A stretch of 64,000 nt of DNA from an uncultured bacterium. GTDB taxonomy: Bacteria > Cyanobacteriota > Vampirovibrionia > Gastranaerophilales > Gastranaerophilaceae. Below the pieces are notes generated by a model. It saw nothing but the letters and a program-made list of their open reading frames with translations. It ran no database searches and was not told the DNA's origin. The DNA lies in NCBI GenBank assembly GCA_949292185.1, contig CASEYP010000010.1:1-64000 (forward strand), read 5' to 3'. Within the stretch, counting starts at the first letter, position 1. Every line of letters begins with the position of its first letter. A program made the position numbers and the translations under genes. Of the stretch, positions 1 to 64,000 are shown piece by piece.

Positions 1-469
1 AACCAAATACAATAATTGCTCTTTTTTTATTTAAATCCTGTATTGTTCGAACATCACTACCTTTATTAACAAGCAAAGCTTGCCCTGCTGTGTAATATGG
101 AATAGAAAAATTTAAAATTTCCTGACGTTTCGGAGTAACTGACATTGTAGCAATAATCATATCCACATCACCTGAATACAACTTCATCATTCTATCAGAT
201 GCGGTTACAGGAATAAATTTAACCTTCTTATCACTTCCCAAAATTCCTCTTGCTATAAGTCTTGCTAATGCTGCATCATATCCTGCAAAATGACCTTTTT
301 CATCCAGATAACCAAACGGATAAGTATCAGTCTTAACACCAACATTCAAAACTCCGCGAGATGTTATAAGATTTAAATCTGTAGTAGTTACAGGTTCACT
401 CGCTTTTTTACCGCAACCGCAACATACTATTACAATTAAAAACAATAATGATATTATCTTTTTATACAT
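1..469 (-). CDS. Periplasmic amino-acid-type solute-binding lipoprotein (partial, C-terminus off the window)
   Basis: The first 156 codons of a minus-strand gene are visible. The N-terminus is Lys-Lys followed by a hydrophobic stretch and a Cys-rich lipobox (CCGCGKK; probable lipidated Cys19), then an S/T-rich linker. The mature part begins with GVLNVGVKTDTYPFGY and continues with a conserved GDVDMIIATMSVTPKR block. Both are typical of family 3 solute-binding proteins that feed polar amino acid ABC transporters (GlnH/PEB1 type). It would capture substrate outside the inner membrane; the substrate cannot be told. The permease and ATPase, if linked, lie to the left of the window. Start chosen as the ATG before the signal peptide. 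Confidence 0.85.
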   Translation of the reverse strand, partial: MYKKIISLLFLIVIVCCGCGKKASEPVTTTDLNLITSRGVLNVGVKTDTYPFGYLDEKGHFAGYDAALARLIARGILGSDKKVKFIPVTASDRMMKLYSGDVDMIIATMSVTPKRQEILNFSIPYYTAGQALLVNKGSDVRTIQDLNKKRAIIVFG

Positions 470-566
470 TTTATAATCCTCTTTTCTCTCATAATACCTT
501 AATCTTAATACAAGTCAAAAAAGTTAAATATATTTATTTTTTAAATTTTTTAGCTAAAATAAAATT

Positions 567-1067
567 ATGAAAACAGTAGTTCTAACAGGTATGATGGGCT
601 CAGGCAAAACAACTGTAGGCTCTAGTCTTGCAGTATATTTTCACCTGCAATTTTTCGATATAGATAAGATTATAGAAGAAAAAGAACAAATGAGTATCTC
701 AAAAATTTTTGAACTGTACAGTGAAGACTATTTTAGGAGATTAGAAAAAGATACTATAAAAAATATTTTTAAAAGCTCAGATACCATAATATCTCTTGGC
801 GGAGGAGCTTTTGAAGATGAAGAAACTCGACAATTTTTAAATGAAAATTCAACCGTCATTTACCTTCAGACTTCTGCAGAAACAATTTTGCAAAGATTAA
901 AAGACGATAAGACAAGACCACTGCTTTGTGATAATATGTCATTAGAAAAAATTCAAAATCTCATAGACATAAGAGAAAAAAATTACGAAACTGCATCACA
1001 CATAATTACAACAGATAACAAAAAGCCACTTGAGATAATCCGCGAAATTATAGGAGTTTTGTTATGA
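567..1067 (+). CDS. aroK: Shikimate kinase
   Basis: Phosphorylates shikimate to shikimate 3-phosphate with ATP, step five of the chorismate pathway. The 166-residue length is normal. The Walker A loop GMMGSGKTTVG is at residues 8-18, the FDIDKIIEE shikimate/Mg-binding segment at about 30-38, the GGGAF Walker B-like glycine triplet near residue 78, and the RPLL lid motif near 118. The stop overlaps the start of aroB by 4 nt (ATGA), so the two are translationally coupled. Chorismate synthase is 55 kb away, so the pathway genes are dispersed. Confidence 0.95.
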   Translation: MKTVVLTGMMGSGKTTVGSSLAVYFHLQFFDIDKIIEEKEQMSISKIFELYSEDYFRRLEKDTIKNIFKSSDTIISLGGGAFEDEETRQFLNENSTVIYLQTSAETILQRLKDDKTRPLLCDNMSLEKIQNLIDIREKNYETASHIITTDNKKPLEIIREIIGVLL

Positions 1068-2143
1068 TAAATCTATCCGTAGATATTAAAGGCAAAGAGA
1101 TTAGCTACCCAATTTATATCAATAACATGGATATAGAAAATCTAAAATCTTCTATTTTAAATGAAATCGATAACAAAAATTATATAGTTGTTTTCAGCCA
1201 AAAAGTCTATAAATTATACGGAAAGGCCCTTGATTTTCCAAAAGAAAAAACTTTTATTTTAAAAGATGGCGAGCAAGAAAAAAATTATAAGAATTATATA
1301 AAAATCTTAAACTTTGCACTATCAAAAAAACTTAAACGAGAAGATGCAATAATTGCAATCGGAGGTGGGGTAGTCGGAGATATTACAGGATTTGTAGCTT
1401 CAACTTATATGAGAGGAATAAACTTTATCCAAGTTCCGACAACGCTTCTTGCCGCAACAGATAGTTCAGTTGGTGGCAAAGTTGCAATAAATTCAGATTT
1501 TGGCAAAAACCTTATCGGTGCATTTTACCAACCAAAAGCGGTTTTTATCAATGTTAATTTTCTAAAAACACTTGATGAAAAACAATTAAAAAGCGGACTT
1601 GGTGAAATTATAAAATACGGATTTATTGAAAAAAGTTGCAGACCTGAATTTGATGCACATTTAATAAACTTTTTATCAGAACATTACCAAAAAATTCTAT
1701 CAAAAGATACCCTTACACTAAAAGAACTTATAAAAATCTGCATAGAATTAAAAGTTGCCGTAGTTGAAAAAGACGAAAAAGAAAACAGTTTAAGAAAAAT
1801 TCTTAACTATGGTCACACATACGGACACGTGGTAGAAAATCTTACGAAATACAAAAAATATACACACGGACAATGTGTAATAGAAGGTATTAAATTTGCA
1901 CTAAAACTTGCACTAAGTAAAAATACCATAGATAAAGAATATAAATTTCTATGCGAAGATTTAATCAAGAAATTTGAATACCCACCGATAAAAAATTTCG
2001 ACAAAAACAAAATCATAAACGTAATGACGACAGACAAAAAAGCAACAGATCAATACATAACATTTATACTACCAACAGGTTATGCAAGTGTTAATGAATT
2101 CAAATTTACTAAAGAAGAAATCCTAAAGTTTTTAGAAACTTAA
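1064..2143 (+). CDS. aroB: 3-dehydroquinate synthase
   Basis: Converts DAHP to 3-dehydroquinate with catalytic NAD+ and a divalent metal, the second step of the shikimate pathway in the cytoplasm. The 359-residue length is standard. The NAD-binding GGGVVGDITGF block, the VPTTLLAATDSSVGGK signature, GEIIKYGFI and the metal-binding HTYGH and HGQ segments are all intact. It is translated from an ATGA overlap with aroK, so the pair forms an operon. The next gene (HxlR-type regulator) is 78 nt downstream on the same strand and could be cotranscribed. Confidence 0.96.
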   Translation: MINLSVDIKGKEISYPIYINNMDIENLKSSILNEIDNKNYIVVFSQKVYKLYGKALDFPKEKTFILKDGEQEKNYKNYIKILNFALSKKLKREDAIIAIGGGVVGDITGFVASTYMRGINFIQVPTTLLAATDSSVGGKVAINSDFGKNLIGAFYQPKAVFINVNFLKTLDEKQLKSGLGEIIKYGFIEKSCRPEFDAHLINFLSEHYQKILSKDTLTLKELIKICIELKVAVVEKDEKENSLRKILNYGHTYGHVVENLTKYKKYTHGQCVIEGIKFALKLALSKNTIDKEYKFLCEDLIKKFEYPPIKNFDKNKIINVMTTDKKATDQYITFILPTGYASVNEFKFTKEEILKFLET

Positions 2144-2221
2144 TATAGTTGCAAACTCAAGCTCCATAATGATATCATAGAAAAAAGTTACAGTACCAAA
2201 AAGATACCAACCGGAGTAAAT

Positions 2222-2569
2222 ATGAATTCAAAAGATTTACCAAAATGTCCAATAGAAACAACCATAAAAATGCTTGGCTGCAAGTGGAAAATACTTATAA
2301 TCAGAGAATTGCTTGAAGGAACAAAAAGATTTGGAGAGTTAAAAAAATCAGTAAAAGGGATTACCCAAAAGGTCTTAACCGCAAAACTCAGAGAAATGGA
2401 AGAAGACGGTCTGGTTATTAGAAAAGTCTATCCGCAAAACCCGCCAAAAGTTGAATACACACTAACTGATGTTGGTTGTAGTCTTATGCCGGTGCTTGAT
2501 GCTCTAAAATCTTGGGGCAAAGATTACAAACGCTATATTAAACTTGTTGAAAAAATGAAAATGAGCTGA
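2222..2569 (+). CDS. HxlR-family winged-helix transcriptional regulator
   Basis: A 115-residue one-domain regulator with the HxlR-family layout. An N-terminal Cys-Pro (KCPIETTIKML) precedes the WKILIIRELLEGTKRFGEL helix, followed by the recognition segment ITQKVLTAKLREMEEDGLV and the wing with YTLTDVG. Members usually sense redox or electrophile stress through the N-terminal Cys, or aldehydes. Cysteines lie at about residues 9, 20 and 83. The target is unknown; nothing adjacent except aroB is in the same orientation. Confidence 0.88.
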   Translation: MNSKDLPKCPIETTIKMLGCKWKILIIRELLEGTKRFGELKKSVKGITQKVLTAKLREMEEDGLVIRKVYPQNPPKVEYTLTDVGCSLMPVLDALKSWGKDYKRYIKLVEKMKMS

Positions 2570-2593
2570 TAATAAAATTATACCAGCCCATTT
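2559..2593 (-). terminator. Probable terminator for the small minus-strand gene
   Basis: An inverted repeat of 10-bp arms (AAATGAGCTG / CAGCCCATTT on the + strand) becomes fully paired on the minus strand through a G-U wobble. On that strand it is followed by TCATTTTTTC. It overlaps the 3' end of the HxlR gene and sits just past the stop of the 70-residue gene. Confidence 0.45.
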
Positions 2594-2621
2594 CATATAA
2601 TACTAATTAAAAAACTTGTGC

Positions 2622-2834
2622 CTATTCGTTAAAATCACTTTCAGCAACAACAGATGCAATTAAATCTCCATAGCTGTTAACACAACCATTTGTTTCTTCA
2701 ACAATATATCTTATGCCTTTTTTACCTTCGATAGCTTTTTCAGCACAATCCATTGCATCATCGTAATCTTTAAATTCACCTACTAAATTCTTTGATAATT
2801 CTGACTTATCACTTGATGTGTAAACTTGAAACAT
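2622..2834 (-). CDS. Small hypothetical protein (70 aa)
   Basis: Not recognised. A compact acidic protein starting MFQVYTSSDKSE, with an AMDCAEKAIEGKKG helix and the segment YIVEETNG. It has no signal peptide, no membrane segment and no cysteine pair. A good AAGGAG ribosome site precedes the ATG and a hairpin lies just after the stop, which supports real expression. It is 51 nt downstream of the SulP transporter on the same strand. The alternating beta/helix pattern resembles small DUF-type cytosolic proteins, but I assign no function. Confidence 0.6.
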   Translation of the reverse strand: MFQVYTSSDKSELSKNLVGEFKDYDDAMDCAEKAIEGKKGIRYIVEETNGCVNSYGDLIASVVAESDFNE

Positions 2835-2885
2835 AGCATATCTCCTTTTCCTTTATAATATCACACACATAAAATTCTAACCAAA

Positions 2886-4493
2886 TTATTTACTTATATC
2901 ACTCAAAGCCTTTTTAATTGCAATATCTTCATCAGCTAGAACCCCATCTTCACCTAATTGTGAAACAATTTCCAATGATTTAATCTGATTGAAAACTTTT
3001 TCATTCGGAATTACAAGTCTTAATTTAATTTTTTGATCTTTAAGTCTTACAATAATATCTTCCAAAGCAAATATAGCTGACATATCTAACTCAGAATTAG
3101 ATGAATAATTCAAAATAATATATTCAGTTTCCAATAATTCGTCAAAATGAGAAACAATTTGCGTAATAGAGCCAAAGAAAAACTGACCGTCTATATGCAA
3201 AATTCTTATCTTATAATGAGAATCTCGTTCAACTTGAGTTTCAAACTCACTATACGCTGCCGGATCATATTTATTAACCTTAACATTTGTATTATCAGCA
3301 ACTCTTTTTGCATACAATAAAGCAGCCAAAATAATTCCTAACCCTAATGCAAATATCAAATTATAAAACACAGTTAAGAATAACACTGCCAATAAAACAT
3401 ATAAATCATCTTTTGGAGCATATTTCAAAACCTTTAAAACCTTCAAATCCAAAATATCATATCCGATTTTAATTAAAATAGCTGCCAAAACACATACAGG
3501 AATTTGCGAAATAAACCCAGTAAATTTAAACAAAAGAACAGCCATTATCAAAGAACATAAAATTGCCGTCAATCGTGTAGTTGCACCAACCTTAACAGCA
3601 GCAACACTTCGCATTGTAGCAGCCGTTCCATACATAGAACCAGTCAAAGCACAAAACAAATTTCCAATACCCTGTGCCGCAACCAATCTTTTAGAATTAT
3701 GTTTAACTTTCATCAATGAATCCATAATAATCCCAGTCAACAAACTTTCACTTGTTGCAATAAACGCCAAAGTCAACGCCATTGGGATATTTTTGGCAAT
3801 CACATCACCTGTCAAATGTGGGAAATACGCATGCGGTAAAGAAAATGTTACTCCGGAAATCTTTTCAACATCGCAACCAAAATAATAAGCAACCCCCGTC
3901 ATCAAAACAAGAGCTATAAGTTGAGCAGGTAGAAACTTTGTTATACATTTCGGTGTAAAAAATAAAATTCCTAAAGTTGCAACACCTAACAAAAGTGCCT
4001 GAACATTTATATGAGAAAATAATTCAGGATAATACATCAAAGCCTTAATTGTAGATGAAAAAGTTACTCCACCTAACAATGGAGAAAATTGTAAAATTAT
4101 AATTATCAATCCAATTCCTGTTAAAAACCCTGAAATTACAGGATAAGGAACATACTTAATCATCCTTGGAATTTGCGTTAAAGAAATAATTACCTGAAAA
4201 ATAGCTGCCATAATTAAAACAGGAATAACTTTATCAACATTCCCGCTCAATTCTGCAATAATAACAGCAACAATAATTGCCGTAGGTCCTGTAGGGCCTG
4301 ATACAAGAGGCAAATTACAACCTAAAATTCCGGCAACCATAGATAATATAACAGCTCCCCATAAACCGGCAGATGCACCAAGTCCTGAAGCTACCCCAAA
4401 TGCTAAAGCTTGAGGGAATGCTATTATCGAAGCTATAATTGCCCCAAATATATCACCTTTTATAACTGATAATTTTTCTTTTAAAACTGTCAA
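2886..4493 (-). CDS. SulP-family anion transporter with C-terminal STAS domain
   Basis: A 535-residue inner-membrane carrier of the SLC26/SulP family. Residues about 15-390 are hydrophobic, with the family's N-terminal repeat (ASIIAFPQALAFGVASG), the PTGPTAIIVAV segment and TSESLLTGIIMDSL. Residues about 430-530 form a cytoplasmic STAS domain (ILHIDGQFFFGSI, LDMSAIFALEDII). Family members move sulfate, bicarbonate or dicarboxylates; the substrate cannot be deduced here. There are no sulfate-assimilation genes next to it. Confidence 0.92.
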   Translation of the reverse strand: MTVLKEKLSVIKGDIFGAIIASIIAFPQALAFGVASGLGASAGLWGAVILSMVAGILGCNLPLVSGPTGPTAIIVAVIIAELSGNVDKVIPVLIMAAIFQVIISLTQIPRMIKYVPYPVISGFLTGIGLIIIILQFSPLLGGVTFSSTIKALMYYPELFSHINVQALLLGVATLGILFFTPKCITKFLPAQLIALVLMTGVAYYFGCDVEKISGVTFSLPHAYFPHLTGDVIAKNIPMALTLAFIATSESLLTGIIMDSLMKVKHNSKRLVAAQGIGNLFCALTGSMYGTAATMRSVAAVKVGATTRLTAILCSLIMAVLLFKFTGFISQIPVCVLAAILIKIGYDILDLKVLKVLKYAPKDDLYVLLAVLFLTVFYNLIFALGLGIILAALLYAKRVADNTNVKVNKYDPAAYSEFETQVERDSHYKIRILHIDGQFFFGSITQIVSHFDELLETEYIILNYSSNSELDMSAIFALEDIIVRLKDQKIKLRLVIPNEKVFNQIKSLEIVSQLGEDGVLADEDIAIKKALSDISK

Positions 4494-4541
4494 AGTTCTC
4501 TCCTAATTTAAAAATAATAATATTATTATAAATATAACAAA

Positions 4542-4574
4542 AAAATGAGAACTTTATATTAAGTTCCCATTTTA
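4542..4574 (-). terminator. Rho-independent terminator
   Basis: A 13-bp stem with one G-U pair on the minus strand (AAAATGGGAACTT / AAGTTCTCATTTT) is followed by TTTTTTTG. It lies just past the stop of the minus-strand gene ending at 4599. Confidence 0.7.
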
Positions 4575-4598
4575 ATTATCGTGTATATGTATTATATC

Positions 4599-4964
4599 CT
4601 ATAAATTTGCTAATTTATAACTAATAGCCTTGAAAAACGGTAGTTTTTCTTCAAGTTTTATATCTGAAACAATCGGAAACTGAACAACTACTTCATCAGG
4701 ATTTTCAACAATATATTCAGCAATCTCATCTTCTTCAGTTTGAATATTTGATTCTTGATTTACTTCAGCAATTTCATCAAATATCGAATCGTCCTCTTCA
4801 GCTTCGATTAATTTTCCATTCATTAAAATTTGTCTTATTTCAGATTTTTTTAATTCAACAGTCGGTTTAGATTGAAACAGATTACTAAACTTCACAGTTT
4901 TACTTCTATTAGAATTAAGACTTTTTATATTCGTTAAATTCTGCCTTACCGTTTTTGCTAACAT
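4599..4964 (-). CDS. Hypothetical acidic protein (121 aa)
   Basis: Not recognised. I place the start at the internal ATG (MLAKTVRQNLTN) because GAGAGGAAAAG lies 7-12 nt upstream; the frame is open 18 codons further upstream without a ribosome site. The N-terminal third is basic. The middle (about residues 65-100) is very acidic, with runs of Glu and Asp (EAEEDDSIFDEIAE). The C-terminus is FPIVSDIKLEEKLPFFKAISYKL. No membrane segment and no known motif. Monocistronic, with its own terminator. Confidence 0.55.
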   Translation of the reverse strand: MLAKTVRQNLTNIKSLNSNRSKTVKFSNLFQSKPTVELKKSEIRQILMNGKLIEAEEDDSIFDEIAEVNQESNIQTEEDEIAEYIVENPDEVVVQFPIVSDIKLEEKLPFFKAISYKLANL

Positions 4965-5128
4965 AAAACTTTTCCTCTCTCCCACCTGTTTAGTATATAT
5001 GTTATGACATATTTTCACATACTCTATTTAGATGAAATTTCTATGATTAAATAATTCAAAACAGTTTAAAAATTAAAAAAAATAATTTATAATATAAATG
5101 TCGGAATATTTATAAAAAGGTGTTTATT

Positions 5129-6490
5129 ATGAAGTATTTATGGTTGTACATTATTGCAATTGTGGCATCTTTGGGCGGTCTACTATCCGGTTATGACACA
5201 GGAGTAATCTCAGGAGCTCTATTATTTATCAATGAATCTTGGAATTTAGAAGACACAGTTCAAGGACTTTTAGTTAGTTCAGTTCTGATCGGAGCTGTAA
5301 TAGGTGCTGCTACTAACGGAATTTTGGCAGATATGTTTGGTCGTAAAAAAATTATTATGGCTACTGCTTTAATTTTTATTTTAGGTTCAGTACTTTGCGC
5401 ATTTGCACCTAACATTTATGTTCTTATTATTTCAAGAGTATTTGTTGGTTTAGCGGTTGGTATTGTAAACTTTGTTGTTCCGCTTTACCTATCAGAAATT
5501 TCACCAAGACAATTACGCGGAACTCTTGTTTCCCTATATCAATGGGCAATCACCGCAGGTATTTTGTTCTCTTACTTTATAAACGCAGCATTTGCAAGTG
5601 CCGTTTATAACTGGAGATGGATGTTATTTGCAGGAGTTATCCCTGGTTTAATCTTATTTGTTGGAATGTGCTTTATGCACGATACTCCAAGATGGCTTAT
5701 CAGCAAAAACAGAGATGATGAAGCTAAAGATGTTTTCAAAAAAATTGATGCTGAAATTGATACTGATAAAGAAATTGAAGATATCAAAACTACTATTCAA
5801 ACTGAGGATAACAAATCAGGTAAAAAATTCAGATTTAAAAAATGGATGATTATGCCGTTTGTTGTCGGCATTGGTATTATGTTTGCGCAAATTTGCACAG
5901 GTATTAATACAATTATTTATTATGCACCTACAATATTTAAAAATGCCGGATTTGAAAGCAATATCAGTGCTATTTATGCAACTACAGGCATCGGTGTCAT
6001 AAACTTCTTAATGACAATAGTTGCCGTATTCTTTACTGATAGACTTGGCAGAAAACCGTTACTTTATTTTGGCTTAACAGGTGTTATGTTAAGTTTGATA
6101 GCATTAGGCGGAGCTTTTGCCTTTGCTGATTTCTTTGGAGACAATTTAAAATGGGTTACTGTCGGAAGTCTTGTAACTTACATTATATGCTTTGCTATGA
6201 GCCTTGGTCCTATTGGTTGGATTATAGTTTCAGAAGTATTCCCGCTAAAAATAAGAGGGGTTGCGATGAGTATATGTACGGTTGCAAACTTTGCTTTTAA
6301 CTTCTTTGTTGTAAGCAGTTTCCCAATCTTATTACATAGAATAGGCGGGGCTTTAACCTTCTGGGGCTTCGGCATTGTATCTTTACTTTGTATAATATTT
6401 GTATATTTCTTTGTTCCTGAAACTAAAGGAATTTCGTTAGAAAAAATTGAATCAAACTGGTTACATGGCGTAAAACCTAGAGATTTTTAA
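5129..6490 (+). CDS. Sugar-porter family MFS transporter
   Basis: A 12-TM sugar:proton symporter of about 453 residues. It shows GYDTGVISGAL in TM1, the two GRK-type loops (ADMFGRKK after TM2 and TDRLGRKPLL after TM8) and the terminal PETKG motif, which together define the sugar-porter subfamily (XylE/AraE/GLUT-like). The ATG at 5129 is chosen over an in-frame GTG at 5120 because AAAAAGG is correctly spaced for it. It probably imports a hexose or pentose. A terminator follows. Confidence 0.92.
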   Translation: MKYLWLYIIAIVASLGGLLSGYDTGVISGALLFINESWNLEDTVQGLLVSSVLIGAVIGAATNGILADMFGRKKIIMATALIFILGSVLCAFAPNIYVLIISRVFVGLAVGIVNFVVPLYLSEISPRQLRGTLVSLYQWAITAGILFSYFINAAFASAVYNWRWMLFAGVIPGLILFVGMCFMHDTPRWLISKNRDDEAKDVFKKIDAEIDTDKEIEDIKTTIQTEDNKSGKKFRFKKWMIMPFVVGIGIMFAQICTGINTIIYYAPTIFKNAGFESNISAIYATTGIGVINFLMTIVAVFFTDRLGRKPLLYFGLTGVMLSLIALGGAFAFADFFGDNLKWVTVGSLVTYIICFAMSLGPIGWIIVSEVFPLKIRGVAMSICTVANFAFNFFVVSSFPILLHRIGGALTFWGFGIVSLLCIIFVYFFVPETKGISLEKIESNWLHGVKPRDF

Positions 6491-6513
6491 AAATTTTATT
6501 ATTATTTTTTTAC

Positions 6514-6554
6514 AAAGCTATCATTGGTACAAATCCAGTGATAGCTTTATTTTT
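6514..6554 (+). terminator. Rho-independent terminator
   Basis: A 10-bp stem (AAAGCTATCA ... TGATAGCTTT) followed by TATTTTTG, 24 nt past the MFS gene stop. Confidence 0.75.
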
Positions 6555-6694
6555 GCCAACTTGTAATTTTATAAATATTAACAAATATTACACCAAGTAT
6601 ATACTCTTTAAATACCAAAAATCAATTTCTATTTCACAAAATACTTAAATAAAACATAGGGGATATTTAGATAAAGAAATTGGAGGAATTAAGA

Positions 6695-7642
6695 ATGGAA
6701 AAAATTACAGGTTACAAACCAACAACAGAACAACTTGAAGCTGCAAAAGCACGTAGAGAAGCACAACAAGCAGAAAAAGCTGCAAGAAAAAATAAAGCAG
6801 GCGGCAAAACAGTAAAAAGCAAAGACGGCACATATAAATCCGTAACAGTTACACCAAAACAAGTTGAAGCAAAACAAAAACAAAGAATCTTAGAAAATCT
6901 AAAAAAAGAACAACATTTTGGCGGTAAAACAATTTTTGATGAAAAGACAGGTAAATATGTATCTCAATCAGCTAAAGAAGTAAAAGAAGCAGCTGAAAAT
7001 GCAGCAAAAACTACTACTAAAAAGACAGGACTTTTAAGCAAATTAGGAAAATTTGGCAAAAAAGCAGGTAAATTCGGACTAATTGGTTTAGGAGTTGCAG
7101 CCTTAGTTGGTGGAGGTATTTATGTATACAACAAATTATCAGGAAATGGCTCAACATCAGAAGAAGCTACACCTCTGAAAGAAAATTCAACTCCAGCTCC
7201 GGCAGATAAGTCAGATAGTGCAGAAAAAGCTGAAAAGACTCCAGCACCAGCTCCTGAGGAAAAAGCAGAAGAGACTGAAAAATCTGAAAAAACTCCGGCA
7301 CCAGCTCCTGAGGAAAAAGCAGAAGAATCTGAAGGATCTGAAAAAACTCCGGCACCAGCTCCTGAAGAAAAAGCAGAAGAAACTGAAAAATCTAAAGAAT
7401 CAAAAGAATCTGAGGAAGCTAAAGATGTACCAACTGAACACACAGTAGTTAAAGGTGATAACGTTTGGAACATTGCAAAACAACATTTGATCGATTTGAA
7501 AAACGATCCTAATTACAAACCAACTGATGCTGAAATTCTAAAACATACTAAAGAACTTATGGAATTGAATAATTTAGAATTTGAACCAGACGGCTACCAT
7601 GTAATTATAAAACCACAAGACAAATTGAAATTAGTAGCTTAG
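6695..7642 (+). CDS. Membrane-anchored LysM-domain protein with Pro/Ala/Glu repeats
   Basis: A 315-residue protein in four parts. The N-terminal ~110 residues are charged and Lys/Ala-rich. A glycine-rich single membrane span follows (FGLIGLGVAALVGGGIYVY). Next comes a Pro/Ala/Glu linker with three 18-residue repeats (EKTPAPAPEEKAEE core), and last a C-terminal LysM domain (HTVVKGDNVWNIAKQH ... DKLKLV) with a longer than usual middle. LysM binds GlcNAc-containing peptidoglycan, so an N-in/C-out topology placing LysM in the periplasm is likely. The ATG at 6695 follows GGAGG; an upstream in-frame TTG is less likely. It is flanked by two terminators, so monocistronic. Confidence 0.85.
   Translation: MEKITGYKPTTEQLEAAKARREAQQAEKAARKNKAGGKTVKSKDGTYKSVTVTPKQVEAKQKQRILENLKKEQHFGGKTIFDEKTGKYVSQSAKEVKEAAENAAKTTTKKTGLLSKLGKFGKKAGKFGLIGLGVAALVGGGIYVYNKLSGNGSTSEEATPLKENSTPAPADKSDSAEKAEKTPAPAPEEKAEETEKSEKTPAPAPEEKAEESEGSEKTPAPAPEEKAEETEKSKESKESEEAKDVPTEHTVVKGDNVWNIAKQHLIDLKNDPNYKPTDAEILKHTKELMELNNLEFEPDGYHVIIKPQDKLKLVA
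7232..7393 (+). repeat. Three tandem 54-bp repeats inside the LysM gene
   Basis: Units at 7232-7285, 7286-7339 and 7340-7393 each encode 18 residues with the core KTPAPAPEEKAEE. Differences between units are a few substitutions. Because 54 is a multiple of three, copy changes would alter linker length without a frameshift. Confidence 0.9.
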
Positions 7643-7662
7643 TTCAAAAAAAATAAAAAAAG

Positions 7663-7693
7663 AATCTACCCGATATGGGTAGATTTTTTTTTT
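7663..7693 (+). terminator. Rho-independent terminator
   Basis: A 9-bp stem (AATCTACCC / GGGTAGATT) with a five-base loop, followed by eight further T. It ends the LysM transcript. Confidence 0.9.
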
Positions 7694-7705
7694 GCATAAA
7701 TTAAC

Positions 7706-7736
7706 TTGACATATTGTAAGGCATGCCTTACAATAT
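7706..7736 (+). promoter_or_regulatory. Promoter with an overlapping perfect 26-bp palindromic operator
   Basis: TTGACA (7706-7711) and TACAAT (7729-7734) are spaced by 17 bp, an almost ideal sigma-70 promoter. Bases 7711-7736 are a perfect palindrome (half-site ATATTGTAAGGCA, fused to its complement) that fills the whole spacer and the -10. A repressor bound there would block RNA polymerase. The gene starting 17 nt further on is a DtxR/MntR-type regulator, so metal-dependent autoregulation is the natural reading. Confidence 0.85.
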
Positions 7737-7753
7737 ATCAAAAAGGGTTTTAT

Positions 7754-8152
7754 ATGAAAACACAAACATTAACATCAGGACTTGAAGATTATCTTGAAGA
7801 GATCTATATTGCACACCTAAACCAAATACAATTAAAAGGTGCACAATTAGCAAGGAATTTAAAAATCTCAAGAGCTTCGGTTTCAGAAGCTTTAGCAAGG
7901 TTAGTATCAAAAGATTTAATAAAATACAACAGTTATGAAACAATCTCACTTACCAATAAGGGACTTATTGAAGCCAAAAAAGTCTATGATAAACATCGCA
8001 TATTAAAAACTTTTTTTGAAGAAGTTCTTGGAATTGACCCTCAAGAAGCAAGTGAAAATGCTTGTAAAATAGAACATATTATTTCTCAAAACATTCTTGA
8101 TAAAATGGCGCAATTTACAAAATCATACAAAAATACTCAAAAAGGAAACTAA
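7754..8152 (+). CDS. DtxR/MntR-family metal-dependent transcriptional regulator
   Basis: 132 residues from the ATG after AAAAGG; an upstream in-frame start would translate through the promoter. An N-terminal winged helix (LEDYLEEIY, then LARNLKISRASVSEALARL recognition helix) is followed by the metal-binding dimerisation domain (KHRILKTFFEEVLGI, CKIEHIIS). The C-terminal SH3/FeoA-like domain is absent, as in MntR. Putative ligands are Asp12, Glu15, His81, Cys104, Glu107 and His108. Asp12 is MntR-like, while the Cys-x2-Glu-His arrangement is DtxR-like, so Mn versus Fe cannot be decided. It is the first gene of a two-gene operon and is probably controlled by the palindrome at 7711-7736. Confidence 0.88.
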   Translation: MKTQTLTSGLEDYLEEIYIAHLNQIQLKGAQLARNLKISRASVSEALARLVSKDLIKYNSYETISLTNKGLIEAKKVYDKHRILKTFFEEVLGIDPQEASENACKIEHIISQNILDKMAQFTKSYKNTQKGN

Positions 8153-8157
8153 TAATA

Positions 8158-9180
8158 ATGTTAAAAATATCCTCAGTCGGAAAATACCTTGACCAACCTT
8201 TACTTACTGCAAAAATAAAAAAAAATATTCCAACAATATTAACACTTGGATGTTCTGCACTAGTTCTTGATCAAATAAAAAACAGCCCTAAAGAAGATAG
8301 AAAAAAAATAGGCTTAAAATCATCTATAATTTTAGGTTCAACTATTTTATCCGCAGTTAATGCTTCTAAAATTGCAAGTTTTATAACAAAACGAGAACTT
8401 CCAAAATCCATAAATGAAATAAAAAAATATAATACAGAAATTATATCAAATTATTTATCAAAAAATAAATTTGAAACAAATATAGAACAAATTTTGACAA
8501 AAGCAAAAGATAAAATTCTTTCTGTAAAAGAAATCGATAAGCTTAACACGAAACAGCACTCTGATATACTCAAAAAATTAATTCCGCCACCTGAAAATAT
8601 AAAAGCTAAAGACATATTTAAAGATATCGGATGGCTGTCAATATTTGGTGCAATACCTGTAGCAGGAGGCTTGGTTGGTGGTATAGTTGCGGATAAACTT
8701 ACTGAAAAAAATTGGAAACAAAAAATTCCAAATAAAATTAATGAAGGAATCTATCAATATCTTGCAAATATATTTTTATGCAACGTCGGAGCAGGAATTG
8801 CTTTAGGAATACTAGAAAAATGCAATATCAAATCAAAAGCCGCAAGATGCATTGGAATGGTCACAGGCATAATGATAACAGGTGTAATTGGAGGAAGTAC
8901 AATAGCAAATTATATTGGTAAAAAATTTATAAACCCAATTCTTTCACCTAACAAACAACAAGAAACAAGGACACCTGAATTATTAGATATCGGCTTACAT
9001 ACTGATGATATTGCAACTGTAGCTGTCTTATCCGGTCTAAAATGGATTGAACCGTCTTTACCTTTGTTATATTCAATCTCAGGATACAGAGCAGGAATCG
9101 GCTATAGAAATAAACATAACAAAAACAATATAAATGAAACTAACAAACAACAAGCTCATTTTTTACGCAGTAAGTGTTAG
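8158..9180 (+). CDS. Unknown polytopic membrane protein coupled to the DtxR-type regulator
   Basis: 340 residues, not recognised. Starts 5 nt after the regulator stop. There are several glycine-rich hydrophobic segments: about 25-40, 55-75, 160-185 (GAIPVAGGLVGGIVAD), 200-225, 232-258 (GMVTGIMITGVIGGS) and 283-310. Between them lie lysine-rich soluble stretches, notably residues about 80-150. It has no recognisable transporter signature. Being in an operon with a metal-dependent regulator, a role in metal handling is an inference only. It ends in a basic, Asn-rich tail, with a terminator overlapping the stop. Confidence 0.7.
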   Translation: MLKISSVGKYLDQPLLTAKIKKNIPTILTLGCSALVLDQIKNSPKEDRKKIGLKSSIILGSTILSAVNASKIASFITKRELPKSINEIKKYNTEIISNYLSKNKFETNIEQILTKAKDKILSVKEIDKLNTKQHSDILKKLIPPPENIKAKDIFKDIGWLSIFGAIPVAGGLVGGIVADKLTEKNWKQKIPNKINEGIYQYLANIFLCNVGAGIALGILEKCNIKSKAARCIGMVTGIMITGVIGGSTIANYIGKKFINPILSPNKQQETRTPELLDIGLHTDDIATVAVLSGLKWIEPSLPLLYSISGYRAGIGYRNKHNKNNINETNKQQAHFLRSKC

Positions 9181-9207
9181 GCAAAACTAACACTTCACCT
9201 TATTTTT
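9172..9207 (+). terminator. Rho-independent terminator
   Basis: AAGTGTTAG / CTAACACTT with loop GCAAAA; the stop codon lies inside the left arm. Followed by CACCTTATTTTTAC. Confidence 0.7.
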
Positions 9208-9229
9208 ACAGCCCCACAACTGTACACTA

Positions 9230-9262
9230 AATGAGGTGAAACAATTGTCTCACCTCATTTTC
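9230..9262. terminator. Second terminator between convergent genes
   Basis: A 10-bp stem (AATGAGGTGA / TCACCTCATT) with T-rich sequence on both sides, between the membrane protein gene and the next minus-strand gene. It can work in both directions. Confidence 0.7.
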
Positions 9263-9286
9263 ATTATTAATTTATTATTTAACTTA

Positions 9287-9853
9287 CTAACCAATAATTT
9301 CTACAGCTTTATCGGTTTCAACATCAACTCCGACTTTATTAAGGAATTTCATCTCTTCAGGAGTTGCATAATGTGTATACAATTTTGGAGCAGCCTTTTT
9401 ACCTGTATAGGCTTTCAAGGTTTCTAACATTGAAGTTGCAATATGTTTTATTTCACGAGATCTGTGATTTTGCTCATAAGCATATTTAGGATGTGTGCCA
9501 ATCTTAAATACTTCAATTTTATCAGAATTTTTGGTTACTTTGTCTGTTGTCATAAGTCCCAAAATATGGTCAGGCATAACATCATTTAAATTAGTCTGTT
9601 GCAAAGTAAGCCCATATACATTAGACTTGCCGCCTAAAATATTTGCTTCTTCAGCTATAGAAGATGATAAATTCCTTCCACCCCATAAACGACTTACTGC
9701 ATCAAGTTTAGCTCTATCCGACATTTTGGCTGTTTCAAATTTTACTAAATTTACATCTAAATCTTTCCATAATCTTCCGGCTTTATATCTTATCTTTGCC
9801 GGAGCAACTAACTTTGCTCCAAATTGAGTATTATCAATCGATCTAACTTCCAT
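9287..9853 (-). CDS. Orphan protein with N-terminal FGA leader (188 aa)
   Basis: Start placed at MEVRSID because AAAGGA sits just upstream; the further ATG would contain that ribosome site. The first residues are polar with Phe11-Gly12-Ala13, the same positions as in the protein starting at 22271. The body is soluble with no signal peptide. The C-terminal half (SREIKHIATSMLETLKAY ... EEMKFLNKVGV) looks like the helix-strand end of a GNAT acetyltransferase, but the CoA-binding glycine motif is not evident, so this is only a hint. Monocistronic. Confidence 0.65.
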   Translation of the reverse strand: MEVRSIDNTQFGAKLVAPAKIRYKAGRLWKDLDVNLVKFETAKMSDRAKLDAVSRLWGGRNLSSSIAEEANILGGKSNVYGLTLQQTNLNDVMPDHILGLMTTDKVTKNSDKIEVFKIGTHPKYAYEQNHRSREIKHIATSMLETLKAYTGKKAAPKLYTHYATPEEMKFLNKVGVDVETDKAVEIIG

Positions 9854-9958
9854 ATATTTAAGTCCTTTCATATTTTATTTCGGTAGTAAAATTTATAAAT
9901 CCCAAACAAAACTTTTTTTGCGATTTTTATAAGAAATTTTAACATTAAACTATAATGC

Positions 9959-12900
9959 TTATATCAAATCTAATTTACAAAGATGTTGATAAACACAATT
10001 TTTACAAGCACCTTGTTTATCCTCTTTAATAGGGTCAAATTTAAGAAGTTTTATATTGTTATAAGTATCATTGATTAATGATTCAATATAAGACATATCA
10101 TCATCTGTCAAAACCTTGTAAACACTTTTTTCATGGTTTTCTACATAAATAATACCGACTTTAGAAACCTTATGTCCCGTTAATTTTTCATAAGCATATT
10201 TATACAAACAAAGTTGGTTATAATATCCTTCTTTTTCTTCGCCAGGAGCTATTTTTTTCTCGGAGGTATAATTTCCTGTTTTATAATCATATAACTCGTA
10301 AGTTCCATCAGAATTTTTCTCAATTCTATCAATCTTACCGGTTACCAAATTTGAACAAACATCAACTCCATAGAAATTAAATTCAACATCAACAACTCTA
10401 TCTACAGGAATTTGTGAAAAATACGGATAATAATTTTGTAATAATTTTTCGCCTTGTTTTAGGTATTTTTCTTTTCTTGCAACAGATGTAAAACGAGAAT
10501 TATCCATTCCTTGCCTAAAATCTTCCAAAACCTTATCTAATGAAGGATAAACTTTATTTTCTTTGGCATATTTTACAGCTCGTTCTAAAAGTAAGTGAAT
10601 TAGAGATCCAAAATTTGCACCATCCCAATCCGCTTCTTCAACTTCAATACCTAAAACCTTCACATAGAAAAATTTTCTTGGACAAGTAAGATATTCATTT
10701 ATTCTTGACGGGGATAAAACGATAGATTTAACTCGTTCTTGAATTTCATTCTTAAATGCCTTTTGATTATCATAAACTTCAGAAGATACACTTCGATAAA
10801 ATTCTTTTGCAAAATCTTCAGCATCACATTCAAATTGCAAACTTTCAAATTCATAATCTGATAAATTATCTTGTGATAAATATTTTGTAATTTGTTGCGC
10901 TCTACCGTTGTTATTATCCGCAAATGAAATCGTTAGAGAATGTTTTGCTCTCGTAATTCCTACATACAAAAGTTTTAATAATTCTGAATCTTTTTTAGCC
11001 TGTAAAGTTTCTTTATCCAAAACTTCATCTGTTATTAATTTATATTCACCGGGCATTCTAAAATTTTCCCAATTTGAGCTTATCAAATTAGGCAAATATA
11101 CATATCCAAACTCTCTACCCTTTGAGCCGTGATATGTCATTAATTGAACAGCATTTTGAACTCCTGAATCTTTATCTAAAGATATATCAATTTCATTTTG
11201 CAAACAATCATCCAAATATTGAACAAAATCTGATAACCCCTTTGTCATATCTGAACTTTGAAAATCTGAAGCCTCTGAAATAACACGTTTTAAACCTGAA
11301 ATATTTTCCATCCTATTTTCAGGACACTTATAGAAATACTCCAAAATTCCGGTACGATTAACAACTTCTTTGATCGTATTTGATAATGTATTTGTCGTTG
11401 CATACTCTTGTAAATAATCAAAAGTTGCTAAAAAATTCTGGATTTTTTCAGGATTTTTCCAATCTGAAAGAGCTTTCATTAATGTTATAAAATCACTCGG
11501 TTCGCCTTTTTTAAACAGATGTTGTTCATGCAAAATTTTATTATAATCTTCCACATCCAACTTAAAAGGCTCCGCTAACATCAAACCAAAAAGTTTATCT
11601 CCTGATACACGATAATTATTCAAAGCTTTTAAATAGAAATAAACTAATATCGATGAACGAATTGAAAAAATACTCTTCCCGTCATCTAATTGATACGGAA
11701 TATTTTTACCTTTTAATAATTCTGCCAAAGTCTGAAGTTCAGCTCTTTTTTTACAAATTATTGCAATTTGAGAATAATCTTTTTGCCCTTCTTCATTCAA
11801 ATCAAAATCAGAAGATTCCACCAAATTTTTTATATCATCTACTATATAATTAAATTCCTGTAATGTTTCGCCAAATTGAATTCGTTTAACTTTTTTATCT
11901 AATGCAATAATTTTTGGATTTTTTGCAATTAGTTTTTTAGAAATATTATACTTAGTCTTAAATTTTTCGTTATTCTCAAGACGATTAACATCATTACTAA
12001 CAACCAAATTTCCAAAATCTAAAATTGTCTGAGTTGAACGATTATTTTCTTCTAAGCAAATAACTTTTGTATCAGGATATTTTGTTAAAAAGTTTTCAAT
12101 ATTATCGCTTTTGGCACCCTGAAACCCATATATTATCTGATCGTCATCACCTACAACAAAAATATTTTTCTTATCATTTCCGTCAACTAAATCAAAAATA
12201 ATTTGATTTTGCAAATCATTTGTATCTTGGTATTCATCAACAAGAAAATACTCATACTTGTTAGAAACTTCATGCAAAAATTGTTCATCTTCTTCAAATG
12301 CAGTTAATGCAAAATTAATCATATCCGAAAAATCAATCAAATTTTTTTCGGTCATTTTATTTGAATAAAGTTCATACAAAGTCCAAAGTTCTTTTGCTTT
12401 TTCAATATTTACTTTTATTTTTTCTAATTCTGCGTATCTACCCTTGTTTTGAGTTTTACCGGCTTGCTCACGCTCATATATTTCACATTCTAACTCTTTA
12501 TATCTTGGCATCAATGATGGATTTGTATCGATACAAGCCATATATTCATCTTTTGAAAGTCTTTTAGACTTCAAGCGTTCTACATAAGATATAAAATCTT
12601 TTGTAAAATAATATTTGTCAGCTCTTGATGGAACAAAATATTCTAACTTTGCTTCATCAATACACTCTTTCATTATTGAAATTTTCTCAGCATCTGTAAT
12701 AAGCCTTACACCTGAAGATAATTCAAACTTATCAGGATAAATTTTTATCAAATCATTACAAAATGAATGATATGTATAAATATCAACAGATGACGCAACA
12801 ACACCCATTTTTTTGATAAGACGTTGACGCATTTCAGAAGCTGCTGCATCAGAAAATGTTAAACATAATATTGAAGATGGCTCAACTCCATCTGAAAGCA

Positions 12901-13051
12901 TTTTTTCAATTCTATGAATTACAGTAAAAGTCTTACCCGTACCAGGACCAGCCAAAAGCATTACAGAGCCGTTTAATTGATCAATAGCTTCCTGCTGTTT
13001 TTTATTTGGTTTTATTACAGGTTTTTCAAATTGAAGTTGCATCTGAGTCAT
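9959..13051 (-). CDS. UvrD/PcrA-like helicase fused to a Cas4/AddB-type Fe-S nuclease
   Basis: 1030 residues. The helicase part (1 to ~640) has motif I GPGTGKTFTVIHRI, Ia LTFSDAAASEMRQRL, II VDEYQDTND, III GDDDQIIYGFQGA, V TYHGSKGREF and VI LLYVGITRAKHSL. The C-terminal ~250 residues form a PD-(D/E)XK nuclease (ELYDYKTGNY) framed by one Cys (TCPRKFFYVK) and a terminal Cys cluster (CKNCVYQHLCK). Those four Cys match the 4Fe-4S clasp of AddB/AdnA/Cas4 nucleases. It is probably a DNA end-processing recombination enzyme. No AddA/AddB partner gene is adjacent. Confidence 0.9.
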   Translation of the reverse strand: MTQMQLQFEKPVIKPNKKQQEAIDQLNGSVMLLAGPGTGKTFTVIHRIEKMLSDGVEPSSILCLTFSDAAASEMRQRLIKKMGVVASSVDIYTYHSFCNDLIKIYPDKFELSSGVRLITDAEKISIMKECIDEAKLEYFVPSRADKYYFTKDFISYVERLKSKRLSKDEYMACIDTNPSLMPRYKELECEIYEREQAGKTQNKGRYAELEKIKVNIEKAKELWTLYELYSNKMTEKNLIDFSDMINFALTAFEEDEQFLHEVSNKYEYFLVDEYQDTNDLQNQIIFDLVDGNDKKNIFVVGDDDQIIYGFQGAKSDNIENFLTKYPDTKVICLEENNRSTQTILDFGNLVVSNDVNRLENNEKFKTKYNISKKLIAKNPKIIALDKKVKRIQFGETLQEFNYIVDDIKNLVESSDFDLNEEGQKDYSQIAIICKKRAELQTLAELLKGKNIPYQLDDGKSIFSIRSSILVYFYLKALNNYRVSGDKLFGLMLAEPFKLDVEDYNKILHEQHLFKKGEPSDFITLMKALSDWKNPEKIQNFLATFDYLQEYATTNTLSNTIKEVVNRTGILEYFYKCPENRMENISGLKRVISEASDFQSSDMTKGLSDFVQYLDDCLQNEIDISLDKDSGVQNAVQLMTYHGSKGREFGYVYLPNLISSNWENFRMPGEYKLITDEVLDKETLQAKKDSELLKLLYVGITRAKHSLTISFADNNNGRAQQITKYLSQDNLSDYEFESLQFECDAEDFAKEFYRSVSSEVYDNQKAFKNEIQERVKSIVLSPSRINEYLTCPRKFFYVKVLGIEVEEADWDGANFGSLIHLLLERAVKYAKENKVYPSLDKVLEDFRQGMDNSRFTSVARKEKYLKQGEKLLQNYYPYFSQIPVDRVVDVEFNFYGVDVCSNLVTGKIDRIEKNSDGTYELYDYKTGNYTSEKKIAPGEEKEGYYNQLCLYKYAYEKLTGHKVSKVGIIYVENHEKSVYKVLTDDDMSYIESLINDTYNNIKLLKFDPIKEDKQGACKNCVYQHLCKLDLI

Positions 13052-13072
13052 AACATAAATTTAGCATAAAAA

Positions 13073-14593
13073 CTAAACATTATGAACAATAACTTTAGAC
13101 TCGTTATTTCCTACAACTCGCAATATGTCATCTTTATATTTTGCAAATTGCTCAGAATTACAAGAAACTCTTCCTGTAACAGTTTCTAATTTTGGTGGGA
13201 ATTTTGTTATCCTTGAATTAAACAAAGCATTTTTATTATCCAATATTAAATTGCCATCTATTACTCGAACATTTTGCAATAAATCATCTTCATTCAATCC
13301 GAACATTGAATATGGAATTGAAATACCACTATCAGATTTAATATTATATGATGGTCTATAACCTGAAATTTCTAAAGCTTCATCCGGTAGGACTTGCACA
13401 TTTACTCCAAGATATTTTAACATTGCAACATCATCTTTTTCTTTAATAGCTTTAGCAAAAGTTTTCTTAAGTTCAGGGATAGATTCATTTAACTTTTCAC
13501 TTATAAGTATAGCTTGTCTTGCCTTTGGACCTTCATCCACAAGTCCTGAATGACATTGAACATTGCTTTTCTTAATAAAATCTTTTATTTCATCAACCAA
13601 ATTAAGTGGAACAATATTATTATTTTCAACACCTTGAATTTGATCTATTTTTCCTCTTGCAGTTGTCATACCAACTAAAGGTTCCCATAAATTGAACTTG
13701 CCACGTTCTAAATATATATAAAAATCTCCATCATCTAAAGCATCTTTTGCTTTATCTACGCTGGATCTTGTACACCAGTTTTTACAACTCAATATTTCTA
13801 ATCTTTCAATATTTTTATCTTGATTTGCACTATCATGTTTCAATGAAGGGATTTTTACCCAAACAGAATCTCTATCTGATAAATTCATATCCATCAATAA
13901 GTTATCTCTAAGTCTATGAGTATAAATTTCCAAAAATGACGGAGCTGCACAACGAACTGCCCTATCCTTTGGTTCTATTTTTTCAAAACCTCTTATTGTT
14001 TCTAACAAAGCCTTTTCATTAAACGGAACTGGGATGTGTCTGTTATTATCTTTTATTTCACCTGATACAGCATTCCAAATAACAAATTTTAATGAATTAT
14101 CGTCCTTTATTTTTGAAACTAATTCACTATTGTAAGGTTGACCAAGTGGAGGATATTTTTCAGGATTTTGTAAAAACTCTTTCCACTGATTCATTCTAAC
14201 TGCACGAGCTTGATTTATTTTATCTACAGAAAAAACTCTGATATCTTGTGGAATATAAGATTTCCATTTGATTTTTTCAGGAACAGTGTTCTTATACATA
14301 GTAAACAACTTACCTTTTGCAGCTAGATCATCAACAGCTTCTTTTATTTTTGAAGCTGATAACATACTTCCATCTACTTGGAATTTTTTATTACCACCTA
14401 TAATTTCTGCGGCTAAATATTCAAATACAGATTTATACATTGACGGTGCTGATTTCCCCGTAAAACATACACTATCAACACCAAAAGATGTCGCAAATTT
14501 AACTTGAGTATTATTTTGGTTATTTGAAACTTTTACATTTTGAGCATTATAAACATTTGGAGTAAACTTAAAACTATTAATATTTAATAACAT
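13073..14593 (-). CDS. Large orphan protein with N-terminal FTG leader (506 aa)
   Basis: No recognised domain. The first ~50 residues are Asn/Gln-rich and end in SFG (residues 36-38) and CFTGK (43-47), resembling the leader on other orphans here. The body is mixed alpha/beta and soluble. It includes AVRCAAPSFLEIYTHRLRDNLL, several scattered Cys (CKNWCTRSS) and a C-terminal stretch of short hydrophobic repeats (GISIPYSMFGL, VRVIDGNLILDNKNALF, ITKFPPKLETVTG) that could be a small beta-repeat. AAAGGGA precedes the ATG. Monocistronic, 21 nt upstream of the helicase-nuclease. Confidence 0.6.
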   Translation of the reverse strand: MLLNINSFKFTPNVYNAQNVKVSNNQNNTQVKFATSFGVDSVCFTGKSAPSMYKSVFEYLAAEIIGGNKKFQVDGSMLSASKIKEAVDDLAAKGKLFTMYKNTVPEKIKWKSYIPQDIRVFSVDKINQARAVRMNQWKEFLQNPEKYPPLGQPYNSELVSKIKDDNSLKFVIWNAVSGEIKDNNRHIPVPFNEKALLETIRGFEKIEPKDRAVRCAAPSFLEIYTHRLRDNLLMDMNLSDRDSVWVKIPSLKHDSANQDKNIERLEILSCKNWCTRSSVDKAKDALDDGDFYIYLERGKFNLWEPLVGMTTARGKIDQIQGVENNNIVPLNLVDEIKDFIKKSNVQCHSGLVDEGPKARQAILISEKLNESIPELKKTFAKAIKEKDDVAMLKYLGVNVQVLPDEALEISGYRPSYNIKSDSGISIPYSMFGLNEDDLLQNVRVIDGNLILDNKNALFNSRITKFPPKLETVTGRVSCNSEQFAKYKDDILRVVGNNESKVIVHNV

Positions 14594-14753
14594 ATTACAA
14601 AATCCCTTTAAATTAAATTTTATTATACGACGTTTAAAATCAATAAAGAAAATTTTTTGCTATTCAAAAATTTTAGAATTTAACAAAATTTAACAAAATC
14701 ATTAGCAAAAAATATTTTTAGCAACATTAAGAGAAAAAAAAGGAGTATAGAAA

Positions 14754-15356
14754 ATGACAGAAATTAATTTTGGCTCAACATATAGAATACCAATTACACA
14801 GGCCGGTGTGAACAGTGCAAAAAAAGCTAAACTAAAAGAACTTATTGAATCTTATCCAAACGGTTTAATCGGGAAAAGTAAAACAGGACAAGCAAGAGTT
14901 TCTGTTCCTGATAGTGAAGATAACAACTTTGTATCAAAACTTAAAGCTATCGGCTATAAAGTTTTCCAAAAATTTGAAGGCGACAATATTGCAAAAGAAG
15001 ATATCGATCTTCATATAAAAACAAAACTTGATATCATGGACTATGAACAAAAAGGTAAAAGACCTCAAAGAATGTCAAAAGAGCTAAAAGCACAAAGACG
15101 CTTTGAAAGAACATATACAGAACCGGAAGGACTAAAAGCAACAGATGAAGAAGATTTGGCTCAAACAATTTCTGAAACAACTACCAAAACTCAACCTGAA
15201 AAAGTAAAGAAAGAACCAATAAAATTTCCAAAAGCTGAAAAAACAGCTCCATATAACAAAAAAGCTGAAATTAGAGCATCTAAAAGCTATCAAAGTATAA
15301 AAAATGAATATGGCGAAGATTTTGCAGAAGCTGTATTCTTTGGAATAAAAAAATAA
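14754..15356 (+). CDS. Orphan protein with N-terminal NFG leader (200 aa)
   Basis: Begins MTEINFGSTYRIP after a good AAGGAG site. Residues 1-90 look like a compact domain (YRIPITQAGVNSAKKAKLKELI, then VSKLKAIGYKVFQKF). Residues about 100-175 are charged and probably unstructured (many Lys, Glu, Pro, Thr). The end (NEYGEDFAEAVFFGIKK) is again ordered. No signal peptide or membrane span. A strong hairpin terminates it. Function unknown. Confidence 0.65.
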   Translation: MTEINFGSTYRIPITQAGVNSAKKAKLKELIESYPNGLIGKSKTGQARVSVPDSEDNNFVSKLKAIGYKVFQKFEGDNIAKEDIDLHIKTKLDIMDYEQKGKRPQRMSKELKAQRRFERTYTEPEGLKATDEEDLAQTISETTTKTQPEKVKKEPIKFPKAEKTAPYNKKAEIRASKSYQSIKNEYGEDFAEAVFFGIKK

Positions 15357-15374
15357 TAATCAAATAAAAATATT

Positions 15375-15411
15375 TATGGCGCGACTTGAAAAATATTCAA
15401 GTCGCGCCATA
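15375..15411. terminator. Strong bidirectional terminator
   Basis: A perfect 16-bp stem (TATGGCGCGACTTGAA and its complement) with a 5-base loop, between convergent genes. A-rich on the left and T-rich on the right, so it can act both ways. Confidence 0.9.
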
Positions 15412-15415
15412 TTAT

Positions 15416-15907
15416 TTATACCATATACTTTTGTAAAATTAATTTTTTCAAAGCTCTTGCATTTACTGCATCTGGTTCAATTGCTAATAATTTTTCTAAA
15501 TACTCTAAAGCCTTATGATAATCGCCGAGCTTTTTATAAGCAGCCGCCATCGCATACATTGCATCAATAAATTTGTCATCTAATTCCAAAGCGTGCTCTA
15601 AATCTGAAATAGCTTTTCCGATATCAGGATTAGGAATATCTTTTCTGGAAAGAGTAATTCTTGCTTTATTGTAATAAGCATCTGCCATTTTATCATTAAT
15701 TTGCAAGGCTTTTGTGTAATCTAGCATAGCATCATCAAATCTTTCTAAAGCCTGATTTGCAACCCCGCGATAAAAATAAGAAATTTCCCAATCTTTTTTT
15801 AATTCAATAGATTTATTAATATTTTCAATCGCACTTTCGTATTTTCCATTTTGGATATCAAATATTCCATTATCAATATAATAAGTATAATCGTATTCTT
15901 CTGCCAT
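15416..15907 (-). CDS. TPR-repeat protein (163 aa)
   Basis: About four tetratricopeptide repeats fill the protein (for example GIFDIQNGKYESAIENI, WEISYFYRGVANQALERF, ADAYYNKARITL, DAMYAMAAAYKKLGDY). No signal peptide, so probably a cytoplasmic protein-protein adaptor. Monocistronic, ending on the bidirectional hairpin. Confidence 0.85.
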   Translation of the reverse strand: MAEEYDYTYYIDNGIFDIQNGKYESAIENINKSIELKKDWEISYFYRGVANQALERFDDAMLDYTKALQINDKMADAYYNKARITLSRKDIPNPDIGKAISDLEHALELDDKFIDAMYAMAAAYKKLGDYHKALEYLEKLLAIEPDAVNARALKKLILQKYMV

Positions 15908-16053
15908 AAATCACCTTTTTTATAATTATAATATAAAAATTTGCCACTCAAAATAACCACTTGGGATATTTGATAATAATATTTTAACTTACTTTATTCA
16001 CTTGATAGACTTATTTATTTTTAACTATATAATGTAGATGTAGAGGGAAAGTT

Positions 16054-16968
16054 ATGGCTGATAATAAAAAGATTTTTGCAAATTTAGCATTACTTTTAAC
16101 TGCGTTTTTATGGGGAATTTCTTTTGTCGCTCAAAAAGCAGGTTCTGAATATCTTGGACCATTTAGTTTTAATATGGTAAGAAGTTTCTTGGGCGGACTA
16201 AGTTTAATTCCTTTTATTTATATTTCTAAAATCATTCAAGGCGACCACAGATCCCAAAAAGTAAAACATTTGCAACACGTACTTTTAACAAAAGCAGGAT
16301 TTGCTTGCGGGACGGCTTTATTTTTAGCTATGACAATTCAACAATACAGTATGATTGCTGCGTCTGCTGGAAAAGCCGGATTTATTTGCTCTTTATACAT
16401 AATTTTTGTTCCAATAATTTCGATGATCTTTGGACATAAATTGTCTGACAATGTAAAGTTTAGTCTTGGTTTAGCCGTTATCGGACTTTATCTTTTATGC
16501 TTTAAAAATAACACCTCAGGGTTTGATATTTATGACGTTTTGCTTTTGATAAGCGCATTTTTCTATGGCGTTCATATTATGTTAGTAAATTATTTTTCAA
16601 AAAGAGCAAACGCCGCTAAAATTTCATGCCTGCAATTTTTTGTAGTTGGTTTGTTATCAACACCATTTGTTTTATTATTTGAGCACTTACAACTTCAAAA
16701 CATTATTGCCTGTGCAATTCCTCTATTTTTTGCAGGTATTTTAACTTGCGGGGTTGCATACACCCTACAAATTTTTGGGCAAAAATACACAAATCCTGTT
16801 GTTGCAACATTAATATTATGCTTGGAATCCGTTTTCGCTGTACTTGGCGGAACTGTTATCCTGCACGAAACAATGTCTATTAAAGAAATTTTAGGTTGCA
16901 TATTTATGATTTCCGGAGTTGTAATATCTCAACTTGATTGGCATTCTCTTAAGAAAAAGCTTCAATAA
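16054..16968 (+). CDS. EamA/DMT-superfamily transporter
   Basis: 304 residues with ten predicted membrane spans in two EamA repeats. It starts ANLALLLTAFLWGISFVAQK, with the second repeat from about residue 155 (LLISAFFYGVHIMLVNYF) and the ending LESVFAVLGGTVILHETMS. The glycine/proline pattern fits the drug/metabolite exporters (RhaT/YdcZ-like group). The substrate is unknown. The 3' end overlaps the convergent DJ-1-like gene by 20 nt. Confidence 0.9.
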   Translation: MADNKKIFANLALLLTAFLWGISFVAQKAGSEYLGPFSFNMVRSFLGGLSLIPFIYISKIIQGDHRSQKVKHLQHVLLTKAGFACGTALFLAMTIQQYSMIAASAGKAGFICSLYIIFVPIISMIFGHKLSDNVKFSLGLAVIGLYLLCFKNNTSGFDIYDVLLLISAFFYGVHIMLVNYFSKRANAAKISCLQFFVVGLLSTPFVLLFEHLQLQNIIACAIPLFFAGILTCGVAYTLQIFGQKYTNPVVATLILCLESVFAVLGGTVILHETMSIKEILGCIFMISGVVISQLDWHSLKKKLQ

Positions 16969-17629
16969 TTTTTTCTGCAAGCAAAAGGGAAGATTGTGGA
17001 TTTTGTCCCGTTATAATTTTGCAATCATCAGAAACACAAACATGTTCACTCCAAGGTGCGCCATCTTCAAACCTTGCACCCAATTCTCTTAACTTTGTTT
17101 CCAGCAAAAATGGAACATCCTCATCTAATCTTTTTATATTTTCTTCTTTATTTGTAAAACAAGTTACTTTTTTATCTTTTAATATAGATTCACCATTTTT
17201 TGTTTTGGCTAAAATAAGCCCTGCAGGTCCATGGCATAGTGCACTAATTATTTTTTTATGCTCGTAAAAATATTCAACAATTTCTTTTAATTTTAAATCA
17301 TTAGCTAAATCAAACATTGGACCGTGTCCACCAGGCAAAAATAAAGCTTCATACTGTTTATAATCAACTTCATCCAACCTTGTTGTCTGACGCAAAACCT
17401 TTATACAAGGATCCCATTCCATAGGATTTGAACAAGATAAACTTTTAACATCAACAGGTGAAACCCCGCCTAAAGGACTTGCGACAGTTATTTCATACCC
17501 GGTATCTTTAAATACCAAATACGGAACTGCAAATTCTTCTAACCAAATGCCAGTTTCCTTTATTCCAGATGTGTGCTCACCCTTATAATTCGTTGTAACT
17601 ATTAAAATTCTTCTAGTATTTTCACTCAT
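16949..17629 (-). CDS. DJ-1/PfpI-family protein (Hsp31-like, class I glutamine amidotransferase fold)
   Basis: 226 residues. It has the nucleophile elbow ISALCHGPAGLI with the catalytic Cys followed by His, the loop LPGGHGPMFDL, and the N-terminal strand ending in ETGIWLEEFAVPY. The length and the EYFYEHKKIISALCHGP order match the Hsp31/YhbO-like glyoxalase III or deglycase group, which act on reactive carbonyls or as holdase chaperones. Its exact activity is uncertain, as for most family members. Confidence 0.88.
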   Translation of the reverse strand: MSENTRRILIVTTNYKGEHTSGIKETGIWLEEFAVPYLVFKDTGYEITVASPLGGVSPVDVKSLSCSNPMEWDPCIKVLRQTTRLDEVDYKQYEALFLPGGHGPMFDLANDLKLKEIVEYFYEHKKIISALCHGPAGLILAKTKNGESILKDKKVTCFTNKEENIKRLDEDVPFLLETKLRELGARFEDGAPWSEHVCVSDDCKIITGQNPQSSLLLAEKIIEAFS

Positions 17630-17694
17630 AATAAACTCCTTATATAAAAGAAGTTTATTACAAACAGATTAATTTTCTATAGTCTAACAGGTTA

Positions 17695-18501
17695 CTACAA
17701 ATAACATTTACGTTCTTGACCTGCAACACCAGCATACAATTCAACATATTGTTTTGCAGGACTTACATCAATTTTTGTTAGTAGAACTTCTTCAATTTGG
17801 AAAAATCCTACATCGCCTGACATTTCTATATCAATCTTAATTGGTTTTCTTTCACCTCTATGGATTCCAATACGATTTATAGCATTTGCAGAATATTTAT
17901 GAATATCACCAACTCTTGGAGTTGTATTTATTGACATAGGAATTCTTGCACGTCCTTTTGTCATATCACAACCATCTGCAATCAATATAATTCCTGCTTC
18001 TATTGAATGAATTTTTCTTGTTGACATGTGACCAATAATAGCTTCAGTTGCAACAGATTTGATAATTACTCTTCTATGTAAATCATCAGGCAAAATATGC
18101 ATCAATGCTCTTTCAATAATAGGTTGTGCCAATAGTGCTGACATTTCCTCATGTCCCTGACGCCCGATTGACATTCCTAAATCATGCATCAATCCTGCTA
18201 AAATTACAGCACACATACTATCTTCAAAAGATCCGATTTCTTCCTTTTCTAATGAAGTTTGAATACCTGCTTCGTGAAGTATGTTTAGCATTTTTATCGC
18301 ATTACCAACAACTTGACGCATATGAACAGGTCCATGGTCATTATATCCTAGTCGTCTTATTGATACGTTATTTGCATATTCCTGCATTTCTTGCAACTCT
18401 GCATCTGCAAATAAATATTTTACTAAATCCAAACATATTGGACTATGTTTCAATCTATCTTGAATTTTTGATTCTGTAGTAATTTCCTTAACTGATTTCA
18501 T
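17695..18501 (-). CDS. HD-domain phosphohydrolase
   Basis: 268 residues with the HD metal-binding set: YNDHGPVHMRQV, then GLMHDLGMSIGRQGHEEMS (His-Asp pair plus following His/Glu) and ILIADGCDMTKGRAR. Such proteins hydrolyse phosphomonoesters or nucleotides; the substrate is not evident. The C-terminal ~70 residues (IDIEMSGDVGFFQIEEVLL) form an extra beta-rich domain. No partner gene is close. Confidence 0.82.
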   Translation of the reverse strand: MKSVKEITTESKIQDRLKHSPICLDLVKYLFADAELQEMQEYANNVSIRRLGYNDHGPVHMRQVVGNAIKMLNILHEAGIQTSLEKEEIGSFEDSMCAVILAGLMHDLGMSIGRQGHEEMSALLAQPIIERALMHILPDDLHRRVIIKSVATEAIIGHMSTRKIHSIEAGIILIADGCDMTKGRARIPMSINTTPRVGDIHKYSANAINRIGIHRGERKPIKIDIEMSGDVGFFQIEEVLLTKIDVSPAKQYVELYAGVAGQERKCYL

Positions 18502-18575
18502 ATTTCTATTCTCTGGTTATCTGCTATCTATTTATATAATAACGCATTAATTATAAAAAGTTAAGTCTTTCAAAA

Positions 18576-18603
18576 TTAACATTTTAAAATATATTTTTAT
18601 AGT
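18576..18603 (+). promoter_or_regulatory. Promoter of the small secreted protein gene
   Basis: TTAACA (18576-18581), 16-bp spacer, TATAGT (18598-18603). Predicted start of transcription near 18610 leaves only about six bases before the ATG at 18616, too short for a ribosome site. The mRNA may be leaderless. Confidence 0.45.
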
Positions 18604-18615
18604 AGAATATTATGT

Positions 18616-18909
18616 ATGAAGAAGTTTTTACTATTATTTATTCTTTTAGTTTTGAATAATATGCCATTTGTTTTGGCAGAGGAAGAAGTTCATCTGGACT
18701 TTAGCACTGTAAAAAAACATACAATCAATAATACTGTTCAAAATCCAAATAAACAAAATTATAATGATTTTGATTATGATGAAGATGATGAAGATAGTTT
18801 GTTTGATGATAACAATAATATTCCACGAGATGCTATGCCCCCATCAGATTCATTAAATAATATCTACGCAAACCCACAAACTCAACTTTATAACGGACTA
18901 TTTAGATAG
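18616..18909 (+). CDS. Small secreted acidic protein (97 aa)
   Basis: A clear Sec signal peptide (MKKFLLLFILLVLNNMPFVLA, cleavage before EEEVHL) is followed by a short, probably disordered mature part. That part is rich in Asp and Asn (DFDYDEDDEDSLFDDNN), with no Cys. Not recognised. No ribosome site is visible before the ATG. Monocistronic. Confidence 0.65.
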   Translation: MKKFLLLFILLVLNNMPFVLAEEEVHLDFSTVKKHTINNTVQNPNKQNYNDFDYDEDDEDSLFDDNNNIPRDAMPPSDSLNNIYANPQTQLYNGLFR

Positions 18910-19022
18910 ATTTTGTAGTAGATAAATTTAATTCTCATAATATTGTAAATTTTTATAAAAATTATATATAAATAGACTTAAAAAAATATCTTTAGAGATT
19001 TATACACAGCAGAAGGCAAAAA

Positions 19023-21407
19023 ATGAAAATAACAAATAATATACATTACCCAAAGTTATACTACAATCAATATCAACAAACTAATAACCAAACGTCGCCA
19101 ATAAATGTTAGTCCAAATAACATCAAAAATACTGTTGCTCCAAAAATAGATTATTCACAAATCGCTTTTGGTGCAATATATAACGTTAAAACTAAAAAAA
19201 TCAACATTGAAGCTGAAAAAACAAAATTACTAAAACAAATATCCGAAATGCTTGATGTTGATATTGAAGATACAGATATTGAAGACATCGTTACAAACGC
19301 TGTAAATAAAGCACTCCAAGCTTTCAGAACAAAAATAAGAAAACAAGAAGAGTTATTAAGAAAAGCTGATGAATTAATCGAAGATAAAACTCTTTCCCAA
19401 ATACAAAAATACGAAAGAGCAAATCAATTAAAAAAAGAAGCAAAAAAATTAGAAAAACCTCTCAAAACTTTTATCCAAAAATCAACACCTAAAGCTCCTG
19501 ATGAAAGAATTGACTATCAACTCTTAAACAAATTTAAAAACGCCATCGGTGAAGATAGTTTTAACTTGCAAAAAATAATGCAAGAATATTATAGCGAACT
19601 TAATAATATAACCACAATAGAAGAACTTAATAAAAAATATCCAAAAATAAAAACACCAAAACGACCGGAACAAGTTATTGCCGAAAAAATTACCTCAACT
19701 TTGACAAGAGATTTCTATGAAAAATTAGATAAAATATATAAAAACGGTACAGCGGAAGAATTACAAGATTTTGTAATAGATAAAATTGCACTATTATGCG
19801 ATTCAATTAATTTAAAATATATTGATCCGAAAACTTTTGCACAAAAAATCGTTGATCCAACTGTAAATGAGATTTGTCAAAAATATGTTACCGCGAAAAA
19901 ATCCGGTTCTTTTTCAACTTTTCCTGAAATCAGGAAAATTAAAACCCCACAAATAACAGATACTGATATGAAATTATTATCTATCGATTATGATGATTTT
20001 GTTCTATCTGTTATAAGAAAACACTATTTGGATTCTCAAAAAATTAACGATATTACATACAAATCAGGAGATATAACAATCTCAATGGGCGAATTACGCT
20101 CAACAGATTATAAATTCGACAAAATGTCAGACAAAATGAAAGGTATCGTTAATAATTCAAAAAAACTTTTCACAGCCCAAAGAAATTATGAAAATTATGA
20201 TATAGACGAATTTAGAACAAGATTAAATTTCTTCGCAAACAGAGAACTCAGCAACGACGAAACCATCTTAAAAAACATAATTGATTTTGATGAATGTAGT
20301 TTCACTGATGAAGATATATCTATGCTTATCAAATTTTTAAAAGAATTAGATAAAATAAATGATGGCGAAAAAACTTTGCAAGATGGAGTAGATACAATTC
20401 ATTTTAGCAAATTACGTCCAAAAGGAACTGAAAAACTTAATGATATTAAACGTCAAAAATCAGAAGCAAAATATAAACAAAAACAACAAGAAGCTTTTAA
20501 ATTAAATGAAGTTAAAGATAGATTTGATAATGTTATTAATCTTCTATATGAAAATAACCTAAATAACATAGCAAGTACATGTTCAAAATACAGACCAACT
20601 TCAATTGATGAAAAAGAAATTGATAATGCAAATCACATAATTGACACAATAACCCAATGTATAGAAAATAACAAACAATCTACTATCAATAAAACTAAAT
20701 TAGAAACCAGTATATCAAGGTGGGAAACATTTAATTATTATAAGAAAAACGACCCTCAGAACCCTGTATATAAAAAAGCCATTCAATATGCGACATCAGA
20801 AGATAGCTCTATTGATATAAATAAAGCAGGACAGTATATTATAAACGCAGAACTTGTAAAAACATATCCTGAAAGTTTGGGATTTACAACAGAGCCTGAA
20901 ATATTAGAAAGAATAATGGAAAAAGCATCTAATAGCGAAGAAGCCATCAATTATCTTTCTAAATTTGATGATTATAAAACACTATCTTCTGAAGAAAAAA
21001 GTCATCTATCAAAACTTTTAGAAATGTTTGATCTGAAAGATAATATAGATAAAACAATCCTAAAACATATTATAGAAAATGATTACGCAAAAACAAATAC
21101 AAAAGTTCTAACAAACATTCATGATAATAGTGATGAAACAATTCCTGCAGAATTTATGGCATCCGCAAAACAACAAATCATTGATAAATATAAATTCCCA
21201 ACCTGTATTCAGTATCTTTCAGCATTTGAAGATGCTCTATCTTCATTAGCAACAACAACAGGAACTTCCGGCATAAAAATGACAAGCAAAAATAATAAAA
21301 CTATTGAATATAAAATGGAATTAAAAATCAAAGGTCATGATGACAGATTATTTTCAAGCAATAACGATTATAAATTTGATATTTTCTCTGATAGAGGAAT
21401 GCATTAA
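19023..21407 (+). CDS. Large orphan protein with N-terminal AFG leader (794 aa)
   Basis: No known domain. The first ~45 residues are Asn/Gln/Tyr-rich and end in IAFGAIYN (Phe49-Gly50-Ala51), like other leader proteins here. The rest is Lys/Glu-rich and largely helical, with coiled-coil-like stretches at about 60-160 (EAEKTKLLKQISEML, RKQEELLRKADELIE) and 475-500 (RQKSEAKYKQKQQ). No signal peptide and no membrane span. AGAAGG precedes the ATG. The composition suggests a long cytosolic or secreted structural or effector-like protein; the role is unknown. Confidence 0.65.
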   Translation: MKITNNIHYPKLYYNQYQQTNNQTSPINVSPNNIKNTVAPKIDYSQIAFGAIYNVKTKKINIEAEKTKLLKQISEMLDVDIEDTDIEDIVTNAVNKALQAFRTKIRKQEELLRKADELIEDKTLSQIQKYERANQLKKEAKKLEKPLKTFIQKSTPKAPDERIDYQLLNKFKNAIGEDSFNLQKIMQEYYSELNNITTIEELNKKYPKIKTPKRPEQVIAEKITSTLTRDFYEKLDKIYKNGTAEELQDFVIDKIALLCDSINLKYIDPKTFAQKIVDPTVNEICQKYVTAKKSGSFSTFPEIRKIKTPQITDTDMKLLSIDYDDFVLSVIRKHYLDSQKINDITYKSGDITISMGELRSTDYKFDKMSDKMKGIVNNSKKLFTAQRNYENYDIDEFRTRLNFFANRELSNDETILKNIIDFDECSFTDEDISMLIKFLKELDKINDGEKTLQDGVDTIHFSKLRPKGTEKLNDIKRQKSEAKYKQKQQEAFKLNEVKDRFDNVINLLYENNLNNIASTCSKYRPTSIDEKEIDNANHIIDTITQCIENNKQSTINKTKLETSISRWETFNYYKKNDPQNPVYKKAIQYATSEDSSIDINKAGQYIINAELVKTYPESLGFTTEPEILERIMEKASNSEEAINYLSKFDDYKTLSSEEKSHLSKLLEMFDLKDNIDKTILKHIIENDYAKTNTKVLTNIHDNSDETIPAEFMASAKQQIIDKYKFPTCIQYLSAFEDALSSLATTTGTSGIKMTSKNNKTIEYKMELKIKGHDDRLFSSNNDYKFDIFSDRGMH

Positions 21408-21484
21408 GCCCAAAATATAACACATTATGGTATTGCATAATAAATTAAATACGTATAAAATAATCTAAAAAAGGAGGTCTTTAT

Positions 21485-21826
21485 ATGTGGATACTAATAT
21501 TAAAATGGGTTGTATTTGCTCTAATAATAACATTAGTAGGTTGGTTAACTCCTGGTCTTGAAATTAATAGTTTTGTAACCGCTATGATAGCAGCTGTTGT
21601 AATTACGATTATTAACGCCGTTATAAGACCAATAATTATGTTATTAACTTTGCCAATTAATATTTTCACATTAGGAATTTTTACATTAGTTATTAACGCA
21701 TTATTATTTATGCTGGCAGCCTATATTGTTCCTGGAATTGAACTTGACGGATTCTGGAGCGCATTACTTGCATCAATACTTATATCAATATTCTCTGTCA
21801 TATTATCAATTTTTAAATCCAAATAA
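21485..21826 (+). CDS. Phage_holin_4_2 / DUF360-type small membrane protein
   Basis: 113 residues with four closely spaced membrane spans and the family's core NAVIRPIIMLLTLPINIF, then TLGIFTLVINALLFM and VPGIELDGFWSAL. Members (YvlD-like) are common chromosomal membrane proteins despite the holin name; no phage genes are nearby. AAGGAGG precedes the ATG. A strong terminator follows. Confidence 0.88.
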   Translation: MWILILKWVVFALIITLVGWLTPGLEINSFVTAMIAAVVITIINAVIRPIIMLLTLPINIFTLGIFTLVINALLFMLAAYIVPGIELDGFWSALLASILISIFSVILSIFKSK

Positions 21827-21842
21827 AATAGCTTACACCACA

Positions 21843-21880
21843 AAAAGAAAAGAGCCGAATCAAATGGCTCTTTTCTTTTT
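21843..21880. terminator. Rho-independent terminator
   Basis: A 14-bp stem (AAAAGAAAAGAGCC / GGCTCTTTTCTTTT) with a 9-base loop and T-rich tail, between convergent genes. Confidence 0.9.
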
Positions 21881-21884
21881 ATTT

Positions 21885-22271
21885 CTACTTTTGTTTAAAA
21901 AATCCATCATATTTATTTATTAAATAATCTTCCGGAACTTTAGTTAATTTATCACACAAATCAACATCTTTTGTTCCGTGTGTTGGAACATAGAAAAATT
22001 GTCCTTCATTTGGAATTTTTTTGAATTTATTAACGATTTTTCTAAACAAATGTACCGGAGAGATTTCACTAACAACAATCGCTGGATGAACTACTCCAGG
22101 ATTTTTAGAACTTGTCATTAAGATATAACCTACATTGGCATTATAACGTTGTCCAAACTTTTGAATTGCCTTTGAATCCAAAATTGCATTATGAACAATC
22201 TCAGGCATTGTACTTGCACCTGAAATTCTAATTGCCCCAAAAGATTGAGACTGTACTCTTTTTACATCCAT
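21885..22271 (-). CDS. Orphan protein with N-terminal FGA leader (128 aa)
   Basis: Begins MDVKRVQSQSFGA, matching the leader at 9853 residue for residue in layout: Asp/Glu2, Val3, Lys/Arg4 and Phe11-Gly12-Ala13. The remaining ~110 residues are a small soluble domain (PEIVHNAILDSKAIQKFGQRY, VGYILMTSS, HPAIVVSEI) unlike the 9287-9853 protein. No export signal of a known type. It lies between a terminator and tRNA-Ala. Function unknown. Confidence 0.65.
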   Translation of the reverse strand: MDVKRVQSQSFGAIRISGASTMPEIVHNAILDSKAIQKFGQRYNANVGYILMTSSKNPGVVHPAIVVSEISPVHLFRKIVNKFKKIPNEGQFFYVPTHGTKDVDLCDKLTKVPEDYLINKYDGFFKQK

Positions 22272-22304
22272 CTTAATACTACCTTTCTATACATATATAA
22301 TTTA

Positions 22305-22377
22305 TGGAGCATAGGGGACTTGAACCCCTGACCCCCACACTGCCAGTGTGATGCGCTACCAACTGCGCTAATGCCCC
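22305..22377 (-). tRNA. tRNA-Ala (GGC anticodon)
   Basis: 73 nt on the minus strand. Acceptor GGGGCAT pairs with ATGCTCC, the D arm has AGCGCAGTTGGTAGCGC, the anticodon loop CTGGCAG holds GGC, and the T arm contains GGTTCAAGTCC. The 3' CCA is not encoded: discriminator A is followed by TAAATT. Confidence 0.95.
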
Positions 22378-22395
22378 GGGATTTATATCATCACA

Positions 22396-23208
22396 CTATA
22401 GGGATGATGATAATTTTTTCACATAAAACATTACGTGTTTAATCCAAGTTGCTGAAGCTGATTTATTACAATATTTTCCTGAACGTCCTAATTCTTCAAG
22501 AGTATCAATATTTAATTTGTTATGATGATTTGAAAGTGTTTCTGCCATTTTCTCAATGCAATCTTCAACTTTTTCGAATTTTCTTAAACCTCTTTGTCCC
22601 ATAATGCCACCAACATTGTTTTTCTTTATTGCCGCACTTGAAGTTCCTCTTGCGGATTCTGCTAATGAAATTGCCATTAATACAACCGGGTTTACTCCAT
22701 ATTTATTTGCCTTAGTTATAAATAAACCTGCCTTATTCTTTAATGGATTAGCTTGCGCTGTTTTACGTACTAATAAACTATTTAATGCAACATTCATCTC
22801 TTGAGGAGATTTATGAACATTATCCATTATACGAACTTCCTTTGCTGATTTAACTACAGGAGTCTTCATTTTTGGTTTAGCAGCTTTTTTTACAGGAGTT
22901 GCTGTACTTGAAATTTCAGACTTCATCGCAACTTTATTAGATGAAACCATATCTGAAGCAACATCTGAAACAGACTTTATAAAAGCATCCCCAGATCCAC
23001 TCATATTTGAAGTTAAATTTATAGCTGCTTTACTAGCTGTTGGATTTAAGCTTCCTGAAACTATCATAGTTGCTGCTACTACTTTACGACTTTGAGATCC
23101 AATTTGTTTCACACATCTTCTTGTATTATTAACTATATTTTTGCTCGATCTTAGAGTATAACTCATCGCATTATTTAAACCAACATTATTTATACGGGGT
23201 AATTTCAT
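22396..23208 (-). CDS. Glucosaminidase-domain (FlgJ/LytG-like) protein
   Basis: 270 residues from the ATG after GAAGGAT. A basic N-terminal region includes a hydrophobic stretch (VVAATMIVSGSLNPTASKA) that may be a non-classical export signal or anchor. A Ser/Lys-rich linker follows, then a C-terminal endo-beta-N-acetylglucosaminidase-like domain from about residue 165. That domain shows NPVVLMAISLAESARGTS with a candidate catalytic Glu, then KKNNVGGIMG, VEDCIEKMAETLSNHH and ATWIKHVMFYVKKL. It probably cleaves peptidoglycan glycan strands. Monocistronic, upstream of tRNA-Ala. Confidence 0.75.
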   Translation of the reverse strand: MKLPRINNVGLNNAMSYTLRSSKNIVNNTRRCVKQIGSQSRKVVAATMIVSGSLNPTASKAAINLTSNMSGSGDAFIKSVSDVASDMVSSNKVAMKSEISSTATPVKKAAKPKMKTPVVKSAKEVRIMDNVHKSPQEMNVALNSLLVRKTAQANPLKNKAGLFITKANKYGVNPVVLMAISLAESARGTSSAAIKKNNVGGIMGQRGLRKFEKVEDCIEKMAETLSNHHNKLNIDTLEELGRSGKYCNKSASATWIKHVMFYVKKLSSSL

Positions 23209-23319
23209 TTTTATATCCTTCATAGTTATTCCATATTATCTAAAACATCTAATAACAAAAATTTGCTAGTAATTTTAGTTTTTTTTATTAAATTTTTAAA
23301 TTTTAAATACTATATAATT

Positions 23320-24573
23320 CTATCTAAAATTTGATATTACATCAACTGTTTTTTCAATAATTTTATCACAATGAGCTAATGAAACAAACATTGACTCAAA
23401 TTGTGATGGTGCTACATATATGCCATTTTCAAGCATATAATTAAAATATTGTGCAAATTTATTTATATCACAAGTTGAGACATCATTATAATTAAATACA
23501 GGCTTATTAGTAAAAAATACTGACATCAATGATCCAATTCTTTTTGTTTGCAGACCAATATTTTTGTATGCTTCTTCTATCTTAGAGGATTTTTTATCTA
23601 ATTCAGAATAAATTTCTTTATTGTCAATTAAAATTTTCAAAGTTTCAATTCCTGCAGTAACAGCAACAGGATTTCCTGATAAAGTTCCTGCCTGATAAAC
23701 ATTACCAACAGGCGCAACACAAGACATAATATCTTTTCTTCCGCCATAAGCAGCCAATGGCATTCCACCACCAACAATTTTTCCAAAGGTTGATAAATCA
23801 GGAACTACCCCGTAATATTCTTGAGCACCGCCTAATGCTAATCTAAACCCTGTTATTACTTCATCAAAAATTAATAATGAACCATATTTTTTAGTAATTT
23901 CTCTTAAGAATTTCAAAAAGCCTTCTTTTGGAGGGACAACACCCATATTTGCCGCAACAGGTTCAACAACGATACAAGCGACATCTTCGCCATACTGGTC
24001 CATAAGTTGTTTAACAGAATCTTCATCATTATAATTTGCAAGAAGCGTGTATTTTGCATAATCTTTTGGAACGCCTGAACTATTTGGAATAGAACCTGTC
24101 AATAATCCTGAACCGGCCTTCATCAATAATCCGTCAGAATGACCATGATAACATCCTACAAATTTTATTATTTTTTCTCTGCCCGTAAATCCTCTTGCAA
24201 CTCTTACCGCACTCATTACTGCTTCTGTTCCTGAACTTACAAGACGCATCATTTCCATAGACGGCACACATTTTTGTATAAGTTCAGCTAATATAACTTC
24301 TTTTTCTGTAGGTGCTCCAAATGTAAGACCTTTAGCACAAACTTTTTGCACTGCCTCAATAACTTTTGGGTGAGCGTGACCTAAAATTCCCGGTCCCCAA
24401 GAACAAACATAATCTATATATTGATTTCCATCAACATCATATAAATAAGCACCCTGGGCTCTATCTACAAAAAACGGATGTCTATTTACAGCATTAAATG
24501 CTCTAACAGGACTATTAACACCACCAGGCATTAAATTTTGTGCTTTTTTAAATAATTCTTCTGACTTTGACAT
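23320..24573 (-). CDS. hemL: Glutamate-1-semialdehyde 2,1-aminomutase
   Basis: PLP enzyme that turns glutamate-1-semialdehyde into 5-aminolevulinate, second step of the C5 pathway. 417 residues; intact GSGTEAVMSAVRVAR, CYHGHSDGLLMKAGSG, FDEVITGFRLALGGAQ and the PLP-lysine segment FGKIVGGGMPLAAYGG. Last gene of the minus-strand tetrapyrrole operon, 21 nt after hemB. Confidence 0.96.
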   Translation of the reverse strand: MSKSEELFKKAQNLMPGGVNSPVRAFNAVNRHPFFVDRAQGAYLYDVDGNQYIDYVCSWGPGILGHAHPKVIEAVQKVCAKGLTFGAPTEKEVILAELIQKCVPSMEMMRLVSSGTEAVMSAVRVARGFTGREKIIKFVGCYHGHSDGLLMKAGSGLLTGSIPNSSGVPKDYAKYTLLANYNDEDSVKQLMDQYGEDVACIVVEPVAANMGVVPPKEGFLKFLREITKKYGSLLIFDEVITGFRLALGGAQEYYGVVPDLSTFGKIVGGGMPLAAYGGRKDIMSCVAPVGNVYQAGTLSGNPVAVTAGIETLKILIDNKEIYSELDKKSSKIEEAYKNIGLQTKRIGSLMSVFFTNKPVFNYNDVSTCDINKFAQYFNYMLENGIYVAPSQFESMFVSLAHCDKIIEKTVDVISNFR

Positions 24574-24594
24574 AGTATTCCTTTATGTATTTAT

Positions 24595-25563
24595 TTACTC
24601 ATTTAACCATTTTGCCATATCTAGGGCATGGTATGTAATTATTATACTTGCACCTGCACGCTTCATAGCTATAAGATTTTCGGTAACAATTCTTTTCTCA
24701 TCAATCCAACCTTCTCTGGCTGCAGCCTTTACCATTGAATATTCACCACTTACATTATAAACAGCCACAGGCATATTAAATTCCTGACAAGCTTCCTTTA
24801 GAATATCTAAATAAGCTAAAGCAGGTTTTACCATTACAATATCTGCACCTTCTTCAATATCTGCTTCAATTTCTCTTAGGGCTTCTTGTCCGTTTGTAAA
24901 ATCCATTTGATAACTTCTTCTATCGCCAAAACAAGGACTTGAATGTGCTGCATCTCTAAATGGTCCATAATATGCTGATGCAAATTTTGCACTATACGCC
25001 ATAATTGGAGTATTTTTATAACCTTCAAGATCTAAAGCTTCTCGAATTGAGGCAACTCTTCCATCCATCATATCAGACGGTGCAACCATATCCGCACCTG
25101 CTTTCACTAAGCTGACTGCCATTTTACATAAAAGCGGTAAGGTTTCATCATTTAGAATTTCACCGTCTTTTACAACACCACAATGACCGTGTGAAGTATA
25201 TTCACAAAGACAAATATCTGTTATACATATTAATTCTGGATAATTCTTTTTGATATATCTTACAGCCCTTTGAGTTATTCCATCTTCATTATATGCCATT
25301 GAGGCTATTTCATCTTTATCTTCAGCCTTAGGGATACCAAATAACATTACACCAGATATCTTACTTTCTCTAACTTCATCAAGAATTTCAGACAATCTGT
25401 CTATAGAATATTGATAAACATTTGGCATTGATTTTACAGGAATTTTTAAATTTTCACCATCTATAACAAATATCGGATAAATAAAATCCTTTACACAAAG
25501 TCTTGTTTCTCTTACCAAATCTCTCATTACTTCATTTTGTCTTAATCTTCTTAATCGTTTCAT
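24595..25563 (-). CDS. hemB: Porphobilinogen synthase (delta-aminolevulinic acid dehydratase)
   Basis: Condenses two 5-aminolevulinate into porphobilinogen. 322 residues. The metal site is the Cys-rich zinc type (DICLCEYTSHGHCG). The two Schiff-base lysines are in YSAKFASAYYGPF and VMVKPALAYLD. It lies 5 nt after the cobA/hemD stop and 21 nt before hemL, within one transcript. Confidence 0.96.
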   Translation of the reverse strand: MKRLRRLRQNEVMRDLVRETRLCVKDFIYPIFVIDGENLKIPVKSMPNVYQYSIDRLSEILDEVRESKISGVMLFGIPKAEDKDEIASMAYNEDGITQRAVRYIKKNYPELICITDICLCEYTSHGHCGVVKDGEILNDETLPLLCKMAVSLVKAGADMVAPSDMMDGRVASIREALDLEGYKNTPIMAYSAKFASAYYGPFRDAAHSSPCFGDRRSYQMDFTNGQEALREIEADIEEGADIVMVKPALAYLDILKEACQEFNMPVAVYNVSGEYSMVKAAAREGWIDEKRIVTENLIAMKRAGASIIITYHALDMAKWLNE

Positions 25564-25568
25564 TATTA

Positions 25569-27089
25569 TTAATCCTTATTCAAATCTTTTTCTATGCAAT
25601 CTATTATGCCATCAATATTATATTTCTCTGCAATCAAAACTTTATCTGAATTATAAAGTTCCATAGCTTGAGAACACTTTTCTCCTATGCAAACTATTTT
25701 AGTATATTTGCTTATATTGTTTTGGAAATTATCAAAAAAAGTGGTTACACCTTTGGCACTTCCGAATACTAAATAATCTACATCAAAAAAATCTGTCTTT
25801 AAAGCTGAAATAATATTTTTTCGTTTAATATTTTCGCCCAATTCATAAATTGCAAAATCTTGAACTTCATAACCGTTTTCAATCAACTTATTTACTAATA
25901 TATCACTGCCATCTTTTGCTCTACAGATTAAAACTTTATCATTTTTTTGAAGTTTTGATATTAATTCATCTGCCAAAGTTTCAGAATCAAATTTATTCGG
26001 AACTAAATCCGGATAAATTCCGTATTCTAAAAGCTTTTCTTCTGTTCCTGAACCGATTACTGCAATTTTCAAATTAGCTAATAATCTTATATCTTTATGT
26101 CCATTTTTTAATTTTATAAAAAACTGTTCTATACCGTTTTGACTGGTGAAAACAAGCCAATCATAATTCTGCAACTCAGGTAAATTATCTTCATTACAAA
26201 TAACATCTAAAAATCCTAAATTTACAACTTCGCAATTTTTTGACTTTATCTTATTTTCAAATTTTTGAACAAAATTTTGAGTTCCAGTAATTCCAATTTT
26301 TAACTGCGAAAACTTATCTTTTTCAAATCCAAAAGACTTACAATCGTTAGAATCTTTCAAATCTAAATCTACACATTCACCTATCACAATAACAATAGGT
26401 GCTTTTATTTTTTGTTGTTCAACTTTAGATATAATATTTGAGATATTTCCTTTAATAATTTTTTGCTCTTTAGTGCAACCTTTTGAAATAATCGCACAAG
26501 GCATATCTTTTTTCATGCCTGCATTTAAAAAATTATTTATAATTTCATCTATATGATGATACCCCATTAAAAAAACAATAGTTCCGCCAAGTTTAGTCAA
26601 AGCATTATAATCTATCGGTGTAAGATTTTCTTTATTTTCAATATCGACAGATGAACCTGTCAAGACTGTAAAATTTCTACTCACTTTTCTATGCGTAACA
26701 GGAATTCCCGCAAGTTCAGGTACTGCTATTGCTGATGAAATACCAGGAATAACTTCATAACAGATATTTTCTTTTTCCAAAACAAGAGCCTCTTCTGACC
26801 CTCTTCCAAAAACATAAGGATCACCACCTTTTAAGCGCGCAACAACTTTTCCTAATTTTGCATATTTTATAATCAATTCATTTATCAAATCTTGAGGCAT
26901 AGATTTTTGATGATAGCGCTTACCTACATAAATTTTTTCTACATTATCAGGCAAATTATTAACCAAATTTTCATCTGTTAAAGAATCGTACAAAACAACA
27001 TCTGAAGCTAAAAGTTTATTTAACCCTCTTATTGTAATTAAATCAGCATCGCCACAACCAGCACCAATTAAATATACTTTACCTGTCAT
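25569..27089 (-). CDS. cobA-hemD: Fused uroporphyrinogen-III C-methyltransferase / uroporphyrinogen-III synthase
   Basis: 506 residues, two enzymes in one chain. Residues 1 to ~245 are the SAM-dependent methyltransferase that makes precorrin-2 (GKVYLIGAGCGDADLITIRG, VARLKGGDPYVFGRGSEE, VIPGISSAIAVPELAGIP). Residues ~262 to 500 are HemD, which closes and inverts ring D of hydroxymethylbilane (VFTSQNGIEQFF, ICRAKDGSDIL, FGSAKGVTTFFD). Fusing consecutive steps favours flow from uroporphyrinogen III to siroheme. Order is methyltransferase first, as in many Firmicutes. Confidence 0.94.
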   Translation of the reverse strand: MTGKVYLIGAGCGDADLITIRGLNKLLASDVVLYDSLTDENLVNNLPDNVEKIYVGKRYHQKSMPQDLINELIIKYAKLGKVVARLKGGDPYVFGRGSEEALVLEKENICYEVIPGISSAIAVPELAGIPVTHRKVSRNFTVLTGSSVDIENKENLTPIDYNALTKLGGTIVFLMGYHHIDEIINNFLNAGMKKDMPCAIISKGCTKEQKIIKGNISNIISKVEQQKIKAPIVIVIGECVDLDLKDSNDCKSFGFEKDKFSQLKIGITGTQNFVQKFENKIKSKNCEVVNLGFLDVICNEDNLPELQNYDWLVFTSQNGIEQFFIKLKNGHKDIRLLANLKIAVIGSGTEEKLLEYGIYPDLVPNKFDSETLADELISKLQKNDKVLICRAKDGSDILVNKLIENGYEVQDFAIYELGENIKRKNIISALKTDFFDVDYLVFGSAKGVTTFFDNFQNNISKYTKIVCIGEKCSQAMELYNSDKVLIAEKYNIDGIIDCIEKDLNKD

Positions 27090-27100
27090 TTTTTCAACCC

Positions 27101-27967
27101 TTATAATTTTAGTTTAGCCACAATTTTTGGTATTTGTTCAAAAACTTTTGAATATTCACCTACAATTTTCGTAATTTTACCTTTATACATTATTGCAAGT
27201 TCAATAATATTTTCATCAGAAAATTTACTGTATACAGCATTAATTTCACTACATGAAACTTGCAAATATTTTAGAACTTCTCTTTCAATTTTATATTGTT
27301 GAAAAGTCATATCATCATTAATCTTTGAAAACTCATTTATAAATTCAAAATCTTTTCTTGCTTCAATAGCAATTATACCTTGACAAGCAGCAGGTAAAAC
27401 TTTGTCTGTATCCAAAACTTCAACATTAAATATTTGATTTACTTTGCTGAATATATTTAGCCTGTCTAAACCTGCTTTTGCCAAAATTATCGCATCATAT
27501 TCACCATTTGCCAATTTATTTAAACGAGTATCAACATTTCCCCTAATCATTTTGACATCAGCCTTCGGGAAATATTGGCTCATATAATACTCTCGTCTTG
27601 GACTACTTGTACCAATAACCATTATAGAATTTTTATCCTTTGATTTTATCAAAACATCACGAGCATCAGCTCTTTTAGGCGTTGCAATTATATCTAAATT
27701 TTCTTTTAATTCTGAAGGTAAATCCTTTGCACTATGAACAGCTATATCAATTTCATTATTCAAAAGTGAATTTTCAAATTCATTTATAAATAAACCCTTA
27801 TCCCCAATTTCGCTAAGCGGTTTATCTAAAATCTTGTCACCCTGAGTTTTGATAACTACAATTTCTACTTCTAACTTTGGAAATTGTTTTTTCAAAATAT
27901 CTTCTACAATCTGAGTCTGTGCTAACGCTAATTTACTGCCTCTTGTTCCAATTTTTATTTTTTTCAT
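27101..27967 (-). CDS. hemC: Hydroxymethylbilane synthase (porphobilinogen deaminase)
   Basis: Polymerises four porphobilinogens into hydroxymethylbilane. 288 residues, slightly short. Starts KKIKIGTRGSKLALAQT; AVHSAKDLP, GTSSPRRE, IRGNVDTRLNKL and ILAKAGLDRL are intact. The cofactor cysteine is in LQVSCSEINAVY; the usual Gly-Gly before it is replaced by Val-Ser, a mild divergence. 12 nt after the precorrin-2 dehydrogenase. Confidence 0.95.
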   Translation of the reverse strand: MKKIKIGTRGSKLALAQTQIVEDILKKQFPKLEVEIVVIKTQGDKILDKPLSEIGDKGLFINEFENSLLNNEIDIAVHSAKDLPSELKENLDIIATPKRADARDVLIKSKDKNSIMVIGTSSPRREYYMSQYFPKADVKMIRGNVDTRLNKLANGEYDAIILAKAGLDRLNIFSKVNQIFNVEVLDTDKVLPAACQGIIAIEARKDFEFINEFSKINDDMTFQQYKIEREVLKYLQVSCSEINAVYSKFSDENIIELAIMYKGKITKIVGEYSKVFEQIPKIVAKLKL

Positions 27968-27979
27968 TGGATATCCATT

Positions 27980-28624
27980 CTATTTTTTTACAATACTACT
28001 TTCAACTAAATTATTCATTCGCTCTTCCAATTCATTATAACTAAGTTCAAAATCATTGTCCTTATAATATTCTAAAATGGAATGAATAATTTTTGCTCGA
28101 ATATTTTGCTTTGATACAACCTGCTTCAAATTTTGCCTCAATAAACTTATATTTTCTACAACCTCATCAATATTTTTTGGCAAGTTATCCATAAGTATAG
28201 ATTTTACATAAGCCGCAATATCAGGAGCTTTGCCACTTGTTGAACATCCTACAACTAAAGATTTCTCCTTTATAAGTGCAGGAAATATAAATGAACAATT
28301 CTTTATATCATCAACCGTATTAACAAAGATATTATTTTCATTACAAACATTTGCAACAAAATTATTTACATCTTCATTATCAGTTGCAGAAATTACAATA
28401 AAAGCTTGCTTTATATCTTCTACATCAACTGTCTTTTTTTTATATATAAGATTTGGATTGTTACTTAAAACTTCTTCTAATTCAACACAAATTTCAGGTG
28501 CTACAAGTGTTATATTTGCTTCAAACGGTAATAACTTTATAACCTTTCTATATGCAATCCCGCCACCACCGACAACTAAAACATTTTTATCTTTTAAATC
28601 TACAAACAAAGGGAAATAAGCCAT
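27980..28624 (-). CDS. Precorrin-2 dehydrogenase / sirohydrochlorin ferrochelatase (Met8/CysG N-terminal type)
   Basis: 214 residues of the siroheme synthase N-terminal family. It has the NAD-binding glycine run (NVLVVGGGGIAYRKV), then FIVISATDNEDVN and the SFIFPALIKEKSLVVGCSTSGKAPD segment carrying the candidate catalytic/metal Asp. It oxidises precorrin-2 to sirohydrochlorin and may insert iron. No separate chelatase is seen in the cluster, so the Met8-like bifunctional reading is plausible. Its ATG overlaps the hemA stop (TAATG). Confidence 0.9.
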   Translation of the reverse strand: MAYFPLFVDLKDKNVLVVGGGGIAYRKVIKLLPFEANITLVAPEICVELEEVLSNNPNLIYKKKTVDVEDIKQAFIVISATDNEDVNNFVANVCNENNIFVNTVDDIKNCSFIFPALIKEKSLVVGCSTSGKAPDIAAYVKSILMDNLPKNIDEVVENISLLRQNLKQVVSKQNIRAKIIHSILEYYKDNDFELSYNELEERMNNLVESSIVKK

Positions 28625-29775
28625 TATCCAACCTCACTTCCTTCTTTTTCAACAAGATGTATAACATTTGCAAATGAATCTGCATCTAATTTGTCTTTTA
28701 AATAATATAAAAATGTTTCCAGTGAAAAATCTTTAAACTTTGGATTTTCAAATTGAATTTTCTCTAGCGCGTTGTGATATATAATATTTTTATATATTTT
28801 TTGTAATTCTTGGTTTAGAATATCATAAGCATCATCAACAGCTTTTTCTTTTTTTTCATTGTTATCTTCAACTAATTTTTTAAAATAATCAATCGTAATA
28901 AGATTACAATTTTCTATTTTTGAAATTTCTCTATCTATATCATAAGGTGAAGCTAAATCTATAAATAACATTTTTTTAGAAGAAATCTTCGAAATTGTAT
29001 CATCATAATTTATTGTATAATGAGGACTTTTTGTTGCAGATATAACTATATCAACATTTGGCAAATATTTAAAACGATTTGCGTAATCTATAAGTTCAAC
29101 TTCTTGAGTATAATTTATAGCACAACCGTGAGATCTTTGAGTTGCATAAATTTTTGCATTCAAATTCTTGTTCAAAAGATTTCTTATAATACTTGAACCA
29201 ATTTTACCACTTGCACCAATAACCATTATCACAGGATTTGAAAGATTATTTTCTTGTACAAAATTTTTAATTTCACTACAAGCTAATGTTGCATAAGATA
29301 TTGCAGATTTTGAAATTTCAGTTTGAGTTTTAATTTTTTTTGCACAAGATAATGCGCTTAAAAATGAAGTATTCAACTCATAACCAGTCCTTTTTTGATG
29401 CAAAGCTTCTAAATATGTCTGCTTTACTTGCGCCAAAATTTCATTTTCACCAACAATAATTGAATCAAGCCCACAAGTTACCTTAAAAATATGCTCTACA
29501 GCACCTTGATTTTCATAATATCTGGCATATTTTCGTATTTCACTAACAGAAAACCCTGTTTTTTTAGACAACAAATTTTCTAAAATTGAAAAAATACCCT
29601 TGCTTGATTCTATGTATATTTCTGTTCTATTACAAGTTGCCAAAATTATACATTTTACATCAGATAAAAATTCACCTAATTGAGATATGAAATTTTCTTT
29701 TTCTAAAGTCGTAAAAGCAAATTTGTTCCTAATATTTTCCGGAGCAGTTTTGAAACTTATACTTATACATTTCAA
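28624..29775 (-). CDS. hemA: Glutamyl-tRNA reductase
   Basis: Reduces glutamyl-tRNA(Glu) to glutamate-1-semialdehyde with NADPH, first committed step of tetrapyrrole synthesis in the C5 route. 383 residues. The catalytic Cys is in LATCNRTEIYI, followed by FKVTCGLDSIIVGENEILAQVK, the nucleotide-binding VIMVIGASGKIGSSI and a helical dimerisation C-terminus, slightly shorter than in E. coli. Its start overlaps the reductase stop by 4 nt (ATGA), so translation of the two is coupled. Confidence 0.95.
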   Translation of the reverse strand: MKCISISFKTAPENIRNKFAFTTLEKENFISQLGEFLSDVKCIILATCNRTEIYIESSKGIFSILENLLSKKTGFSVSEIRKYARYYENQGAVEHIFKVTCGLDSIIVGENEILAQVKQTYLEALHQKRTGYELNTSFLSALSCAKKIKTQTEISKSAISYATLACSEIKNFVQENNLSNPVIMVIGASGKIGSSIIRNLLNKNLNAKIYATQRSHGCAINYTQEVELIDYANRFKYLPNVDIVISATKSPHYTINYDDTISKISSKKMLFIDLASPYDIDREISKIENCNLITIDYFKKLVEDNNEKKEKAVDDAYDILNQELQKIYKNIIYHNALEKIQFENPKFKDFSLETFLYYLKDKLDADSFANVIHLVEKEGSEVG

Positions 29776-31334
29776 ATTGCATACTCCTTAACGATTTCAA
29801 CAAATCTATCTTTATTAGATTTTATCCATTTGTCAAAAGTCAAATCAGCACTTTGAATTTCTCTGCCCAAAGATCTAAACATTTCAGGAATTCTATCGGC
29901 TGGAATTGTACCAAGAACTTCTCCAAAATGTTCCTCACCTTGAATTTCACTTCCTCCAAAGAAAAGATCAAAAGCATCACCTAATACACCATCAACTTTT
30001 TTCTTTCCGCCTTTAAACCCTAATTTTGCAGTTTCATGAGCAGCACAAGATGATTGACATCCTGAAATACATAACTTTGGTAATACTCCGTCTTTGAAAT
30101 TTTCTTCCTTATCAACTTGAATAATTTTTTCCAAAAGCCCGCTTGAATTAGACAAACCTTGTTGACAAATTGTTGCACCTACGCAGCTTACAGATTCTTG
30201 CAATTCAGTATTCGCATTATCTGAACTGATTACAGATAAAACTTCACAAGCTTCATCTTTTGTCAAATTCGTTATATACATTTCTTCTTTTGTAGAAAGT
30301 CTTAATCCTACATTTTCAAATTTCAAAATAGTATCATATAAATTTTTCAAAACCTCAAATGACGGATTACCAAGAGCCGGATGATATTTTACTGCATATA
30401 ATCCTTCTTGTTTTTGTTCAACAATATTTCTATCTAATTTAGAGAATAATCCGTTTCCTTTTTTAGAAATACTCACAGGTTTAATATCTAATGTTAAATC
30501 TTCGCTTTTCTTTAAGTCAGATAAAATATTATTAAATTCTGACAAATATTTTTCTTCACCTATAGTTCTTGGAATATATCTTGTTCTTGCTTTTGCACGA
30601 TTTTCATAATTTCCGAACTTCATAAAAATCTGAACCATAGCCATTATGTAATATAAAATTTCATTTGGCTCTACATCTTCAGCAGTCTTTATTCCAAATT
30701 CCGGATTAACCCCCAAGCCGCCAGCTGTATATAAATCAAATTTGCCATTTGCTTTTGCGACAAATCCCATATCACGATAAGTTGCGTGTACAATATTTTC
30801 AGGCGAATTTGAAAAACTAACTTTTAATTTTCTAGGTAACTTTATAGAACCAATTAAATCTGTTAAAAATTCTGAAGCACTAATAGCATAAGGACTTACA
30901 TCAAAATATTCACCTTTTTCAATCCCAGATAGTGGTGAACATAAAACATTTCGAGGATTATCTCCCCCACCGCCTAATGTTAATATTCCAGCATCATACA
31001 TATCTAACATCAATTTTGGAAGATTATCAGGCGTTACATGGTGTAATTGGATTGATTGATTTGTTGTAAAATGGATTTTTTCTATATTATATTTTTCAAT
31101 ACTATCAAGTATAAATTTAAACTTATCAATACCTAAAACACCACCAGCAACCCTCAATCTAAGCATCGCGCTTTTGTGGCCTCGTTCTGAATATGTACCA
31201 AAACCTCCTGATATAGATTTATATTCAGGAATTGAAAGTTCGCCATTATAATATTTTTCACAAACTTGCGCAAAATCTTGAATTTGCTTTCTTCTATTTT
31301 GCTTAATTGTTTCTTTATCCAGAACTTTATTCAT
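29772..31334 (-). CDS. Siroheme/4Fe-4S nitrite or sulfite reductase (NirA-like)
   Basis: 520 residues of the nitrite/sulfite reductase family, with two ferredoxin-like half domains and two cofactor domains. The cluster and siroheme ligands are visible as C384-x5-C390 (CVGATIC) and C422-x3-C426 (CISGC). Basic siroheme-carboxylate contacts include RGHKSAMLRLRV and YENRAKARTRYIP. It would perform the six-electron reduction of nitrite to ammonia or sulfite to sulfide, probably from ferredoxin. Neighbours (Hcp, Crp/Fnr regulator, HPP protein) favour nitrite. It is followed directly by the whole siroheme pathway. Confidence 0.88.
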   Translation of the reverse strand: MNKVLDKETIKQNRRKQIQDFAQVCEKYYNGELSIPEYKSISGGFGTYSERGHKSAMLRLRVAGGVLGIDKFKFILDSIEKYNIEKIHFTTNQSIQLHHVTPDNLPKLMLDMYDAGILTLGGGGDNPRNVLCSPLSGIEKGEYFDVSPYAISASEFLTDLIGSIKLPRKLKVSFSNSPENIVHATYRDMGFVAKANGKFDLYTAGGLGVNPEFGIKTAEDVEPNEILYYIMAMVQIFMKFGNYENRAKARTRYIPRTIGEEKYLSEFNNILSDLKKSEDLTLDIKPVSISKKGNGLFSKLDRNIVEQKQEGLYAVKYHPALGNPSFEVLKNLYDTILKFENVGLRLSTKEEMYITNLTKDEACEVLSVISSDNANTELQESVSCVGATICQQGLSNSSGLLEKIIQVDKEENFKDGVLPKLCISGCQSSCAAHETAKLGFKGGKKKVDGVLGDAFDLFFGGSEIQGEEHFGEVLGTIPADRIPEMFRSLGREIQSADLTFDKWIKSNKDRFVEIVKEYAI

Positions 31335-31424
31335 ACTTATATTTCTCTATAATTGATTTATTATATTATTTTAACCCAAAATTGAGGTTTTATACATTAA
31401 ATATTTCTAAAGATTTAATCATAC

Positions 31425-31736
31425 TCACTTATGAACGTGCTTTGGTCTTAATAAAAGCATTTTTGTATTTTCAACAGCCTTCAATCCGTGTGGAGTTTTC
31501 GCAGGCATAACAATCATTTGACCAGCATTCAATCTATAAACTTCTTTTCCTATAGTTATATCAGCAACACCTTCTATAATTTGTGCTACTTCATCTTTTT
31601 CATCTGTATGAATACTTCGTTCTACTCCAGCCTTAAAAGAGAGCAGAGTTAAAGAACTCTGCTCATTATCAAATACAAATTTTTTATTAATTGTATCTAA
31701 ATATTCTATTTCTTTTAAATCTATAATCTTTGACAT
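31425..31736 (-). CDS. Small cupin-domain protein
   Basis: 103 residues forming one cupin barrel. Motif 1 region is SIHTDEKDEVAQIIEGVADI, with one His and Glu residues as possible metal ligands; motif 2 is MPAKTPHGLKAV. Small cupins of this kind often bind metal and act in sensing or detoxification; the activity is unknown. Its ATG overlaps the hcp stop by one base (TAATG), so the two are coupled. A 90-nt gap separates it from the reductase. Confidence 0.85.
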   Translation of the reverse strand: MSKIIDLKEIEYLDTINKKFVFDNEQSSLTLLSFKAGVERSIHTDEKDEVAQIIEGVADITIGKEVYRLNAGQMIVMPAKTPHGLKAVENTKMLLLRPKHVHK

Positions 31737-33271
31737 TATCCTAATATATCCTTCAAATCATTTTCCGGTGTTGTAATTGGTTTAATTTTAAACTTCTCAA
31801 CCAAAATATTCAATACATTAGGAGAAACAAAAGCAGGAAGTGTCGGACCTAATCTGATATTTTCAATACCCAAATACAACAATGTCAATAAAATACAAAC
31901 AGCTTTTTGTTCATACCAAGATAATACCAATGATAAAGGTAACTCATTAACTGAACAATTAAAAGCTTTTGCTAGTTCAACCGCAACCTTTATAGCTGAA
32001 TACGCATCATTACATTGACCCATATCAAGTAATCTTGGAATACCATCAATTTCACCTAAATCTAAATCATTAAATCTATATTTTCCGCAAGCTAAAGTTA
32101 ATATAAGTGTATCTTTAGGCGCTTGTTTTACAAAATCAGTATAATAATTTCTACCTGTTTTTGCACCATCACAACCTCCAACCAAGAATATATGTTTTAA
32201 ATCACCTGACTTTACAGCACCAATAACTTTATCCGCAACAGATAACACAGTATTATGCCCAAATCCGACAGTCAAAATATCTCCGCCATTTATCCCTGTC
32301 ATTTTCTGAGTTTCTTTATATCCGCCAAGTTCAAGTGCCTTTTGAATAACAGGAGTAAAATCTTTATCTTCTCCAATATGTTTTGTATTAGGGAATCTTA
32401 CAACTGATGTTGTAAATACTCGATCTGCGTAACTATCTTTTACAGGCATAATACAATTTGTTGTAAATAAAATCGGAGCAGGTATATTTGCAAATTCTTT
32501 TTGTTGATTTTGCCAAGCTGTTCCAAAATTCCCTTTCAAATGAGGATATTTTTTCAACTCAGGATAAGCATGACACGGTAACATTTCACCATGCGTATAT
32601 ATATTTATTCCTTTATCTTTTGTTTGCTCTAACAACAATGCTAAATCATGAAGATCATGCCCTGTTACAACAATAAATGGTCCGGATTCAATATTTGTAG
32701 AAACTTTTGTTGGTATAGGATTTCCATAAGTTTCGGTATTTGCTTTATCTAATAATCCCATACATTTTAGATTTATTTCACCTGTTTTTAATACTAAAGA
32801 TAATAATTCATCAGTACTTAAATCTTTTGAAATCCCTTGCAAAGCTTCAATAAAGAATTTATCAACAACTTCATCACTGTATCCCAAAACTTTAGCATGA
32901 TGTGCGTATGCGGCAATTCCCTTTAAGCCAAATAAAATAAGTGATTTCAAACTTCTAATATCTTCATCACATTCCCAAACGGATTTTATATCAAATTTGT
33001 TATCACAAGGAATTTTCTCAGAAATTTCATCTGTCAAATTTTTGATTGAAGCATTATCAAAATTCACATTGGTAATCGTTGTAAATAATGCATCTATTAT
33101 AAGTTTCACATTCTCTTGTGTATACGGTGCACAATTTGCAAATTCTATAGTTTTCGAGGTTAATTCATCTTGCAAATTTGCAGTATCTGCAGTTTTTCCG
33201 CAAACGCCTTGAACTGTACAACCTTTACATTGTGCTGTTTGCTCACATTGAAAACAAAACATTTTATTCAT
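31736..33271 (-). CDS. hcp: Hybrid cluster protein (hydroxylamine / nitric oxide reductase)
   Basis: 511 residues. The N-terminal 4Fe-4S ligands match the class I anaerobe arrangement: Cys6, Cys9, Cys18 and Cys24 in FCFQCEQTA ... GCTVQGVCGK. Cluster segments further on are HGEMLPCHAYPEL, TTNCIMP, VGGCDGAK and LTLACGKYRFND. Hcp reduces hydroxylamine in vitro and NO in vivo and protects anaerobes from nitrosative stress. First gene of the operon; AAGGAG precedes the ATG. No hcr reductase gene adjoins, so electrons probably come from another donor. Confidence 0.96.
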   Translation of the reverse strand: MNKMFCFQCEQTAQCKGCTVQGVCGKTADTANLQDELTSKTIEFANCAPYTQENVKLIIDALFTTITNVNFDNASIKNLTDEISEKIPCDNKFDIKSVWECDEDIRSLKSLILFGLKGIAAYAHHAKVLGYSDEVVDKFFIEALQGISKDLSTDELLSLVLKTGEINLKCMGLLDKANTETYGNPIPTKVSTNIESGPFIVVTGHDLHDLALLLEQTKDKGINIYTHGEMLPCHAYPELKKYPHLKGNFGTAWQNQQKEFANIPAPILFTTNCIMPVKDSYADRVFTTSVVRFPNTKHIGEDKDFTPVIQKALELGGYKETQKMTGINGGDILTVGFGHNTVLSVADKVIGAVKSGDLKHIFLVGGCDGAKTGRNYYTDFVKQAPKDTLILTLACGKYRFNDLDLGEIDGIPRLLDMGQCNDAYSAIKVAVELAKAFNCSVNELPLSLVLSWYEQKAVCILLTLLYLGIENIRLGPTLPAFVSPNVLNILVEKFKIKPITTPENDLKDILG

Positions 33272-33305
33272 AAAATAAATCTCCTTTACTTTTTACTAAC
33301 TTTAA

Positions 33306-33346
33306 ATTATATTAATCCCACAAATAAATATGTTGGAAATCCAACA
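33306..33346 (-). promoter_or_regulatory. hcp promoter with upstream inverted-repeat operator
   Basis: On the minus strand TATAAT lies at 33311-33306, giving a start near 33299. An inverted repeat TGTTGGA-AA-TCCAACA occupies 33331-33346, centred about 39-40 bases upstream of that start, close to the -41.5 position used by class II CRP/FNR activators. The same repeat lies 11 bp before the regulator's own ATG, so it could also autoregulate. No good -35 is present, as expected for an activator-dependent promoter. Confidence 0.6.
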
Positions 33347-33356
33347 AAACGGTAAT

Positions 33357-34028
33357 ATGAAAAAATATCTCAGCGTACTAAAAAAAAGTTTATTATTTCA
33401 AAATATAGAAGAATCCGAGCTTCTACATCTTTTAAATTGTCTTGATGTTCAAATTAAGAGTTACAAAAAAGGAGAAATAATTTTTTCTGAAGGAAAAAAT
33501 TATGAACAAAGTGGAGTCTTAATTTCAGGAGCATTACAAATTGTGCAATATGATTTTATGGGAAATCGCTCAATTTTAGCAGAAGTTGAACCTTTGCAAT
33601 TATTTGCAGAAGCTTATGCACTATGTCACTTTGAACTTCCTGTAAATATAGAAGCAGCTTGTGATAGCAATGTTCTTATGCTAAATTCAAAAAAAATTTC
33701 AACACCTTGCTCAACTCCCTGCCATTTTCACTTAATTATTATCAATAATTTATTAAAAATTTTGGCAACTAATAACATAAAATTAAACACAAAAATTCAA
33801 TGTCTCTCAAAGCGTTCAACACGTGAAAAAATCTTAAATTATCTATATTCACAAGCAAAAAAATATAAATCCAATACTTTTGAAATTCCGTTTGATAGGC
33901 AAAATTTGGCAGACTACCTTTGCGTTGAAAGAAGTGCCATGTCAGCTGAAATAAGTAAATTATGCAAAGAACAAATTATTGAAACTAAAAAAAATAAATT
34001 TAAACTGTTAAAATTAAAAAATTTTTAA
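33357..34028 (+). CDS. Crp/Fnr-family transcriptional regulator, HcpR-like
   Basis: 223 residues. Residues ~15-125 are a cyclic-nucleotide-binding-like beta barrel (KKGEIIFSEGKNYEQSGVLISGALQIVQ) and ~140-223 a winged helix (FDRQNLADYLCVERSAMSAEISKL). The start is placed at MKKYLSV because an upstream in-frame ATG would run through the palindrome. It is divergent from hcp, as HcpR genes are in other anaerobes. The sensor ligand is not evident; Cys residues near 121 and 125 (CSTPC) are a possible site. Likely activates hcp and itself. Confidence 0.82.
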   Translation: MKKYLSVLKKSLLFQNIEESELLHLLNCLDVQIKSYKKGEIIFSEGKNYEQSGVLISGALQIVQYDFMGNRSILAEVEPLQLFAEAYALCHFELPVNIEAACDSNVLMLNSKKISTPCSTPCHFHLIIINNLLKILATNNIKLNTKIQCLSKRSTREKILNYLYSQAKKYKSNTFEIPFDRQNLADYLCVERSAMSAEISKLCKEQIIETKKNKFKLLKLKNF

Positions 34029-34037
34029 TATCAAGAC

Positions 34038-34982
34038 CTAATTTAATTGTTGCTTACTACCTCTAAATAAAACCATAGCCGTATAACTTAAAACAATAGA
34101 ACCAATCAAAACTTCTACTGGGAATCTTATAAGTAAATGTTGATCTAATATCATAGGAATTAATAAAACTGCACCTGCAGGAGGAAAATTTATTCTTACT
34201 TTGTTTAACACAACAAACAAAACACAACACGCTAAAGCTGTACATAAAGAAAGCGGTAAATTTAAATATACATTAAAAAATAATCTTACCATACTGCCAA
34301 CAAAAGCACTAAATGTCATCAATCCGGCAATATAAGCAGGCTTTTTTCTTGCAGGACTATTTGGATTAGAAAGTTCCGTAAACATTACAATTAAAGGCGG
34401 TGCTAAGAAATATATCTGATGCGCTTTGAACGGAATCAAAGCAATTAATCCAAAAACTACTAATAATTTTGACCACTTAATTATTTGATTTTTCAAAACA
34501 AAATTACAAGGCTTAAAATTATTTACAGGTCGCAGGTGATGTTTTTCCATAATCCATTGTGCCAAAATTATAATCAAAGACATTACCATAACCGCAACAG
34601 GATAAACAAAACTTGAAGTTTTCAAATAAACAGGAAGAATACACGCTGAAATAATCGGTACAAAATTTGTCTTACACGCAGTTAATATAACCCCCGTAAA
34701 TCCAAAACATATACAAACCTGCAAAATTAATGGCAAAGGACAATATCGAACAATCAAAACTCCAAATAAAGCCGCAGCAGACATTAAGAAAAAAATTCTT
34801 CTCTTATTCACAGCCCAAGGTTGTTGCTCAGCAACCCAAGCACCTATTGTTAATGCACAAATTTCAGGGAAAATAATTTCTTTTTCTCCACTCAATTCGG
34901 CAAGCAAAACCATTGATATTGCCATAACAACACCAAATAGATAACGCTCAAATCTTACTGTCTTTAAAAATTTCGTATCCAT
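34038..34982 (-). CDS. HPP-family integral membrane protein
   Basis: 314 residues with about 8-10 membrane spans in two similar halves. Family-like segments are FPEICALTIGAWVAEQQPW and INFPPAGAVLLIPMIL; the typical HPP tripeptide is replaced by FPP. A plant plastid HPP protein and a cyanobacterial relative are known nitrite transporters. Next to the Hcp/nitrite-reductase locus and convergent with its regulator (9 nt apart), nitrite passage is an attractive but unproven role. Confidence 0.65.
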   Translation of the reverse strand: MDTKFLKTVRFERYLFGVVMAISMVLLAELSGEKEIIFPEICALTIGAWVAEQQPWAVNKRRIFFLMSAAALFGVLIVRYCPLPLILQVCICFGFTGVILTACKTNFVPIISACILPVYLKTSSFVYPVAVMVMSLIIILAQWIMEKHHLRPVNNFKPCNFVLKNQIIKWSKLLVVFGLIALIPFKAHQIYFLAPPLIVMFTELSNPNSPARKKPAYIAGLMTFSAFVGSMVRLFFNVYLNLPLSLCTALACCVLFVVLNKVRINFPPAGAVLLIPMILDQHLLIRFPVEVLIGSIVLSYTAMVLFRGSKQQLN

Positions 34983-35019
34983 AAATCTGTATAGCTAAAT
35001 AAAGTTAATATATAAGATG

Positions 35020-35457
35020 TTATTTAGTTAAATATTCAATAACTTGGTCAACATGCCCCTTAACTTTAACTTTTCGCCACTCTTTTTCAATATTACCATC
35101 TTTATCAAGAATAAATGTGGAACGCTCAATACCCATATATTTTCTACCATACATAGATTTTTCTTTCCAAACACCATAAGCTTCAGCTAATTGATGTTCA
35201 GGATCAGATAGCAAAACAAAATTTAGTCCCTGTTTTTCCTTAAATGATTTATGACTTTTGATAGAATCAGGACTAACGCCGATAACTGTAGCATACTCAG
35301 TTATTCGATTTATATTATCTCTAAAATCGCAAGCTTCTTGAGTACAACCAGAAGTATTATCCTTAGGGTAAAAATATAATACAACTCTTTGCCCCTTAAA
35401 ATCATCTAAATTAAAATCCTGCTCAGCTCCATCAATATTTATTCCTGATAACTTCAT
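35020..35457 (-). CDS. bcp: Thioredoxin-dependent peroxiredoxin (Bcp/PrxQ type)
   Basis: 145 residues. The peroxidatic and resolving cysteines lie in one helix five residues apart (SGCTQEACDFRD), the alpha2-type PrxQ arrangement; FYPKDNTSGCT precedes them and an Arg lies in YMGIERSTFI. It reduces H2O2 and organic peroxides using thioredoxin. AAAGGAG precedes the ATG. Monocistronic. Confidence 0.95.
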   Translation of the reverse strand: MKLSGINIDGAEQDFNLDDFKGQRVVLYFYPKDNTSGCTQEACDFRDNINRITEYATVIGVSPDSIKSHKSFKEKQGLNFVLLSDPEHQLAEAYGVWKEKSMYGRKYMGIERSTFILDKDGNIEKEWRKVKVKGHVDQVIEYLTK

Positions 35458-35527
35458 TTTACTCTCCTTTTAATATAAGAATATCATAAAAATTATACTT
35501 AACTTCTTTATAATAAATTATACAAAA

Positions 35528-35563
35528 TAAAAGACCGAACAACTAATGTCATTCGGTCTTTTA
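35528..35563 (-). terminator. Rho-independent terminator
   Basis: A 12-bp perfect stem (TAAAAGACCGAA / TTCGGTCTTTTA) with a 12-base loop; on the minus strand it ends in TTTTATTTTG. It terminates the HELTH-protein transcript, 114 nt past its stop. Confidence 0.85.
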
Positions 35564-35676
35564 TGGTGGAACTTCACATACGGCTTAACACGCCAAACTC
35601 GCCAAATCGCTTAATTGACTATGTTTCAGGAATGTTGAAATTACGCATTTTTCAATACCCACAATCAAAAATTTGT

Positions 35677-37554
35677 CTAAGATAAAAGTGCAAAACCTTC
35701 TTTCGTTCCATATTTTTTAACATAGCCAATTAAATCATCATAAGCATTTAAAAGCTTTTCTTTGGCATCAATTAAATCTGAAAATAATTTATCCGTCTTT
35801 TCAAACTCAGGTTTTAAGTCTTTTTCTAAAATTTCTCTTTGAATTTTTTTAGTTTCTTCTGAGAATTTAGACCAAAATTCTTCTCGACTACCATAACCCT
35901 GTGAAATCAATTGTTTTTGTTTTTTGACAAGTTCTTTAAATTCTGCGGTTGGTCGTCCTTCAAACAAAGCTTTCTGAATTTCTGCTATTTCCGGATTTAT
36001 TCTTTGCATAGCTATAAGTGTTAATTCTTGAGATTCCGGAATTGCTTGTAAGCCAAGTTTTGTTTGAATCCCTTGCATTACCTTTAATTCTAAATGTTCA
36101 AAATTTCTATGTTTATTTTTTATTATTTCATTTATTTTATTTTGAATTCCATTACGAGCTTTACCAGCAGGAAGCCCTTCTAATTGTTTAAAAAGAGCTG
36201 GAAGTTCATTATCTATCATATATAGAGATTGTTCATATAGTTCATTAAACTTTGCCCCTTTATTTGCTCCATATTTATTTAGAGCCTTATCAATTTGCTT
36301 GAACATAAGAGAATAATCTATAGAATAATTCCCTGGGGCTTGCCCGTAGTGTTCGCTAAGAGATGTTCTTCTATAAATTTTTGATTTTTTTAGTTCACTT
36401 TTGAATATTCGCTCAGTTTGTCGTGCTTTTTCTTCTATACCTGAATTTATGTATTCAAAAATTTCTTTAGTTCTGCGATATGCTCCACTGATACTAGTTT
36501 GTTCTGTTTTTGTTATATTATGCAATTCTTTTTCGATCGCTCTATATTCTGAAACTGAACGTTTATTTATATCCACATATTTAGACATTTTGTCATACCA
36601 AGCTTTGTTAAAATCAGCTCCAATTATTTTTCCAAAATTATCTGCTCCTTTATATTTATATAAAAGAATAAAATCTTCCATGTGAGTTAATTCATGCCCA
36701 ATAACATCTGCCAGATCTTGATGATTTCTTAGCATGTTAATGTTTAATTCAAGTCCTCCGGAGCTTTGACAAAAAGCGCCACCGTGTTGAGCTTTTTTCT
36801 CTAAAAATGTTATATTTACATCTTTGGGGTTATAACCCATTTTGGATAAAATTGTTTCTACAGCTTCTGTCGCAGATTTTTGTGTAACTTTTCCGGTTTT
36901 TGATGCAATTTTTGTGAGTTCAGGTATACATTCATCAATAGAATGAATAATATTTCCTTTATTTTGCATTAATTTTTTGAGATATTGAGACTGCTCTGAT
37001 ATTTGAACAGCAGAAACATTTTTAAATGATGGAACTCCTTCAATAATTTCATCAGACAATCCCATTGACTTTGCAAGTTTTCGATTTACAAATGTATCAC
37101 CTTTTAGAGCTGATTTTCCTTTTAAGTTTGTATTTAGTATTGAATTAAAACTTATTGCTTTTTCTGTACCATTACCAAGACTTACTCTTAATTGTTGTAT
37201 TGGTTCTCCTCTGGTTAAATCTAAGCCATACGATGTTGTTCCTACAACTTTGTTACCATCACAAATTTGAAACCCTAAAATACCTTCACCTTTTTGCATT
37301 GAACGCCCTCTAACGGTTACGTTAGGACGTTTTAGGTTTAAACCATCTACTAGATTTCTAACAAAAGAAGGTAATTCTTCATAGTTGCTACCTTCAAAAC
37401 AAATTCTTGGTAAATCTTTTCCACGTTTTGGAGTGTAACCACTTGTCATTTTTTTGAAAAAATCAAACATAGCTTTATCACCTTGTGCTAATGTTGTTTC
37501 TTCTGCTTTTGCCATAAAAGATACTATTTTCCCAATACTTTTAATTGTAACCAT
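35677..37554 (-). CDS. Large orphan protein with HELTH zincin motif (625 aa)
   Basis: Not assignable to a known family. Around residue 287 is ADVIGHELTHMEDF, an HExxH zinc-protease core in a helix, with QSSGGLELNINML just before it as the edge strand. A possible third ligand (Asp/Glu) is not certain. Residues 1-170 are beta-rich (ILGFQICDGNKVVGTTSYG), and the last ~330 are Lys/Glu-rich helices, probably coiled coil. No signal peptide. AAGGGG precedes the ATG. A GCATA microsatellite lies 73-143 bases upstream. A secreted or injected protease-like role is speculative. Confidence 0.65.
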   Translation of the reverse strand: MVTIKSIGKIVSFMAKAEETTLAQGDKAMFDFFKKMTSGYTPKRGKDLPRICFEGSNYEELPSFVRNLVDGLNLKRPNVTVRGRSMQKGEGILGFQICDGNKVVGTTSYGLDLTRGEPIQQLRVSLGNGTEKAISFNSILNTNLKGKSALKGDTFVNRKLAKSMGLSDEIIEGVPSFKNVSAVQISEQSQYLKKLMQNKGNIIHSIDECIPELTKIASKTGKVTQKSATEAVETILSKMGYNPKDVNITFLEKKAQHGGAFCQSSGGLELNINMLRNHQDLADVIGHELTHMEDFILLYKYKGADNFGKIIGADFNKAWYDKMSKYVDINKRSVSEYRAIEKELHNITKTEQTSISGAYRRTKEIFEYINSGIEEKARQTERIFKSELKKSKIYRRTSLSEHYGQAPGNYSIDYSLMFKQIDKALNKYGANKGAKFNELYEQSLYMIDNELPALFKQLEGLPAGKARNGIQNKINEIIKNKHRNFEHLELKVMQGIQTKLGLQAIPESQELTLIAMQRINPEIAEIQKALFEGRPTAEFKELVKKQKQLISQGYGSREEFWSKFSEETKKIQREILEKDLKPEFEKTDKLFSDLIDAKEKLLNAYDDLIGYVKKYGTKEGFALLS

Positions 37555-37626
37555 AAAATTCCCCTTAAATTTCCTGTGTATACATATATAAAGTATTTAC
37601 TGTTTTACTATTTGACACAGTACCCC

Positions 37627-37697
37627 GCATAGCATATGCATATGCATATGCATATGCATATGCATAGCATATGCATAGCATAGCATAGCATAGCATA
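37627..37697. repeat. Mixed GCATA/GCATAT microsatellite
   Basis: 71 bp made only of GCATA and GCATAT units: one GCATA, five GCATAT, one GCATA, one GCATAT, five GCATA. It lies in the 5' region of the minus-strand HELTH gene. Flanking sequence shows no relation to the repeat. Confidence 0.97.
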
Positions 37698-37928
37698 GAG
37701 GCATTATATCTAGGTTTGAGGCTATTTTAAAATTATATTTACATTTTGTAACATTTTGTTAGATTTAATAATTAAACAGAGAACCTTGTAAAACTAGCTA
37801 AAAAAGAGATTGCGGAAGTTGGATTTGCTGAATTCAAGGCAGCAATAATTTCTTCAAAGGATAAATGTATCGAAAGCATTAAAAAAGAGCCCTTAGGCTC
37901 TGATTTTAATTGTTCTATTTGTTTGAAA
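37698..37928. other. Intergenic stretch with tRNA terminator and possible coding relic
   Basis: Between the microsatellite and tRNA-Ala. Bases about 37775-37890 read on the + strand as a protein-like, stop-free but start-less stretch (for example KLAKKEIAEVGFAEFKAA), which may be the remnant of a gene. The right end carries the tRNA terminator. No intact gene is supported. Confidence 0.4.
37879..37901 (-). terminator. Terminator of the tRNA-Ala gene
   Basis: On the minus strand AGAGCC-TAAG-GGCTCT is followed by TTTTTTAAT, 28 nt past the tRNA 3' end. Confidence 0.8.
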
Positions 37929-38004
37929 TGGTGGAGGATAGGAGATTCGAACTCCTGACCCCCTGCGTGCAAAGCAGGTGCTCTACCAGCTGAGCTAATC
38001 CCCC
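37929..38004 (-). tRNA. tRNA-Ala (TGC anticodon)
   Basis: 76 nt including an encoded CCA. Acceptor GGGGGAT pairs with ATCCTCC, D arm AGCTCAGCTGGTAGAGC, anticodon stem CCTGC/GCAGG around TTTGCAC (TGC), T loop GTTCGAATC. Stands alone, not in a ribosomal RNA operon. Confidence 0.97.
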
Positions 38005-38162
38005 ATACGCCAAGCACTTTTCGGGGCGCTGGGTTTGCGGTTTATTCTCCGCAATTTCTATTATACATGCTGATTTTTTTTTGTAAAGGGGTTTATTTTA
38101 TTTTTTTCTCTTATTATATTATTATTTATATTAGTTCGTTTACATTAATTTAGGAGTTCTTT

Positions 38163-38426
38163 ATGAATAAAATTGATATTTACACATCTGCAACTTGCCC
38201 TTATTGTATTAAGGCTAAAAAGTTACTTACAATGTTAAAGCTTGATTTTGTTGAACATAATGTCGATGATAATTTTGAGACTATGTGTAACGAATTATCT
38301 TCTAAATACAACAAACAAATTCAAACTGTTCCTCAAATCATAATCAATAACCATTATATTGGTGGCTATACCGATCTTGAAGCTATTTATAAATCTGGGG
38401 AACTTCAAAAGTATTTAGAAAAATAA
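38163..38426 (+). CDS. Glutaredoxin
   Basis: 87 residues with the dithiol active site CPYC (residues 14-17), cis-Pro segment TVPQIIINNHYIGGY and a C-terminal DLEAIYKSGELQKYL helix, the GrxC type. It reduces protein or glutathione mixed disulfides. Monocistronic. Confidence 0.93.
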   Translation: MNKIDIYTSATCPYCIKAKKLLTMLKLDFVEHNVDDNFETMCNELSSKYNKQIQTVPQIIINNHYIGGYTDLEAIYKSGELQKYLEK

Positions 38427-38527
38427 ATTTGTAGAAATTCCGTAATATTTTCCAACAAAACCTGCAATTCAAAATCTCAATTTGCGTTATTTAAATTATA
38501 CAGGGGAAAAAGAAAGGGGAAATATTT

Positions 38528-39243
38528 ATGGGCGCATTTTCATTAGGAATACGACAAATTTATGGTGGACTAAAAACAATGTTTGGATATGGAGCAAAAG
38601 CAGCTGCTAAAACTGCCACAAAAGCAGAAAAAGTATACCATGGGCCATCACTAATAGATATGGTTAAACGTCAACCACTAGCCTTACCTGCACCAAGTGC
38701 AAAACAACTTGCGGCTGATGTTCCACAAGTTATGGTTCCTAAAGTCTTGGGTGGGAAAAACCTTAATGAACTTCGAATGACACAAGAAATTTTAGCTGAT
38801 GGAAGCCACGTAAGATACTTTAGAGGCAAAGATAGTGATAAAATTCTTATAAAGATGAAAGATCATGGAAGACTTCACCAAGAATGGATCAACTCTGTAA
38901 CGGAATTCATATCCAACAAGCAAAAGGTTTTAATGGGGAAGAAACAGCCAGTTGTGATGTACTTGGCTCAATCAAAGAAAATCAAACAATAAATGGCAAA
39001 AAATCTACTTATCAAGTAGATTATGGTGTCAAAGCAAAAGGCCCATATCAAGGGGGTAGAACAAGACTGGATTTAGAACATGCACCTAAAGATCGCTTAA
39101 GTATAATCGATACATATCATAGATATGGAGATAGAATTGGGGATAAAGCCTACACAAAAGTACAAGAATTATTAAACAGTGCAAAAGAAAGATTCATACC
39201 AGATATTGATGAAGCATTTTTCAAACCATATAAAATGAGTTAA
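38528..39243 (+). pseudogene. Orphan gene split by a single-base frameshift
   Basis: Two overlapping frames make one sensible protein. The first (38528 to about 38931) begins MGAFSLGIRQIYGG after AAAGGGG and runs to EFISNKQ. The second (from about 38936 to 39243) gives GFNGEETASCDVLGS and ends FKPYKMS. Adding one A in the A-run at 38932-38935 joins them as ISNKQK-GFNGEETA, about 238 residues. Without the join the first frame ends at 38992 in a meaningless tail. Middle segments are VRYFRGKDSDKILIKMKDHGR and GRTRLDLEHAPKD. Function unknown. It may be a true disruption, a programmed -1 shift or a sequence error. A strong terminator follows. Confidence 0.7.
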
Positions 39244-39256
39244 TAAATTATAGAAC

Positions 39257-39292
39257 AAAATGGCGGCGGGTATAAATACCCGCCGCCATTTT
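39257..39292. terminator. GC-rich bidirectional terminator
   Basis: A 16-bp stem (AAAATGGCGGCGGGTA and its complement) with loop TAAA, between the frameshifted gene and ppdK, which face each other. Confidence 0.93.
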
Positions 39293-39314
39293 ATTGTTTT
39301 CAATTATTCAGAAA

Positions 39315-41960
39315 TTACTTACCTTCAACAACAGCTTGAGCTGCAGCTAATCTTGCTTGTGGGATTCTGAATGGTGAGCAAGATACATAATCCAATCCAA
39401 TTCTATGACAGAATTTAACTGAATCAGGATCTCCACCGTGTTCACCACAAACACCGCCAACAAGTGAAGGATTTACTTTCTTACCTTTTTCCATTGACAT
39501 TTCTATCAATTGACCAACACCCTTTGTATCTAATGTTGCAAATGGGTTAGCCGGTAAGATTTTTTGTTCAACATAACGGTTCAAGAATTTTCCTTCTGCA
39601 TCATCTCTTGAGTAACCAAATGTCATTTGTGTTAAGTCATTTGTACCAAATGAGAAGAATTGTGCATATTCTGCAATTTCATCTGCAGTTAATGCTGCAC
39701 GAGGAATTTCAATCATTGTACCGAATTTATATTCAACTTCAATTCCCTTTTCAGCCATTACATCTTTTGCAACACGAACTAAAACTTCTTCTGCCATTTT
39801 TAATTCGTTAACATGACCTACTAATGGAATCATTACCCAAGGTTTTACATTTACACCTTCTTTTTTAACGTCACAAGCTGCTTCAAAAATTGCTCTAACT
39901 TGCATTTCGTTAATTTCAGGATATGTTAAACCTAAACGGCAACCACGAAGTCCCATCATTGGGTTAGCTTCTGTTAAGCCTTCTACAACCTGAAGTAAGT
40001 CTTCTTTTTCTTTTGCATCTTTACCTTGTGCTTTTAATGTAGCAACTTCTTTAATTAAAGATTCTTTATCTGGTAAGAATTCATGTAATGGTGGATCAAG
40101 AAGTCTAACTGTCATTGGTTTATCACCAATAGCCTTGAACATTGCATGGAAATCTGAATATTGCATTGGTAATAAATGTGCCAAAGCTTCTTTTCTTGCT
40201 TCAGGAGTTCCTGCAATAATCATCTTTTGAACCCAAGGAAGTCTATCCGGATCCATAAACATATGTTCTGTACGGCAAAGACCTACACCTTCTGCTCCAA
40301 ATTTCAATGCATTTTCGATATCTTTTGGAGTATCAGCGTTTGCTTCTACTTTTAATCTCTTGATTTCGTTAACCCAAGTGAAGAACTTGTTCCAGTTATC
40401 ATCAATTCTTGCTTCAACAAGTTTAACTGCACCATCCATAACGATACCTTTACCACCATCTAATGAAATTACATCATTCTTGTGGTAAACAGTGCCATCA
40501 CTACCTGTTAATGTTTCATTTGCTAAATCAATTGTTATATCTTCACAACCTGAAACACAAGGTTTTCCCATACCTTTAGCAACAACAGCTGCGTGAGATG
40601 TAGCACCACCTCTTAGTGTTAATACACCTTGAGATACTGCCATACCGTGAATATCATCAGGACAAGTTTCTACTCTAACTAGAATTACTTTTTCTCCTGC
40701 TGCACCACGTTGTGCTGCTTCTTCTGTATCAAATACAATTTTACCAACTGCAGCTCCCGGTGATGCGTTTACACCTTGTGCAATCTTATGTGCTTCTTCT
40801 AATGCTTTTGCATCAAAACAAGGTAATAAGATTTGGTTTACTGAATATGGATCTACTAATTGAATTGCTCTTTCTTTTGTAATTATGCCTTCTTCGCACA
40901 TATCTACTGCAATTTTTACAGCAGCTGCTGCTGTTCTTTTACCGTTTCTTGTTTGAAGAATCCATAATTTACCTTTTTCAATTGTGAATTCCATATCTTG
41001 AACATCTTTATAGCCAACTTCTAATTTTTTAGCAATATCTACATATTGTTTGTATAATGCTGGCATTTCTGTCTCTAGCATTGCAATAGGTTTTGGTGTT
41101 CTGATACCGGCTACAACATCTTCACCTTGTGCATTTGTTAAATATTCACCATAGAATTTGTTTTCACCAGTTGCTGGGTTACGAGTAAATGATACACCTG
41201 TTGCACAATCATCACCCATATTACCAAATACCATTGTTTGTACGTTTACTGCTGTACCGTAATTATGATCAATTTTGTTCATATTTCTATATGCTACAGC
41301 ACGTGGAATATTCCAAGATCTAAATACTGCTTCAATTGCTTCTTCTAATTGTACATATGGATCTTGAGGAAATTCTTTTCCTGTAACTTCTTTAATTACT
41401 TTTTTATATACAGGAATTAATGATTTCCAACCTTCTGCTGAAACTTCTGTATCAGATTTTACGCCTTCTTTTTCTTTTACTTTTTCAACTTCTGATTCAA
41501 AGTATTTTTGTCTGTCCATTTCCCAAGCTACTGAACCAAACATTGTTAAGAAACGACGGTATGAATCATAACAAAATCTTGGGTTGTTTGTTAATTTTAC
41601 CATTGCTTCAACAGTTTCATCATTTAAACCTAAGTTTAAAATAGTTTCCATCATACCAGGCATTGATATTCTTGCACCTGATCTTACTGAAACTAATAAT
41701 GGATTTGTTTTATCACCAAATTTTTTACCAGCTTGTTCTTCTACTGTTTTTAGTGCTGCTCTAACTTCATCCATTAATCCGTCAGGCATTTTATTTCCAT
41801 TATTGATGTAATCCATACATGTTTCTGTTGTAATTGTTAATCCTGGTGGTACCGGCAAACCTAAGTTTGTCATCTCCGCCAAATTTGCACCTTTTCCGCC
41901 AAGAAGGTTACGCATTGTGGCATTTCCTTCTTTAAAAAGCCATACACGTTTTTCACTCAT
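39315..41960 (-). CDS. ppdK: Pyruvate, phosphate dikinase
   Basis: 881 residues, full length. It interconverts pyruvate + ATP + Pi and phosphoenolpyruvate + AMP + PPi. The N-terminal ATP-grasp (LLGGKGANLAEMTNLGLPVPPG), central phosphohistidine domain (LTLRGGATSHAAVVAKGMG) and C-terminal PEP barrel (SFGTNDLTQMTFG and GVCGEHGGDP) are intact. In fermenting bacteria it serves PPi-based glycolysis or gluconeogenesis. AAAGGAG precedes the ATG. Monocistronic. Confidence 0.98.
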   Translation of the reverse strand: MSEKRVWLFKEGNATMRNLLGGKGANLAEMTNLGLPVPPGLTITTETCMDYINNGNKMPDGLMDEVRAALKTVEEQAGKKFGDKTNPLLVSVRSGARISMPGMMETILNLGLNDETVEAMVKLTNNPRFCYDSYRRFLTMFGSVAWEMDRQKYFESEVEKVKEKEGVKSDTEVSAEGWKSLIPVYKKVIKEVTGKEFPQDPYVQLEEAIEAVFRSWNIPRAVAYRNMNKIDHNYGTAVNVQTMVFGNMGDDCATGVSFTRNPATGENKFYGEYLTNAQGEDVVAGIRTPKPIAMLETEMPALYKQYVDIAKKLEVGYKDVQDMEFTIEKGKLWILQTRNGKRTAAAAVKIAVDMCEEGIITKERAIQLVDPYSVNQILLPCFDAKALEEAHKIAQGVNASPGAAVGKIVFDTEEAAQRGAAGEKVILVRVETCPDDIHGMAVSQGVLTLRGGATSHAAVVAKGMGKPCVSGCEDITIDLANETLTGSDGTVYHKNDVISLDGGKGIVMDGAVKLVEARIDDNWNKFFTWVNEIKRLKVEANADTPKDIENALKFGAEGVGLCRTEHMFMDPDRLPWVQKMIIAGTPEARKEALAHLLPMQYSDFHAMFKAIGDKPMTVRLLDPPLHEFLPDKESLIKEVATLKAQGKDAKEKEDLLQVVEGLTEANPMMGLRGCRLGLTYPEINEMQVRAIFEAACDVKKEGVNVKPWVMIPLVGHVNELKMAEEVLVRVAKDVMAEKGIEVEYKFGTMIEIPRAALTADEIAEYAQFFSFGTNDLTQMTFGYSRDDAEGKFLNRYVEQKILPANPFATLDTKGVGQLIEMSMEKGKKVNPSLVGGVCGEHGGDPDSVKFCHRIGLDYVSCSPFRIPQARLAAAQAVVEGK

Positions 41961-42077
41961 TGTTCAATTTCTCCTTTTAGTAAGTAAAAACCTCTTCTAT
42001 ATAATATCCACTATTCTAACATGAAAATTTATTTTATTATATTGTATATAAATTAATCATTACATTTGGTTGCATTT

Positions 42078-43514
42078 TTACACAAAATACAAATCAGGAT
42101 TTCTATCAAATATTTCAATATAATCTCTTATGTTCAATGTTTTATAAATATCATTATGCTCTGCAAAATATTTATCCATATCTTTTATCGTATCAAAACC
42201 TAACCTTCTTGATACGGTAGTTACATAATACAACGCTGCTTGACGTTGACCTAATGTCATTTTATTAAAATCTTTTTGACATTTTTTTATTAATTCTTCA
42301 CTTCCAACTTTATGTAATTTATTGGATAAATATTCTAATTTTGCAATTATAATATTCAAATTATCACTTTCAGCAGTCTCTGATAACGAATTTGCAATAG
42401 CTTGTTTTACTCGAATTCTATCAATTAAAAATCCTAAATCTTTTAAATTATTATTATACGGAGATCTATAAAATATTTCGTATACATCTCTATCATTCAA
42501 ATCATTAAAGTTATTAAAATCTTTTGACTTTATAACTGATAAATATATATTATTTTTTGCCATATCTTCTATAGATTTTGGAATTGAAGATGGTTTCAAT
42601 TGTTCATAAGTCAATTTTTCATAATTTTCTAATGTTGGAATTTTATTATATGATGGCACAAAATTTTCTAACTTTAACAATGAACTAATTTTTTCAAATG
42701 TAGCTTCTATAACGTTTTCTTTTGAAGCTGTTCTTTGTTGTCTCATATTAGTAATAATTTCTGCCATTTTTTTATAATTTGCTTTTATCATTATGTGAAG
42801 TTTTTCATTTTTCACAGTTTCCATCTGTTGAGAAATTGATGTTGACATCGCAATCAATTGATTTTCTGCAGATTCCATCAAATCAGAATGCTTTCCATCT
42901 TTAAATTTTGGAACATGAACATAATCATTCATAACCATTCTTGATTTATATTTTTTACCATCGATCAACTTTGAAGCTTCTCTAACAGCTTGATCAACAA
43001 TAACACTAAAATTACCAATATCAGAAGCACCTGGTCTTGTTACTTCGACATCGCTTTTTGCAACAGTCAAAAATGCCAAATCATTTATCTTTGAAATAAG
43101 TTTTGGATCTTGCAACATTTTGATATTAGAAATAAAGTTAGAAATATCAGGAAATCTTTGCTGCTTATATTCCTGAATATACCTTGCTACCCCACCAAAT
43201 TGCATATCTACAGTCTTCTTGACAAACGAATTATAATCACCAAGCTCAGCTTCCATTTGAAATAGCCTTGATTTGATATTATTTTTAAATAATTTTACTT
43301 TGCCCGGCGTTTTTATCCCGTAATATAATAAAATTCCACCTCCGGCAACCAGCCCCAAAGGTGCAAGCATATCCTTCCAACTTTTCACCTTTTTATCAGT
43401 TGATTTTGGAATCTCTTCTTTGTGCTCTTTTTTTACAGAACCCGATGTGTAAGCCCTATTTTGCGGACTTACAACCTGATAATTTTCAATTCTGTTACTA
43501 ATCAACTTTACCAT
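42078..43514 (-). CDS. Orphan single-span membrane protein (478 aa)
   Basis: Not recognised. An N-terminal polar stretch of ~45 residues with a Tyr-Thr-Ser-Gly element (residues 22-25) precedes one glycine-rich membrane span (MLAPLGLVAGGGILLYYGI) followed by TPGKVKLFKN. The remaining ~400 residues are helical and Lys/Asn-rich (for example IMIKANYKKMAEIITNMRQQR). No catalytic motif is visible. The polar leader resembles the FGA/FTG leaders of other orphans here, though the Phe is replaced by Tyr. The ribosome site is weak. Confidence 0.6.
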   Translation of the reverse strand: MVKLISNRIENYQVVSPQNRAYTSGSVKKEHKEEIPKSTDKKVKSWKDMLAPLGLVAGGGILLYYGIKTPGKVKLFKNNIKSRLFQMEAELGDYNSFVKKTVDMQFGGVARYIQEYKQQRFPDISNFISNIKMLQDPKLISKINDLAFLTVAKSDVEVTRPGASDIGNFSVIVDQAVREASKLIDGKKYKSRMVMNDYVHVPKFKDGKHSDLMESAENQLIAMSTSISQQMETVKNEKLHIMIKANYKKMAEIITNMRQQRTASKENVIEATFEKISSLLKLENFVPSYNKIPTLENYEKLTYEQLKPSSIPKSIEDMAKNNIYLSVIKSKDFNNFNDLNDRDVYEIFYRSPYNNNLKDLGFLIDRIRVKQAIANSLSETAESDNLNIIIAKLEYLSNKLHKVGSEELIKKCQKDFNKMTLGQRQAALYYVTTVSRRLGFDTIKDMDKYFAEHNDIYKTLNIRDYIEIFDRNPDLYFV

Positions 43515-43577
43515 ACAAGACCATCTTATAAATGCATAAAAAAACGAAAAAAAAAAAATTTTTGCTAGATAAAAATT

Positions 43578-43608
43578 AAAAAGACAGAATTATAAATTCC
43601 GTCTTTTT
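43578..43608 (-). terminator. Rho-independent terminator of lysC
   Basis: On the minus strand AAAAAGACGGAATT / AATTCTGTCTTTTT pairs with one G-U wobble and is followed by AATTTTTATC, 18 nt past the lysC stop. Confidence 0.7.
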
Positions 43609-43625
43609 AACTTTCAATAAACTAA

Positions 43626-44891
43626 TTAAACATCTGGTAATGTGCCTTTAACTTCAGCAACTTCATCACAACCAAGATTAAATACCTCGTGTAATGCTTT
43701 AACTGCTTTTTGAGCATCCTCCTTATTGATTAAACAACTAATCTTTATTTCACTGGTTGAAATCATACGGATGTTAATACCATTACTTGCTAATGTTTTA
43801 AACATTGTTGATGCAATACCCGGTCTATCAATCATGCCTGCACCGATAATTGAAATTTTTGCGATATTTTCATCAATTTTAACATCTGCTGCGCCTAATT
43901 TCTTTTTAACAACTTCTAAAACTTCTTTTGCTTTTGGTAAATCTTCACTACTAATTGTAAAAGCTATATCATTTGTATTTGAAGTTTTACGTGCATAAGA
44001 TTGAATAATCATATCAACTGAAATATTCTCATCTGCCAAACATCCAAATAAAGTTGCAGCCTCACCCGGAGTATCCGGAACATCACATACAACTACTCTT
44101 ACCTGTGAAGAATCAGCAGCAACACCTGCAACCGGTTTATTTATTTCCATTTTTTCAACTCCTAATATTAAAGTTCCCATATTATCTAATTTAAAACTGC
44201 TGCGAACCCTCAATGGTACTGCATATTGTTTTGCAGTTTCAACACTTCTCGGATGAAGAACATTTGCTCCGGCATGTGCCAATTCTAACATTTCTTCATA
44301 CGAAATTGAATCCAATCTTGAAGCATTTGGTACAACTCTAGGATCTGTTGTATAAACACCTTCAACATCTGTATATATATCACATCTTTCAGCATTTAAT
44401 GAAGCAGCCAAAGCTACAGCTGAAGTATCTGAACCACCTCTGCCTAAAGTTGTTATTTCTCCATCTTCAGTTACACCCTGAAATCCTGCAACTACAATTA
44501 TATTTCCTTCTTCAAGATTTTTTCTTAACTTATCTGTTTTGATATCTATAATTCTTGCTTTTGAATGTACATTTTCAGTCAAAATTCCTATCTGTGTTGC
44601 ATTAAAACTTACAGCCTTATAACCAAGAGCTTGAATTGCCATTGTTAATAACGCTATTGATACGCATTCACCTGTTGATAAAAGCATATCCATTTCTCTT
44701 GCAGATGGATTAGGGTTTAATTCCTTCGCCATTTTTACTAAATGATCTGTAGTATGTCCCATTGCAGAAACTACAACAACTACATCATTTCCGTTTTCTT
44801 TTTCCCTAATTACCGTTTTGGCTACATTCTTTATTTTATCTGTATCTGCAACTGATGTTCCGCCAAATTTTTGTACTATTATCTTTTTCAA
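43626..44891 (-). CDS. lysC: Aspartate kinase
   Basis: 421 residues from a TTG start; no ATG or GTG fits, and the TTG begins two bases after the preceding TPR stop with AGGGAAACG upstream. The kinase domain opens [15 protein letters not shown] and continues with [23 protein letters not shown] and [18 protein letters not shown]. Two C-terminal ACT domains (about 265-415) would bind the feedback amino acid. It phosphorylates aspartate for Lys, Thr, Met and diaminopimelate synthesis. Last gene of the phosphatase/TPR/lysC operon. Confidence 0.97.
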
Positions 44892-44892
44892 T

Positions 44893-46386
44893 TTATTCGT
44901 TTCCCTGTATATTTATATTTTTTAGTATTTCCTCAAGCTCAAGTTTTTCGGCTTCATAATTAAAACTACCCTCAGCTTCAATTCTTTTTGCAAGAGATAA
45001 TGCTTCCTTTATATTATATTCACAAACGTTATCTTTGGCAAGAGTATACATAGTCAAAAATAATAAGTTTAAAACTTCATTATTATGTCCATCTATTCGC
45101 TCAGCTTTACGTAATTTTCTTTGCGCATCGGAATAATCTGATATAGAAATTAACCACTTTGCATACTCTAACAACCCGGGAAGATACCCTGAAGCTTCTC
45201 TTATAAATTTTTCAAAATTATCTCTAACCTTGTCTTTATTATCAAGTTTTTGGTAAGCTCTTGCTAAATTTAAATAATTATAAGATTTAGAACCATCAGT
45301 CCTTAACGCTTTTTTAAACATATCAATAGCATCTTCGACTCTGCCACTTGAAAGTTTTTCCAATGCCATTGCCTCTTGTATAAACACATCATTTCCATAC
45401 TTGCCTTTTAATTCATTTACAAGTTCGAATTTACCCTCTAATGCATCTAGCAAGGCTAATGCCAATTTTACATCCAAATATTCACTGTCTTTTTCAAGCG
45501 CAATATTAAAATGTTCTCTTGCCTTTTGAAAATCAAACATTCTTATATAAGCTTTACCCCATTCATAATGCAAAACTTCATTTTCTAAATCATTGTCCAC
45601 GGCTGTTTTAAATATTTTTTCGGTTTGAGCTCGGTCTTTTCTTCTTGAATAAACCTCGCCTAAAACTATATATGCAGGTTGCATTTGCTTATTATATTCA
45701 ATGGATTTTTTTGCATATTTTTCAGCTGCATCATAATCCGCCTTTAGCAATTTTAAATTTGCATATTCATAAGTGCTACTTTCATTTGGTGCAACTTTTG
45801 CTAAAAATTCCAATTTAGCCTCTGCTGAATCATAATCACAAAGCTTAACTTCCATTATCGCAGATAATAAAATTGCAGTAAAATTATATTTACTAATTTG
45901 TGCTGCTGCTACAAATTTATCTCGAGCTAGGGCATATTTTTTTAACTTCATCAATGTCATACCCCAACCTGTTTGAACATCAGTATTTAAAGGTGTTACC
46001 TTATTTGCTTGTTCAAAAGATTCTAATGCTTGATTATACATCTTTGAATTTAGTTGACACATTCCAAGACGCAGCCAAATTTCTTTATCCTGAGGATTAA
46101 TTTTTGCGGACTTTGAATAGAATTTAACTGCATCCTCAAATTTAGTTCGCAACTCATATATTTTGCCTAAATATTTATAAACTCTTGAATCTTGATCTGA
46201 TATATCCAAAGCTTTATTCAAAACTTGTTCAGCTTCGTCTAAATTTCGATTTTCAATAAGTTTCTTTGCTCTATTAACATAAGCAACAGTTGGAAGTGAT
46301 TGAATTATTGAGGCTTTTTTATATGAATCAATCAATTCACTTAAGTTTTTAATTTTTCCAACAATATTTTTTAGCAAATCAGACAA
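44893..46386 (-). CDS. TPR-repeat protein (497 aa)
   Basis: Tandem tetratricopeptide repeats cover residues about 35-470 (for example [50 protein letters not shown]). No signal peptide or membrane span. It overlaps the phosphatase gene by 16 nt and touches lysC, so all three are cotranscribed. Probably a scaffold; partner unknown. Confidence 0.88.
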
Positions 46387-46853
46387 TCTACCACCTCTCG
46401 GAAAGCTCCGTTACCAGCATCACTTTCTGTTATTTGTATATCTTTTACATTTTTTACTTTATCTACACTATGTGGAACAGTAATTTTATATTTTGCATAT
46501 TCTAAACATTCAATATCGTTTATATCATCACCTATATACAAATATTCTTCCTGTGATAAATTATATTTTTCAATAATAGATTTTAAAACATCTATTTTCT
46601 TTCTGATATTTTGATGAATTTCCACTATGTTAAACTTCTTTGCCATAGTTTCTATTGCAGAATTTGCTTCCCCAGAAATTATTGCAATATCATATCCGTT
46701 CTTTTTCAATATTGAAAAGCCCATTACATCCTTAAAATTTAATTTTCTGGACATTGTAAAATCTTCATTTATATAAACGCAATTATCTGTTACAACGCCG
46801 TCAAAATCTGTAATGACCATCTTTATTGTATTTGGAAGCTTTATCCCTGACAT
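46371..46853 (-). CDS. HAD phosphatase, KdsC-like (Kdo-8-phosphate phosphatase family)
   Basis: 160 residues from the internal ATG (MSGIKLPNTIK); the upstream in-frame GTG has no ribosome site and lies next to the promoter. HAD motif I is TDFDGVVTDN, motif II ISGEAN, and motif III/IV YIGDDINDIECLEYA, as in tetrameric C0 phosphatases of the KdsC/YrbI group. It would dephosphorylate Kdo-8-P, or a related nonulosonic acid phosphate, for outer-membrane or surface glycan. Confidence 0.85.
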   Translation of the reverse strand: MSGIKLPNTIKMVITDFDGVVTDNCVYINEDFTMSRKLNFKDVMGFSILKKNGYDIAIISGEANSAIETMAKKFNIVEIHQNIRKKIDVLKSIIEKYNLSQEEYLYIGDDINDIECLEYAKYKITVPHSVDKVKNVKDIQITESDAGNGAFREVVDCLIC

Positions 46854-46876
46854 TTTATTACACTTTTCCTTACGTA

Positions 46877-46905
46877 TTAACAAACTCCACACTATTTGGT
46901 ATAAT
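46877..46905 (+). promoter_or_regulatory. Promoter of the sensor kinase, overlapping a divergent -10
   Basis: TTAACA (46877-46882), 17-bp spacer, TATAAT (46900-46905). The next bases complete TATAATTATA, so the minus strand also has TATAAT (46909-46904) for the phosphatase operon. The two transcripts diverge from overlapping -10 elements. Confidence 0.65.
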
Positions 46906-46956
46906 TATAACATAAATTGGCAAAATTTCAGATAGAGAGAGTAAAAAAAGTAATAA

Positions 46957-48240
46957 ATGTTTTCATATTTTTATATAATTAACATCTGCGTAATCATAGT
47001 ATTTATATGCCTGTTCTTTATAACCAGAAGAACAAATAAACGTTGGTCAAAAATCAATGATTATTTAGGTAAAGTTACAACCACAGTAGACTCAATTCGT
47101 TATGGTAACCTTTCTACAAAAATAGAAAAAGTTGAACATCCTACATATCAAAATGTTACAGATAGTATCAACAGAATGGTTGAAACTCTTAACGACAGAG
47201 AAAGAATGATTATTGAATATCAAACAGAATTGATGCGTCAAAATAAGCTTTTGGAATCTGTCATAAACTCTTTATCAGACGGAATTTTAATTATTAATGA
47301 AAAATTTGAAATACTAAGAGCTACCCCAAAAATTTTAAAATGGTTTGGTGTTAAAGGTAAAGATATAATCGGTAAAAATGTATTTGATTTTATTCAACCT
47401 GTAAATGAAGATAGTTTTGATGTTTCAGGGCTTTCAAATGTTGAAGTTTTCATAAAACATACTCCGACAAATAACTTTATTGTAAATTCTCAACCATTAT
47501 CGTCTCTTGAAAAGAAAAGATTTGTATTAATCATCAAAGATATTACAACAGAAAAAGAAATTGAAACCTTAAAAGAAGATTTCGTCGCAACCCTTACCCA
47601 CGATTTGAAAGTTCCAATTGTTGCAGCATCAAACATGATTGATCTATTTTTGGCAAACAAATTCGGTGAAATTTCCGAAAAACAAAAATTTGCCCTTGAT
47701 AATATGAAAGAATCTAATAAAAATTTACTAGAACTTGTCCAAATTTTGTTAGAAACTTACAAATTAAAAGAACAAGGAATAAAACCACTTAAAGAAAACT
47801 TTGCCCTAAATCCATTTTTACAAGATATAGTAAATGAAATGGAACCAATTGCAAACAAAATAAAAATAGGAATAACATTTACACCTGCCAAAGATAACCC
47901 AACCCTATACGCTGATCCGCTTCAAATTCAAAGGGTCATCAAAAACCTAATTTCAAATGCCATTGATCATAGTAATACTAAAAAACCAATAGAAATTAAA
48001 ATCGGAAAAATCCCAGGTTTTACAACAATTTCAGTTATAGACTACGGTCAAGGTATTGCTAAAGATGAATTAAAAATGATATTTAACAAATACTATTCCG
48101 CAGCTAAAAAACTTAGAAAAGTCGGAACCGGCTTAGGGCTGTATTTATCACAACAAATTGCACTCGCTCACGGCGGAGAAATTCTTGTTACAAGTGAAGA
48201 AAATGTTAAAACAGAATTCTGTGTTAAAATTCCTTCCTAA
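46957..48240 (+). CDS. Membrane sensor histidine kinase
   Basis: 427 residues: one membrane span (about 2-22), HAMP-like linker (about 25-80), PAS domain (about 95-200), HisKA with phosphorylated His215 (TLTHDLKVP), and HATPase with N box LISNAIDHS, G1 DYGQGIAKD and G2 GTGLGLYLSQ. With almost no periplasmic part it probably senses a cytosolic or membrane signal through PAS. No response regulator is adjacent; the lone receiver at 55220 is 7 kb away. Confidence 0.92.
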   Translation: MFSYFYIINICVIIVFICLFFITRRTNKRWSKINDYLGKVTTTVDSIRYGNLSTKIEKVEHPTYQNVTDSINRMVETLNDRERMIIEYQTELMRQNKLLESVINSLSDGILIINEKFEILRATPKILKWFGVKGKDIIGKNVFDFIQPVNEDSFDVSGLSNVEVFIKHTPTNNFIVNSQPLSSLEKKRFVLIIKDITTEKEIETLKEDFVATLTHDLKVPIVAASNMIDLFLANKFGEISEKQKFALDNMKESNKNLLELVQILLETYKLKEQGIKPLKENFALNPFLQDIVNEMEPIANKIKIGITFTPAKDNPTLYADPLQIQRVIKNLISNAIDHSNTKKPIEIKIGKIPGFTTISVIDYGQGIAKDELKMIFNKYYSAAKKLRKVGTGLGLYLSQQIALAHGGEILVTSEENVKTEFCVKIPS

Positions 48241-48270
48241 ACACCTATCGAAATATCATTAAAAACTTAT

Positions 48271-49293
48271 TTATGATGCAAAATAATTCATCAAATCATC
48301 ATGTAAATTTTCATTTTTACATAATTTTTTCAATTTAGAAATTGCACGGTTTTCAATTTGACGAATTCTCTCCCTTGAAACTCCATATTGGGAGCCAATT
48401 TCATCCAATGTTTTCTTCATTCCGTTATTATCTAAACCATAACGTAATATTAAAACATCACGTTCCTTTTGGCTTAATTGATTTAAAATTCGTCTTATAT
48501 CTTCTAACATATTATCGTGAGAAACCTTCCCATCAGGCGTAATAGTAGAATTATCTACAATAAAATCTGCAATTTTAGAAGAATCATCATCAGATGTTGC
48601 TGGAGTATCCATACTAACTGTTGATTGAGCAGATTTTATGATAGAAGTTAATTTCGCAACAGGAAGTCCTAATCTGTATGCAATTTCTTGCTTCGTTGGA
48701 GGATGTCCAAGTTCTGTTGTTAAATCAATAGTCGCTCTTCTAATTTTTCCGATTGAATCAATCATATGTATCGGAAGTCTTATAATACGAGCTTTATCTG
48801 CTATCGCTCTTGTTATAGATTGTTGAATCCACCAAGTTGCATATGTTGAAAATTTATAACCTTTTTTATAATCAAATCTGCCTGCAGCTTTTAATAAACC
48901 AACGTTACCTTCTTGAATTAAATCAAGAAAAGACAAACCTCGACCTATGTATTTTTTTGCAATACTAACTACTAAACGCAAATTTGCATTGACTAAAACA
49001 TTTTTGGCAAATTCATCATGATCTTCTTGAATTTTCTTAGCTAAATCAATTTCTTCTTCTGTTGATAAAAGCGGAATTTTACCAATTTGTCTTAAATATA
49101 TTTTTACACTATCATCAGAATTTACTGAAACTAAACTTTCCTGAACTTTAGGATCGGCAACGGATTTTAAGACGTCTTCACCATCTTCATCTTCAATATC
49201 ACCTTCAAGTTCTTGCAACTTATTAAAGTCTACATGTTCATCTGAAATATCTTCGCCTGTTAATATACCAAAATGTTCAAATTCTTTCTTCAC
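48271..49293 (-). CDS. RNA polymerase sigma-70 family factor (RpoD/SigA type)
   Basis: 340 residues from GTG, correctly spaced after GGAG; a TTG four codons earlier contains that site. Region 1.2 ([16 protein letters not shown]), region 2 ([36 protein letters not shown]), region 3 and region 4.2 ([22 protein letters not shown]) are all present. Region 1.1 is short and acidic. It is either the housekeeping factor or a close group 2 relative; the promoters seen here fit its -10/-35 specificity. Confidence 0.93.
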
Positions 49294-49359
49294 AATAAGC
49301 TCCAATCATATAATATTATATAATCATAAATTGATGCCCTAAGTCGTCATCTGATTGTA

Positions 49360-50109
49360 CTATTTGTTATTTTTAATCAGTTTTTGGCGTAACGTTTCAA
49401 ATATTATTGCACTTAGCGCATTTGAAACATTTAATGAATTGAACTTGTTTTGCATAGGAATTTTTACTATAAAATCAGATGCCTTCAAAAGTGTTTTTGA
49501 AACCCCTGCGTGTTCTGCGCCCATTATTATTGCAAAGTTCATATCATTATAATTGACATCATAATAATTATCTTTTGCTGAAGCATCTGTTGCAATTATC
49601 CACCAGTTGTTTTCTTTTAACTTTTGTACTGCACTAATCAGGCTATTGACTTTTATTATTGGAATATGATTTATTGCACCTGCACTTGTTTTTTCTACAA
49701 CCGAATTAACCTGAACATTACGTCTTGACGGAATGATTATTCCATCAACACCTGCGCAAACACAAGTTCTTATAATTGCCCCCAAATTATGCGAATCTTC
49801 TATTCCGTCTAATATTACAAGTGAAGAATTTTCATGAGCATTTGCAATAAATTCATCCAAATCTGCATACTCAACAGGGGAAACAAGCGCAATTATACCT
49901 TGGTGATTAAATTCTGCATAAGGTTGAAACTTTTCCTTGGCTACAAATTGAAATATAACCCCTCGTTCTTGCGCTAATTCCTTAATCTTATTAAGCTTTG
50001 CATCAGAATGTATATTCTTGGAAATTAAAATTTTATTTATTTCTCTATTTCCCGCAATCAAAGCCTCTGTTACAGAATTTTTACCATATATAATTTCTGG
50101 ATTATCCAT
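49360..50109 (-). CDS. rlmB: 23S rRNA 2'-O-methyltransferase (SpoU/TrmH family, RlmB-like)
   Basis: 249 residues. An N-terminal substrate-binding domain opens PEIIYGKNSVTEALIAG; the SpoU knot follows (LDGIEDSHNLGAIIRTCVCAGVDGIIIPSR, IIMGAEHAGVSKTLL, IPMQNKFNSLNVSNALSAIIFE). It methylates a ribose in 23S rRNA, probably G2251 by analogy with RlmB. One base separates it from nadA. Confidence 0.92.
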   Translation of the reverse strand: MDNPEIIYGKNSVTEALIAGNREINKILISKNIHSDAKLNKIKELAQERGVIFQFVAKEKFQPYAEFNHQGIIALVSPVEYADLDEFIANAHENSSLVILDGIEDSHNLGAIIRTCVCAGVDGIIIPSRRNVQVNSVVEKTSAGAINHIPIIKVNSLISAVQKLKENNWWIIATDASAKDNYYDVNYNDMNFAIIMGAEHAGVSKTLLKASDFIVKIPMQNKFNSLNVSNALSAIIFETLRQKLIKNNK

Positions 50110-50110
50110 T

Positions 50111-51022
50111 TTATTTTGAAACCTCTAACATTTTATCAATACAATTTATTGCCTTTTTAGCAATTTCTTTATCTACAAAAATTTCAGGAGCTTCATCTTT
50201 TAACGCTGTATAAATATCTTCTAATGTATTTAATTTCATACTTTGACAAAATGCCGGTTTGTCATTAATATGATAGAAATATTTTGATGGATAATCACGC
50301 TTTAATCTATCAACAACTCCACTTTCTGTAGCAACAATGAAACTTTTATCTGAACTATTTTTTACATAACTCATTATACCTGAAGTACTACCTACATAAT
50401 CTGCACCATTAAGAAAAGCCTCTCTGCATTCAGGATGAGCCAGCACTAATGAATTCGGATGTTTAGTTCTTGTATCTTCAATTTCGGTTGGTTCCATACT
50501 GTTATGTATAGGACAATATCCGTTATATGTTAAAACTTCAACATTTTTTAAAGATTTTTCTACCCATCTGCCTAAATTTTTATCAGGTACAAATAATACT
50601 TTATTAACACCTAAACTTTTAACAATTTCAACAGCATTTGAACTTGTACAGCAAATATCGCATTCCGATTTTACTTCAGCTGTTGAATTAATATAACAAA
50701 CAACAGGAATATTCGGATATCTGCTTTTAAATCTTCTTAATTTATCTAAATCAATCATATCTGCCATAGAACACCCGGCTTTTTTGATGTTTGGAAGTAT
50801 AACTTTTTTATCCGGATTTAAAATTTTTGCAGTTTGTGCCATAAAATATACTCCGGCAAAAACAATTATATCCGCATCTGTTTCTTTAGCCTTTTGACAC
50901 AAAAATAATGAATCCCCAACATAATCTGCGACTTCATCAATTTCGATACTTTGGTAACAATGCGCTAAAACTATTGCATTTTTCTCTCTTTTAAGTTTCT
51001 TTATTTCTTCTATATAATTCAT
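50111..51022 (-). CDS. nadA: Quinolinate synthase
   Basis: 303 residues. Makes quinolinate from iminoaspartate and dihydroxyacetone phosphate, using a 4Fe-4S cluster. Cluster cysteines are in KKAGCSMADM (Cys84), the CDICCTSSNAVE region and AFCQSMK; the substrate motif HPECREAFLNGADYVGSTSG is intact. nadB and nadC are not in the window. Cotranscribed with rlmB. Confidence 0.95.
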   Translation of the reverse strand: MNYIEEIKKLKREKNAIVLAHCYQSIEIDEVADYVGDSLFLCQKAKETDADIIVFAGVYFMAQTAKILNPDKKVILPNIKKAGCSMADMIDLDKLRRFKSRYPNIPVVCYINSTAEVKSECDICCTSSNAVEIVKSLGVNKVLFVPDKNLGRWVEKSLKNVEVLTYNGYCPIHNSMEPTEIEDTRTKHPNSLVLAHPECREAFLNGADYVGSTSGIMSYVKNSSDKSFIVATESGVVDRLKRDYPSKYFYHINDKPAFCQSMKLNTLEDIYTALKDEAPEIFVDKEIAKKAINCIDKMLEVSK

Positions 51023-51087
51023 TTAAGAATTTGTCCTCCGTTCGGTGTAAATTTATGTTAAGATTTTTTCATTTATAAAATATATTG

Positions 51088-51093
51088 TATAAT
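51088..51093 (+). promoter_or_regulatory. Likely -10 element of the pilMN-pilO operon
   Basis: A perfect TATAAT 38 bases before the ATG, with an AT-rich region upstream but no clear -35. Confidence 0.45.
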
Positions 51094-51131
51094 AAAAATA
51101 AGAATATAGTAAGAAGAGTAAAAAGGTAAAT

Positions 51132-52904
51132 ATGTCATTACAGAATTTATTAGGATTGGGTGGAGGATCTGACGTATACGTAAGCGTATCGCCAGCTTGT
51201 GGTTTGGAAATGATTGCTCTTGACTCTCACGGCAATATTAAATCTTATGCTCAAACCCCACTAGATTATAACGAAGCACAAAGAGAAATAGCTAACTATG
51301 ACGAATTTAAATCTGGTCTAGAAACACTGTTTCAGATGAGAAATATTAATCCTGCCAAAGCTAAAGTGCACTTGAGTGTACCTACTGTTTGGTTTGGAAC
51401 AAAAGAAGGATTGCCTCTTCTTTTAGATGATAATGCCATTACCAATATTGTTATTGGTGATTTGGAACAAACTTATATCTTCAAACGTAAAGAACCAATG
51501 CCTTTTTGGTTTGATGCACTAGCTTCAACCAATTCAGATTCAAGAAGTGTATTTTATACTGCGGTACAAAAAGAAGCTATTGACCAAATAAAAGAAATCA
51601 TTACCTCTATGGGTGCAAGTCTTGTCAGCGTTGAATGTTCTATATTTGCAGATCTTAAAGCATTATATGTAACCGGTATAGCCGCTGAACAAATGCAAGA
51701 TGGATACTCTTGGAGCTTAATGATTGTTAACAATAGTGGCTTCCAATTAATGGGACTTCAAGGTAAAAAAATTCTTGATTACTATGAAGAACCATTACCT
51801 ATCAAATCTTATGAAGGTGAAGAAATCTATGCAGCTATTGAAAATGCTGCTCAAATTGCATTAATGAGTTCTCCTTCAAGTGCATTAATCGTTCTATCTG
51901 AAACAGATTTAGTATCTGCAGAAATTTTAGCAGGTCGCTTACAATTTAGCGGTAAAACAATATTTGTTGAAGATAACCAATTTAGAAAAGAACCTTTGAT
52001 GGAAATGAGTTTAAATATCCTATCAGAGGATCAAATCAAAGTTTCATTACACGCTATCGGTGCATATCAAGCACCAGGAGTTATGCCTGTTGACGTTAAC
52101 TTCCTAGCAGAAGGCGGTAAATCTAAAGTTGAAACTGCGGTTTTGGAAATTAATTTAGGCGGTGGAAAAGTTCTTGAATTAACCCCTAATAAAGCCAATG
52201 TAATTGTTTTAATTATAGGCGCTATAATTATGTCCGTAGTTGGATTAGGTTATTACACGACCGGTAATATGTTGGCAAAGAAACAAGCAGAAAGTACTGC
52301 CCTAGATGCTCAAATTACACAAATTGATGAACAGCTTAAAAAATATGAAACTAAAAAAGAAGATAATACATTCGATCCAATTGCTGAAATCGAACAAGTT
52401 TTAAAATACAACAGAGCGAAAATCATGGCATACGCTGCTTTAGGCGAGTCTATTCCGAAAAACCTATATTTAACATACTTTATGACCGGGGATGACGGAA
52501 AAATTGATATTAAAGGTTGTGCAGATTCCGTTGAAGACGTTTACGTTTTCTTCAAAAATCTTAAAGATTCTTTAGTTGAATCTCAATTAAGATTAAGCAA
52601 ATTGGATTTAAAAGCAGAATCTATTGATAAAGTTATTAATAGTACAGTTTCTACAGTTGATACAGCACCATATATCTTTGAAATCACAAATATGAGTGAT
52701 TCTCAACTTAAATCATTTATGGATCAATTGGCAGGAAAAGCTACTGATAATAGCAACGACTCAAATAACAAAACTAATAATAATAACAATAATACTAATA
52801 CTAATAGTGCTTCTGGAAATGCATCTGGTACAAATGCTAATGCAAACTCAAGTACTACTGCAAATGCTAACGCAAGTACATCAACCGATAAAACAGCAAA
52901 TTAA
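51132..52904 (+). CDS. Fused PilM-PilN type IV pilus assembly-like protein
   Basis: 590 residues. Residues 1 to ~320 look like an actin/FtsA-like PilM ATPase domain. A PilN-type junction follows (MPVDVNFLAEG, residues ~318-328), one membrane span (357-377), a coiled coil (ESTALDAQITQIDEQLKKYE) and a periplasmic PilN-like domain to ~535. The last ~50 residues are an Asn/Ser/Thr/Ala tail. In most bacteria PilM is cytoplasmic and binds the N-terminus of PilN; here both are one chain. PilO follows 17 nt later. Assignment rests on architecture and neighbour, since sequence is divergent. Confidence 0.75.
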   Translation: MSLQNLLGLGGGSDVYVSVSPACGLEMIALDSHGNIKSYAQTPLDYNEAQREIANYDEFKSGLETLFQMRNINPAKAKVHLSVPTVWFGTKEGLPLLLDDNAITNIVIGDLEQTYIFKRKEPMPFWFDALASTNSDSRSVFYTAVQKEAIDQIKEIITSMGASLVSVECSIFADLKALYVTGIAAEQMQDGYSWSLMIVNNSGFQLMGLQGKKILDYYEEPLPIKSYEGEEIYAAIENAAQIALMSSPSSALIVLSETDLVSAEILAGRLQFSGKTIFVEDNQFRKEPLMEMSLNILSEDQIKVSLHAIGAYQAPGVMPVDVNFLAEGGKSKVETAVLEINLGGGKVLELTPNKANVIVLIIGAIIMSVVGLGYYTTGNMLAKKQAESTALDAQITQIDEQLKKYETKKEDNTFDPIAEIEQVLKYNRAKIMAYAALGESIPKNLYLTYFMTGDDGKIDIKGCADSVEDVYVFFKNLKDSLVESQLRLSKLDLKAESIDKVINSTVSTVDTAPYIFEITNMSDSQLKSFMDQLAGKATDNSNDSNNKTNNNNNNTNTNSASGNASGTNANANSSTTANANASTSTDKTAN

Positions 52905-52921
52905 GATTTAAAGGATAAAAA

Positions 52922-53509
52922 ATGGATACAGAAAAAATAAAACAATTTATGATACCAATAGCTTTAGTAATCTTATTGATAGTAGGAGTTTTCTATGTTG
53001 GTAAAATGATTGTAACAAATTGGCAAGGTTATCAAGCCGCTGTACAAGATATATCAACAAAAACTGCAACTTTACAAGAAAAACAAGCTAAATTGGACAA
53101 TTTCAAAAAGCATGAAGACGAAATAAAAGCAAAAGAAGAAGAATCCAAAAAAAGTAGAAAACCATTCTACAAACCTATTTTATCCGGAATGGATACAGAA
53201 GCTGTAATTGCTGGTGAATTTGCTGAAATTTTACAATTAATCAGAGCTAACCAAATTAAAGTTAGATCAATCAAATATGATTATGATCCATCTGATGATA
53301 ATTTCGTAAAAGGCGCAGGAGATAAATACAACGTTGCCAGATTGAATATGGAAATGATCGGAAATTATTCTAATTATGATAACTTCTTAAAAGAATTATA
53401 TAAACACGAACATTTCCTAGATATCCAATCAGCTGAAATTGTTCCGTATAAAAAGAATAAGAGAATACTTCTTATTAACTTCAAAATGAAATTATATGCT
53501 CAAAAATAA
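52922..53509 (+). CDS. PilO-like pilus alignment protein
   Basis: 195 residues: short cytoplasmic start, one membrane span (FMIPIALVILLIVGVFYVG), coiled coil (about 40-75, TATLQEKQAKLDNFKKHE) and a ferredoxin-like periplasmic domain (LNMEMIGNYSNYDNFLKELYKHEHFLDIQ), the PilO pattern. It would form a heterodimer with the PilN part of the preceding protein across the inner membrane. Abuts the convergent radical SAM gene with no gap. Confidence 0.78.
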   Translation: MDTEKIKQFMIPIALVILLIVGVFYVGKMIVTNWQGYQAAVQDISTKTATLQEKQAKLDNFKKHEDEIKAKEEESKKSRKPFYKPILSGMDTEAVIAGEFAEILQLIRANQIKVRSIKYDYDPSDDNFVKGAGDKYNVARLNMEMIGNYSNYDNFLKELYKHEHFLDIQSAEIVPYKKNKRILLINFKMKLYAQK

Positions 53510-54364
53510 TTATTCAAATTTTGAAAAGTCTATAGAAAACATTTGTTTTTGAGATTTTATACAAGTATTGCAAAAGCTCGTTTCAAGCGAGCTTTTTTTA
53601 TTGTAATCACCAAAAGAACTCCCGCAGCGACCACGATAATCATTTGCTAAAAATGGACATGTATAAATTCCTGTTGCAGTCAGGATTCTGCCATACTCGC
53701 AATCTAATTTATCCCAATCATTTTTTATTTCCTCAAATTCAGATGCTGAATCATGCCAAGGATTAATCTGTAAATTAGTTCGGTCCATCTCAAAATTATT
53801 TTTATTAAATACAGCACCAAAACCTTGGACAATCTCGTCTTCTGGTAAATTATAATAATTTGTAACCGTAATTATCGGATTAAAACTATATTTTAACAAA
53901 TGTTTTAGAGCGAAAATAGCTTGTCTATAAGCTCCACGATAGCGAATATCATCATTTTTAATTTCCTCATAATGATCAATACTCAATTTGAAAATAATTT
54001 CATTCTCGGATTCTTCTTCCACTCGTTTTAAAAATCGTGCTTTCTTCTCATTGATAAAAGAACCGTTAGTACAAATACAAACATTAGAACGCTTCAAACA
54101 TAAACGCAAAATTGCATTAAAATCAGGATGAGTCATTGGCTCTGCACCTGTTAGATAAATACATTCGATATCATCTTTTGTTGTATCATTTAATGCCTGT
54201 TTTATAACATCGATAGATATAAAATCTGTTTCCTTCTTATATTTAGGAAAATCTATATAACAATGCTTACAATGTTGATTACAATTTTTAGCCGTCATTT
54301 CGATAAACAAATTATTTAAAACTTTCAATTCAGCAACTTCTGATTGATAAATATTACTCTTCAT
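53510..54364 (-). CDS. Radical SAM protein with C-terminal cysteine cluster
   Basis: 284 residues. The SAM-cleaving 4Fe-4S motif is C28-x3-C32-x2-C35 (CNQHCKHC); LTGAEPMTHP is the glycine-rich SAM motif and ICTNGSFI the next strand. The C-terminus has a compact Cys set (YTCPFLAND, GRCGSS, FCNTCIK) resembling a SPASM/twitch auxiliary cluster. Such enzymes often modify peptides or make cofactors. It is divergent from an aldolase-like gene; the substrate is unknown. Confidence 0.85.
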   Translation of the reverse strand: MKSNIYQSEVAELKVLNNLFIEMTAKNCNQHCKHCYIDFPKYKKETDFISIDVIKQALNDTTKDDIECIYLTGAEPMTHPDFNAILRLCLKRSNVCICTNGSFINEKKARFLKRVEEESENEIIFKLSIDHYEEIKNDDIRYRGAYRQAIFALKHLLKYSFNPIITVTNYYNLPEDEIVQGFGAVFNKNNFEMDRTNLQINPWHDSASEFEEIKNDWDKLDCEYGRILTATGIYTCPFLANDYRGRCGSSFGDYNKKSSLETSFCNTCIKSQKQMFSIDFSKFE

Positions 54365-54443
54365 AAAATATTTGCTCCTCCCCGTTTCAAAAACATGTTA
54401 AACTTCAATAATTAAAAATAAATTATCCACCAAGGCAAATAAT

Positions 54444-54488
54444 ATGAAACAAAAGGATATTCTTATGATAAAATCTATTTATGATTAA
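54444..54488 (+). CDS. Short overlapping upstream ORF in front of the aldolase gene
   Basis: A 14-codon frame (MKQKDILMIKSIYD), with an internal ATG at 54465 preceded by AAAAGGAT. It ends at 54488, overlapping the aldolase ATG at 54481 in another frame. The aldolase has no ribosome site of its own, so ribosomes finishing this ORF may restart there. This is inference. Confidence 0.4.
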   Translation: MKQKDILMIKSIYD

Positions 54489-55227
54489 ATTATTAGATTG
54501 CACAACAAGAGACGGTGGTCATATAAAAAACTGGAATTTCAATGATGAATTTGTATTCCAACTAATCGATTGTCTTGAAAAATCCAATGTTTCTTATTAT
54601 GAAATTGGCTATAGAAATTTTTATGACATCGAAAATAAAGGTAGCTTCTATCGATGTGATAAAAATTTATTGGAAAAATTTTACAAACATAAAAAGAATT
54701 TAAAAATCGGAGTAATGACTGATACAAAAAGATTTAATTATGATGATTTTCAAGATGGGAATAATGATTACCTTGATTTTGTAAGAATAGCCTGCCACCC
54801 GGATAGAATTGCTGATACTTTAGCTATTGCAGAAAATTTAAACAAAAGAAATTACAAAATTATTATTCAACTTATGGATATTTCAAATGTTAAAGATGAA
54901 CATTACGAAATTCTAAAAAACTGGAATCAAAAAAATATTTTAGAAACAATTTATTTAGCAGACAGCTATGGAACATTAAAACCTGAAGATGTAAAAACAT
55001 ATTTTAATAAATTAAAAAATTCAGGTTATGAGAAAATAAGTTTTCACGCACACGATAACATTAATCTTGCGCTAGAAAATAGCCTAGCTGCAATAGAACT
55101 TGGAGCATATTCTGTTGATATTACCCTCAATGGTCTTGGAAGAGCCGGCGGTAATCTTGATGCTGTTAAACTTCTTGATCAACTGGATGGGTTTAGTTCA
55201 GAATTTTATAAAAAACTTGTTATATAA
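54481..55227 (+). CDS. DRE-TIM metallolyase-like aldolase (HMGL-like)
   Basis: 248 residues of the HMG-CoA lyase / 4-hydroxy-2-oxovalerate aldolase superfamily. The metal-binding opening LDCTTRDGGHIKNW and the later metal histidines in SFHAHDNINLALEN are present, and TLNGLGRAGGNLD closes the barrel. It lacks the C-terminal communication domain of DmpG. Proteins like this occur in surface-polysaccharide and uncharacterised loci. The substrate is unknown. The ATG at 54481 is the first in frame. Confidence 0.82.
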   Translation: MIKLLDCTTRDGGHIKNWNFNDEFVFQLIDCLEKSNVSYYEIGYRNFYDIENKGSFYRCDKNLLEKFYKHKKNLKIGVMTDTKRFNYDDFQDGNNDYLDFVRIACHPDRIADTLAIAENLNKRNYKIIIQLMDISNVKDEHYEILKNWNQKNILETIYLADSYGTLKPEDVKTYFNKLKNSGYEKISFHAHDNINLALENSLAAIELGAYSVDITLNGLGRAGGNLDAVKLLDQLDGFSSEFYKKLVI

Positions 55228-55603
55228 ATTGCCTGTAAATTTCAGCATCTGAATTTCTTGCAACAGTTTTTGGAAGATACAAAACGCCATTTCGCTGTGC
55301 AATTTTTTCAATAGATGGAGAAGCTGAAACTATAACAATTCTAGAATTGTTATAATATTTATAAGTTTTTATCTGTTCAACAAGCCATTCTCCTGCAAGC
55401 TTTGGTAAAAAGTCACTTTCCATTTGCAAATCCGTAAATATTGTAGAATATGGATTATCAATAGACGCTTCAATTTTAGCTAATGCCTTTTTTGCACATT
55501 CTGCTGTATCAATTTCTAAATCTGCAATATTTAAATACTCAATATTATTTTTATGAAATCTTATCCAACCAGGAATATCATCAACAATAAGAATTTTCTT
55601 CAT
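55220..55603 (-). CDS. Stand-alone response-regulator receiver domain
   Basis: 127 residues, receiver only. Acidic pocket ILIVDD, phospho-acceptor Asp in IFTDLQME, signalling Ser in IVIVSASPS and Lys in YLPKTV are all in place. No output domain, so it acts by protein contact, as CheY or Spo0F do. The 3' end overlaps the aldolase gene by 8 nt. Kinase partner unknown; the orphan kinase at 46957 is a candidate. Confidence 0.85.
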   Translation of the reverse strand: MKKILIVDDIPGWIRFHKNNIEYLNIADLEIDTAECAKKALAKIEASIDNPYSTIFTDLQMESDFLPKLAGEWLVEQIKTYKYYNNSRIVIVSASPSIEKIAQRNGVLYLPKTVARNSDAEIYRQFI

Positions 55604-55704
55604 AACAAAATCATTTTATACAAAATACCAAATAATTTCTACCCCACTAGGCATTGAAAATTATGCTAAGAATTTCTAAATTTATCAAAAAAAGGATAAA
55701 ATTT

Positions 55705-56181
55705 ATGAAACTAAAAATCTTATTAACAATTTCAATTATTTTATTATCATTTAACAATACTTATGCCAGTACAACAAAAGAAGCAATAGATTTTTTTAAC
55801 CAATACACAACTTACGCAAACACTTACAATGATGAACTTTTAGACATGTATTCACCGGAAGCAAAAATTATACGAGAAGTTGTGAAACCTTCAGGTGAAA
55901 CCGTAGACGTAGTCGTCCCAACAAAAAGATACTTTAAAGAATTGAAAATAGGACAAAAAACTGCTAAACTTAGAAAGTACAAAAATAAATACAGAAATAT
56001 AATTGCACAAGAAACACCAAACGGAATAAAAATAAGTGCAGAAAGACAGCCCTCAAAAGAAAATTACTGGCTGAAAATGTATCAAATTGTACAAGACACC
56101 GATACAGGGTTTAAAATAAAAGAAGAAATGATGCAAACAAAAGTTCAAGCATTTCTCAAACAAAAAGATGAAGGTGAATAA
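55705..56181 (+). CDS. Small secreted protein of unknown function (158 aa)
   Basis: Start placed at MKLKILLTISII after AAGGAT; the frame is open 17 codons upstream without a site. Signal peptide ends near TYA-S. The mature part (EAIDFFNQYTTYANTYNDELLDMYSPEAKI ... YWLKMYQIVQDTDTGFKI) looks like an NTF2/SnoaL-like small alpha+beta domain, which is only a guess. Its stop overlaps the aroC start (TAATG), so expression is coupled to aroC although the functions seem unrelated. Confidence 0.7.
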   Translation: MKLKILLTISIILLSFNNTYASTTKEAIDFFNQYTTYANTYNDELLDMYSPEAKIIREVVKPSGETVDVVVPTKRYFKELKIGQKTAKLRKYKNKYRNIIAQETPNGIKISAERQPSKENYWLKMYQIVQDTDTGFKIKEEMMQTKVQAFLKQKDEGE

Positions 56182-57236
56182 TGAATAAATTTAGATTTTT
56201 AACAGCAGGTGAAAGCCACGGGAAATGCTTAACCGCAATAATAGAAGGGCTCCCAGCAGGTTTACCTATTGATATAGAATTTATCAACCAAGAACTTCAA
56301 CGTCGCCAACAAGGTTATGGACGAGGTCAAAGAATGAAAATAGAAAATGACACCGTCGAAATAACTTCAGGCGTAAGATTTGGAAAGACATTAGGTTCAC
56401 CAATTACATTAGTTGTTAAAAATCAAGATTTTGAAAATTGGCAAAAAATTATGAGTGTTGCCCCTGAAGATATAACTGATGAAAAAGCATTTTCAACATT
56501 TCGCCCGGGACACGCTGATTATGCAGGTAGTGTAAAATATAATCAAAAAGATTTAAGAAATATTCTGGAGCGCTCAAGTGCAAGGAAAACAGCCATTGAA
56601 GTTGCCGTCGGTGCAGTTGCAAAATTGTTACTAAAAGAACTTGGCATAACTTGCTCATCAAAAGTTACACAAATAGGTTCAGCATGTTGTGAAGAAAATT
56701 TTCACGGCGAAATCGACATAATGAAAGATCAAGGGGACACTGTAGGCGGGAAATTTGTAGTTGAATACAAAAATATGCCAATCGGACTTGGTTCTTATGT
56801 ACATTGGGATAGAGGAATTGATGGCAGAATTGCTCAAGCAGTTATGAGTATTCCTGCAATTAAAGTTGTAGAAATTGGAACAAATCCACTTGGCTACAAA
56901 GGAAGTGAATATCACGATGAATTATTTATAAAAGATGATAAAATTCACCACAAAACAAACCACGCAGGAGGAATTGAAGGTGGTATGACAAACGGGGAAG
57001 ATTTATTAGTATCTGCCGTAATGAAACCTATTCCAACTTTGAGAAAGCCATTAAAAACAGTTGATATAAACACAAAAGAAGAAACAGAAGCTCATTTTGA
57101 AAGATCAGATGTTTGTGCTGTGGAAGCTTGTACTGTGGTTGCAGAAACAAGAATTGCGTGGATTTTAGCAGATGAAATTCTACTAAAATTCGGTGGCGAC
57201 ACACTTGATGAATTGAAAAATAATTACTATAGATAA
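56181..57236 (+). CDS. aroC: Chorismate synthase
   Basis: 351 residues. Eliminates phosphate from EPSP to give chorismate, with reduced FMN. Signatures are GESHGKCLTAIIEGLPAG, RRQQGYGRGQRM, FRPGHADYAG, RSSARKTAIEVAVGAVAK and HAGGIEGGMTNGEDL. Last step of the shikimate pathway whose aroK and aroB are at 0.6-2.1 kb. Translationally coupled to the small secreted protein. Confidence 0.98.
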   Translation: MNKFRFLTAGESHGKCLTAIIEGLPAGLPIDIEFINQELQRRQQGYGRGQRMKIENDTVEITSGVRFGKTLGSPITLVVKNQDFENWQKIMSVAPEDITDEKAFSTFRPGHADYAGSVKYNQKDLRNILERSSARKTAIEVAVGAVAKLLLKELGITCSSKVTQIGSACCEENFHGEIDIMKDQGDTVGGKFVVEYKNMPIGLGSYVHWDRGIDGRIAQAVMSIPAIKVVEIGTNPLGYKGSEYHDELFIKDDKIHHKTNHAGGIEGGMTNGEDLLVSAVMKPIPTLRKPLKTVDINTKEETEAHFERSDVCAVEACTVVAETRIAWILADEILLKFGGDTLDELKNNYYR

Positions 57237-57319
57237 TAAGTTTTTTAAATTTTATATTAAATCTCGGCAATTAATTTTATTTTCTTTTTTAACATATAAT
57301 AAAAGAAAAAGGAGAAATT

Positions 57320-58567
57320 ATGCCAATCGATTTTAATCCAAATATTTCATTAGCATTTAACAAAACTTACCAACCAAAAATTGCTAATCAAGTATATTTT
57401 GCAAGTAATCAACCTGAAAAAGATACATTTATAAAAAGTGTAAAAGTTGATAATCAAAAGGTAAATCCTTTATACGACGGGATTAAAATTGAGAAAAAAA
57501 ATTTTGGAACAATCAAAAAAACACAAGAGAAAGCTCAACTTTATACAATAACAAATAAAAATGGAGCAAGTGTTGACATATCAACCTATGGGGCAACAAT
57601 TACATCAATAAAAGTTCCTGATAAAAACGGAAAATTAATTGATGTAACCCAAGGTTATGACAATGTAACCCCTTATGAAGAATCCCCTGTAGGCCATGCC
57701 GGCGGAACAATAGGACCTTGTGCAAACAAAATTAATAATGGTAAATTTACAATCGATAACCAAGAATACACACTTGAATGCAACAAAGATAATGGTAAAA
57801 CCCATTCCCACGGAGGAACACAAGGTTTTGATACAAAAAATTGGAAGGCAAATATTCTAAAAGACGGCATAGAATTTACATACACTAAAAAGGATATGGA
57901 AAGCGGTTATCCAGGAAATGTAGAAGCAAGTGTAACTTATAAATTTGATAATAATAACAACTTACATATACAATACAAGGCAAAAACAGATAAAGATACC
58001 CTTGTTAATATGACGAATCACACATATTTTAATCTTGACGGAAGTGAAAATTCTCAAGAAAATTCTGTCTATGAACACATAGTAACCCTTCCAAATTCAT
58101 CAACATATACCGTTAATAATGAACTGGCCGTTCCGACAGGTGAAATTGCAAAAGTAGACGGAACACCTTTTGACTTTCGAAAAGCAAAAAAAATTGCGGA
58201 TGATATAGATAAAGAATTTGATCAACTTTTAATCGGTTCAGGATTTGATCAAAACTTCTGCATAGATAGCTATGACGGGAAATCACTTATAAATATTGCA
58301 AACGTAAAATCACCAAAAACAGGAATAATCTTAAACGTATCAACAAACCTTCCGGGATTTCAATTCTATAGTGCAAACCACCTTGGAAAAACCGAACAAC
58401 CAAACGGAAAAACAGGAACAAGATACGAAAAACGTTCTGCATTTTGTATAGAACCTCAATTCTATCCAAATGCAATTAATACAGAATCATTTAAAGAAAA
58501 AGGTATTCTTAAAAAAGGAGAAGAATATAATAGAGAAATAATATATTCATTCTCCACAGAAAATTAA
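57320..58567 (+). CDS. Aldose 1-epimerase (galactose mutarotase) with N-terminal leader extension
   Basis: 415 residues, about 60 longer than a normal GalM. The enzyme domain starts near residue 65 (FGTIKKTQEKAQLYTI). THSHGGTQGFDTKNW and NMTNHTYFNLDG carry the catalytic histidines, and FCIEPQFYPNA the catalytic Glu. It interconverts alpha and beta anomers of hexoses. The extra N-terminus (PIDFNPNISLAFNKTY ... VYFASNQ) is polar and Asn-rich with two Phe-small elements, like the leaders on orphan proteins here. AAGGAG precedes the ATG. Other galactose genes are not linked. Confidence 0.9.
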   Translation: MPIDFNPNISLAFNKTYQPKIANQVYFASNQPEKDTFIKSVKVDNQKVNPLYDGIKIEKKNFGTIKKTQEKAQLYTITNKNGASVDISTYGATITSIKVPDKNGKLIDVTQGYDNVTPYEESPVGHAGGTIGPCANKINNGKFTIDNQEYTLECNKDNGKTHSHGGTQGFDTKNWKANILKDGIEFTYTKKDMESGYPGNVEASVTYKFDNNNNLHIQYKAKTDKDTLVNMTNHTYFNLDGSENSQENSVYEHIVTLPNSSTYTVNNELAVPTGEIAKVDGTPFDFRKAKKIADDIDKEFDQLLIGSGFDQNFCIDSYDGKSLINIANVKSPKTGIILNVSTNLPGFQFYSANHLGKTEQPNGKTGTRYEKRSAFCIEPQFYPNAINTESFKEKGILKKGEEYNREIIYSFSTEN

Positions 58568-58577
58568 TATTTAAAAC

Positions 58578-59138
58578 TTATTTTTGTTCAATATGTCTTA
58601 TAACTCTGCAAGGATTACCTACAGCAACGGTATCGCTTGGAATATCTTTTGTAACAACAGCACCTGCACCAATAACAGCTCTATCGCCTATAGTTACGCC
58701 AGGTAAAATTGTTACATTGCCGCCAATCCAAACTTGCTTACCTATCGTAATCGGCTCAGCCCATTCAACTGCAGCCACTCTATCTTTCGCATTGATTGGA
58801 TGAACTGCCGTATAAAAACCACAATTTGGGCCAATAAATGTGTCTGCTCCGATTTTTATCTTTGCACAGTCTAAAAATACACTATTATGATTTATATAAA
58901 CAAAACCGTCAAATTCTATATTATATCCGTAATCACAGAAGAAATTAGGTTCAATAATACTATTTTCACCTGCATTTCCTAATAATTCTTCTAAAATTGC
59001 AGCCTTTTCTTCCTGTTGCTGAGGACGAAGAGAATTGTATTTCATACAAAGTTCTTTTGCACGAATTCTATCTTGTTCTAACTCTTCACAAAATGGTAAA
59101 TAAACATCCCCATTTATCATTTTTTCGCGTTCATTCAT
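58578..59138 (-). CDS. Sugar O-acetyltransferase (maltose/galactoside acetyltransferase family)
   Basis: 186 residues of the left-handed beta-helix LacA/Maa type. An N-terminal helical cap opens EKMINGDVYLPFCEEL; hexapeptide repeats follow (VFLDCAKIKIGADTFIGPN), with active-site His in YTAVHPINA and VWIGGNVTILPGVTIGDRAVIGAG closing. It transfers acetyl from acetyl-CoA to a sugar hydroxyl. Convergent with the epimerase gene 10 nt away. Confidence 0.93.
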   Translation of the reverse strand: MNEREKMINGDVYLPFCEELEQDRIRAKELCMKYNSLRPQQQEEKAAILEELLGNAGENSIIEPNFFCDYGYNIEFDGFVYINHNSVFLDCAKIKIGADTFIGPNCGFYTAVHPINAKDRVAAVEWAEPITIGKQVWIGGNVTILPGVTIGDRAVIGAGAVVTKDIPSDTVAVGNPCRVIRHIEQK

Positions 59139-59237
59139 AAACTCTTTCTCCTAAATTTCTTATGCAATAATTATATTATAAATATTGCTATTTCATAAGT
59201 AATGAAGTATAATTTCGATATGATAAGGGGAATATAT

Positions 59238-59834
59238 ATGTTAAGAAAAAGTTTATTAGTAACAATTATATTATGCATTAGTATTTGTACAATTCAGAAT
59301 TTTTCACAAGCAGCTTCAATTCCGCCAAGACAAACTGCGTATGTTATGAATACAAAATTTCCACATTGGCAAAAATCTACTATAAACGTTTATATCCCCC
59401 AAGAGGATTCAAAATCAGGAGCAATGCAAAGAGCATTTTTAAAATGGCAAACAGCCTCTTCAAACAAAATATCTTTCAAATTTGTTGAAAAAGAAAAAGA
59501 TGCTGATATAAACGTTATATTTGCTGACAAAGTAGATGGCTCAGATGGCCCAATAGGATCATATAACGTTACAATTAATGGAATGACTATCCAAAAAGGC
59601 GAAATAACTATTGCAACAAAAAGTCCAAATATCAAAAAATATTCAAATGATTACATTTATACGGTAATGCTTCATGAAGTTGGTCATGTCATTGGTATGC
59701 CTGACCAAACCAGAAAACCGTCAAGCATTATGAATATGCCTGTCAGTGAGAAACAAGATATTACAAAAATAGATATCAGAAAATTATATTATGTAAATAA
59801 TTGGTCATATAGTGATAGAAGATTTAATCAGTAA
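59238..59834 (+). CDS. Secreted matrixin-like protein, copy 1 (altered zinc motif)
   Basis: 198 residues from the ATG after AAGGGG. Signal peptide MLRKSLLVTIILCISIC ... FSQA. The mature domain has the matrixin order: AFLKWQTASSNKISFKFV, DADINVIFADKVDG, then HEVGHVIGMPDQ and Met-turn SSIMNMP. The third zinc His is missing; Asp or Gln occupies the place, so activity may be altered. Opposite strand to the three paralogs that follow, 3 nt away tail to tail. Confidence 0.85.
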   Translation: MLRKSLLVTIILCISICTIQNFSQAASIPPRQTAYVMNTKFPHWQKSTINVYIPQEDSKSGAMQRAFLKWQTASSNKISFKFVEKEKDADINVIFADKVDGSDGPIGSYNVTINGMTIQKGEITIATKSPNIKKYSNDYIYTVMLHEVGHVIGMPDQTRKPSSIMNMPVSEKQDITKIDIRKLYYVNNWSYSDRRFNQ

Positions 59835-59837
59835 GAC

Positions 59838-60371
59838 TTACCAATTATAAGTCTTTGCCAAATATTTTATATCATTTGGAGTAATAGCTTGGTTTCGACT
59901 ACGTTTTTGGAAGTACATTATACTCATTGGATCCGGTGAATGATCTTTTATACCAATAGCGTGTCCAATTTCGTGTAACATTATTCGATATGCGGCATCT
60001 TTTCTAAAAGCGGCACCGTTTGGGGCTCTGTCTGCAATTTCTATTCTGGCTGAAAGTAATCTATCGCCAACATATTTATAATAAGTTACACCAGCTGCGT
60101 TTTCCATTTTTGAAGTCTTTGATGCATCTTTAACAAACTCCACTTTTATTTGAGCATCTTGAGGACTTGAAACATATTTGAATACAATTCTACCATTTGT
60201 TTCTTGTGTCCATTTTGCAAAAGCTTCTTTCATTAATGCTTTTTTATCATTTGGTTCTATATATGTTCTTATTGCTTTTGGATTATCCCATCTTACACTG
60301 GCAAAAGTCTCAATAGGAGTTAATATTAAAAGTCCAATAAAAAACAGTATTATAAAAACAATTTTATTCAT
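59838..60371 (-). CDS. Secreted matrixin-like metalloprotease, copy 2
   Basis: 177 residues from MNKIVFI; an upstream in-frame start lacks a site, whereas AAGAGG precedes this ATG. Signal peptide ends near TFA-S. Zinc motif HEIGHAIGIKDHS with Met-turn MSIMYFQ: the third His is one residue later than in classical matrixins, a spacing seen in other bacterial members. AFAKWTQETNGRIVFKYV is the conserved substrate-groove helix and strand. Third of three genes in the same orientation. Confidence 0.88.
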   Translation of the reverse strand: MNKIVFIILFFIGLLILTPIETFASVRWDNPKAIRTYIEPNDKKALMKEAFAKWTQETNGRIVFKYVSSPQDAQIKVEFVKDASKTSKMENAAGVTYYKYVGDRLLSARIEIADRAPNGAAFRKDAAYRIMLHEIGHAIGIKDHSPDPMSIMYFQKRSRNQAITPNDIKYLAKTYNW

Positions 60372-60403
60372 TATACTTGCACCTCTTATATCAATACTCA
60401 GAT

Positions 60404-60940
60404 TTACCAACCATATATCCTGTACAATTCTGCCAAATCATATTGGGTTATTTCTCTTTTAGCGTCAATTAGCGGATACATTATATTGTGCGGATTAGTT
60501 GAATGCTTAACAATACCCATAGCATGCCCTATTTCATGAAGCATTGAAGTATACACATCATCTCTGGTTAATACCTTGCCATTAGCTGCCTTAGCAGGAA
60601 TGTAAATTGTTGCATGTGACATATTATTATTCTTTGGGAAATAATCACACGATGTTAAACCTATCGCTTGCCCATTATTTGTTGATAATCTATCGACAAA
60701 TATAACATCAATATCTGCTTCATTTTTTGAATCTACATAATAAAATACAATTTTATTTTTAGCCAATCTTGTCCATTCCGAAAAAGCATGACGCATCATT
60801 GTTGAACGTTCTAATCCAGGTTGAATATATACTTTCAAATGCATAGGATCTGCCCATCTTTTTTGAACTTCCGCAGATGCAATATTTGTTGTTGCAAACA
60901 TCATTAAAATTGAAATAAAAAATAAAAATAATTTCTTCAT
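60404..60940 (-). CDS. Secreted matrixin-like metalloprotease, copy 3
   Basis: 178 residues with signal peptide ending ASA-E. Motif HEIGHAMGIVKHS and Met-turn HNIMYPL; AFSEWTRLAKNKIVFYYVD and EADIDVIFVDRL are conserved with the other copies. Starts 6 nt after copy 4's stop, whose end supplies the ribosome site (GGTGG). Its length fits a catalytic domain with no pro- or extra domain. Confidence 0.9.
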   Translation of the reverse strand: MKKLFLFFISILMMFATTNIASAEVQKRWADPMHLKVYIQPGLERSTMMRHAFSEWTRLAKNKIVFYYVDSKNEADIDVIFVDRLSTNNGQAIGLTSCDYFPKNNNMSHATIYIPAKAANGKVLTRDDVYTSMLHEIGHAMGIVKHSTNPHNIMYPLIDAKREITQYDLAELYRIYGW

Positions 60941-60946
60941 AAGATC

Positions 60947-61495
60947 TTACCACCCATATCTATCTGACAATTTTTTTAAATCTTCTTTGGATATTTCCTG
61001 AATAACATTTACACCGGGATACATAACACTTGTTGCATCATCCGTGTGATTTAACCCTAAAGCATGCCCTATTTCATGAAGCATTACAGTATAAACTTCA
61101 TCCTTGCTAAGCCGCCTTCCGTCCTGAGTTAAATCTGCAATCCATATATTTGCTCTATATAATCTTTTATTCCTTGATGAATTAAATGTCTGAGCTAATC
61201 CAATAGCCCTGTCTAAATTTTGTTTATTTTGTCGGTTATCAATTTTAGAAACAAAATTGACCCTAATTTTTGCAATTCCTGGGGATGATACAAAATCAAA
61301 ATCTATATTATGGTTTGTTGCTCGCTCCCACTCTTCAAATGCGTGTCTCATCATTACTGAATTTTTATTATTAGAAGGGATATAAGTTTTAATATTCTTT
61401 GGGAACTGCCATGTTCCTTCAACAACCGCATTTGCAACATTTCCAAACATTACAAACACAACTGCCGTAAATAACATAATCACAAACTTTTTCAT
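60947..61495 (-). CDS. Secreted matrixin-like metalloprotease, copy 4 (canonical zinc site)
   Basis: 182 residues from the ATG (a TTG one codon earlier is less likely). Signal peptide ends VANA-V. Canonical HExxHxxGxxH (HEIGHALGLNH) and Met-turn TSVMYPG. AFEEWERATNHNIDFDFV and AKIRVNFVSKI match the other copies. First gene of the three-gene minus-strand protease operon. Predicted periplasmic or secreted zinc endopeptidase. Confidence 0.92.
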   Translation of the reverse strand: MKKFVIMLFTAVVFVMFGNVANAVVEGTWQFPKNIKTYIPSNNKNSVMMRHAFEEWERATNHNIDFDFVSSPGIAKIRVNFVSKIDNRQNKQNLDRAIGLAQTFNSSRNKRLYRANIWIADLTQDGRRLSKDEVYTVMLHEIGHALGLNHTDDATSVMYPGVNVIQEISKEDLKKLSDRYGW

Positions 61496-61654
61496 CAAAA
61501 TAATATTCTCTCGTATTTATCTAATACACACAAAATATTTATACGGACATTTCATATAAAAAATTTAGGAAAAATAATAGTAATTTATCAAAACTTTACA
61601 ATTCAGTATTGAAAATAAGGTCAAATATGGAATATAATAGGCAAGTAAGGGATA

Positions 61655-63670
61655 GTGCAGAAGATTATGGGAAACGAAGTAACTTTAACAACAAAAAAAC
61701 AACCGGAACGTAAAAAATACGTTCTAAAAAAACGTGGAACCATAAAAACAGACTACAAAGTTAATTACGAAACAGATCTAAACCCTGCACAATTATCAGC
61801 AGTAATTTCAAAAGAAGGTCCAATATTAGTAATTGCCGGAGCAGGAACAGGTAAAACTAAAACCCTTACATATCGAGTTGCTCGACTTATTGAAGATGGA
61901 GTTTCTCCTGAAAATATTCTGCTTTTGACTTTTACAAAAAAAGCTGCAGCTGAAATGCTTAACCGTGCAACACTTGTACTTGATAACAGGTGCGAAAAAG
62001 TTGCAGGCGGAACGTTCCATTCTTTTGCCAATATAATTTTGAGAAAATACTCCCAACTTCTAAAATTAAAAAACAATTTTACTATCCTTGATAAATCAGA
62101 CTGCGAAGATATTATTAACCACATAACAGGTCAACTTTACCCCAAAAAAGAAAAAAGATTTCCTAAAAAAAGTACAATCCACGAAATTTATTCAAAGAGC
62201 ATAAACAAAGTAACTCCAACAAAAAAAATTATAGAAGATGAATTTCCTCAATTTGCCCACTGTGCAGATAAAATTATAGAAATTCACAAAGCATACGTCG
62301 CATACAAACGTGAAAATTCTGTTTTAGACTATGATGATTTACTTTTGTATATAAAGCTTCTACTTGAAAATAATGAAGCTTTACGTAAAAAACTTTCTAC
62401 ACAATATAAATATATTATGGTAGATGAATACCAAGATACAAATACTCTCCAAGCAGATATTATAAAATTATTAGCATCTGAACATAATAATATAATGGCT
62501 GTTGGGGATGATGCTCAAAGTATATATTCTTTCCGCGGGGCAAATTACAGAAACATTTTGGATTTCCCAAAATTATTTAAAGATACAAAAATTATAAAAC
62601 TTGAACAGAATTACAGAAGCACTCAAAATATCCTAAATCTTACAAATACCATAATTTCACGCGCAAAAGAAAAATATACAAAAACATTATTTTCAAATAT
62701 TCAATCTCCCCAAATGCCTGCCCTAATTTGTGCAAAAGATACTCAAATGGAAGCAGATTTTGTATGCCAAAGAATTTTAGAATTATTTGATGAAGATATA
62801 AGTCTTTCTGATATTTGTGTTCTTACACGAAATGCCAGAATGTCTTATTCTTTAGAAATAGAACTTTCAAAAAGAGCAATTCCATATCAAAAATTTGGCG
62901 GTCCAAAATTTATGGAAACCGCTCACATAAAAGATATTGTTGCGCACTTGAGAGTAATAATAAATCCGGATGATATTATAAGTTTAAATAGAATATTACT
63001 TTTGCTAAAGGGAATAGGTGCCGCAAGTGCAAATAGTATTATCCCAGTTATAAAAGGAAATTTTAATCCTGATATAAAATTACTTCCAAGCAAAAAAACA
63101 TCAAGTATAATCCCTCTATTAAAAACACTTGAGAATTTACGAAGCAAAATCGCAACCAAAAAACCTTCTGATATAGTAGATGAAATAATCGAATATTATA
63201 GACCAATTTTAAAAGATAAATATGACGATTTTTCAAAAAGAGAAAAAGACCTTGATCATTTTCAATATTTATCAACCCAATATTCAAATCTTGAAGACTT
63301 TATAAGTGACTTAGCCCTAGAACCACCTGATGCAAGCGTTGAAGGAATGTATAAAAACAATAGCGATGATGAAGCTTTAACAATATCCACAATTCATTCC
63401 GCAAAAGGTCTTGAATGGGATAGTGTATTTATAATAGGTGCAGTTGACGGAAGATTTCCAAGCGCATATTCATTTAATTCCGAAGAAGAAATGGATGAAG
63501 AATTACGCTTGATGTATGTAGCAACAACAAGAGCAAAAAATAATTTATATATTACATATCCTGTCGATATGTACGATTATTCAATGAATATGGTATTATC
63601 AAAACCATCAAGATTTTTAGACAACATTCCTGACGATATTTTGGAAGTTTGGGACATCACAGAGGAGTAA
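61655..63670 (+). CDS. UvrD/PcrA-family ATP-dependent DNA helicase
   Basis: 671 residues with the complete superfamily 1A set: NPAQLSAVI Q-motif, AGAGTGKTKTLTYRVA, LLTFTKKAAAEM, MVDEYQDTN, VGDDAQSIYSFRGA, EQNYRSTQNIL, TIHSAKGLEWDSVF and LRLMYVATTRAKNNLY. It has no nuclease tail, unlike the 9959-13051 protein. It unwinds DNA 3' to 5' in repair or replication restart. The start is uncertain: GTG at 61655 or ATG at 61667. Confidence 0.93.
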   Translation: MQKIMGNEVTLTTKKQPERKKYVLKKRGTIKTDYKVNYETDLNPAQLSAVISKEGPILVIAGAGTGKTKTLTYRVARLIEDGVSPENILLLTFTKKAAAEMLNRATLVLDNRCEKVAGGTFHSFANIILRKYSQLLKLKNNFTILDKSDCEDIINHITGQLYPKKEKRFPKKSTIHEIYSKSINKVTPTKKIIEDEFPQFAHCADKIIEIHKAYVAYKRENSVLDYDDLLLYIKLLLENNEALRKKLSTQYKYIMVDEYQDTNTLQADIIKLLASEHNNIMAVGDDAQSIYSFRGANYRNILDFPKLFKDTKIIKLEQNYRSTQNILNLTNTIISRAKEKYTKTLFSNIQSPQMPALICAKDTQMEADFVCQRILELFDEDISLSDICVLTRNARMSYSLEIELSKRAIPYQKFGGPKFMETAHIKDIVAHLRVIINPDDIISLNRILLLLKGIGAASANSIIPVIKGNFNPDIKLLPSKKTSSIIPLLKTLENLRSKIATKKPSDIVDEIIEYYRPILKDKYDDFSKREKDLDHFQYLSTQYSNLEDFISDLALEPPDASVEGMYKNNSDDEALTISTIHSAKGLEWDSVFIIGAVDGRFPSAYSFNSEEEMDEELRLMYVATTRAKNNLYITYPVDMYDYSMNMVLSKPSRFLDNIPDDILEVWDITEE

Positions 63671-63676
63671 ATATTA

Positions 63677-64000
63677 ATGCTTATAAAAATATATACAGAT
63701 GGAGCTTGCAGCGGCAATCCTGGCAAAGGCGGATATGGTACAATTCTCATCGCAGAAGATGAAAATGGCACAGTTCATAGAAAAGAAATTACCCAAGGAT
63801 TTAAAGTTACCACAAATAATCGAATGGAATTGTTAGCTGCAATTGTCGGACTTGAAGCATTGAAAAAACCTTGTGATGTAGAACTCACCTCAGATTCTAA
63901 ATATTTGGTTGATGCTTTTAATCAAAAATGGATAGATGGCTGGGTTAAAAGAGGCTGGAAAAGCGCAAATAAACAACCCGTTAAAAATCAAGATCTGTGG
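63677..64000 (+). CDS. rnhA: Ribonuclease HI (partial, C-terminus off the window)
   Basis: The first 108 codons are visible. [18 protein letters not shown] holds the first catalytic Asp, [16 protein letters not shown] the Glu and [12 protein letters not shown] the second Asp; [20 protein letters not shown] is the basic protrusion of the E. coli type. It cleaves RNA in RNA-DNA hybrids. GAGGAG precedes the ATG, 6 nt after the helicase stop, so the two are cotranscribed. Confidence 0.95.

Follow-up and report, generated by a model that had tools for sequence, protein, structure and literature searches.

A DtxR-type regulator with a hybrid Asp/Cys metal site and its probable iron-responsive operon in Gastranaerophilales

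We describe here a two-gene operon from a Gastranaerophilales MAG, that is, from a gut-dwelling non-photosynthetic relative of the cyanobacteria, found in a window of 64,000 nucleotides (the whole stretch of DNA that was analysed). Taken as a whole, the sequence data make it probable that this operon is autoregulated and iron-responsive, under a DtxR-family repressor. Comparison of sequences across the family shows a conserved operator, its overlap with the promoter, the membership of a small regulon and a near-invariant hybrid Asp/Cys metal site; from these we infer DNA binding, repression and a role of Fe(II) as co-repressor. The regulator gene (7754-8152) is followed, five bases further on, by a gene for a membrane protein (8158-9180). 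The regulon is of a type already known; the family of the membrane protein is uncharacterised. The features of the operon and of its borders are the following.

7655-7693, plus strand: terminator-like hairpin of the preceding LysM-protein gene, forming the upstream border of the operon (inverted repeat with a T run; the promoter scan gave a terminator on the minus strand)
7706-7734, plus strand: promoter TTGACA (7706-7711), 17 bp spacer, TACAAT (7729-7734), an 11/12 sigma-70-like match with hexamers conserved together with the box in 73 loci
7711-7736, no strand: perfect 26-bp palindrome with the core operator TGTAAGG-CATG-CCTTACA at 7715-7732, the consensus being kept in 72/79 loci
7754-8152, plus strand: DtxR-family metalloregulator of 132 aa without C-terminal SH3/FeoA domain (Pfam PF01325 and PF02742, alignments, PDB alignments, 87 relatives)
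8158-9180, plus strand: uncharacterised multi-span membrane protein of 340 aa, with invariant YQYLANIF-CN, HTDD and SGLKWIEP motifs, predicted all-helical (pLDDT 84, pTM 0.80)
9175-9192, no strand: second, imperfect operator-like inverted repeat TGTTAGG-CAAA-ACTAACA, overlapping the stop codon of the membrane gene; present in 31/80 loci, mainly close relatives
9217-9226, plus strand: conserved non-coding motif CAACTGTACA between the second repeat and the terminator (alignment of 28 sequences; the motif in 26 sequences)
9229-9260, plus strand: terminator hairpin ending the operon (inverted repeat; hairpin and T-rich tail after the motif in 24/26 sequences)

Just 5' of the operon, at 6695-7642, lies the LysM-protein gene, whose product has a repeated TPAPAPEEKAEE-type linker.

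Operator, promoter and regulon

The sequence TTGACATATTGTAAGGCATGCCTTACAATATATCAA (7706-7741) contains the perfect 26-bp palindrome inside a 36-bp near-palindrome with one mismatched pair. Lying 5' of the regulator gene, the palindrome occupies the spacer and the -10 of the TTGACA/TACAAT promoter, so that the -10 hexamer and the right arm of the operator are the same bases. The first-pass annotation had described it as filling the spacer and -10 of a near-consensus promoter, which the 11/12 match at 7706-7734 confirms. Comparable promoter matches are frequent by chance (13 found against 14.1 expected). Promoter and palindrome are nevertheless conserved jointly across genera: among 73 aligned sites, TTGACA is kept at five or six of its six positions in 68 and TACAAT is exact in 62. 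The operator consensus TGTTAGG-N4-CCTWACA is matched at 12 or more of its 14 positions 5' of the regulator in 72 of the 79 homologous loci, against a maximum of 10/14 in the controls (gene bodies and shuffles). The loci from which the consensus was derived overlap in species with these first test loci, the independent tests being the DUF2023 and feoAB promoters described below. Within the window's genus, 41 of the 46 genomes carry an operator match with at most one mismatch. We consider the palindrome functional because it is conserved across loci. The possibility, raised with the first-pass annotation, that it might be unique and not conserved is not what we found, and a unique chance repeat is ruled out by the cross-genus conservation. 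On the minus strand one could also draw the palindrome as a hairpin resembling a terminator, in which case it would merely be a bidirectional terminator or a chance hairpin. This explanation is extremely improbable and already contradicted by the comparative data, since the core bases, their spacing and both promoter hexamers are kept across many genera, and since the box is found again at the DUF2023 and feoAB promoters.

The palindrome had also been proposed as a means to define a regulon. Only three sites in the window genome match with at most one mismatch: one in the operon promoter, one where the membrane gene ends and one in the promoter of a gene on another contig. A wide regulon, on the other hand, was not borne out, matches with two mismatches being no commoner than in the reversed control. 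The gene on the other contig encodes a DUF2023 protein (PF09633, 135 bits for a cut-off of 27). Across the family, a box of at least 11/14 stands just upstream of DUF2023 in 28 of 30 loci, the control maximum being 9, and these promoters often have tandem boxes about 25-37 bp apart. At three of them (L224, L225 and L227) two tandem boxes lie about 25 bp apart, which suggests two dimers at this target. DUF2023 is found within a few kilobases of the operon in some genera, and in the 660 kb of loci around the membrane gene almost all boxes of at least 12/14 are at the regulator, at the membrane gene (5' or 3') or at DUF2023. On contig C19 of the window genome (locus L221, 2141-3408), a second DUF2023 gene, which is box-less, and a ZIP-family transporter gene lie in divergent orientation.

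In Bacteroidetes, DUF2023 belongs to the genes with the strongest induction under iron deprivation, 598-fold for BT0516 and about 160-fold in P. intermedia (PMC10434189). For the lineage studied here, the argument from DUF2023 to iron is an analogy drawn from another phylum. The fldA-DUF2023 low-iron locus of Bacteroidetes and the present regulon have in common DUF2023, a gene apparently controlled by iron; they differ in that no flavodoxin lies beside DUF2023 in the loci read here and that the regulator here is of the DtxR type.

The other link to iron comes from feoAB. FeoB is present in 40 of the 191 genomes of the family. Genus g18 has the regulator, and none of its checked genomes gave a match to the membrane protein; here a box lies 20-31 nt 5' of a fused feoAB gene in each of the four genomes whose start is intact, so that feoAB takes the place of the membrane protein in the regulon. 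Outside g18, the box was absent from the FeoB promoter in every examined genome with an identifiable start, and a box at feoB as a general rule was rejected; that most of the family's FeoB genomes have no box there weighs against the iron reading.

The regulator and its metal site

That the regulator is a metalloregulator of the DtxR type is almost certain, and the metal that it senses is most likely iron, on account of the conserved operator, the iron-linked targets and the near-invariant hybrid site. Its start is the ATG at 7754; the TTG start at 7706 given in the list of open reading frames is an artefact, this position falling in the -35 box. Both Pfam domains score above their cut-offs, Fe_dep_repress with 40.6 bits (cut-off 26) and Fe_dep_repr_C with 67.2 bits (cut-off 27), and together with a palindromic operator overlapping target promoters they place the protein in the DtxR/MntR family. 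In an NCBIfam search it fell below every MntR and DtxR cut-off, the MntR models giving 72.7 and 62.3 for cut-offs of 153 and 138.

Alignments equate the ligands D12, E15, H81, C104, E107 and H108 with MntR D8, E11, H77, E99, E102 and H103. The first-pass annotation had seen in this site an MntR-like Asp combined with a DtxR-like Cys-x2-Glu-His, and the combination was found again in nearly all relatives. Asp12, which stands in place of Met10, is in the MntR D8 state, and Cys104-x2-Glu107-His108 is a DtxR-like motif in which Cys replaces Glu99 as in DtxR/IdeR. Of 87 relatives, a simple pattern search recovered the Asp/Glu/Cys pattern in 85, and of the remaining two L307 has a mis-chosen start and carries the pattern after all. 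The hybrid site is near-invariant in this family, genus g18 with its box at feoAB included; the survey for it covered the family and the PDB matches. The protein matches neither the IdeR/DtxR nor the MntR definition: of the sulfur ligands of IdeR/DtxR (Met10 and Cys102, as defined in PMC10317159) it has the Cys, as Cys104, with Asp12 for the Met, and of the MntR pair (Asp8 and Glu99 equivalents) it has the Asp, as Asp12, with Cys104 for Glu99. It also consists of the two DtxR Pfam domains only, without the C-terminal SH3/FeoA domain of IdeR/DtxR.

The comparison with the actinobacterial IdeR/DtxR proteins is close in several respects: DtxR-family domains, Cys-x2-Glu-His, the spacing of TTAGG-N4-CCTAA, a box over the -10 and iron-linked targets. 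In our reading, TTAGG-N4-CCTAA would correspond to a single dimer site within the IdeR box TTAGGTTAGSCTAACCTAA (box from PMC10317159), whose spacing it shares. IdeR boxes likewise overlap the -10 (PMC10317159). Unlike IdeR/DtxR, whose box is a 19-bp two-dimer site, the regulator described here has a single-dimer box, Asp for Met10, no SH3/FeoA domain, and replacements of Glu83 and His98 of the ancillary site (by-eye alignment). In the DtxR family, sulfur ligands, among them a Cys ligand, raise the selectivity for Fe(II), and exchanging sulfur ligands between members switches or broadens the metal response (PMC10317159).

The membrane protein and the 3' element

The regulator lies directly 5' of the membrane gene in 74 of 80 loci, so that the membrane protein is not found mostly away from such regulators, an outcome that the first-pass annotation had held against its own reading. 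Among the 150 regulator matches listed across the family, the membrane gene follows within 600 bp in 88 and precedes in the same orientation in 7, which makes about 95 of 150 adjacent overall. A box precedes the membrane gene at L144, L153, L158 and L173, four loci where 4 kb of sequence upstream were covered and no regulator is adjacent, and at L132, where the upstream sequence covered was 752 bases; this makes the gene a target in its own right and not a passenger.

The membrane protein occurs in 37 of 89 sampled genera across the class Vampirovibrionia. It has three clear hydrophobic segments and up to three more marginal ones, and its invariant polar residues, which include C208, N209, H281, D283, D284 and E298, are possible metal ligands. 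As anticipated for a multi-span protein without known transporter signature, no match above cut-off was obtained in Pfam, NCBIfam, PHROGs or the PDB sequence search. More precisely, the FeoB G domain, Gate and FeoB_C gave no Pfam match, and no Nramp or Zip Pfam domain was found in the window protein or among the families listed for 57 homologues; assignment to NRAMP, ZIP, FeoB or another Pfam transporter was rejected. A viral origin was also rejected, IMG/VR containing no relatives. The one likeness noted, to DUF4112 (PF13430), is weak and sub-threshold: it concerns residues 156-196, about 40 residues only, with an E-value of 0.013 and 16.1 bits for a curated cut-off of 23.3. The structure prediction proposed earlier gave a confident all-helical AlphaFold model and no significant fold match in the PDB: Foldseek found no E-value below 0.1 (best 0.18), and the best VIA-align Z, 7.3, is a value that common helical arrangements also give. 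The absence of a fold match for this model is not evidence for a new fold.

Downstream, in the genus and near relatives, a non-coding element (9172-9260 in the window) presents in order the operator-like repeat, which spans or follows the stop codon of the membrane gene, the motif CAACTGTACA and the terminator. A known RNA was rejected, Rfam giving nothing above gathering scores for this element. Its layout would fit a small-RNA operator, a hairpin that stabilises the mRNA, or a combination of the two; an iron-regulated small RNA or a 3' UTR element is possible. In one relative, a desulfoferrodoxin gene (1057-1434 of L085) faces the membrane gene's 3' box in convergent orientation.

Proposed mechanism and alternatives

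We propose the following mechanism. When iron is plentiful, the Fe(II)-loaded DtxR-family protein would bind TGTTAGG-N4-CCTWACA as a dimer, and the bound dimer would cover the promoter spacer and the -10 and block RNA polymerase. With less iron, the cell would make the repressor and the membrane protein and, from the second box elsewhere in the genome, the DUF2023 protein. The membrane protein would most likely act in acquiring iron or under low iron, perhaps being a ferrous-iron permease or the partner of one. The first-pass annotation had suggested a new metal transport or storage system on a metal-regulated operon. The metal-regulated operon, the hybrid site and the uncharacterised nature of the membrane protein have held up; transport is still a hypothesis, and storage is disfavoured because the promoter geometry predicts expression under metal scarcity.

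Iron is favoured over an undefined metal by the targets, DUF2023 and, in one genus, feoAB, and by the IdeR-like box. A response to Mn(II) is possible, since the first ligand is Asp and not Met, as in Mn sensors, and one could thus see in the regulator an MntR-like manganese sensor and in the membrane protein a manganese importer or a low-manganese protein. Asp12, Glu15 and His81 agree with the MntR site, the closest PDB sequence matches are the Mn sensors SloR and MntR, the genome has no NRAMP manganese importer, and the short two-domain form is that of Bacillus MntR, the SH3 domain being often absent from MntR types. However, the relatives examined have Cys where MntR has Glu99, the targets include DUF2023 and feoAB and the box spacing is that of IdeR, and we consider manganese sensing improbable. 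A single Fur-family gene was found in the window genome (contig C7, 99091-99438, locus L320), which speaks against the iron reading; that only 15 of the 46 genomes of the genus have one speaks for it.

For the membrane protein, import of iron is our leading guess because the genus lacks FeoB and the window genome is also without NRAMP (no FeoB_C or NRAMP match); the idea that the protein moves iron is nonetheless tentative and less likely than not. A negative association exists between FeoB and the membrane protein (21/19 versus 115/36, Fisher p=0.005, phylogeny being ignored), and the genomes are assemblies from metagenomes or similar, in which the absence of a gene may reflect incompleteness. 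The protein resembles FeoAB in filling the operator-controlled place that feoAB has in g18, where it is itself absent; it differs in lacking both the G and the Gate domain and in showing no similarity in sequence to FeoB. An alternative that we hold for quite plausible, if short of an even chance, keeps the iron-dependent regulation and makes the protein no transporter at all, with a role in low-iron membrane remodelling, stress or iron sparing. Supporting this idea, no transporter family or fold was matched, as many as 21 genomes hold both FeoB and the membrane protein, and the ZIP-family transporter beside the box-less second DUF2023 gene could be the actual iron importer of the window genome. 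Against it, the box targets the membrane gene directly, also where this gene lies apart from the regulator, and feoAB holds its regulon place in the genus that lacks it. The boldest version of the import proposal, which we regard as unlikely, would see in the protein a bacterial ferrous-iron permease of a new class, one that in much of Gastranaerophilales has taken over from FeoB as the importer under iron regulation and is controlled by a natural Asp/Cys hybrid DtxR iron sensor, the second repeat and the 3' motif perhaps adding a small RNA arm.

Returning to the iron-responsive operon, its regulation is well supported by comparative genomics and iron is the probable metal. In the literature searched, iron control in gut Melainabacteria appears to be undescribed. 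A single operator defines here a small regulon, which suggests that iron in this lineage is under a DtxR-type sensor and not under Fur. The natural Asp/Cys site offers a test case for ideas on Fe/Mn selectivity that have so far rested on engineered mutants, and DUF2023 is tied to iron starvation by a second, independent line. Finally, the membrane protein, which accompanies the regulator in most genomes and occurs in a genus without FeoB, is a good candidate for a missing step of iron acquisition.
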